Below, piece by piece: positions 1 through 26,091 of a stretch of DNA of 26,091 nt. Where the stretch lies: the IMG/VR virus record IMGVR_UViG_3300031963_000825, positions 1 through 26,091 of that record; one strand, 5' to 3'. The translations under genes and the position numbers were made by a program. Below the pieces are notes generated by a model. It was not told the origin of the DNA, made no database searches, and saw only the letters and a program-made list of their open reading frames with translations. Source of the stretch: a virus. The stretch's first letter is position 1, and every line of letters starts with the position of its first letter.

Positions 1-75
1 GACGAGGACATCGCAGTAGTTGCCAGCGTTCATCGTGTTGGCTATGTCACCCGTTCTCAAACTGCTGATTGTCAT
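1..75 (-). CDS. N-terminal fragment of a probable virion appendage protein
   Basis: Only the first 25 codons are in the window; the gene runs off the left edge. The start is the ATG at 75, preceded by a GGGGAACA ribosome-binding stretch. The peptide begins MTISSLRTGD and continues to an AGN triplet at residues 17-19. The protein encoded at 1345-1914 begins in the same way (MSIKSIRTG, then AGN at residues 17-19), so this is probably another member or N-terminal relative of the appendage family. It is the last visible gene of the late operon, 7 bp after the 77-residue gene. The function beyond that resemblance is unknown. Confidence 0.6.
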   Translation of the reverse strand, partial: MTISSLRTGDIANTMNAGNYCDVLV

Positions 76-82
76 TGTTCCC

Positions 83-316
83 CTAGTTTAGAAAGGCGGA
101 TACTTCGTCTTCGGTCAGTCCAAGTGCGGTCAACTTAGCCTTGGCAGATTCCTTGGCAGCAGCCTTGGCTGCCTCCTCCGCCTGTCGCACTGCCTCTGCC
201 TCTGCGAATGCAGCAGCATCAGCCTCGCGTTGGGCGATTTCCTCGGCAGTGAGCGGGAGTTCAGTGACTTCCCCTGTCGAGCAATCGACGACTATCTTGG
301 TCGGTGTGTCGGTCAT
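83..316 (-). CDS. Small Ala/Glu-rich coiled-coil protein near tail genes
   Basis: This 77-residue protein starts at an ATG with a good AAGGAG site 6 bp upstream. The N-terminal part reads as a short beta segment (KIVVDCSTGEVTELPLT). About 45 residues follow that are dominated by Ala, Glu and Lys and should form one long helix or coiled coil. It ends with a compact LTALGLTEDEV motif. Small proteins with this layout (TGEV-x-E-x-PLT, Ala/Glu helix, LGLTEDE) are common beside tail-fibre genes in tailed phages, where their role is usually unassigned. Its place among appendage genes supports a virion or assembly role, but that is inference. Confidence 0.7.
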   Translation of the reverse strand: MTDTPTKIVVDCSTGEVTELPLTAEEIAQREADAAAFAEAEAVRQAEEAAKAAAKESAKAKLTALGLTEDEVSAFLN

Positions 317-328
317 TGTTTCTCCTTA

Positions 329-835
329 TTATTTTCTGATGCCGTAAAGCGTAAAAGTAGAATGCTGAACTATATTGCTGTTGTTTGCAAACATTTTTAT
401 TGATGTGATTGCTGCAGTGTTTGACCATAATCCTGCAAATAGCACCATTGGACCACCCGTAGCATTAGTTTCCGCAACCCCATCAATGCTTACGCTTTTA
501 TTTGTTGAGCCAGCATAATTTGAAATGTAAAAAAAATTAGAACCAAACGCACCAGATGTGCTATCGGCATCGGAAATAAACCCTCTGATATCCGAGGGTG
601 AGTCATTACTTATTCCGGTGCCATTGGAATAAAGTCTTTTTCCAGAATAACCGGTGGTAACTCCGTTGAATTGAATAATCAAGTCATCGGCTGGAAAGCC
701 TGTGCGAGTTGCCCTAGCAAGAGCGTGGATAACTAAATCATCAAAGGTTCCAGTAATACTTGTAAATTCAATGTTAGTTACGGTTGAAGCAGTCACCGTT
801 ACGCTGGCAATTTTGACATATGTATTGGTAGCCAT
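329..835 (-). CDS. Appendage protein, paralogue C of three in tandem
   Basis: This 168-residue protein is predicted to be nearly all beta-strand. The chosen start is the ATG at 835 within TAATG, shared with the stop of the upstream gene; a longer frame upstream lacks a good site. It shares a signature with the two genes upstream: an N-terminal IA-x-VTV segment, FTSI-x-GTF-x-DL near residues 20-30, an RATRTG stretch, and a C-terminal GLWSNTAAITSIK segment ending in LYGIR. There are few charged residues and many Ser, Thr, Asn and Gly, as in tail-fibre or receptor-binding domains. A role in host recognition or fibre decoration is inferred from composition and position. No catalytic motif is visible. 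Confidence 0.72.
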   Translation of the reverse strand: MATNTYVKIASVTVTASTVTNIEFTSITGTFDDLVIHALARATRTGFPADDLIIQFNGVTTGYSGKRLYSNGTGISNDSPSDIRGFISDADSTSGAFGSNFFYISNYAGSTNKSVSIDGVAETNATGGPMVLFAGLWSNTAAITSIKMFANNSNIVQHSTFTLYGIRK

Positions 836-1341
836 TATGCCGCCTTGATTCCGTAGAGGGTAAGAGTGCAACCGGAAGGAAGATTGCCCGCGTTATTGAA
901 AACTTTGATGGAAGTGATAGCAGCAGTCTGTCTCCACAACCCAACAACTGCACCTGTTCCTGGCGCTCCGTTATTAGGTATTGTGACTCTAGTAAGACTG
1001 GTTTTATTCGTAGTCGAATTAGAATAGTTCATAAAGTTTGTTATGACCATTGCATCTGAGGTTGTCCCTAAACCTACATTGTAACCAGTATAGAGTTGCG
1101 TTTCGTTTGACCATCTATTGCTTGATGCCGTTGTTCCGTTTCCTTCAAGGATTGTTGAACTGTAATTGCTTGCCGTGTTTGAGTTGAACTGATAACACAA
1201 ATACGGTGTTGAGGTTGTGGCTTTTAGATTACCGATAATAAGAACGAGGTCAGTGTATGTTCCCGAAATGCTTGTGAATTCGTGTGATGCCGTGGCACTA
1301 CCTAACGTAGTTGTCGCTATCGGTTCATAAGTATTTGGCAT
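835..1341 (-). CDS. Appendage protein, paralogue B of three in tandem
   Basis: This 168-residue beta-rich protein starts at the ATG at 1341, 3 bp after the previous stop, and ends inside the TAATG that starts the next paralogue. It begins with YEPIATTTLGS, has FTSISGTYTDL near residues 20-30, and closes with GLWRQTAAITSIKVFNN and LYGIK. Both ends align with the proteins encoded at 329-835 and 1345-1914, while the middle differs. Conserved edges with a variable centre are typical of adhesin-type domains that keep one fold while changing the exposed loops. A tail-fibre or receptor-binding role is inferred from this and from the gene neighbourhood. Confidence 0.72.
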   Translation of the reverse strand: MPNTYEPIATTTLGSATASHEFTSISGTYTDLVLIIGNLKATTSTPYLCYQFNSNTASNYSSTILEGNGTTASSNRWSNETQLYTGYNVGLGTTSDAMVITNFMNYSNSTTNKTSLTRVTIPNNGAPGTGAVVGLWRQTAAITSIKVFNNAGNLPSGCTLTLYGIKAA

Positions 1342-1344
1342 AAG

Positions 1345-1914
1345 TTACCGTATTCCGTAGAGTGCAAAGTGGGAATGTTGAGCAAAGTTTCCATCACCAT
1401 TGCGAAACTTTATTGAGGTGACGGCTGTTGTTACATTGTATAAACCAGATTGGAAGTTTATCATTCCTGAACCATTCAGGTCTCTCCCAAAAAGAGCGCG
1501 TGTTGTAGTATTTTTATTTGTATCGGCATAGTCCAAAATGTCGATGATACCAGCACCAAAAGAACTTGCCGTTGCTGTTGCAGCAGGAATATCATTGAGG
1601 TCAATGGCGCTTTGATTTGCAGAACCTGCTGCTTCTGTTGCGGTTCCAGTTCCAATTAGTCTGTGCCACGCATAATTGCTGGTAGCACCATTGAGCCTAA
1701 AATTGAAAGAAACATCTGCTGCATTTCTTGTGCCACGAGCAATATATCGAATCTGGAGATGTTGAAAGGTTGCAGGAATGCTGGTGAAATCTATTTCTGC
1801 TTGACCACTAGAACCGACGGTGACAGTAGCAATAGGCTCAAAATCGCCAATGACAGAATTACCAGCCAGCGCACTGATGCCGGTCCAACCCGTCCTGATG
1901 CTCTTGATGGACAT
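1345..1914 (-). CDS. Appendage protein, paralogue A of three in tandem
   Basis: At 189 residues this is the longest of the three paralogues. An extra N-terminal segment (MSIKSIRTGW to about residue 25) precedes the shared domain, which starts at FEPIATVTVGS. The shared landmarks follow: FTSIPATFQHL, an ARGTRN stretch, TTAVTSIKFRN, and LYGIR at the end. The extra N-terminal segment resembles the start of the gene cut by the left edge of the window. It may therefore be an attachment module that joins the beta domain to the virion. It lies 3 bp after the 109-residue gene. The virion role is inferred from family-like composition and position. Confidence 0.72.
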   Translation of the reverse strand: MSIKSIRTGWTGISALAGNSVIGDFEPIATVTVGSSGQAEIDFTSIPATFQHLQIRYIARGTRNAADVSFNFRLNGATSNYAWHRLIGTGTATEAAGSANQSAIDLNDIPAATATASSFGAGIIDILDYADTNKNTTTRALFGRDLNGSGMINFQSGLYNVTTAVTSIKFRNGDGNFAQHSHFALYGIR

Positions 1915-1917
1915 AGA

Positions 1918-2247
1918 TTAGGAAATCTCGCTACCGTAAGCGGTGAAGGTGAGGTTTGCAGTGGACGCGTACACACGAATCTTATCGGTATCTCCAAGGG
2001 TTGCACCGATGGTGATGATGGTTGAGTCGCTTCCACCGACAGTTACATCGTAAGCAATGTACTGGCTGTTGGCTAGCGTTGCACCGTCAACTGCGGTTGA
2101 GATACGGAAGGTGGCAGCAGCGCTGTCGCGGTTAGCAACCACGATGGAAGAGACAACTGCCTGTGTGCTAGAAGGTACTGTGTAGAGGTCTGTAGAAGTC
2201 GTAGCCGAAGGCGCTGACTGTCCCAGGATTTTATATACTGTTGGCAT
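1918..2247 (-). CDS. Small beta-sandwich-like virion-associated protein
   Basis: This 109-residue protein has an all-beta pattern and starts MPTVYKILGQSAP. Its landmarks are a TDLYTVPSSTQ segment (residues about 18-29), VVSSIVVANRDS (about 31-42), ATFRIST, an IAYDVTV segment, and a closing LTFTAYGSEI. Proteins with the sequence pattern LGQS-x-P, DLYTVP, SSIVVANR, TFRI and TAYG-x-EI are widespread next to tail-fibre genes in metagenomic tailed phages. I know of no assigned function. It is 3 bp downstream of the Ala/Ser-stalk fibre, so it may be a fibre partner or decoration protein. Confidence 0.72.
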   Translation of the reverse strand: MPTVYKILGQSAPSATTSTDLYTVPSSTQAVVSSIVVANRDSAAATFRISTAVDGATLANSQYIAYDVTVGGSDSTIITIGATLGDTDKIRVYASTANLTFTAYGSEIS

Positions 2248-2250
2248 TGA

Positions 2251-3531
2251 TTATGCTCCCATCAAGAGGAATACGGTTGCTGTTGGGTCGGTGGTGATTG
2301 CTGCCCACGAAGCGGTAGTTCCGTCCGTAGTCAAGTACTTGCCATTGTTACCTGTCTGGCTAGGTAGGCTTACTGGTGCTGCAGCCCATTGGACTCCATA
2401 GGTTGCCGTTGATGCAGCAGTAAGAATTTGTCCGTCGCTACCTACACCAAGACGAGCTGCGGTATCTGCAGCGCTGGCAACAATCAAGTCACCCTTAGCA
2501 TCGAAGATGGTTGCTTGGATAGCAGAGGCAGCCTGTGAGGCAGCAGCACTAGCAGAGTTGGCAGAGACGAGGGCAGATGCTGCGGATGTAGAAGCTGCGG
2601 TAGCAGAAGCAGCAGCACTAGCAGCGCTTGTCGATGCAGCGGTAGCAGAAGCTTGAGTCGCGGAGACCGAAGCATCAGCCGAGGTAGCACTCACAGCGGC
2701 AGAGGCAGCAGAAGTAGAGGCAGCAACAGCCGAAGCCGAGGCGCTGGCTGCCGAGGTGCTAGCAGCGATTGCAGAGGTGTTTGCTGCTATCTGGGATACG
2801 GAAGCACTGGCTGCGCTTGTAGAGGCTGCTATGGCGCTTACAGAGGCGCTAGCGGCACTTGTAGCAGCTTGGCTAGCCGACAAGGCTGCAGAAGCAGCTG
2901 AGGTTTGAGCGTTAGTCAATGGACCAAAGAATGCGTCTACATAGTCCTTTGGGGTAGCCGAGGATGTGACCATACTTGCAGAGGAAAGACCGGTGATGGT
3001 TCCACCCGAGACGACGATATGCCCTGACACTGTAGCGGTAGCAGATACCGTCACGGCTCCGGCGATGGTGCCACCGTTGATGGTTGGGGCAGTGAGAGTC
3101 TTCTGGGTTAGCGTTTGAGTCTTGTCAGTACCGACGACAACGCCTTCTCCAGCACCAATGCCGTGCATTGTGTGAGCATTACCACTGCCATCGTTGTAAG
3201 AGGCATCAGCTTCTGCGTGAAGGTTAGCATCACGATAATCTCTACCGATAGCCATATGGCGAACAACCGCACCAGCTGAGTGGTTTTGACCAGTAGAACC
3301 GTCGATACCACGAGTGATCGTAAACGTATTTGTGGAGACAAGCGTCGCATCGACAATCTCCTCAAGGGCTGTGTCGGGATCGATAACAAGGGTGAAGGTT
3401 CGTCCTGCTGGGATAGTGACACCACCAAGGAGTGCCGTACCCGAGACGACTGTAATGGAGCTCGCACCAGAAGTCACTGAACCTGTCAGTGTCGACTGCT
3501 GAGAACGGGAGGAGTATTGGCGTGTTGTCAT
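2251..3531 (-). CDS. Tail fibre with long Ala/Ser stalk
   Basis: This is a 426-residue fibre protein. Residues about 1-95 form a beta-rich N-terminal domain (SSITVVSG, FTLVIDPDT, FTITRGIDGST) of the kind that attaches a fibre to the tail. Residues 144-153 contain KTLTAPTING, a motif common in phage fibres. Residues about 209-341 are almost entirely Ala and Ser, with repeats of the ASTSAASAS type, matching the extended trimeric stalks seen in lambdoid side-tail fibres. The C-terminal part has the recurrent fibre segments KGDLIVASAADTAARLGVG (about 346-364) and TGNNGKYLTTDGT (about 394-406). No chaperone or enzyme domain is visible. The receptor-binding tip may be supplied by the small beta proteins encoded just downstream. 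Confidence 0.85.
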   Translation of the reverse strand: MTTRQYSSRSQQSTLTGSVTSGASSITVVSGTALLGGVTIPAGRTFTLVIDPDTALEEIVDATLVSTNTFTITRGIDGSTGQNHSAGAVVRHMAIGRDYRDANLHAEADASYNDGSGNAHTMHGIGAGEGVVVGTDKTQTLTQKTLTAPTINGGTIAGAVTVSATATVSGHIVVSGGTITGLSSASMVTSSATPKDYVDAFFGPLTNAQTSAASAALSASQAATSAASASVSAIAASTSAASASVSQIAANTSAIAASTSAASASASAVAASTSAASAAVSATSADASVSATQASATAASTSAASAAASATAASTSAASALVSANSASAAASQAASAIQATIFDAKGDLIVASAADTAARLGVGSDGQILTAASTATYGVQWAAAPVSLPSQTGNNGKYLTTDGTTASWAAITTDPTATVFLLMGA

Positions 3532-3539
3532 TCAGGTTC

Positions 3540-4460
3540 CTATCGGACGTAGTGAACGCGTGGGGGGAATTGAGCTTGCTGACGCGATGTCTCTTCAGTA
3601 AGCCTTTGGTTATAGAGGGCAAAGAGTTGTCGGGTAATACTTGCAGAGGATCCGAATGGTCGGCGAGAATCGATCTCGTCAGCCTGTGGGCTGGTCTGCG
3701 ATACTCGAGCAGGGTCGAGGTAGGAGATAAGTCTGTATGCTGCACCAAGAGTTACGACATCTCGGCAGGATGCTGGCAAGCCAGTGGTGGTCGTGAAGAC
3801 ATCTGACTCACTGGACATTGTTGATGGCTCTGTGCCATACATTACCTTGACTGTACGACCAGCGGTGATATAGTCATAGATAGTGACGGTCTGAGCATTG
3901 GCACCCCAGGTTGTGGAGTCTGCGAATGGGTCGAAGTCCCAACGACGGATATTGATCCACTCTTCGGTTGGGCCGACATCTTGCCACATCATACGAAGGA
4001 TGTTTTCGATGTTGAGGCCATTGAAGCCATAGGTATTGACGGCTGCATTCCAGGTGAATGTGGTCTGCTTCACAGCGCTGATAGCACTTCCCATAGCGCC
4101 GACGGTATCGTTGATAGCCTTGGTAACGGCAGAGCGTGGGAAGGTAGGGGAAATGGTAACCTTCGCATCGACACCGTGTGTGCTAGCTGTAGTCCCAAGG
4201 TACCCCCTACCATATGGCGCAATCGTTGCCGTGTTAGCAATACGGTCAAACGAGTCTACCCACATCAACTCCGTATCGACCTCAATGATTCCCTTACCAA
4301 GGTTGTCGGTAGAGTGCAGGCTGAGGATGGTTGGGTTGGAAGATGGCGAAGTGAGAGCAGTAACGGCAGCCGTGAGGTAGGTGCTACGATCCTGGTTGAT
4401 GGTATATCCAGCAAGGTTGATGAGAGTCTCATCGATCATCGTGCCTAGTGTAGCACTCAT
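3540..4460 (-). CDS. Probable neck or head-tail adaptor protein
   Basis: This 306-residue protein starts at an ATG overlapping the previous stop (ATGA). The N-terminal half contains beta segments with an MWVDSFD stretch and a GRGYLGT turn. The second half contains the helical run LGAAYRLISYLDPARVS (about residues 233-249) and a C-terminal helix rich in Arg and Gln (RQLFALYNQRLTEETSRQQ). A helical C-terminal block with LGAAYRL followed by a long basic/Gln helix is usual in adaptor proteins that sit under the portal. The gene lies between capsid-linked genes and the fibre, which fits that role. A tail-tube or baseplate component is the main alternative. Confidence 0.55.
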   Translation of the reverse strand: MSATLGTMIDETLINLAGYTINQDRSTYLTAAVTALTSPSSNPTILSLHSTDNLGKGIIEVDTELMWVDSFDRIANTATIAPYGRGYLGTTASTHGVDAKVTISPTFPRSAVTKAINDTVGAMGSAISAVKQTTFTWNAAVNTYGFNGLNIENILRMMWQDVGPTEEWINIRRWDFDPFADSTTWGANAQTVTIYDYITAGRTVKVMYGTEPSTMSSESDVFTTTTGLPASCRDVVTLGAAYRLISYLDPARVSQTSPQADEIDSRRPFGSSASITRQLFALYNQRLTEETSRQQAQFPPRVHYVR

Positions 4461-4732
4461 AGATTTATGCTCCTTAGGGCATCAGATGGGGAGAGTCCGG
4501 TTGTTCCGGCAAGTTCATTACAGATTCCGCCAAGAGCCTTGTAGTCTTTCGGCTGACGATTGGCATCTGCTTTCTTATTCAAGGCACCGATCATTGATAA
4601 GCCAGAGGTGTTGGCGTATACATTGGCTGCCTTGTTGGGGGAGAGGTATGCCGAGATGGCTGGGTAAGTGCCACCATTGGCGAGCCTGTTGAGCTCGCTA
4701 GTAAACGAAGTACCTGCTGTGCCTGTTGCCAT
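4457..4732 (-). CDS. Small protein of unknown function
   Basis: This 91-residue protein starts at ATG within TAATG and ends within ATGA, so it is translationally coupled on both sides. Visible motifs are MATGTAGTSFTSELNRLANGG at the start, a SMIGALNKKAD segment in the middle, and KALGGICNELAGTTGLSPSDAL near the C-terminus. It looks like a small helical globular protein. Similar short proteins with LNR-LANGG and GICNELAGT stretches occur in phages of actinobacteria between capsid and tail genes, but I cannot name a function. A neck or head-completion role is possible from position only. Confidence 0.65.
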   Translation of the reverse strand: MATGTAGTSFTSELNRLANGGTYPAISAYLSPNKAANVYANTSGLSMIGALNKKADANRQPKDYKALGGICNELAGTTGLSPSDALRSINL

Positions 4733-5127
4733 TATCTAAACCTTGCTGCTTTCTTTGCTATAGACTTTGGTTGCTTGGAAAACTGCTTGCCCTTCTTGAG
4801 ATCTTCCCTCTTCTTGGCAGAAGTCTTAGCGTACTCAGAGGCAGACAATGCCTCACGTGCTTTCTTGGGAAGGTATCTTTCGCCGGTAGCCTTAGAGCCT
4901 TGAGTGCTAGGCTTACCTGACTTCGTTCCCCACTCTTCCTTTGTCCACTTAGAAAGAGACTTTTGCTTGCTGGTTTTGGATCCGCTGTACCCACCACCAG
5001 CCTTCTCGTAGGCTTGAGCGACAAGCTGTGCCTTTCGGGCAGACCATTGACCTGCCTTGCCGCCCTTTGTGCCTGCGAGGATGCGCTTCTTGATAGACTC
5101 ACGAAGTGCTGGCTTTGTGTATGCCAT
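4732..5127 (-). CDS. Lysine-rich DUF5872-like protein
   Basis: This 131-residue, very basic protein is read from the ATG at 5127 in TAATG; a GTG two codons upstream is less likely because it precedes the coupled start. It has the sequence of motifs I associate with the DUF5872 family: YTKPALRE near the N-terminus, GSKGGK-like TKGGKAGQWSARKAQLVA, YEKAGGGY, LSKWTKEEWGTKSGKPST, and GERYLPKKAREAL. The family is found in phages, large viruses and some bacteria and has no established function. It is the last of five basic small proteins encoded in a row. The high Lys/Arg content suggests nucleic-acid contact, which is inference. The family assignment is from memory. Confidence 0.68.
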   Translation of the reverse strand: MAYTKPALRESIKKRILAGTKGGKAGQWSARKAQLVAQAYEKAGGGYSGSKTSKQKSLSKWTKEEWGTKSGKPSTQGSKATGERYLPKKAREALSASEYAKTSAKKREDLKKGKQFSKQPKSIAKKAARFR

Positions 5128-5423
5128 TACCACTTCACCTTATCAGCCCAGTAAGCAGCACTCATCTTGCCCTTGGCAATGTTCTTGGAATGACGTGCTT
5201 TGAAGGATGCTCGCTTCTTCTTCATACGCTCAGACTCGCCAGCCTTGGGAGCACCGGCAGTCTTGGCGCCTTGCTCACCGAAGCGGATGGTCTTGACCTG
5301 ATCCCCGGACTTAGCCACAACAACGTGTGACTTGGTCGGGTGGTTAGGTGTGCGCTTTGGCTTGTTGAACCCGGAAACGCCAGCCCGTGCTAGACGGGGA
5401 TCCTTCTTACTTTTTCTTTCCAC
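5127..5423 (-). CDS. Basic small protein, KSHVVVAKSGD family
   Basis: About 98 residues if translated from the GTG at 5423, which has a purine-rich AAAGAAG just upstream. A TTG at 5456 in the same frame would add 11 residues and overlap the upstream gene by 50 bp, so I prefer GTG. Conserved-looking stretches are DPRLARAGVSGFNKPKRTP, KSHVVVAKSGDQVKTIRFG, and a C-terminal KARHSKNIAKGKMSAAYWA segment. Similar proteins occur in phages together with the DUF5872-like protein encoded immediately downstream. The pair overlaps by TAATG and may act together. No function is established that I know of. The start codon is the least certain part. Confidence 0.62.
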   Translation of the reverse strand: MERKSKKDPRLARAGVSGFNKPKRTPNHPTKSHVVVAKSGDQVKTIRFGEQGAKTAGAPKAGESERMKKKRASFKARHSKNIAKGKMSAAYWADKVKW

Positions 5424-5592
5424 GCTTCTTTGCCATCCCTGCTTGACTAAGGGCAATTGCCACAGCTTGCTTGCGGTTCTTTACGATGGGAGCCTTCTTA
5501 GGACCCTTAGGGTCACGACCAGCGTGAAGCGTGCCAGCCTTGAACTCTCGCATAACCTTGGCAACCTTCTTGGCTGCTGCCTTCTTCTTCAT
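5407..5592 (-). CDS. Small Lys-rich DUF6496-like protein
   Basis: This is a 61-residue protein with Lys clusters at both ends. The central KNRKQAVAIALSQAG segment is the hallmark of the short DUF6496-type proteins found in many phages and bacteria. The start is an ATG overlapping the previous stop as ATGA. There is no known activity. The helix formed by KQAVAIALSQAG, flanked by basic tails, would suit binding to DNA or to an acidic partner, but this is inference. It is the third of the five consecutive basic proteins encoded between 4732 and 6040. The family name is from memory of the motif. Confidence 0.65.
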   Translation of the reverse strand: MKKKAAAKKVAKVMREFKAGTLHAGRDPKGPKKAPIVKNRKQAVAIALSQAGMAKKRGKKK

Positions 5593-5867
5593 TTTCTTGG
5601 CTTGCCCTTCTTGTACTCGCCGAACTTGCCGATCTCTGCAGAGGAGGTTCCTCGCTCACCGCGAAGGACTGCTGCTGCAACTTCACTCAGTTGACGATCC
5701 AAGTTCTTGCTAGCCATATTGATGTTCTGCTTGAGCTTAGCCTCAGTCGAAGGACTCTTGGCGCGGTACTCATCAGATGCCACCATACTGGTACCCTGAG
5801 CGGTTGGAAGATCGCGGACCTCGCGTAGGATGGTCCCGACTCTCTTGATAACCTTTTTGACTGGCAT
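5589..5867 (-). CDS. Small basic protein of unknown function
   Basis: This 92-residue basic protein reads from the ATG in the TAATG junction at 5867 and ends in ATGA. The N-terminus (MPVKKVIKRVGTILREVRD) is an amphipathic basic helix. Residues about 43-70 (LKQNINMASKNLDRQLSEVAAAVLRG) are a second long helix. The C-terminus is basic again (KKGKPRK). No known domain is recognised. It belongs to the block of coupled basic genes after the capsid gene and may be a minor virion protein that touches packaged DNA. That role is inferred only from charge and position. Confidence 0.6.
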   Translation of the reverse strand: MPVKKVIKRVGTILREVRDLPTAQGTSMVASDEYRAKSPSTEAKLKQNINMASKNLDRQLSEVAAAVLRGERGTSSAEIGKFGEYKKGKPRK

Positions 5868-6040
5868 TACTTCTTCTTCATTCTCTTGGCCATCTTCTTG
5901 GCAACCATCTTCTTGGCGCCCTTCTTCATCTCCATACGCTTCTCAGCCTTGGATTCCATCTTCTCTCCCATAGCATAAGACTTAGCAGCCTTCTTGCCCT
6001 TAGCGGTGTATGGGAACTTCTTTCCATTTACCATTGGCAT
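5867..6040 (-). CDS. 57-residue Lys/Met-rich microprotein
   Basis: This short gene runs from the ATG at 6040 (2 bp after the previous stop) to the TAA at 5867-5869, which overlaps the next ATG as TAATG. The product begins MPMVNGKKFPYTAKGKK and ends in KRMKKK. It has 19 Lys and 9 Met in 57 residues and almost no acidic or aromatic residues. The tight spacing on both sides and the clean start-to-stop fit are the main support. MP-x-V-x-GKKFPYT followed by a Lys-rich helix is a recurring pattern in short phage proteins of unknown role. DNA binding is plausible from charge but unproven. Confidence 0.66.
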   Translation of the reverse strand: MPMVNGKKFPYTAKGKKAAKSYAMGEKMESKAEKRMEMKKGAKKMVAKKMAKRMKKK

Positions 6041-6042
6041 TG

Positions 6043-6354
6043 TTATACTCCCAGTTCTTTCATTACCTCTGCTGATTTTTTATTGATGTGTTTTGCCGGA
6101 GGCATCTTCTGGGCATCGTATGCCCTGCCCAATGTCTCTGATGCTTTTACTGCCTCTTCTATCTTTTTCATACTGGTACCAGATGGCTGGATTCCCTGCT
6201 CTCTAGCTTCCTTGTATGCTTCTAGCTCCCGATTGAATGCCTTGTTAGTCATAACCCTACGACTGTCAGCATCACCGGCGTTCATACTGAGGGTCAAGCC
6301 TTTGCATCCAAAGCACCCCTCAACAAACTCTGGATGGGCTTCCCAGTGCTTCAT
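6043..6354 (-). CDS. Small protein with CxxC, unknown function
   Basis: This 103-residue protein starts at an ATG overlapping the previous stop (ATGA). The N-terminal part has HPEFVEGCFGCKGLTL, with a single CxxC pair near residues 14-17. A helical stretch with YKEAREQGIQPSGTSMKKIEEAVKASETLGRAYDA follows (about 47-81). Proteins with VEGCFGCK and GIQP-x-GT-x-MKKIEEA occur in actinobacterial phages next to capsid genes, but I know of no assigned role. A lone CxxC could bind a metal in a dimer or be redox active. Position suggests a head-associated protein. Confidence 0.66.
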   Translation of the reverse strand: MKHWEAHPEFVEGCFGCKGLTLSMNAGDADSRRVMTNKAFNRELEAYKEAREQGIQPSGTSMKKIEEAVKASETLGRAYDAQKMPPAKHINKKSAEVMKELGV

Positions 6355-6623
6355 ACTTCTGTAAAGTTCTCCTCTGTCACACCGACACCGCCTGCAATCA
6401 GCGCTGCCTTGGTGCCATCGTCCACCACATACTCATACCCACCTCGGTATACAACCGGATAGGTTTCTAGCGCCTCATCCTCCGGGTATCTAATCTGTGC
6501 GTAGCCACCCGTTGGCTTGAGAACAATTGTCAGTCCCCGATCAAGCTTGTAGAACTGAAACAACCTATGTGTTCCAGCGGGACCTTCTTCCACCGTCGGT
6601 GTTTTGAAAAGCCATTCTGCCAT
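6351..6623 (-). CDS. Small beta-rich head-region protein
   Basis: This 90-residue protein starts MAEWLFKTPTVEEGP. It is predicted to be beta-rich, with an RLFQFYKLDRGLTIVL segment (about 20-35), a YAQIRYPEDEAL segment, and a YRGGYEYVVDDGT segment, then a short LIAGGVGVTEENF tail. It is the first gene after the capsid gene, separated from it by about 60 bp that contain a hairpin. Its size and location would suit a head-closure or decoration protein, but no family with a known function is recognised. It is coupled by ATGA to the following gene. Confidence 0.66.
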   Translation of the reverse strand: MAEWLFKTPTVEEGPAGTHRLFQFYKLDRGLTIVLKPTGGYAQIRYPEDEALETYPVVYRGGYEYVVDDGTKAALIAGGVGVTEENFTEV

Positions 6624-6654
6624 TTGAAGTCCCTTTCTAGTGAACTTACCAGTA

Positions 6655-6672
6655 GGCTAGGTTGCCCTAGCC
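6655..6672 (-). terminator. Intercistronic hairpin after the capsid gene
   Basis: On the minus strand GGCTAGG pairs with CCTAGCC, a perfect 7-bp stem closed by GCAA, a GNRA-type tetraloop. It sits 14 bp after the capsid stop and about 32 bp before the next gene. No U-tract follows, so it is more likely a transcript-stabilising or partial-attenuation element that keeps capsid mRNA abundant than a full terminator. The role is inferred. Confidence 0.5.
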
Positions 6673-6686
6673 CACCAGTCAATCAA

Positions 6687-7883
6687 CTAGAGAGCAGCGA
6701 TTGAAGAACCAGTCTCGATGCGGAAGAGTGCTTCCTCACGATAACGGGCAAAGCCGAGAACGCCGTACCACCCGATTGGACGGAAGCGCATCAACTTATC
6801 AGTGACGTTACCGATAACGATGTGTGGCTCTTCGGCTACAGCCTCGGCAAGTGCCTGCTGTCCGCAGAGAATCGTATCGAATACGCGGGTTACTGGAGTA
6901 ACCTGAACGGCAGCAGTTGTTGCTACCGCTGTGGTGTTAGCAACGTCAACGGTGAAGATGACATTGTTGCCAGAGCTAGCAATCGAAGTGATCTTCGCGC
7001 CAGTTCCCATACCAACTGCAGTAATCTTGTCGCCAACCTCAGCACGAGTTGCGATGACTGCCGAAGAAGCAACACCAACGGTGAAGCCTCCGGAAGTACC
7101 AGCAACGGTGACAGCGGTGGTTGCAAGAGGAGTCTGATCAGCGCCGACCTTGGCGTTGTACAGACGTGGTGACTCTACGAAGAATGCACCCTCGTAGTCG
7201 CCGATCTCGCCAGCCCAGATGTTGTTGACGGCTGGGTTGCTCTGTGCGTGGACGAAGTTCCATCCGAGGTTACCGGACTCAGCACGAAGATCGTGTGATA
7301 CCTCTGGGTGGATACCAGCCCAGTAGTAAGACCCACGACGAGCCTTAGCCTTGTTTGCACGGAGCTTAGCAACTGCACGACGGATGTCTGCAGAATCAAT
7401 GGTGTCAGATGCATCTACGTTTGCAGTCGCTGTTGCGTTGCCACCGTAGAGGACGTTTGTTCCGCCACCGAGGGTCGTCATCGCAACTGCGTCGATTGAG
7501 TCAGCGAGGTTGTATGCAACAATGTTTGCAATCGCTGGGTCGACATCAGCAAGCGAGAAGAGCTCGAGTGCGCGGGTAACGAGGACTGGGTTGCCGTACT
7601 CTTGAAGAGTGATGGTAACCGATGTTGGTGTTGAGAGTGCAACTGCGTCTGGATCAGTTGTCTCGGTCAAAGGCGTTGTAGCCTGTGCGAGATCAACGTA
7701 TCGCTGCAAGACGACGGTTGAACCTGGGAAAGCTTGACGAGCAGGACGCTTGTCCGCAACAGAACGAATGAGTGGTTCTGAACGGAGAGCGAATTCGAGG
7801 AGGCGATCATACGCCTTCTGAACTAGACCTGCACCGCCTACGGTACCTCCTAGGGAGGATCCCGATGTGTCAGTGTATGCCAA
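6687..7883 (-). CDS. Major capsid protein, N4-gp56 family
   Basis: This 398-residue protein forms the icosahedral shell. It matches the N4-gp56 capsid pattern: GSTVVLQRYVDLAQATTPLTE (about 54-74), LQEYGNPVLVTRALEL (93-108), DSIDAVAMTTLGGGTNVLYGG (about 128-148), SADIRRAVAKLRANKAK (164-180), and YYWAGIHPEVSHDLR (186-200), followed by IWAGEIGDYEGAFFVESPR. Residues about 247-330 are an extra Gly/Thr/Val-rich beta segment between the core and the C-terminal part, perhaps a surface-exposed insertion. The reading frame begins with TTG at 7883, not ATG; AGGAG lies 7 bp upstream and supports this start. The gene follows the scaffold gene by about 25 bp. Confidence 0.9.
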   Translation of the reverse strand: MAYTDTSGSSLGGTVGGAGLVQKAYDRLLEFALRSEPLIRSVADKRPARQAFPGSTVVLQRYVDLAQATTPLTETTDPDAVALSTPTSVTITLQEYGNPVLVTRALELFSLADVDPAIANIVAYNLADSIDAVAMTTLGGGTNVLYGGNATATANVDASDTIDSADIRRAVAKLRANKAKARRGSYYWAGIHPEVSHDLRAESGNLGWNFVHAQSNPAVNNIWAGEIGDYEGAFFVESPRLYNAKVGADQTPLATTAVTVAGTSGGFTVGVASSAVIATRAEVGDKITAVGMGTGAKITSIASSGNNVIFTVDVANTTAVATTAAVQVTPVTRVFDTILCGQQALAEAVAEEPHIVIGNVTDKLMRFRPIGWYGVLGFARYREEALFRIETGSSIAAL

Positions 7884-7908
7884 TTTAGTCTCCTATGACT
7901 ATGAACGG

Positions 7909-8385
7909 TTAGGATTGAGATCGCAGGAAGTTGATAAGCTCCTCTGCCGATTCGGCATTGTTGAGGCGCATCTCAAAATCTTCTGCTCGGTCAGGCGTAA
8001 CCGCACTCTGGGTAACGATATCTTGCTGGCGTAATGCTGCTCGATCCGTTTCCGAGATTGCTGACTTAGGCTCATCTACCTTCAACCCAAAGAGGTCGGC
8101 GTTATCATCGAGCCAGTTAGAAACTGACTCCTCGTTGACGTCGTCCAGATCCTTGAGTACAAGGCGTGCAGCCTTTTGGTTGACACCCTTCCGTTCTAGA
8201 ACTTCTTTGACGGTTCGCTCACGCTGCACCTTGGACAAATTCTCAAGCTGCTCAGTGAGTTCCTTGATACGCTTTTCATCAGATCGCTTAGCTTTGCGTA
8301 ACTTTTTTACCAAGTCACTGCTGTCGCTAAACTGCTCTGGTGTATCTAGGTCATCGTCTTCGTCGTCCCAGTAGTTGTTGCTCAT
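7909..8385 (-). CDS. Capsid scaffolding protein
   Basis: A 158-residue protein read from the ATG at 8385; a GTG three codons upstream is in frame but the ATG has the better placed GGGTGG site. The first 25 residues are strongly acidic (DDEDDDLD). Residues about 27-70 form a charged coiled coil (LVKKLRKAKRSDEKRIKELTEQLENL). A C-terminal helix contains FEMRLNNAESAEELINFLRSQ. High charge, helical content, small size and a place directly before the capsid gene are the standard profile of a phage scaffold, which guides shell assembly and then leaves. No protease domain is visible. Confidence 0.82.
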   Translation of the reverse strand: MSNNYWDDEDDDLDTPEQFSDSSDLVKKLRKAKRSDEKRIKELTEQLENLSKVQRERTVKEVLERKGVNQKAARLVLKDLDDVNEESVSNWLDDNADLFGLKVDEPKSAISETDRAALRQQDIVTQSAVTPDRAEDFEMRLNNAESAEELINFLRSQS

Positions 8386-8504
8386 AGCAACCACCCTTTC
8401 TTGTTAGTTGATCGTAGGCCACAGACATCGTTCGGGGAAACGAGCTGGCTCCTACTACCGGTCTATACACCACGTGGGGCCGGTTGGTCCACGGGGGATT
8501 CTAG
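8386..8504 (-). promoter_or_regulatory. 119-bp gap before scaffold-capsid genes
   Basis: This is the longest gap in the late operon; other junctions are mostly overlaps. It contains the 8-bp palindrome CCACGTGG (8470-8477) and a TATAGA -10-like hexamer on the minus strand without a convincing -35. A second promoter or processing site that raises scaffold and capsid expression would make sense here, but the evidence is only the gap itself and these weak signals. Confidence 0.28.
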
Positions 8505-9713
8505 TTAGAACGCTCCGCTGCGTCCTCTTGCTTGCGAGGCTAGCTTGACCGCACCGCTACGTCCTTGGAATCGAAGTCGTTCTTTCTCTTCGATCTTGCC
8601 AAGTGTTTCGAGTTGGTCTGCTGCCTGATTGAAGATAGCACCGACTGCCTGCTGTTGCGTAACAGGTGCTTCTCCGGTGAGGCTAGTAAGGAACGTACCA
8701 CGCTCAGACGCTTGCTTGACTTGTCCGAACTTCGGCACAGATGTCCTGAAGGTAAAGCCTGCGTTGGCTAGTTCCTGGGCTGCAGCATCTGCTATGCTTA
8801 CGCCAGCCTGACGTGCAGCAGCTTGGACTTCAGATCGGACTCGTGTCTGCTCAAGTTCCTTCAGACCTTTCTCGCCGGTAAGGATAGCCTTGGCGAGTGT
8901 GTTGCGGTCTGCGAATGGAAGTGATCGTCGGATCTCTGCCTTGACTGGCTCTGGTGCCAAGTCGATTGCGTTGAATACGTTGCTGATGATGGAGGTAGAC
9001 TCTCTGACAGACTTGCCAGTTGCCATCACATCGTTGAGGAAATCTTCGTTGGCAAGATCAGTTAGCCCTGCCGTGCGAAGCACATCGGCAAGTCCTTCTT
9101 GTGCCTTGACGAACTCTGCAATAGTTGGCACCTCTACTGGGATGCCTGCTCGTCGCTTCTCTTCTAGCGCCTTGATGGCTCGGAATCGACGGGTAAACTC
9201 TGGGATAACGTTGGTCTGTTGTGCCTCACGAAGTGCTAGGTTCATAGCCTCATCAACGGTAGAACCGCTTCGGTAGTATGGGGCAGCTAGGGCAAAGAGC
9301 TTCTTTACATAGTCCTTGCTGGCTTCTTCTGCGCCGATAAGCAGAGCCAATGTGTTGGCAAATGTATCTGCCGCGAGAGTGCGCTCACCGCCAACAGGAA
9401 GACCACCAGGTCCAGGGATTACAGTGACTGGAGTTGTTACGGCAGCAGTTGTTGCTGCAGTAGTGGCAGCCGTCACGGCAGCGGTAGTGGCGGTACGGGC
9501 TGGAGCAGCAGCCATAGCGGCGGGAACGCCGAACATAGCAAGCTCTGTCGCAGTAAGGCTAGTGTTTGCAGCAGGGGTTGTTCGAGATGGTACAGATGCT
9601 GGAGTCTGAGTCGGGGTAGGTGTTCCGGCAACATCCATCTCAGCTGGCCTTGCTGCCATCATCGAAGATAGTAGATCTCCGGTGCGAGGGGCTGCTTTCT
9701 TTTTCTTAGCCAT
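8505..9713 (-). CDS. Probable internal virion protein with Thr/Ala-rich N-terminus
   Basis: This 402-residue protein starts at the ATG in TAATG. It begins with a basic MAKKKKAAPR tail, then a low-complexity Thr/Ala/Pro region to about residue 110 (repeats of TAAVTAATTAATTA type). The remainder is helical, with FTRRFRAIKALEEKRRAG (about 177-194), FVKAQEGLADVLRTAGL and a basic C-terminus (LASQARGRSGAF). A helical domain with a TRRF-x-AIKA-type segment is a pattern I associate with structural proteins encoded near large internal virion proteins in phages of aquatic bacteria. It probably belongs to the same internal or ejected protein set as its two upstream neighbours. No enzymatic motif is seen. 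Confidence 0.6.
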   Translation of the reverse strand: MAKKKKAAPRTGDLLSSMMAARPAEMDVAGTPTPTQTPASVPSRTTPAANTSLTATELAMFGVPAAMAAAPARTATTAAVTAATTAATTAAVTTPVTVIPGPGGLPVGGERTLAADTFANTLALLIGAEEASKDYVKKLFALAAPYYRSGSTVDEAMNLALREAQQTNVIPEFTRRFRAIKALEEKRRAGIPVEVPTIAEFVKAQEGLADVLRTAGLTDLANEDFLNDVMATGKSVRESTSIISNVFNAIDLAPEPVKAEIRRSLPFADRNTLAKAILTGEKGLKELEQTRVRSEVQAAARQAGVSIADAAAQELANAGFTFRTSVPKFGQVKQASERGTFLTSLTGEAPVTQQQAVGAIFNQAADQLETLGKIEEKERLRFQGRSGAVKLASQARGRSGAF

Positions 9714-10600
9714 TATACTCCGAATCCCATAGCACGAGCCAGAGAAGTAGCAGCCTGTCGGGCGTTCTCATTCTCTGCTGTTGTTGCCTCAATTTGCGGA
9801 AGCGACTTGATATATCTCTTAGAGTCAGAAATAGACATCCCCTTTATAGCTTCTAACACCGGATTGTCTAGTTCTATTTCGTTAGGATCCATCTCAAGTA
9901 AGTCTGATATCAGATTGATCTTGTTGCCTCGGAGCTGACGAACCGTATAGTTCGGGTTAGACTTGAGGGTTTCCGCCAACTCTGGATACTCCAGAACCGC
10001 TACCTGATTGAGCTGTGCCTTGAACTGAGCATCGGTGAGCTGACCACGAGCCAGCCTCTTTGCTGCATCCTGGAGTTCAGCGTTAGAGATAAGGTACTTG
10101 CCATAGTCATTGGCAATAGCCCTAGCCCTCTGCAAAGCCTCAAGGCTCTTGGCACCCAGGGTTGCTTCCTTGCCGAAGTTGATCTTCGACCAGATGTAAT
10201 CCTCGGTGAACGTCTTTGGATCGAAGAACTGTGGGAACTCTTTGGTGACGATGTTGGTAATTGTGCTAGACACATCACCCTTTACCTCACCAGACTGGAC
10301 TCGCTCCCTGACGGTGCGAACTACAGTATCAAGCTGCTTGTTTGCTGCCTCATTATAAAGCTTGACGAACTGGTCGATTTCTTCCTTGGAGAACTTCTCG
10401 CCATACTGAACATCGGTTGCAATGGTGCTGAGGAGTTGCCGTGCTGCTGCGGGGGTAAGGCGAATGATATTCGTCTGGGAAGTCGTTCCGTCTTGATCTC
10501 CACGGCTACCGCCCTGCAGTACACTGGCAAGTGCAGCCAATTGCTCTGGACTAAAGCTTAGGACACTGCCACCGCTTTTATCTTCTTTGTTCTTTGGCAT
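9713..10600 (-). CDS. Probable internal virion protein, helical
   Basis: This 295-residue helical protein is coupled by TAATG on both sides. The N-terminal 30 residues are Gly/Ser-rich and likely flexible (SFSPEQLAALASVLQGG). The middle has KFSKEEIDQFVKLYNEAANKQ. The second half contains LISNAELQDAAKRLARGQL, a LEYPELAETLKSNPNYTVRQL segment and LLEMDPNEIEL. These segments resemble helical domains in structural proteins encoded next to very large internal virion proteins. There is no signal peptide and no catalytic motif. It probably acts with the 1672-residue protein encoded immediately upstream, either inside the capsid or during DNA ejection. That role is inferred from context. Confidence 0.6.
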   Translation of the reverse strand: MPKNKEDKSGGSVLSFSPEQLAALASVLQGGSRGDQDGTTSQTNIIRLTPAAARQLLSTIATDVQYGEKFSKEEIDQFVKLYNEAANKQLDTVVRTVRERVQSGEVKGDVSSTITNIVTKEFPQFFDPKTFTEDYIWSKINFGKEATLGAKSLEALQRARAIANDYGKYLISNAELQDAAKRLARGQLTDAQFKAQLNQVAVLEYPELAETLKSNPNYTVRQLRGNKINLISDLLEMDPNEIELDNPVLEAIKGMSISDSKRYIKSLPQIEATTAENENARQAATSLARAMGFGV

Positions 10601-13600
10601 TACTCAACCGCCTTCAGCGTGTCTTCTTCAAAGTATCGTCGGATAAGTTCCCTAAGCCTGGGGTGCCACTTTGGCGCCTCTTGCTCTAGGATTGCTTGAT
10701 AGTTATCTCTTATGCGCGTCTTGCCTGGGTCGCCAGCTGGAAGCTCGTCTCTCAATGAGGTAGCCACCATACGCAGTGTCATAAACTGCTTGACATCATC
10801 CCATAGTTTGGTGTTGCCATAGCGAGACATAAACTTCTCGTTGCTCACGATTTCGTATAGACCTCGTGCGTATCGGAAGGATCGATCTCCACGCTCTGGG
10901 TCGTTCCATTCCTTCCACCACTGCTCGCTGATCTTACGGATATCCTCGTTGCCAGCCTTCTTGAGAACAGCCTGTAGATCTTGACGCTCTCTCCAGGTAT
11001 CGCCTTGCTCGATAGCGATAGCCTCAAGCTTATCCCGGAGATCGTTGTATGCTCCCCAGGCTCGATTGATCTGGCGCAACTTTTGAATCTGCTGCGGTGT
11101 CTTGCGAACACTGTTGAGTAACTCTCCACCAGGAAGCTTGGTGTTTGGGTCTTGTAGCTTGCGGTAGGCAGTAAGATTGAACTCATCGGGGTCATAGTCC
11201 AGATCTAGGGTAACAAGACCAACAAGTTCTGGATCGATATCAACAAGAGATTCTACAAGTTTTTTGTTATTTACAAAAACTCGGTCAAAGGACTCAGCCG
11301 TCGGTGCTATGTATCCCCGTGCTGATGTACCCTTGAAGGTGACCATATCAAGAGGGAAGCTGTCTCCTATATTCTTTAGGAATTCTTCCTCGGCAAGGGT
11401 CTTTGCTTCTTGTTCATCGCTTCCCTTGGTTATGTATTTGTTCACCAGAATACCATAGTAGTCGTCAAAGATCTGCATAGGTCTGTTGTCGATCTTAGCC
11501 GGTACGCCGAATACCGAAGCAAAAGAATATCGGAACTTGCGACCATACATAACTCTTGTTGTATCTCTGACAGCCTTGTCGCCAGGGTACTTCTTTATAC
11601 CCATCTCATCAAGTGTCATATAGTAGTTATGAATAGAAGTCCAAGAAGCAAGGTAGTCCTTATCGGACTCCGGTCCAACGGCATACTTATAAAGATCTCT
11701 CGCCCACGCGGGAACAATTCCTTTGCCTAATGATTCTGCCAAGCCATATGGAAACGCTATGTCATATGCCTGACCCATAGTTTCCTTCAAAGCTTCTTCG
11801 GCTCCAGGCTTATCCTTGAGGATAGCACTGGTGCTTTGAGCAACGTAGAATGATGGGGTTGGAAAGTTCAACAAGAATCCAATGGACCGTGCGTTGAGTC
11901 TGATTCCCTGACCCTCAAAGAATCCCATTTCTTTTGTTCCAGGAACAACAAGATGGGTAGCCTTTAGTGGATCATCCACTTGGTTGCCATACTCGTCGAC
12001 ACCAAAGGACCTAAACGCAGCTTGGTAGTTATACAAAAATGATAGCACTCGCTGTGGATTGTTGATAGCGAATTTACCATAGCGGTAGAATGCATTCAAT
12101 GTGGCAGTTGGAAATGCAGCGCCAATACGTGCCGCGTAAAGAGCGCGGTTCTGCCTATTGATCGTATAGAAAGTCTTCTCATTTTCCTGTAGTGCTTCGC
12201 GCCTGGCAGCAGATCTTAGGGTGTTGATGGTATTGAGTCCGACAACATCTAGGCCTTGTCTGCCAAGTTCGTTTGCTTTGCGAGCAACATTGTCCAGGAA
12301 GAACTGGTTCGCAGACGCCCATCGGATAGGGTTCTCTGGTCTAGTCAATGCACCGAACACGCTAGCAGCACCCTTGGATAGCATATCATCAAAATATGCA
12401 AATGATCCACGCTTCTGAATTGGTTCAGGCAGTGCGACATAGTTGAAGTCAAGTGGCTGGATCGGGTGAAGTTTCTCATAATCCCTAGCTAAAGCCATCT
12501 GAAGTTCTGTCGACTTGACGTCCCCACGAGCAACTAAAGACCTAGCTTCTTGATTTGGCAAATATCGGTATACGTTGGCAACCTGATTACGAAGTGTATC
12601 AGGAATTGAACCAATACTTGTGATGCCAAATTGCCTATAGTAACTGATCCCTGCGTCTGAAGTAGACCAGTCAAGTAGCTCATCAAATGTTTTGCCCTCA
12701 AGAACTTGATCTATAAGAGGGTCTCCCCTGAATGCGCGATTGGCTAGATACGCCAACTCTTCAAAGTACATAGGATCATTAGACCGAGTGACGCTTTGTG
12801 GGCTGCGTCGCATAATCAAACTCTGACGGATACCCTCGTGAAGGTCGCCCAAATATGTCTGAGACGCCGTACGAGAGTTAGCAAACTCCTCACGGAAGGA
12901 TGCACCGAATTGGTTCTCATCGAAAAGATCCTCGATGTTGACCCATTGTCCGTTGATTATCCGGCTTCCGTAACCCTTGCCGTAGTATCTTTCCTTGTAC
13001 TTAGCGGATCGATTCCAAAGCACTGCACGCTCATACTGCTTCTCACCAAGATCCTTGATGATGTTGTCGATAACAGCGTACTGCTCGGCAACTCTCTTGT
13101 TGGCTCGGAATAGGTCGCCCGAATCAGGAACCAAAGTAGCGATAGTACCCCTAGCATTAGCCAGAGCAGAGCGTGCATTGGCTAGTTGAGATGCTATCTT
13201 AGCCTTCTCTGGACCCGAAAGATTTGCGTCAATGTAGTCAAGACGGCGCTGCAAGTTGGACAAAGTAGGGACATCTGCCATCTGGCCAAATGGTTTTGTG
13301 GCATCCATAAGCTTGAGCTCTAGGTCTTCGACCAGCCTCTCCGCTGCACGGACATCCTTTTTCACGCGATCAAGGTTTTCAGCAGTAGCCTTTGGCGACA
13401 TCTCGCCATCCGTAAACTGCTTCTCTAGAATGATCAGGTCGTCAAGGATTCCGTTTGCCTGATCTAGTTGCTTTGTAAGACTGGTTACCGCTTCGTCTAC
13501 AGCTCTGAGTTCCTTGCCCCTGTATAGCTTAGAGGCAACTTCCATAACCCTGTTTTTATTGTTATCCAAAAAGTTCTTCGTCATAGATGGGGCTAGATCC

Positions 13601-15618
13601 AGAGCAAATTTCGCACCGTGTGCCATAGTTGCACTAAGAATTGGCTCCGCTAACGATTGCTTTGCAATATACTTTGGGGCAGCCAATACTTGAAACGTCC
13701 ACCATTTATTGAATGACTCATAAAGCGCCTTGATTTCTTGGCCAGTTCTAGCTCCGGCTATTTTTGCCTTGCCAGCTCCGCGCAGTTTCATCTGTTGTTC
13801 GATTTCATTCCAAGGGGAAAAACGGAATGACTCAACAATTTGTCTTTGAGTTAGAGCACCATCGGTTATAATCCTCATACCGGTATGGTCCATCGCATAG
13901 CCCTTTTGACCAAGATTTCCGGTAATGTTATTGATGGTGCCACGCATATCCTTGATCATATTCAGGATATCGTCCTTGGCAAAGAAACCATTAGTGTAGG
14001 CCATAATCAGACCAAGCTCTGTATCGATCTGTTCTAGAGCAGCTTTGCGCTCAATAGCAGTTTGTGCAGAAAGAACACGAGATGCAGCCTGCGCTCTATA
14101 CTCAGCAGCCGGAATAGTCTTCCCATCTGGCGATACCGTAAGCGGTCGAGCACCGTCTACGAATAAATTCAAATCATCGAATATTGCGTTCAACTCTGTG
14201 ACGGCATCGAATGGACGACTACCAGAGAATGTTACGTAACCTAGTGGCTTTTGTGTCCCGACAAAACGAATAACCTGTGTTGACACCTTAGGGATGCCCA
14301 ATATAATTGATTCAATGCCACCAAGTTTAGAGAAATCTCTAGTTGTTGCAGCAGTTCTAATTTCCTGGATCTTCCCGCGTGCTGTTCTAAAAGCCTTTGA
14401 AGCGATGACTGGCTCCATAGGGGCATAGTCTTTGCCATACATCCAAGGAGTTCTGGTATTCGGATCAATAAAAGCATCTCTAATAATTCGATACTCTGGT
14501 ATCCGATTGATAGCATCGTCGAATGCCGCATTCATCCTAGCCCAGGCTTCGGGAGAATACTCAATTGGAGCAACTGACTTGGTAGCTTGGGCAGCAAGTT
14601 GAGACTTTACATCTGCTATTTCAAATAGGTCTGCCGGTGCCTGACGTGCCATCCTATCCAATGCTGGAAGATAACCTTTATCAGCAAGAAGAATATCGCG
14701 TACAGTCTCAGGGTTATTTGCCCTGGTAATCGGCCCGATAACGTTTTCGTTATTGCTGTACTTTCTATAGATATCTAGAACCTCTGACTCATTTTTAGAA
14801 AGAGCCATCTTTACGATATCATCAGCTATATTGGTAGGACGCCCACCCAATCCTTGAGAAAAAAGAATACCATCATTGATATCTTTTTCCATTGATTCAG
14901 TCGTCCGGTTGCGAGTGGAGAAGCCCATCTTGCGTGCAGCAAACTTGCTAGCTAGCGCTGCTCTTCCGCCAACCGCTGCTATTGCTACGTTGGAGACAGT
15001 AAAGTCTGTAAATCCAGTAAACCAACGACCGACAGTATTCTCGACGAAAGCATTCTGGACATCTTGGTCGTTCCAAAGATCGATCTCTTCAATGTCGATA
15101 CCACCGAGTGGCAATACTGCAGCAGCAAGGCTTTTGATCGGTGTAAGATCTGATTTAGTGAGGGCCTGTCCAAGGCTGATCTTCTCGGTTCTGTTGTATG
15201 CTTTGCGTAGGTCGTCGACCTGAAAACCTTTTTCAAATTCTTCTGCCCTGTAAAGCGGTGAGTCGGTGTCCGTGACGAGGGCTACAGTACCAATCGGACG
15301 TGTGATATACGGAGAAAGAACTTTGTCGTGAGCTTGGACACCAAGTTGCAAAACGATATCGTTGCTTATCGCTTGCTCTCGAACTGCGTATTCGATGTTT
15401 TCCTTTATGCCTTGACGAGCTTTTTCGGTCAGGTTTAGGGCAGCAAGTGGCTTGGTTGCACCGATATCGACTGCTGCAGGAAGAACAATATCGCTCACTG
15501 CTGCTGCAGGAGATGGAATAATATCAGCTAGTTTCCCACCAGCGAATTCAGCACCCCTGACGAGTGTACGGCCAACCGGCTTAGCAATGTTATCAAGGAA
15601 CTCTTGCCATAAAGACAT
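10600..15618 (-). CDS. Giant (1672 aa) probable internal/ejected virion protein
   Basis: This is the largest gene in the window. It starts at ATG in TAATG with a strong GGAGGAGC site. Residues about 1-100 include Ala-rich amphipathic helices, and a hydrophobic stretch (VSNVAIAAVGGRAALA) lies near 208-223. Residues about 700-870 are a long charged coiled coil. Around 1160-1300 there are aromatic-rich segments (AFYRYGKFAINNPQRVLSF, FLLNFPTPSFYVAQST) that may contact membranes. The C-terminus is helical and charged. No lysozyme, transglycosylase, protease or ADP-ribosyltransferase motif was recognised. Size, hydrophobic patches and position before scaffold and capsid suggest an internal protein that helps DNA cross the envelope, like the large ejection proteins of podoviruses. 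This is inference, not family recognition. Confidence 0.62.
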   Translation of the reverse strand: MSLWQEFLDNIAKPVGRTLVRGAEFAGGKLADIIPSPAAAVSDIVLPAAVDIGATKPLAALNLTEKARQGIKENIEYAVREQAISNDIVLQLGVQAHDKVLSPYITRPIGTVALVTDTDSPLYRAEEFEKGFQVDDLRKAYNRTEKISLGQALTKSDLTPIKSLAAAVLPLGGIDIEEIDLWNDQDVQNAFVENTVGRWFTGFTDFTVSNVAIAAVGGRAALASKFAARKMGFSTRNRTTESMEKDINDGILFSQGLGGRPTNIADDIVKMALSKNESEVLDIYRKYSNNENVIGPITRANNPETVRDILLADKGYLPALDRMARQAPADLFEIADVKSQLAAQATKSVAPIEYSPEAWARMNAAFDDAINRIPEYRIIRDAFIDPNTRTPWMYGKDYAPMEPVIASKAFRTARGKIQEIRTAATTRDFSKLGGIESIILGIPKVSTQVIRFVGTQKPLGYVTFSGSRPFDAVTELNAIFDDLNLFVDGARPLTVSPDGKTIPAAEYRAQAASRVLSAQTAIERKAALEQIDTELGLIMAYTNGFFAKDDILNMIKDMRGTINNITGNLGQKGYAMDHTGMRIITDGALTQRQIVESFRFSPWNEIEQQMKLRGAGKAKIAGARTGQEIKALYESFNKWWTFQVLAAPKYIAKQSLAEPILSATMAHGAKFALDLAPSMTKNFLDNNKNRVMEVASKLYRGKELRAVDEAVTSLTKQLDQANGILDDLIILEKQFTDGEMSPKATAENLDRVKKDVRAAERLVEDLELKLMDATKPFGQMADVPTLSNLQRRLDYIDANLSGPEKAKIASQLANARSALANARGTIATLVPDSGDLFRANKRVAEQYAVIDNIIKDLGEKQYERAVLWNRSAKYKERYYGKGYGSRIINGQWVNIEDLFDENQFGASFREEFANSRTASQTYLGDLHEGIRQSLIMRRSPQSVTRSNDPMYFEELAYLANRAFRGDPLIDQVLEGKTFDELLDWSTSDAGISYYRQFGITSIGSIPDTLRNQVANVYRYLPNQEARSLVARGDVKSTELQMALARDYEKLHPIQPLDFNYVALPEPIQKRGSFAYFDDMLSKGAASVFGALTRPENPIRWASANQFFLDNVARKANELGRQGLDVVGLNTINTLRSAARREALQENEKTFYTINRQNRALYAARIGAAFPTATLNAFYRYGKFAINNPQRVLSFLYNYQAAFRSFGVDEYGNQVDDPLKATHLVVPGTKEMGFFEGQGIRLNARSIGFLLNFPTPSFYVAQSTSAILKDKPGAEEALKETMGQAYDIAFPYGLAESLGKGIVPAWARDLYKYAVGPESDKDYLASWTSIHNYYMTLDEMGIKKYPGDKAVRDTTRVMYGRKFRYSFASVFGVPAKIDNRPMQIFDDYYGILVNKYITKGSDEQEAKTLAEEEFLKNIGDSFPLDMVTFKGTSARGYIAPTAESFDRVFVNNKKLVESLVDIDPELVGLVTLDLDYDPDEFNLTAYRKLQDPNTKLPGGELLNSVRKTPQQIQKLRQINRAWGAYNDLRDKLEAIAIEQGDTWRERQDLQAVLKKAGNEDIRKISEQWWKEWNDPERGDRSFRYARGLYEIVSNEKFMSRYGNTKLWDDVKQFMTLRMVATSLRDELPAGDPGKTRIRDNYQAILEQEAPKWHPRLRELIRRYFEEDTLKAVE

Positions 15619-15815
15619 TAGCTCCTCCTATAAATTCTGTTGTTCCCGCCTCGTGGAAGCTCTTGGGTGATAGCCTGGATGAATGCGTCCCTGTCCTCTA
15701 CCGAATCCCAAGGGATCAGCGAGAGCGACAACACGATGCCAGCATTCTCGTAACCGAGAGAGTTGGCAAACTTATCCACGTTATCGAAGATAGTACCGGG
15801 TGAGAAACTACTCAC
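15618..15815 (-). CDS. 65-residue protein of unknown function
   Basis: This small protein begins at a GTG that overlaps the previous stop as GTGA and ends in TAATG, so both junctions are coupled. It reads MSSFSPGTIFDNVDKFANSLG, then a hydrophobic GIVLSLSLIPWDSVEDRDAFIQAI segment and a basic tail. The central stretch is too short and mixed to be a clear membrane span. Nothing is recognised. Its position between portal and the giant internal protein suggests a minor structural or assembly role. Confidence 0.6.
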   Translation of the reverse strand: MSSFSPGTIFDNVDKFANSLGYENAGIVLSLSLIPWDSVEDRDAFIQAITQELPRGGNNRIYRRS

Positions 15816-16222
15816 TTGATACTGCCCATCAAGTAGTTCAAGAAACTCTTGTAGGAATCTGGCGCATCTGGGAGGCGACCTGCCTCCATTAGCGCTGGCA
15901 AATACTTGTAGACAATCTCAGTATTCTCAACTACACGGCGACCACCGAGGTCGGCTGGGAGAGCTTCTGGTCCTGGGCCTCGACCAAATGCGACACCTGC
16001 TGTCATTGGCTCCTCTGGAGCCTCTGTATCAGAAAGCAAATCACGAAGTGATGCAGCTGGAACCGAAGGCTCCTTGTACATTGCAGCGCTTTCTTGTTGT
16101 GCCATAGTCTCTTGTCCCGTCGAGCCTAATGATCTCATATCTGGGATGTAGCGAATGGGCTGACTTCCACTTTGTCCGTTTCCGCCAGTGCCGGAGATTT
16201 TGTTTCCGGATAGTTCTGCCAT
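15812..16222 (-). CDS. Small hypothetical protein after portal region
   Basis: This 136-residue protein is coupled by TAATG at its start and GTGA at its end. The first 55 residues are Gly/Ser/Gln-rich and probably disordered (KISGTGGNGQSGSQP). Then come SLRDLLSDTEAPEEPM and a more ordered C-terminal third with TEIVYKYLPALMEAGRLPDAPDSYKSFLNYL. The C-terminal helices could bind another virion protein while the N-terminus stays flexible. No family is recognised. Position suggests a head-associated or assembly protein. Confidence 0.62.
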   Translation of the reverse strand: MAELSGNKISGTGGNGQSGSQPIRYIPDMRSLGSTGQETMAQQESAAMYKEPSVPAASLRDLLSDTEAPEEPMTAGVAFGRGPGPEALPADLGGRRVVENTEIVYKYLPALMEAGRLPDAPDSYKSFLNYLMGSIK

Positions 16223-16491
16223 TAGTCTTCATCCTCTTCGTCAGTAAACTTGCTAGCATCTATGTCTTTGGGTAATTCAAAGTTTACCCACGCTGGATAT
16301 GATTCTTTATCCATCACGAGACTTAGGCAGATATCTTCAGGAAAACCTGCTGCTCTAAGCGCATTATAATATTCGTTGAGCCAGATAGCGTATACTTCAA
16401 GCTTGCTATGGAACGGATTCTTGACTGTTCGTACTCGCTTGACCTGTCTAACTTTCTTGCGGGGAGCCGCCTTCTTCTTGCGTGGTGGCAT
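16222..16491 (-). CDS. Small protein with basic head and acidic tail
   Basis: This 89-residue protein has a strong GGAGGAG site 3 bp upstream of the ATG. Residues 1-25 are highly basic (PPRKKKAAPRKKVRQVKR). Residues about 30-60 form a helical core (KLEVYAIWLNEYYNALRAAGFPEDICLSLV). The last 10 residues are acidic (FTDEEDED). The helical core pattern EVYAI-x-LNEYY-x-ALR-x-AGF occurs in small phage proteins encoded beside portal genes, with no established role. The opposite charges at the ends may serve DNA or protein binding during head assembly. Confidence 0.63.
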   Translation of the reverse strand: MPPRKKKAAPRKKVRQVKRVRTVKNPFHSKLEVYAIWLNEYYNALRAAGFPEDICLSLVMDKESYPAWVNFELPKDIDASKFTDEEDED

Positions 16492-16499
16492 ATCTCCTC

Positions 16500-18281
16500 C
16501 TAGATGGGTCGTCGCTGGATGGTGGTGGCTCTACCTGTTGCCCCACCTGCTCCTGTCAGGCTTGCTAAAATTTGTTGCACATCAGGCGTTGGTGCTGGGG
16601 CTGCTTCTACTGGAGAAGGAGCGCCTCCCACCGGAGCTTCAGCGGGAGCAGGGGACGGTTGCTCAACCATAGAAGGGGCAGCTCCGGCAGGAGGAACCTG
16701 TTGCTGAGGAGCGAAGATGTCCTCAATAGCGTCTTCCAAAGCCCGTCCCTTTTGTCTTGCTTTGATAACTGATGCGATCTGTCGTACGATGTTAGAAGCA
16801 TCTCCACCCGTTGCAGCCATCTGTGGGATAGCCTGGGTATATGCTTGTAGAGATCCAAGAAGCGCTTGGCGCATATTCTCGATCTCAATCTTCTCGAGCT
16901 CTTGTGTCACGTTGACCGTGAACGGAAGCTCACGCATTGCCAGATCCTTGGAGATCAAACCGCCACCAAGAGCCTGGAGCATAAAGATCAGACCCTGTGC
17001 TGGATTGAGACCGGCAAGCATACCATAACGGACATCTGCCGAGTAGTCACCCTTGATATCTTTGCGTGGGCTGTACTCAATTTCGTATGGGCTACCAGCA
17101 TCCACACCACGAATCGTCTTGGTCTCTGGGAAGATCTGCTCGTCGACGGCAAAGCAAATCGAGATCACATCGCGCAGTGCGCTAGCGAAGATAGCCTGTG
17201 CGCTCTTGACTTGGGTATCGAATGCACCCATAAGAGCCTGCACGCCTTGACCGGTGACGATTGACGCGTCGATGTTTCCGGTGCGACCCTCAGGGTAACG
17301 AGCACCGGTACGAAGTTCTTGATTGAGAAGAGTCTGCTCGGTGAATGCACCGGCTGGGATGTTGAGCTCTACGCGACGAACCGCAGCAGGAGATGCTGTA
17401 CGGATGATAGCGTCGCCACCAAGTGGAAGCTCCTGGACATCTTGAGGAAGAACGATGGGTGCCTGGACCGACTTCTCTGCTGCCTCCATAGCAAGGAGCG
17501 CGAATCGGTTGCGGAGCAACTGGATACCGATGATGTCGTCGAACTGACCACGCAGTTCTCCGTCAACGGATGGCTTGCGAGCTACCACAATCATCATCTT
17601 GCCAAGCGGGTTCTTGGCGCGGGAGAGAACAAGGTTGTCCTTGTTGGGTAGGTATACGACGGACTGGTCTGAATCGTAATATCGAACGAGCTCTATCTGT
17701 GCAGTAAGGTCTTGCTTGTAGCCTTCACTACCAAGAAGCTCATATTCGAACTCTGGAAACATCGAGACAAGCTCGCCCAGTGTTAGCATATACCGCTTTG
17801 CGAATGCGACACATCGTCCATAGCGATCAAACTCTGGGTAAGCACCCAGTGGGTTTTCTATGCGGATGCGAGGCATCTTCGCTTCCTCATCCAATTCGAT
17901 AACGAATGGGAGGAAACCGTATGTTAGGTACCAGTCTGCGCCAGAGTACATCTGGACAGCGAGGTCGGAGTGTGAGAAATAGTTTGAGGCGATGCGTGTG
18001 CGCCTATCGGCGAAGGCACGGGCTCGGTCAGAGGTCTGGTTGGCTGCGGAGCAGTTGACAGCAGGTAGCGGAGCCATAACCTCAGAGAGGTCGCGGGCTA
18101 CGATGTCAATGAAGTTTGCTACGACGTTAGCGTCAACGCCATCTGGGAAGAAGTCTGGATAGACCTCAGCGATTCGTCCCTTGCGTACAGCGAGGACGTC
18201 AAGGTTGCGTGCATCGCGGTCAGCGCTGCGGTAGCGCATCGACTGCACACGTGCAGCAATTTGTTCCTGTGAGAGCGCCAT
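16500..18281 (-). CDS. Portal protein
   Basis: This 593-residue protein should form the ring at one capsid vertex through which DNA is pumped. The chosen start is the ATG at 18281, with AGGAAC just upstream and 5 bp after the terminase stop; a GTG at 18308 is in frame but overlaps terminase and has no good site. Portal-like features are an N-terminal RYRSADRDARNLDVLAVRKG region, SDLAVQMYSGADWYLTYGFLPFVIE (about 107-131), NPLGAYPEFDRYGRC (about 143-157), and a helical stem in the C-terminal half (LLRNRFALLAMEAAEKSVQAP). The last 75 residues are Pro/Ala-rich and probably disordered. Position directly after terminase supports the call strongly. Confidence 0.85.
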   Translation of the reverse strand: MALSQEQIAARVQSMRYRSADRDARNLDVLAVRKGRIAEVYPDFFPDGVDANVVANFIDIVARDLSEVMAPLPAVNCSAANQTSDRARAFADRRTRIASNYFSHSDLAVQMYSGADWYLTYGFLPFVIELDEEAKMPRIRIENPLGAYPEFDRYGRCVAFAKRYMLTLGELVSMFPEFEYELLGSEGYKQDLTAQIELVRYYDSDQSVVYLPNKDNLVLSRAKNPLGKMMIVVARKPSVDGELRGQFDDIIGIQLLRNRFALLAMEAAEKSVQAPIVLPQDVQELPLGGDAIIRTASPAAVRRVELNIPAGAFTEQTLLNQELRTGARYPEGRTGNIDASIVTGQGVQALMGAFDTQVKSAQAIFASALRDVISICFAVDEQIFPETKTIRGVDAGSPYEIEYSPRKDIKGDYSADVRYGMLAGLNPAQGLIFMLQALGGGLISKDLAMRELPFTVNVTQELEKIEIENMRQALLGSLQAYTQAIPQMAATGGDASNIVRQIASVIKARQKGRALEDAIEDIFAPQQQVPPAGAAPSMVEQPSPAPAEAPVGGAPSPVEAAPAPTPDVQQILASLTGAGGATGRATTIQRRPI

Positions 18282-18286
18282 AGTTC

Positions 18287-20152
18287 CTATCCGTATACTT
18301 GGGACCACTGCTCAGCGAAAGCTTCTTCGAGGTTGATAGACCCTCGTTGTGCCTTCTGCTGTCTAGTAGTCCAGCGATTGTTCATCCACCTTGACACCTG
18401 TGACCCCATCTGCATCATCTCGCGGATGCGGATGATAGCAAACCAGAGAGCCATCACGGTATCGGTTGGGTTTCTCGTGTCAGCTTTCCAGGTGATCAGT
18501 TGCTGGACGAGGGTCTTGAGACCTTCAGATCCTTCGTTGGAAGGAAGCTCGATTATGTTGTTGTCTTGGAATCGTCCGTCACGAAGAGTCCCGAAAAGCA
18601 TTGCCATAGAAGCGACACCAAAACTAGTGTCCCACTTATTCTTACCAGTAAAGTGAGAACCCAGCGAGCAGCCGTGAGCAGCGAGCCAATTGCGGAGATC
18701 GTCGTCCAGAGCGTATGCTTTCTGGTGTGCGTTGATCTCAATGCGCAACTCCTGTGGTCGGTATCGCTGCACCCAATCCTCGATCAGGTTGCGAATCTTT
18801 TGTGGGCTAGGCTCGGTCATATTGACTGCGTCGAGGACATAGATCTTGCCGTCGACCTTGTTGTAGGTAGCCACGACTGCACCTGTGGCACCAGCCATTG
18901 CTGGGTCAAGACCTATAACGGTAAAGCCCTCAACAGACTTTGGGTGACCAGCAGCGCCAGACTTGAGCGGTCCGCGCTTTCGCATTCCGTTGACCGAACC
19001 TGCGATGCAGGCTGGGGCAAAGATCGAATCTTCTTGGACGTCCTCTTGTTGGTAGACCATTGCCCAGACAGAAGGCGCCACTTCGCTTCGTCGAGTGAAG
19101 AGAGACGGTCCATCCCACTTGGGGTAGAGTCCTTGTTCATTCGCTTCATCGATGTCGCCTTCGGGCCTATCAGTCCAGGGCCAGAGGGTTTTCCAGTTGG
19201 CTGGCTTCTCGTCGAACTCCAACACCGCTGGCATCGCCATATAGGTGAATGGGCTCTTACCGCCAGTCCATTGACCGCCGTCCCGGATCATCTTGTATAA
19301 ATCTATGGGAGCGACACGGGTTCCTACTACAAGCAGTTTTCCGTGCCGTCCCAGACGGGTGATGACTTCTTTTTGAAGCCATTCAATTTGCTTCTCCCAC
19401 TCGTGGGCATTTGCGTTCATCACCACATCGTCGAGGATAATCAGATCGGCGCGAGCACCATAGATCTGAGATCCAAAACCAAGAGCTTGGACCGTAGGGT
19501 CCTTTTCGCCTGAGTCACGTCCTGTACCCAGGTAGATCATATCTGCCGACCAAGTGTTGCTGTCAGCCTTGTAGCCACCCTGGGGTCCGAAGGACACCTG
19601 TAGCTTAGTCCAGTTCGGATGGCTAAGCCTGGTCTTGATTGCCGAGAGGAACTTGCGAGCCATACCCTGGGTCTTAGAAACAATAATGATTCGGACGTTG
19701 GGGTCTGTCGCAATCCGGTAGGTCACGTAGTTGATTGTGATGACCGTCGACTTGGCGTGCTCGGGTGGGACGTTGATCAGGACTCGGTTGGGGTTGGATA
19801 CCTCGTAGGTCATCGCCGGGTGGGTGAAGCGTGGCTCCCTACCCTCAATCAGGTCGACCCAGGAGAGGTGGTGGTCGAAGAGTTTGGTCTCTAGGAACTG
19901 CTCGGAGAAGTCCTCGAAGGAGATATCCTTCAGGGCGCTCAGGTCAGCCTTGACACCCTTACCTTCAAGCCGAGCTTTATCGGCTGCTGCCTTGAACTCG
20001 GCGTTAGCCATTGACCATTGGCGGAAGGTGACGTCATTTCGCCCTACAGCCCTCATCGCATCGATGATGGTCGCCCCATTGGCTAGGAGCTCGAGGACCT
20101 GCTTCTGGGCCACATCCTTGGGGATGTCCTGTTTTCCTGGCTTACGCCCCAT
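18287..20152 (-). CDS. terL: Terminase large subunit with N-terminal HTH
   Basis: This 621-residue motor-nuclease packages DNA into the prohead. The ATPase shows a variant Walker A (VPPEHAKST, 128-136), a Walker B (LIILDD, 237-242) and a coupling motif (VVGTR, about 275-279). The nuclease shows the three acidic positions of the RNase H-like fold: D416 in VIGLDPA, E472 in RIEIN and D564 in PTDTVMALW. Residues about 16-60 form a helix-turn-helix (VLELLANGATIIDAMRAVG) of the kind found in terminase small subunits, and no separate small-subunit gene is visible in the window. The gene heads the late operon, after the 1-kb control region. Start ATG at 20152, preceded by GGGGA. Confidence 0.93.
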   Translation of the reverse strand: MGRKPGKQDIPKDVAQKQVLELLANGATIIDAMRAVGRNDVTFRQWSMANAEFKAAADKARLEGKGVKADLSALKDISFEDFSEQFLETKLFDHHLSWVDLIEGREPRFTHPAMTYEVSNPNRVLINVPPEHAKSTVITINYVTYRIATDPNVRIIIVSKTQGMARKFLSAIKTRLSHPNWTKLQVSFGPQGGYKADSNTWSADMIYLGTGRDSGEKDPTVQALGFGSQIYGARADLIILDDVVMNANAHEWEKQIEWLQKEVITRLGRHGKLLVVGTRVAPIDLYKMIRDGGQWTGGKSPFTYMAMPAVLEFDEKPANWKTLWPWTDRPEGDIDEANEQGLYPKWDGPSLFTRRSEVAPSVWAMVYQQEDVQEDSIFAPACIAGSVNGMRKRGPLKSGAAGHPKSVEGFTVIGLDPAMAGATGAVVATYNKVDGKIYVLDAVNMTEPSPQKIRNLIEDWVQRYRPQELRIEINAHQKAYALDDDLRNWLAAHGCSLGSHFTGKNKWDTSFGVASMAMLFGTLRDGRFQDNNIIELPSNEGSEGLKTLVQQLITWKADTRNPTDTVMALWFAIIRIREMMQMGSQVSRWMNNRWTTRQQKAQRGSINLEEAFAEQWSQVYG

Positions 20153-20210
20153 CAGTTATCCCCATTCAGAAAACGATCATATATCGGTGCCGTGAAACGG
20201 CATAGTCCCC

Positions 20211-20312
20211 CCATATATAGTTATATATTATATATATTATATAGGAGCTTGCGTAGTCCAGAACGGAGCAAGCTCCGTATATGGAATATAAAATATATTA
20301 CATATAAGATAA
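20211..20312. repeat. AT-rich blocks flanking a 9-bp inverted repeat
   Basis: Two almost pure A/T stretches (about 20211-20243 and 20277-20312) enclose a perfect inverted repeat, GGAGCTTGC (20244-20252) and GCAAGCTCC (20268-20276), with a 15-nt loop. The outer bases can extend the pairing weakly (TATA with GTATA). GC-rich cruciform arms inside AT-rich DNA are a common form of phage origin or of a strong operator. It lies 90-125 bp upstream of terminase. Confidence 0.55.
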
Positions 20313-20321
20313 CCTGTGCAA
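20292..20321 (-). promoter_or_regulatory. Candidate late promoter
   Basis: On the minus strand TTGCAC (20316-20321) is followed after 18 bp by TATATT (20292-20297), reading toward terminase. A second -10-like TATAAT lies nearer the gene (20236-20241) but has only a weak TTCTGG at -35. In such AT-rich DNA -10 matches are cheap, so this is a candidate only. Confidence 0.35.
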
Positions 20322-20363
20322 ATCGCAAAAACGCACACTTTAGACTGAACTATTTTTAGAATA

Positions 20364-20378
20364 ACCCCCGAAGGGGGT
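20364..20378. terminator. GC-rich hairpin, possible insulator
   Basis: ACCCCC and GGGGGT form a 6-bp stem with a GAA loop. On the minus strand the following bases are TATTCT, only weakly U-rich; on the plus strand AAAACC follows. It may stop stray transcripts between the divergent arms or serve as a protein site. Terminator function is not clear. Confidence 0.3.
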
Positions 20379-20530
20379 AAAACCGCAGGTCAGAAGCTAT
20401 ATATAGCCCCCCTGATATAACAGAAATATTTGGGTTGACTATATACATAATATACAAGCGCGATTTATAAAGCCTCGGGTCGAACCCTCGACCTCTACTA
20501 GAGGGTTAGACTCAGGAAGTTCCCAGGATT

Positions 20531-20843
20531 CTCTCAGTATTCTTTCGGTTAGGGCATATAGTAATAAACGGACATTAGGTAAAAGTCGGATATGTCGCAT
20601 AAGTCGTATTGATGGAAGGCTCGACTATCTCCCCAGACAATTCTCAGGAATCTCTCAGCCCCCTCTCAGCATATTAGAACATCTGTTCGATAGGGTCGAT
20701 AGTGTGACCTGCGTCTCACTTTCCCGTTACCTATTGACTCTCGCCCGGAAGTGTGGTAGGTGTCCGTTTTGCCCTTATTCGTCCGTTTTGTCTACTGTCA
20801 ATAGCGACACGCCCAGATTCCAAGATTCTAGGCAGACTCTCAG
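20531..20843 (+). repeat. CTCTCAG repeats, three copies in 11-bp phase
   Basis: CTCTCAG occurs at 20531, 20652, 20663 and 20837, and TTCTCAG at 20641, all on the plus strand. The three in the middle place TCTCAG at 20642, 20653 and 20664, exactly 11 bp apart, so they lie on one face of the helix. This is the arrangement expected for iterons or cooperative operator sites. Confidence 0.45.
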
Positions 20844-21130
20844 GTTCCGTTCACCTAATGTTCATCTTGCTGAGCGTGGATTCGATTAGGTGATTCGAAG
20901 GGTTCGGGTTTACACTTCGGGTTATCGGTTGGAAGAACCACCGGTGAGAGTGACCGAAGCGGGCAATCCGCGTGAACTAGGTCTGAATCCTCAATCCGGT
21001 CAGATTGTCACCGAAGATTCACGAACCGGGTTCACATCGTAGTCGCAAAGCGTGGATGCCCTAGACCAAGCGCCGAAAGTGTCGATTCTCTCCCATAGTA
21101 AGTGATTCGCCTAGTTGTTTATAAGTAGGT

Positions 21131-21200
21131 TCGGGAGGGTTCGATTCCCTCCCGGACTACTGCCGGAAGGTATCCGGTGAAACTAGGTTAGGGGTTAGAT
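21131..21200 (+). promoter_or_regulatory. Structured 5' leader, copy 1 (T-arm-like)
   Basis: Hairpin 1 pairs TTCGGGAGGG with CCCTCCCGGA around the 7-base loop TTCGATT, the sequence of a tRNA T-arm. Hairpin 2 pairs CCGGA (21163-21167) with TCCGG (21173-21177) around a 5-base loop. A conserved block follows (21182-21200), containing AGGGG as ribosome-binding site, and ends at the ATG of the 97-residue gene. The shared 14-mer GGGTTCGATTCCCT starts 64 bp before the ATG. No full tRNA can be folded here. Copy 2 precedes the next gene. Confidence 0.6.
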
Positions 21201-21494
21201 ATGACGGTTGCCACGATTAGAGAAGTTCGCTCAACCGCGAGAGGGAGACACTCGCTCGCCACGCGAACACGCTCACAACGGACACGCTATGACTTCCCGG
21301 TAACAATTACCGATAAGTCCGGCAAGGTTCGGGTAGTATCCGGGGAAGTGGTTCGACCTAAGCGTGGTCGCAAGGGTCGCACTAGTAAGAATCGCAAGGT
21401 TGCCTACCGCCTAAGCGCACAACGCGTGAAGGGTTCGGGCGATACCTTCGATGCGCGAGTGATGCGCGAAATAGGTACGATTCACCAAGATTAG
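21201..21494 (+). CDS. Small basic protein of unknown function
   Basis: This 97-residue protein is the first gene of the rightward arm. The ATG follows AGGGG by 6 bp. The product is rich in Arg, Lys, Ser and Thr, with a basic N-terminus (STARGRHSLATRTRSQRTR), a beta-like segment (YDFPVTITDKSGKVRVVSGEVV, about 30-51) and a very basic centre (RPKRGRKGRTSKNRKVAYRL). The last 25 residues are mixed. It may bind nucleic acid, as many first early phage proteins do, but no family is recognised. It is controlled by a structured leader shared with the next gene, which suggests the two are regulated together. Confidence 0.7.
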   Translation: MTVATIREVRSTARGRHSLATRTRSQRTRYDFPVTITDKSGKVRVVSGEVVRPKRGRKGRTSKNRKVAYRLSAQRVKGSGDTFDARVMREIGTIHQD

Positions 21495-21503
21495 AGCAAG
21501 GTA

Positions 21504-21587
21504 GGCGTGAAGGGTTCACGCAGGGTTCGATTCCCTGCCACGCCACGCACTAGCGATACACGCTAGGCACTAGGTTAGGGGCTTGAT
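21504..21587 (+). promoter_or_regulatory. Structured 5' leader, copy 2 (T-arm-like)
   Basis: The same layout as copy 1. GCAGGG and CCCTGC enclose the loop TTCGATT (14-mer at 21523-21536, 65 bp before the ATG). Hairpin 2 pairs CTAGCG (21550-21555) with CGCTAG (21561-21566) around a 5-base loop. The block at 21569-21587 matches copy 1 at 17 of 19 bases. In addition GGCGTG (21504-21509) can pair with CACGCC (21539-21544), giving a 42-nt acceptor/T-arm minihelix, or CGTGAA (21506-21511) can pair with TTCACG (21515-21520); the two folds exclude each other. Confidence 0.62.
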
Positions 21588-21911
21588 ATGAGTAGTAACT
21601 ATCAAGGATGGTCTAATCAAGAGACTTGGGCGATGGCGCTACATATGGCGAATGACTCAGGACTCAATGAACACTCGCTAGGCTATGCCGGTGCGGAACT
21701 TGAGAACTACCCTAATGATGGTGATTCGGTGAACATCGAACACCTAGCCGAAACCCTTCGGCATTGGATAGAGGAAAGCATCTTCTCCTATGAGAATGTG
21801 AAAGCAAGCCGATATGTGTACGCTATACTTCTCGATGTGGGGTCACTATGGAAGATCGACTACCGCGAGATAGCCGAAAGCCTTATCAACCGAGTGAAAG
21901 AGGGGGAATAA
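21588..21911 (+). CDS. Small phage protein with YxGWxNxETW motif
   Basis: This 107-residue protein begins MSSNYQGWSNQETWAMALHMAND. That opening (Y-x-GW-x-N-x-ETW, then a helix ending in ND) is the signature of a family of short proteins found widely in phages, probably the DUF7249-like group; I am recalling the motif, not a database hit. The rest is helical (HLAETLRHWIEESIFSYE, YAILLDVGSLWKIDYREIAESLINRV). No function is established. The ATG follows the second copy of the structured leader, with AGGGG upstream. It is 2 bp from the following gene. Confidence 0.74.
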   Translation: MSSNYQGWSNQETWAMALHMANDSGLNEHSLGYAGAELENYPNDGDSVNIEHLAETLRHWIEESIFSYENVKASRYVYAILLDVGSLWKIDYREIAESLINRVKEGE

Positions 21912-21913
21912 GT

Positions 21914-22099
21914 ATGAGCGAGAACCTATTACTAGACCTTACCGAAACCGAGGTCGAAGTGATGCGCCAAGCATTACGCCATCACATCGAACACTACAAG
22001 CGAAACGATTTCCGAATCCTAGCGAACCGGACGGGAGACTTGCTCAACAAGGTCAATGACGCTATCATCGACTCCAAGCGAGAGAAGGAGAGAATATGA
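21914..22099 (+). CDS. 61-residue helical protein, unknown
   Basis: Read from the ATG at 21914, 2 bp after the previous stop and behind a GGGGG site; a longer in-frame extension upstream lies inside the previous gene and is unlikely. The product begins MSENLLLDLTETEVEVMRQAL and is predicted to be two helices with conserved-looking LRHHIEHYKRNDFRIL in the middle and a basic end (DSKREKERI). It ends in ATGA with the amidoligase gene, so translation of the two is coupled. It may be an accessory of the downstream enzymes, but nothing in the sequence shows this. Confidence 0.68.
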   Translation: MSENLLLDLTETEVEVMRQALRHHIEHYKRNDFRILANRTGDLLNKVNDAIIDSKREKERI

Positions 22100-23289
22100 C
22101 CGATGAAGTGAACTACGAGTGCGCTAGTTGCGGATGGATTACCGCGCATCGTGACCAACTCTACGAGATAGGCGAGTCGCTCTATTGCGACACTTGCTCA
22201 AGGGTATGTGACCGATGTGGTGACCGAACCGGCGAGGATTTCTACTTCATCGAGGGCATCGAGGAATCGTGGTGCGAAGAGTGCGCTATGGATAACTCGA
22301 CCTATTGCGACAACTGCGATGCTCGCTATCACGATAGTCGGGTGTCCTTCTATACCCTCAACGACACCGATGAGTCGATGTGCGAGTATTGCGCCAGCAA
22401 TAATCACTCGTGGTGCGATGACCACAATGTGTACTATAACGCCGAGTGTTGCGAGTGTGAGTCTGACCCTCGCTCAAGCATCCACGATTACTCCTATAAG
22501 CCAGACCCGGAGTTCATCGGTACCGACAAGCACAACCTATACTTCGGCATCGAAGTTGAGACGGAAGTATGGGGAGACTTAGGGGAAGCGGCAAGAGCGA
22601 TAGGTATGGAGACATCCTTCTATCTCAAGAATGATTCATCCATCGGTGCTAACACCAAGCGTAGGGGATTCGAGGTTGTCTCTCATCCTCACACGCTTGA
22701 TGCGTGGATGTCTCCCGATAACCCGATGCTTCGCTACCTTGAGGACATCCGGCGCAACTTCACCGCTAGGTCTTGGGATGCTGAGTCCTCGTGTGGATTA
22801 CACATCCACATATCACGCGCCGGGTTCGGTTCCGGTGCTCATACTCATCGGTTCCTCTCGCTCGTGTACTCCAACGCTATCGAGATGTCTAAGTTAGGTG
22901 GTCGCAAGGGTAGTAGTTACGCCAAGTTCTCGGATGTGTACAAGTTCGACGATTACGGCAGACCTTACCGAGACTTCCGCGACAAGATTCACAATAGCCG
23001 GATGACCGAGCGATATAGCGCGGTCAATACTCTCAACCGAGAGACACTAGAGTTGCGATGGTTCCAAGGTACGCTCAAGCGTGACGGAATCCTCGCCAAC
23101 ATCCAACTCGCTCACGCTATGGTGGAGTACACACGCTACATCACAGTAGCGCAAGTGCGAGAAGGTGCTTTGCGTTGGGATCGATTCGCTCATTGGGTCG
23201 CTAGTATGGGTACATATCCACAACTAGCCGACAAGATAGCGCGACTCGATGCTGTCTCACTATCCATCAAGCCGACACTCAATGCCTAG
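22096..23289 (+). CDS. Amidoligase-family enzyme with Cys-rich N-terminus
   Basis: This 397-residue protein has two parts. Residues 1-125 contain 16 Cys, most as CxxC pairs (9/12, 31/34, 38/41, 60/63, 71/74, 96/99), so a run of zinc-binding knuckles is likely. Residues about 145-397 carry the marks of Amidoligase_2, a glutamine-synthetase-like COOH-NH2 ligase: YFGIEVETE (149-157) with metal-binding Glu, KNDSSIG (178-184), FEVVSHP (192-198), CGLHIHIS (233-240), ERYSAVN (305-311) and TLELRWFQGTL (317-327). The family uses ATP to join a carboxylate and an amine, giving peptide-like or gamma-glutamyl bonds; this enzyme's substrate is unknown. It overlaps the previous gene by ATGA and is followed by an amidotransferase, which could supply ammonia. 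Confidence 0.84.
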   Translation: MTDEVNYECASCGWITAHRDQLYEIGESLYCDTCSRVCDRCGDRTGEDFYFIEGIEESWCEECAMDNSTYCDNCDARYHDSRVSFYTLNDTDESMCEYCASNNHSWCDDHNVYYNAECCECESDPRSSIHDYSYKPDPEFIGTDKHNLYFGIEVETEVWGDLGEAARAIGMETSFYLKNDSSIGANTKRRGFEVVSHPHTLDAWMSPDNPMLRYLEDIRRNFTARSWDAESSCGLHIHISRAGFGSGAHTHRFLSLVYSNAIEMSKLGGRKGSSYAKFSDVYKFDDYGRPYRDFRDKIHNSRMTERYSAVNTLNRETLELRWFQGTLKRDGILANIQLAHAMVEYTRYITVAQVREGALRWDRFAHWVASMGTYPQLADKIARLDAVSLSIKPTLNA

Positions 23290-23300
23290 GGGGTAATGAT

Positions 23301-24137
23301 ATGTGTCTACTAGTTGTCTGTTCGCCGGGTTCTATACCGGACAGAGCAGACCTTGAGCGTGGTGCGTGTGCTAATCCACACGGCTACGGCTTCGCTATGA
23401 TTATCGGTGGCAAGGTTCATCGCTACCGAACTATGTCTCGTAAGAAAGCGGTCAATAAATTCTTAGAGATGCGTACCCTTCATCCCGAAGGACACGCTAT
23501 ATGGCACGCTCGATACGCCACGCACGGCGTGAAGAATGAAGCCAACTGCCATCCATTCCAAGTCGGAAGCGATGAGGATACTGTCCTCGCCCACAACGGA
23601 GTCCTCGATACTCACATCGAGCCGGGTGATAGGCGTAGCGACACTCGCATATTCGCTGAGGATACGCTTCCCACACTCGGTGGCGTGACGGCTCTCGACA
23701 ACGAGAACCTATACATCCTCGTATCCAAGTGGGCTAGGGGTAGCAAGATAGCCGTACTCACGACCAACCCTCTCGCCAAGCACGAGTGCTACATCATCAA
23801 CGAGGATGCCGGTGCGTGGGATGACAACGGTATATGGTGGTCGAACGAATCGTACAAGCCGGTCGAGAAGAAGTATCCGACTTATAGTTACGGATCAATG
23901 TGGTCGAACGCTAGTGGTCACAAGCCACAAGACTTAGGTTCCCTCGCCTATGACGAGATATGGGATGCCTATGTAGATGAGCAAGGATTCCTCCTCGCTG
24001 AGTGTCCTAACTGCCAACAACTATCGACCTATGAAAGCCACACCTGCGAGCATTGTACGCTATGCTACGACTGCTCAATGGTAGAGAGCGAGTGCTTGTG
24101 CTATGTGCCAAGCAAGAGCCGACACATCGGCTATTAG
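23301..24137 (+). CDS. Class II glutamine amidotransferase with C-terminal Cys cluster
   Basis: This 278-residue protein starts MC, giving the N-terminal Cys2 nucleophile once Met is removed. Other class II (Ntn-type) features are NPHGYGFAM (25-33), WHARYATHG (68-76), CHPF (83-86), LAHNG (96-100) with the oxyanion-hole Asn-Gly, and RSDTRIF (112-118). The domain hydrolyses glutamine to release ammonia. The C-terminal residues 235-267 hold eight Cys, mostly in CxxC pairs (235/238, 249/252, 255/258), a probable zinc ribbon similar in style to the one on the amidoligase. The gene starts 11 bp after the amidoligase stop behind GGGGG. The two probably act on one substrate, with ammonia passed to the ligase or the product trimmed. 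Confidence 0.85.
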   Translation: MCLLVVCSPGSIPDRADLERGACANPHGYGFAMIIGGKVHRYRTMSRKKAVNKFLEMRTLHPEGHAIWHARYATHGVKNEANCHPFQVGSDEDTVLAHNGVLDTHIEPGDRRSDTRIFAEDTLPTLGGVTALDNENLYILVSKWARGSKIAVLTTNPLAKHECYIINEDAGAWDDNGIWWSNESYKPVEKKYPTYSYGSMWSNASGHKPQDLGSLAYDEIWDAYVDEQGFLLAECPNCQQLSTYESHTCEHCTLCYDCSMVESECLCYVPSKSRHIGY

Positions 24138-24140
24138 AAT

Positions 24141-24163
24141 TCCGTAGGTAAGGTGCTTACGGA
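24141..24163 (+). promoter_or_regulatory. Hairpin between amidotransferase and next gene
   Basis: TCCGTA and TACGGA form a 6-bp stem with an 11-nt loop; an inner GTAAG-GTG-CTTAC pairing is an alternative. It lies 3 bp after the amidotransferase stop and 29 bp before the next gene. No U-tract follows. It may protect or shape the mRNA end. Confidence 0.35.
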
Positions 24164-24192
24164 TAGCAAGACAACAACCACGAGTAGAAAGA

Positions 24193-24483
24193 ATGATAAT
24201 GTCCAACAATGTAGTCCTATGGTCAGTCGCTGACGACCTTCGAGGTATCGCAACTGAACTCGAGTCTCTGACTCTGTACGCTGATGATGTCCAGACCATC
24301 GCTTCGGTATATCCAAAGCGTGGTACTATCGTCAAGGCTAAGGCTAGCCAGACACGATACAAGCCGACATCTATGTGGGTATCCAATGGGGATGGTACTT
24401 ACACCCACATCACCGGCAAGAAGTTCCTCCAAGCCAAGCACGATAGGCTTGATGGCTTCGTCGACCCTCTCTTTATCGCGTAA
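24193..24483 (+). CDS. 96-residue protein of unknown function
   Basis: Two ATGs, at 24193 and 24199, could start this gene; the second (MSNNVVLW) is better spaced from AGAAAG, while the first is only 2 codons longer. The N-terminal half is helical (VADDLRGIATELESLTLYADDVQTIASV). The C-terminal half looks like a small beta barrel (GTIVKAKASQTRYKPTSMWV, DGTYTHITGKKFL). No known family is recognised. It stands between two hairpins and may be its own small transcription unit. Confidence 0.68.
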   Translation: MIMSNNVVLWSVADDLRGIATELESLTLYADDVQTIASVYPKRGTIVKAKASQTRYKPTSMWVSNGDGTYTHITGKKFLQAKHDRLDGFVDPLFIA

Positions 24484-24493
24484 CCCCCTAACA

Positions 24494-24527
24494 GTAGGGA
24501 TGGTATGATTCGCTCTGCCATCCCTAC
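24494..24527 (+). terminator. 10-bp perfect inverted repeat, hairpin
   Basis: GTAGGGATGG (24494-24503) and CCATCCCTAC (24518-24527) are perfect inverted repeats with a 14-nt loop. It begins 10 bp after a stop codon and ends 21 bp before the next ATG. No U-tract follows on either strand, so a factor-independent terminator is not clear. An RNA-stability element, an attenuator or a protein-binding operator fits as well. Confidence 0.5.
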
Positions 24528-24548
24528 ACCTAACCACGAGGAGGATGT

Positions 24549-24707
24549 ATGAAGTACGAATTCGCTTGTGACCCTGACCATTGTGATACATACATCACTA
24601 TGGATACAGTACCAAGCTTCCGGTTCCCAACCGATGAACCCAAGATGACCTGCGTATGTGGCAGGAATATGAATCTAATATCAATATTCGAGGTGATGAA
24701 GATATGA
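24549..24707 (+). CDS. 52-residue zinc-ribbon-like microprotein
   Basis: This short gene has a near-ideal GAGGAGG site 5 bp before its ATG. The product starts MKYEFACDPDHCDTYITMD and has four Cys: C7 and C12, then C35 and C37 in TCVCGRNM. The spacing (C-x4-C, about 22 residues, C-x-C) suggests a small zinc ribbon. It ends in TGA overlapping the ATG of the next gene (ATGA), which supports translation. The next protein also starts MKY. Function is unknown; single-ribbon proteins of this size in phages often modulate transcription or bind host enzymes, but nothing here shows that. Confidence 0.68.
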   Translation: MKYEFACDPDHCDTYITMDTVPSFRFPTDEPKMTCVCGRNMNLISIFEVMKI

Positions 24708-24904
24708 AGTACCGACACACGATAACATTCGTTACTGAAATAGATGAGTCCCATATGAGTGGATTCACTCTAATGAATTGGCTTAGTATGCCCGAGAGGG
24801 AGAGGGCTAATATGATAAAGGAAACAACGCAAGGAATTATCAGTAGGCAGTTGAGCATCATCAACAAGAATGGCTCTTGGGCTATACTCAAGGTGGCAGA
24901 ATGA
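24704..24904 (+). CDS. 66-residue protein of unknown function
   Basis: The start is the ATG at 24704 (MKYRHTITFVTEID), which overlaps the stop of the 52-residue gene and has GAGGTG upstream; an in-frame GTG or ATG further upstream would lie inside that gene. The product has an N-terminal beta strand (HTITFVTEI), a helical middle (MNWLSMPERERANMIKETTQG) and a final strand (GSWAILKVAE). This looks like a small alpha/beta fold. It is coupled by ATGA to the following gene. No family is recognised. Confidence 0.65.
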   Translation: MKYRHTITFVTEIDESHMSGFTLMNWLSMPERERANMIKETTQGIISRQLSIINKNGSWAILKVAE

Positions 24905-25125
24905 CCGACCAAGCTGATGAGATTTATGAAGATGTTCGCGCCTTCCACGGAGAGAGGTTCGTGTCGATGTTCGACCGCAAAGCGGAGGAAGAGATTCAGT
25001 CGGCTATCCAACTTCATAAGTTGATGACCGAAGAGGAGAAGGACATTCTCCTTAGGGTGAGGGATGATTTCCCTGCCCTCATAGAACACATAGCCAAAGT
25101 ACGAGCGAGAGTGGGGTTGGTATGA
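24901..25125 (+). CDS. 74-residue helical protein, unknown
   Basis: Read from the ATG at 24901 that overlaps the previous stop (ATGA), with AAGGTGG upstream; a longer in-frame start lies inside the previous gene. The product is highly charged and helical: DEIYEDVRAFHGERFVSMFDRKAEEEIQ, then HKLMTEEEKDILLRVRDDFPALIEHIAKVRAR. It may form a helical bundle or bind a partner protein. No family is recognised. It ends 1 bp before a possible TTG-started membrane microprotein. Confidence 0.65.
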   Translation: MTDQADEIYEDVRAFHGERFVSMFDRKAEEEIQSAIQLHKLMTEEEKDILLRVRDDFPALIEHIAKVRARVGLV

Positions 25126-25126
25126 A

Positions 25127-25243
25127 TTGTACGCGATAAGAGTATTCAGCGCGATAACGCTGACCGCATTGATACTGAACTTACCATTGATAGTAATACC
25201 ACTATCGATGCTCACCTTACTAGCCGTTAGGAGGACGATGTGA
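25127..25243 (+). CDS. Putative 38-residue membrane microprotein
   Basis: This frame opens at a TTG (25127), 1 bp after the previous stop, and closes with a TGA that overlaps the GTG start of whiB (GTGA). The product reads from YAIRVFSAITL through ALILNLPLIVIPLSMLTLLAV and ends RRTM: one long or two short hydrophobic segments, a basic end and almost no other charge. GGGG lies 10 bp upstream of the TTG. The evidence is the filled gap, coupling on both sides and the clear membrane pattern. A phage membrane peptide, perhaps holin-like or inhibitory, is possible because a cell-wall hydrolase lies one gene downstream. There is no ATG, so confidence is moderate. Confidence 0.45.
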   Translation: MYAIRVFSAITLTALILNLPLIVIPLSMLTLLAVRRTM

Positions 25244-25641
25244 ACAAGGGAGCAAGGTCAAGGGTGTATAAGAACAACGAGTACAACCAACTACAAGGGT
25301 TGTGTACAGGAAGTTCTGACCCAGAGTTATGGTTCTCTGATACTGCCGACCAGATGAACGGCAAGGGTAAGAGACTCGAGCCAGAGGTGAAGGCTAGAAT
25401 GGTAGCCCGAACATTGGCAGCAATATCGATCTGTTCGATATGTCCAATCAAGGAAGCCTGTCTTGCCGAGGGTATGAAACCTCAGAACATCGACTTCGGT
25501 GTATGGGGTGGCACGCTACCCGGCGAGCGCTTGGCTATGACCACTCGATCAAAGAGTTCGAGGGATGTTGCGAACAAGATGATATTCGCCAGACAAGTTA
25601 GGGAGGCAGAACGATTATTACTCGGAGAGGCATTGTCGTAA
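25240..25641 (+). CDS. whiB: WhiB-family iron-sulfur transcription regulator
   Basis: This 133-residue protein starts at a GTG with a strong TTAGGAGG site and overlaps the previous frame by GTGA. It shows the full WhiB pattern: C22, then C65-x2-C68-x5-C74, which hold a 4Fe-4S cluster, an LWF segment after the first Cys (30-32), and the GVWGG turn (87-91), followed by a basic C-terminal region. WhiB proteins bind the host's principal sigma factor and change promoter choice; phage copies can displace host WhiB proteins or steer transcription. The gap between the first two Cys (42 residues) is longer than in many host members, with a Lys-rich insertion near 40-47. The 3' end overlaps the likely start of the next gene. 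Confidence 0.92.
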   Translation: MNKGARSRVYKNNEYNQLQGLCTGSSDPELWFSDTADQMNGKGKRLEPEVKARMVARTLAAISICSICPIKEACLAEGMKPQNIDFGVWGGTLPGERLAMTTRSKSSRDVANKMIFARQVREAERLLLGEALS

Positions 25642-26021
25642 TCACCACCGCCGTTATACTCGGCATATTCGGATTCCATAAAGTCGCTATCGCTCCAACA
25701 CCACACATACCAAAGGTTGAGAAGCGAGTATGGACTGTTATGGATAGCAAGGCGTATGCCCGTGACCAACTGGTCAAGTGGACTAATCGCCAATGGTCTT
25801 GCCTAGCAAAGTTGTGGGGTAAGGAATCAGCGTGGAACCCAAGAGCCTACAATAAACAGAAGGTAATGGGACGCAACGCTGGTGGTATTCCGCAACTGCT
25901 AGGCTTAGACCCCAAAGTTCCAGCGACACGACAGATCGAGCGAGGGTTGGCTTATATCTACCATCGCTACGATACGCCGTGTAATGCGTGGAAGTTCTTC
26001 AAGGAAAACAACTACCACTAA
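25614..26021 (+). CDS. Secreted lytic transglycosylase-like wall hydrolase, non-ATG start
   Basis: The catalytic domain is the actinobacterial SLT type: QWSCLAKLWGKESAWNPRAYN carries the catalytic Glu in KES-x-WNP, followed by GGIPQLLG and RGLAYIYHRYDTPCNAW with a Cys pair likely to form a disulfide. It cleaves peptidoglycan. The first ATG in frame (25740) would omit a basic N-region (TRRG) and a hydrophobic segment (IVVITTAVILGIFGF) that form an obvious signal anchor. From the in-frame TAG at 25599 to that ATG there is no ATG, GTG or TTG. GGAGG (25602-25606) stands 7 bp before ATT at 25614, so ATT initiation is likely. About 135 residues result. The start overlaps whiB in another frame. Confidence 0.72.
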   Translation: MITRRGIVVITTAVILGIFGFHKVAIAPTPHIPKVEKRVWTVMDSKAYARDQLVKWTNRQWSCLAKLWGKESAWNPRAYNKQKVMGRNAGGIPQLLGLDPKVPATRQIERGLAYIYHRYDTPCNAWKFFKENNYH

Positions 26022-26030
26022 GGAGCAAGT

Positions 26031-26091
26031 ATGGAAGACGAACCGCTACACATCACCGACCTACGACCAGACTACAAGTCGGCTATGGATG
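26031..26091 (+). CDS. N-terminal fragment, unknown protein at right edge
   Basis: The first 20 codons follow an AAGGAG site 5 bp before the ATG, 9 bp after the transglycosylase stop. The peptide begins MEDEPLHITDLRPDYK and runs off the window. It is acidic with an LRPDYK segment. The spacing and ribosome-binding site support a real gene, but the function cannot be judged from this fragment. Confidence 0.6.
   Translation, partial: MEDEPLHITDLRPDYKSAMD

Follow-up and report, generated by a model that had tools for sequence, protein, structure and literature searches.

Why should two small early genes of a bacterial virus each be preceded by a hairpin that resembles the T-arm of a tRNA? The window, that is, the whole stretch of 26,091 bases analysed here, is a caudovirus record with the TerL, portal and capsid genes on the minus strand; beginning at about 21.2 kb, the plus strand carries small early genes, whose products include DUF7249-like, amidoligase-like, glutamine-amidotransferase-like and WhiB-like proteins. 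The two genes in question are p1 (21201–21494, plus strand), encoding a basic protein of 97 aa without a family assignment in Pfam or PHROGs at E 0.01, and p2 (21588–21911, plus strand), encoding a 107-aa protein whose N-terminus matches DUF7249 with 25.5 bits, just under the Pfam cut-off of 27. Farther into the early region (22096–24137), an amidoligase-like protein adjoins a class-II glutamine-amidotransferase-like protein, and the order of the homologues is kept in many relatives. The stretch from TerL to the first leader (20154–21120) has no large ORF and is presumably the home of divergent promoters; no convincing sigma70-like site was found in it or near the two leaders. Profile scans of nine window proteins (Pfam, PHROGs) revealed no integrase. 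Searching the region's DNA against phage records gave no match, and the TerL search of genome contigs found no relative.

Two tRNA-top-half elements in the window

The sequence-only reading had proposed two leaders with the same order of parts, and the sequence bears this out. The 14-mer GGGTTCGATTCCCT occurs at 21137–21150 and 21523–21536, 64 and 65 bp upstream of the ATGs at 21201 and 21588, which are spaced 387 bp apart, and the block ACTAGGTTAGGGGYTWGAT stands directly 5' of each ATG. When GGGTTCGATTCCC was searched with at most two mismatches, four sites were obtained in the window (two of them exact), while shuffled sequences gave a mean of 0.49 and reached four in 0/100.

Both leaders hold more than a T-arm. 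Copy 1 (21128–21160, plus strand), identified by sequence, fold and a descriptor match and by a sister copy with compensatory changes in the related locus L005, has the acceptor GGTTCGG/CCGGACT (21128–21134 with 21152–21158, including two G-T pairs), the T-stem GAGGG/CCCTC (21135–21139 with 21147–21151), the T-loop TTCGATT (21140–21146), A73 at 21159 and C74 at 21160. The insert is absent, so that the acceptor stacks straight on the T-stem. Copy 2 (21504–21546, plus strand), identified by sequence, fold and the wide scan described below and matched at E 0.22 by a covariance model from which it was held out, has the acceptor GGCGTG/CACGCC (21504–21509 with 21539–21544), a 10-nt insert (21510–21519), the T-stem GCAGGG/CCCTGC (21520–21525 with 21533–21538), the same T-loop (21526–21532), A73 at 21545 and C74 at 21546. 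In both, 12 bp are stacked between the 7-nt loop and purine 73, which is the tRNA count of 5+7. The proposed mimicry of a T-arm therefore holds and extends to the acceptor. An acceptor/T-arm minihelix had been claimed for copy 2, and it is indeed there, but it is not special to that copy: because copy 1 too has a complete acceptor stem, both copies are 12-bp acceptor/T-arm minihelices. The cloverleaf of a tRNA gene is not formed, as the anticodon arm is absent and the inserts are 0 and 10 nt.

Each element is followed by a second hairpin and the shared block. After copy 1 the hairpin is GCCGGA-AGGTA-TCCGGT (21162–21178, plus strand), whose position and pairing are the same in relatives, and after copy 2, as found by sequence and hairpin comparison, it is CTAGCG-ATACA-CGCTAG (21550–21566, plus strand); the two cores that had been said to pair in spite of different letters (CCGGA-AGGTA-TCCGG in the former) do so. 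The repeated block then follows as ACTAGGTTAGGGGTTAGAT at 21182–21200 (plus strand), with a purine-rich, RBS-like AGGGG before p1, and as ACTAGGTTAGGGGCTTGAT at 21569–21587 (plus strand) before p2. The first base of copy 2 lies 9 nt past the p1 stop, and copy 1 has no ORF end close upstream among ORFs of at least 40 codons, as is also the case for the elements of two related loci (L071 and L252). An intrinsic terminator, with a GC-rich hairpin and a U run, does not coincide with either copy, since the sole terminator-like site in 20150–22150 lies elsewhere, on the minus strand. A sigma70 promoter as a part of every copy was considered and rejected, none being present near the window copies.

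Dimensions and distribution of the element

We then analysed relatives of the window, collected as TerL loci (80 kept of at least 597) and amidotransferase loci (52). Both kinds hold the same element with differing sequences: an acceptor plus T-stem stack of 12 bp, a 7-nt loop of T type, then purine 73 and C74, with the D and anticodon arms replaced by an insert of 0–21 nt. R73 and C74 were required in the first locus count and in the second-hairpin set, and were left unfiltered in the minihelix counts and in the wide scan. With a strict descriptor, the 44 regions upstream of TerL (window included) gave 17 matches on the early strand, three of which fall within the p4 gene, and none on the opposite strand, with a shuffle mean of 0.0. 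Minihelices with 12/12 pairs numbered 52 (33 distinct) in 134 related loci; the reversed sequence gave 2, altered loops gave 2, 7, 5 and 4, and three Markov-resampled sets gave 4 together. Allowing one mismatch made the descriptor far less specific (86 matches versus 31–44 in controls).

The wide scan, which of our tests speaks most strongly for tRNA mimicry, covered 137 sources. Its sole requirements were the loop YKCRNNN, a minimum of 11 pairs and the stop of an ORF of at least 28 codons within 15 nt upstream; the helix length above that minimum and the flanking letters were left free. It gave 54 distinct stop-linked matches. From the loop to the end of the helix, 42 of them measure 12 nt, 10 measure 11 nt, one 14 nt and one 15 nt. 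Among the 52 matches of 11–12 nt, residue 73 is always a purine (48 A, 4 G) and residue 74 is C in all 52. No match has C at residue 75, which is G in 38, T in 13 and A in one; residue 1 is G in 51/52 and residue −1 is A in 41/52. Four control loop patterns gave only 7, 3, 7 and 4 matches with lengths of 11 to 16, and R73-C74 appears in just one of these 21. The 52 matches are not 52 independent events, because many are mutually related; even so, the 38 filtered elements have 21 different outer strands. The stack of 12 bp with a 7-nt loop is the size of the minimal RNase P/RNase Z substrate, consisting of acceptor and T arm. The T-loop letters vary, and several loops are without A58 (TTCATGA, TTCACGA, CTCGCAA).

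The position is as constant as the size. In 49/52 matches the stem begins 5–11 nt past a stop codon, with 3 nt in one and 15 nt, the limit of the scan, in two; these 49 share the gene-border position of a mitochondrial t-element. The label of leader given by the sequence-only reading was thus half right: the elements do precede genes, but most copies stand a few nucleotides past a stop, at a gene junction. Throughout the relatives the module is tied more to the stop of the upstream gene than to the following ATG. In L005, where a 32-codon frame separates copy 2 from p2, copy 2 remains behind p1, so that the module follows the end of the upstream gene. By eye, the element follows a p1-like gene (DKSG motif, basic tail) in L011, L068 and others; elsewhere it follows another small gene. 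Readthrough of the stop codon was rejected by eye in view of the short extensions, the variable spacing and the presence of all three stops, UAA, UAG and UGA.

The second hairpin begins 1–8 nt after position 73. It has at least 4 bp in 37/38 elements (about 47% in shuffles) and at least 6 bp in 26/38 (about 5% in shuffles), this set being filtered on R73 and C74 and freed beforehand of three descriptor matches with the acceptor TGCTAC (L008, L009, L057) that lie within the p4 gene. Its letters change with the pairing intact, as in TGCCGTA-TAA-TACGGCA, TGTCATA-TAA-TATGACA and TGCTGTA-TAA-TACAGCA. Residues −1 and 73 are able to pair in just 3/38 elements. What comes downstream of it is the promoter TTGACT-17-TATACT in the GTCCTAG clade and otherwise an RBS and ATG. 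In L011, L068, L080 and L240–L246, the −35 box of the TTGACT-TATACT promoter lies within the second hairpin, and one stretch therefore serves as both RNA hairpin and DNA promoter.

We also looked for relatives that keep the genes without the stems. A stop-linked element lies between TerL and p3 or p4 in 47 of the 53 loci that hold both, some of which are two loci of one contig. At first 18/53 had appeared empty, because the first descriptor missed other T-loops, and the wider scan reduced these to six: in L071 and L252 no stop lies near the element, in L226 an element precedes p1, that of L220 is weak, that of L233 is doubtful and L083 has none. In L083 and L226, a plain 16-bp hairpin immediately follows the p1-like gene; its loop is 11 nt long and not a T-loop, and a second hairpin and RBS/ATG come after it. 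The 16-bp hairpin, standing where relatives have the tRNA half, may be a replacement cut site.

The element reaches beyond the nearest relatives. The viral contig L095 carries two copies whose parts are arranged in the same order, 7 nt past a stop, and none of its proteins matches those of the window of at least 90 aa; L133 has one element and its proteins are likewise unmatched. The tested pieces of both gave no match to phage records. In isolated phages, three elements are found near stops in E7 and two in F5, and the same scan gave no stop-linked match in T7, lambda or FlowerPower. Away from stops it gave chance-like matches, one in T7, one in lambda and four in FlowerPower, with two more in E7 and four more in F5. 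Phages E7 and F5 infect ‘Ca. Planktophila’ LanE-43 (PMC10202952), from which we infer that the host of the window is probably a related lake actinobacterium.

Two further arrangements were seen. On the reverse strand of the AT-rich L175 (IMGVR_UViG_3300031993_000103), at about 2400–3420, minihelices stand in a tandem cluster, of which the descriptor finds four and inspection by eye more. Their outer stems are 8 bp long (for example TAAGCATA/TATGCTTA), their loops read TTCGATT or TGCAAAT, and the cluster is another arrangement of anticodon-less tRNA-like units. At 1447–1600 of L126 (IMGVR_UViG_3300049137_000021), one minihelix is followed by two more T-arm-like hairpins in series.

Covariation of the paired positions

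That the RNA structure is under selection had been suggested from the two window copies, and the relatives corroborate it. Our alignment held 37 matches, 35 of them distinct and one partial and doubtful (L133). Pairing is present in 95.3% of the alignment cells, changes on both sides occur in 11/12 pairs, and 121/408 cells are doubly changed. The covariation score is 0.701, compared with 0.174 ± 0.020 for shuffled alignments, none of which (0/500) reached it, although the alignment had been made to fit the structure, a bias in its favour, and holds related sequences; this is the base-pair covariation sought for a minimal RNase P/RNase Z substrate. Sliding the partner by 1–3 columns lowered the score to 0.055–0.160. 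A measure of further pair types separated less clearly (30 versus 26.4, with 17/500 shuffles reaching 30). Pairing is complete (100%) in the outer helix, where each of the six pairs has double changes, and reaches 90.7% in the inner helix. One junction shows compensatory change between the isolated phages, with GCCCCCG/CGGGGGC and GAGG/CCTC in E7 and GCCACCG/CGGTGGC and GAGA/TCTC in F5.

Covariance models agree in part. Model R1 was built from four easy sequences, because MAFFT misaligned the elements, and gave only a partial match on the window (E 7). Model R2 was derived from 17 matches. It recovered the withheld E7 element (E 0.001) and copy 2 of the window (E 0.22); copy 1 was not among its matches up to E 5. 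Taking all of the above together, we are nearly certain that a conserved structured element sits at the gene junction.

Function of the element and known systems

What might such an element do? We lean, somewhat beyond an even balance and on sequence grounds, towards the reading that the early polycistronic mRNA carries the elements as punctuation sites at which host RNase Z and/or RNase P cleave. An encoded CCA inhibits RNase Z, whose cut falls after N73, and the absence of C75 fits this. Host RNase Z would cut after N73 and/or RNase P before G1, and through a cut between the minihelix and the second hairpin the upstream mRNA would gain a structured 3' end and the downstream mRNA a structured 5' end. 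The tRNA-like stem would close and protect the former and the second hairpin would cap the latter, so that each early gene, as we propose, would have its own stability and dose; the minihelix may also gain a CCA tail. The element itself reproduces the part of pre-tRNA that the maturation enzymes measure, including the paired G1. Against cleavage as punctuation stand several loops that are not true T-loops, being without A58; the plain 16-bp hairpin after p1 in L083 and L226; and the three elements (copy 1, L071, L252) that are not near an upstream stop of an ORF of at least 40 codons. Moreover, only C74 is kept of CCA, whereas RNase P prefers CCA, and residue −1 is mostly A, though U-1 is commonest in many bacteria, A-1 or G-1 prevailing in some (PMC11143913).

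The same parts could serve without any tRNA enzyme, as a structural insulator in which two stable hairpins past the stop protect ends or uncouple genes and the T-loop is merely a stable loop. The nearby second hairpin in 37/38 elements agrees with this, as do the variable T-loop letters and the hairpin without a T-loop that L083 and L226 have at the same place. We nevertheless hold insulation to be unlikely, though far from negligible, for it leaves unexplained the stack of 12, G1 (51/52), R73, C74 in 52/52 and the avoidance of C75, and residues −1 and 73 can pair in 3/38 only. A role in trans is also conceivable, with the element excised and CCA-tailed as a small RNA, for example a decoy that would occupy tRNA enzymes, EF-Tu or defences that cut tRNA. 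The features read by the CCA-adding enzyme, EF-Tu and tRNA nucleases are all present, E7 has three copies, and plant mitochondrial t-elements are CCA-tailed once released (PMC11658184). The tight linkage to the stop codon and the second hairpin indicates a role in cis, however, and copies within one genome differ in sequence, which makes a trans-acting mini-tRNA rather improbable.

The two readings that remain fare worse. Copy 2 had been thought able to switch between the minihelix and a competing hairpin, and a competing hairpin of 7 bp can indeed be drawn; at −13.5 versus −18.3 kcal/mol it is 4.8 kcal/mol weaker than the minihelix, it is impossible in copy 1 because that copy has no insert, and in L005 it shrinks from 7 to 5 bp (−9.4 versus −16.4 kcal/mol) while the minihelix pairing is kept. 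We therefore give an RNA switch very little credence. Scarcely any is left for a remnant of a tRNA gene or an attachment site copied from the 3' end of a host tRNA. An attP core commonly consists of the T-arm and the acceptor 3' end, which speaks for the attachment site, but here the 5' acceptor strand adjoins and covaries, which largely refutes this origin; in addition, there are many acceptor sequences and two or three copies per genome, and ARAGORN finds no tRNA gene in the window.

Punctuation by tRNA-processing enzymes is thus the reading that we carry forward. In its broadest form it would define a new class of viral RNA elements, junction mini-tRNAs without an anticodon, spread across a family of freshwater actinophages and sized like tRNA so that RNase P, RNase Z and the CCA-adding enzyme cut, trim and cap early mRNAs, a mitochondrial style of punctuation reached separately by phages; we regard this as an evenly balanced possibility. 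If it is true, a minimal tRNA half is a cut-here mark in phages whose hosts rank among the most abundant bacteria of lakes, a natural instance of minihelix substrates known hitherto from laboratory constructs, and a bacterial-virus counterpart to mitochondrial tRNA punctuation. The natural variants (insert of 0–21 nt, altered T-loops, fixed R73-C74) would then form a ready series on the requirements of RNase P and RNase Z, and two isolated phages with a cultured host make the idea testable now.

That no phage leader of this kind had been described, as the sequence-only reading supposed, agrees with Rfam and with the literature searched, which lay largely outside subscription journals and bioRxiv and gave no description of such elements in phages. 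At gathering cut-offs Rfam 15 reports nothing in the window and, in eight loci, one ordinary tRNA only, in L126. Under relaxed settings the best match of both window copies is mascRNA-menRNA (RF01684; E 0.042 and 0.19), with scores of 23.0 and 20.5 bits, below the gathering score of 42.5; both L095 copies have the same best sub-threshold match (E 0.0013 and 0.073), and of the three E7 elements, one had no match and two resembled other families weakly, in one case on the opposite strand. The mascRNA-menRNA family comprises tRNA-like elements at the 3' ends of MALAT1 and MEN beta that RNase P and RNase Z cleave. The likeness lies in a small tRNA-like cut signal, predicted in the phages, inside a longer transcript, but mascRNA and menRNA belong to eukaryotic long noncoding RNAs, while the phage element lies between genes and has a second hairpin. 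The RNase III sites of T7 early mRNA are also structured cuts between early genes that leave protected ends; the enzyme is different, the stems are much longer, and T7 itself has no stop-linked element in the scan.

RNase P has been described as measuring the T-arm/acceptor stack like a ruler (PMC4919913). E. coli RNase P RNA cleaves hairpins made of acceptor, T-stem and T-loop, pairing with residues 73–75 and stacking on G1-C72, and the layout of these substrates is exactly that of copy 1; they are constructs, whereas the phage elements are natural (PMC11143913). RNase P also acts on phage and operon RNAs, namely M3 RNA, C4 RNA, T4 gene 32 mRNA and polycistronic mRNAs, and the sections of that source consulted describe no conserved stop-linked family of tRNA halves in phage genomes (PMC11143913). 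By analogy, the nearest in role would be the t-elements of plant mitochondria, which are tRNA-like, stand at gene ends, are recognised by RNase P and RNase Z and set mRNA ends (PMC11658184). The t-elements are homologous to tRNA genes and have a typical tRNA-like structure, whereas the phage elements are built without an anticodon arm and occur in bacterial viruses.

Follow-up and report, generated by a model that had tools for sequence, protein, structure and literature searches.

Pairs of genes encoding an amidoligase and a glutamine amidotransferase (GATase) have already been published in phages (PMC5498523, PMC10580990, PMC3890496, PMC3517423), and known carriers are mycobacteriophage Marvin, LUZ24, tf, phiEco32, and OM43 phages. 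The cassettes of LUZ24, phiEco32, tf, UFV-P2, and RIO-1 contain an Amidoligase_2 gene and a class II GATase gene close together on one strand, and those of LUZ24 and phiEco32 add genes for a COOH-NH2 ligase, an ATP-grasp protein, and a gamma-glutamyl cyclotransferase (GGCT). In Marvin (Cluster S) and its relatives the two enzymes correspond to gp105 and gp106, and in public databases the Marvin version is annotated as 'glutamine amidotransferase domain protein'. In one Arthrobacter phage cluster an amidoligase gene adjoins an AIG2-like gene. Two-protein, glutamine-dependent amidation is also known from GatD/MurT, in which the glutaminase is a separate protein, the ligase carries a Cys4 zinc ribbon, and the D-isoglutamate of the peptide stem is amidated (PMC6113224).

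Here we describe an amidoligase-GATase pair in a viral contig from IMG/VR, in which both enzymes carry cysteine-rich modules. The original prediction held that this locus could be an undescribed phage modification system, which goes too far given the published phage pairs and the annotated version in Marvin. The kind of system is known, and features of its predicted zinc-bearing version also occur in Marvin, on mycobacterial plasmids, and in gut Clostridia. In a literature search that did not extend to Iyer et al. 2009 or the Marvin genome paper, we found no description of the finger array on the ligase, the zinc-like tail of the GATase, or the 61-residue partner protein encoded next to them, and no biochemical assay of the zinc-bearing amidoligase-GATase subfamily.

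Organization of the locus

The window, by which we mean the entire 26,091-base contig that was analysed, has a left part on the minus strand containing mainly structural genes, with the terminase gene at 18287–20152, and a right part of small genes on the plus strand. Among the latter are genes for a 61-residue helical protein (21914–22099), a 397-residue amidoligase (22096–23289), and a 278-residue class II glutamine amidotransferase with a Met-Cys start, a predicted Ntn glutaminase (23301–24137). The end of the 61-residue ORF and the start of the amidoligase share 4 nt (ATGA) and 11 bases separate the amidoligase and GATase genes, and the three genes are therefore read as one operon. A gene for a 96-residue protein (24193–24483) lies downstream and is a possible fourth member. 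Further to the right are genes for a WhiB-like regulator and a transglycosylase-like protein (25240–25641 and 25740–26021), which keep this position in 50 of 53 relatives. The phage host is probably an actinobacterium, since the contig has the WhiB-like and transglycosylase-like genes and a terminase resembling those of Streptomyces phages.

Among the described phages, Marvin and its relatives share with the window the gene order and both enzymes, with 30–34% identity over most of each protein. Marvin gp105 has only part of the N-terminal cysteine array and, unlike the window amidoligase, a long C-terminal extension; the gene upstream encodes gp104, which has its own PHROG, apart from the 61-residue protein. 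The pairing of an Amidoligase_2 gene with a nearby class II GATase gene on one strand is also common to the window and the LUZ24, phiEco32, tf, UFV-P2, and RIO-1 cassettes, although no COOH-NH2 ligase, ATP-grasp, or GGCT gene was identified among the genes conserved around the pair in the window clade. As the window is a genome fragment, such genes could be located in another part of the genome.

Predicted activities of the two enzymes

The amidoligase ORF matches the Pfam family Amidoligase_2 (PF12224) with an E-value of 2e-7 and 31.6 bits (cut-off 22), and the same family is matched by all 39 aligned relatives (E 0.1 or better). An NCBIfam profile search of the amidoligase gave no match. For both enzymes the top PHROG matches are families of unknown function, behind which rank 'amidoligase enzyme' and several glutamine-amidotransferase families. 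Residues E153, E155, E193, H236, H238, R241, N311, E319, and R321 are invariant in 12 of 12 sequences compared, including Marvin, OM43-phage, gut, and C. difficile phage sequences, and D180 is among the residues invariant even in distant relatives; the ligase catalytic residues are unchanged across phages, Clostridia, and Marvin. An AlphaFold2 model, for which the input alignment consisted of 39 sequences from the window and viral contigs, has a mean pLDDT of 85 and a pTM of 0.67. In this model the ligase domain (residues 144–397; 22525–23286) aligns by VIA-align to the carboxylate-amine ligase YbdK (1r8g/1tt4) with a Z-score of 12.3, and to plant glutamate-cysteine ligase (Z 11.5), glutamine synthetases (Z 10–11.5), and Dop (Z 10.7). 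By sequence and model, the ORF is an Amidoligase_2 protein of the glutamine synthetase (GS)-type fold with conserved acidic, histidine, and arginine residues, and is predicted to form amides in an ATP-dependent reaction.

The partner ORF scores above the Pfam cut-offs for both GATase_6 (PF13522; 31.1, cut-off 27) and GATase_4 (PF13230; 28.4, cut-off 23), and in NCBIfam matches only GlmS and PurF, below the cut-off. It has the class II signature of a Met-Cys start with RxxTHG, HNG, and D motifs, and C2, R71, T74, H75, G76, H98, N99, G100, and D114 are invariant in the phage clade; the core motifs are also unchanged across phages, Clostridia, and Marvin. The GATase model has a mean pLDDT of 75, which is high for most of residues 1–180 and low at 188–223 and in parts of the tail, and its top Foldseek match is the GlmS glutaminase domain (1xff, E 2.3e-8), followed by GFAT, EgtC, and PurF. 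Both family assignments in the original prediction thus hold, with the ORFs above Pfam cut-offs and the amidoligase relatives matching too, and the key residues it had pointed to are kept, the catalytic positions being invariant across homologues of both enzymes.

Cysteine-rich modules

The N-terminal region of the amidoligase (residues 9–121; 22120–22458) contains 16 cysteines, at positions 9, 12, 31, 34, 38, 41, 60, 63, 71, 74, 96, 99, 107, 118, 119, and 121. Fifteen of these are 97–100% conserved in the phage clade, and C119 is private to the window sequence. Position 110 is histidine in the window and cysteine in nearly all relatives, and 16 possible metal ligands therefore remain. They can be arranged as four units of the form CxxC/H...CxxC (C9-C12-C31-C34, C38-C41-C60-C63, C71-C74-C96-C99, and C107-H110-C118-C121) that are LIM-like or treble-clef-like, and the cysteine spacing resembles that of tandem LIM domains. 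From its sequence we describe the array as LIM-like in the sense of resemblance and not of LIM membership, because sequence and fold matches are weak (a PDB sequence search gives E 0.018 and above, and Pfam LIM matches one of 39 members, at E 0.022) and because the linkers between fingers are 3 and 7 residues, as against the two-residue linker of LIM. LIM modules are mostly protein binders.

The GATase has a second module at its C-terminus (residues 235–267; 24003–24101), with cysteines at 235, 238, 249, 252, 255, 258, 265, and 267, all eight of which are conserved at 98–100% in the phage clade and are present in Marvin gp106. A tail of like kind is found in the GATase partners on mycobacterial plasmids. 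Two such plasmids, M. abscessus pGD21-2 (L303, 4902–6600) and an M. intracellulare subsp. chimaera plasmid (L304, 4851–6523), encode an amidoligase and a GATase with a Marvin-like Cys-rich tail, the GATase being annotated as 'glucosamine 6-phosphate synthetase'.

The two modules vary independently, because Clostridial pairs have fingers without the GATase tail, and LUZ24 and phiEco32 have amidoligases without fingers. The gut Clostridial pairs resemble the window in the pairing itself and in the Cys-rich ligase N-terminus, which mostly keeps 12–17 cysteines, and differ in lacking the 8-Cys tail of the GATase and in having DUF3846-like and recombinase genes as neighbours. The LUZ24 ligase shares motifs with the window clade (E 1.3e-5 by profile comparison), but the LUZ24 and phiEco32 ligases have no Cys-rich N-terminus and are not matched by the profile of the window clade. 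A comparison of the amidoligase and GATase cysteine regions gave no significant sequence similarity, and the cysteine spacing differs. Both modules are as real as originally predicted, with 15 of 16 and 8 of 8 cysteines conserved; the further suggestion that they are matching modules docking on the same target is not supported in general, as their spacing differs, they lack significant similarity, and their co-occurrence is not obligate in Clostridia, LUZ24, and phiEco32.

Gene pairing and joint inheritance

A survey of gene neighbours in related phages, which the original prediction had suggested, places the amidoligase gene directly upstream of the GATase gene in 52 of 52 viral contigs with GATase relatives. 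In a broader scan the amidoligase had at least 572 viral relatives; among the best 80 of these, 75 of the 75 with room are paired with a GATase, a set that overlaps the 52 contigs. Bacterial contigs from a GTDB scan (80 loci kept, mostly from gut Clostridia) are paired in 74 of the 77 cases with room. Estimates of dN/dS among nearby relatives are ~0.15–0.3 for the amidoligase and 0.13–0.19 for the GATase, and the purifying selection together with the hundreds of viral relatives indicates that the pair is not a chance association. We looked for a fused amidoligase-GATase ORF and found none.

There are exceptions to the pairing. In the C. difficile plasmid L305 (4671–6859) an amidoligase gene adjoins a gene with a nucleotidyltransferase domain and no GATase is annotated nearby, and the surroundings of a related amidoligase gene in the C. 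difficile phage AR1086-1 (L060) yielded no GATase. The genome of Butyricicoccus pullicaecorum DSM 23266 has six amidoligase loci (L090, L093, L094, L113, L125, and L128), each paired with a GATase gene, as might be expected if the genes ride mobile elements.

Phages of the clade were also collected using the terminase as bait, irrespective of whether they carry the pair. At 31 of these loci the contig extends 3 kb or more upstream of the terminase; 22 of them carry the pair, nine lack both enzymes, and no locus has a single one of the two. Three of the nine pair-less loci have less than 5 kb of room. The 61-residue protein is present at 21 of the 22 pair-bearing loci and at none of the nine pair-less ones, and this co-occurrence and the 4-nt overlap bear out the coupling of its gene to the pair that had been proposed. 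Of 74 viral loci long enough to show it, 72 have its gene directly upstream of the amidoligase, and a family search with the protein yielded nothing above a weak PHROG match. The terminase tree requires at least two independent changes of the pair, along with which the 61-residue gene changes; the statistics of joint inheritance rest on few events, as only about two independent changes are needed. In pair-less phages the genes that flank the pair elsewhere (WhiB, transglycosylase, FmdB-like, sigma-factor, and primase) are still present as far as the contig extends. We read the module as an accessory cassette whose members are acquired or lost together.

The 96-residue protein is found downstream of the pair at 51 of 53 loci. 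At terminase-clade loci with at least 5 kb of room it is present in eight of 17 that carry the pair and in none of six that lack it, and it is tied less tightly to the pair than is the 61-residue protein. The 96-residue protein was considered as a Pup-like tag and rejected, since its last residue varies (A, P, Q, or G).

tRNA-like elements in the leader regions

The leaders between the terminase gene and the amidoligase operon contain tRNA-like RNA elements of ~45–57 nt, with an acceptor-like stem and a T-arm with a TTCRANN loop, and no anticodon arm. Two are present in the window, at 21504–21549 (a model match) and 21124–21160, and others are found in relatives, including L046 (4237–4291), L036 (3906–3960), L034 (4025–4079), L042 (409–461), and L019 (918–974). 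Six of the seven acceptor pairs have changes on both sides. A covariance model trained on ten elements, including that of the window, gave 17 matches in 50 loci, of which ten are the elements it was trained on. Most of the elements are not recognised as tRNAs by ARAGORN, and their only Rfam match is mascRNA-like and falls below the threshold. The elements are not tied to the pair, as there is a weak match in a pair-less phage (L286). Twice in the window (21182–21204 and 21569–21591), a 23-nt leader of nearly the same sequence (ACTAGGTTAGGGG.T.GATATGA) ends at the start codon of a small gene; the two genes are consecutive, and a T-arm-like hairpin lies before each.

Predicted function and possible substrates

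The pair probably uses glutamine and ATP and amidates some host or phage molecule. On balance we favour the interpretation that the products of the two genes are the subunits of a single amidating enzyme that depends on glutamine, with the ligase docked through its fingers on a substrate or carrier. That they form a single enzyme in two parts is suggested by the near-obligate pairing and the joint loss. Following removal of its first methionine, the GATase would hydrolyse glutamine using Cys2 and pass ammonia to the amidoligase, a predicted GS-fold carboxylate-amine ligase that would activate a substrate carboxylate with ATP and convert it to a primary amide. The four zinc-finger-like units may dock the amidoligase on its substrate or carrier, and the GATase tail and the 61-residue protein probably aid assembly or targeting in the actinobacterial branch. 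Ammonia transfer, zinc binding, and docking are inferred parts of this model. No fused ORF was found that would speak for ammonia channelling, and the case for joint inheritance draws on only about two independent gains or losses. Alternatively, the GATase may act on its own as an Ntn hydrolase, or the ligase could take another amine.

We take GatD/MurT as the precedent for a separate glutaminase working with a zinc-ribbon ligase, although the ligases are not homologous, MurT having a Mur-ligase fold, and the glutaminases belong to different classes, GatD using Cys94 and His189 and having no N-terminal cysteine. Membership of the window pair in the GatD/MurT family is rejected, as a class II GATase and a GS fold were found instead.

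For the two-subunit enzyme the favoured substrate is a peptide carboxylate, for example that of a wall precursor or a host protein. Modification of a protein or peptide inside the cell is a tentative reading, in which the fingers would bind a host or phage protein and a side-chain or C-terminal carboxylate would be amidated so as to inactivate or activate the protein, as might happen when the host is taken over or its defences are countered. Conservation of the LIM-like finger array on the ligase, the fold that the ligase has in common with the protein-acting Pup enzymes PafA and Dop, and the spread of the pair over phages, plasmids, and bacterial genome loci are consistent with this, but a search with PADLOC anti-phage defence profiles returned no family at E 0.1. 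An actual PafA/Dop-type Pup system is rejected, as there is no Pup-like tag: the fold is shared, but the C-terminus of the 61-residue neighbour is not conserved.

Amidation of a peptidoglycan stem-peptide carboxylate during infection, altering cross-linking or receptors and excluding other phages, is possible although somewhat unlikely. Cell wall modification and superinfection exclusion are the published predictions for RIO-1-like phages, phiEco32, and OM43 phages (PMC5498523; PMC10580990), a prophage survey restates the superinfection-exclusion idea for amidoligases, and a wall-modification role for amidoligase and GATase is attributed to Iyer et al. 2009 as cited in PMC10580990. The stem-peptide D-isoglutamate is also the target of GatD/MurT, a pair of like logic (PMC6113224), and the hosts are probably actinobacteria, as suggested by the WhiB gene and the Streptomyces-phage-like terminase. 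However, the transglycosylase and WhiB genes keep their place in phages that lack the pair; they therefore provide no evidence for a wall role, and a cell-wall context drawn from the transglycosylase neighbour is rejected. The ATP-grasp, COOH-NH2 ligase, and GGCT genes of the LUZ24 and phiEco32 cassettes are not beside the pair in the window, and Clostridial genome contigs place it next to recombinase and DUF3846-like genes.

It is doubtful that the pair makes an amide metabolite such as a signal, a toxin, or a nucleotide-like compound. Secondary metabolites have been suggested for Marvin, as cited in PMC10580990, and the closest solved folds include the carboxylate-amine ligases YbdK and GCL, which act on small molecules, but no further biosynthetic gene was recognised next to the pair and a finger array would be unusual for a small-molecule enzyme. 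That the cysteine modules and the pairing are incidental and the genes decaying passengers, to which the absence of the pair from some relatives with the same terminase might point, is very improbable and is refuted by the conservation data, namely purifying selection, invariant active sites, and joint loss.

Implications

A great many phages carry amidoligase-GATase pairs, as do gut Clostridia and plasmids of mycobacteria, and since 2009 the substrate of these enzymes has been a matter of guesswork. The joint presence or absence of three genes among phages with a common terminase makes the question testable, as does the conserved finger array, which can serve as bait when expressed by itself. 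A more speculative and in our view unlikely extension of the two-subunit enzyme is a three-part system composed of the 61-residue protein as adaptor, the finger-bearing ligase, and the zinc-tailed glutaminase, which would be guided by its fingers to one host protein or nucleoprotein and amidate it at takeover. If true, this three-part system would be a post-translational modification so far undescribed in phage infection.
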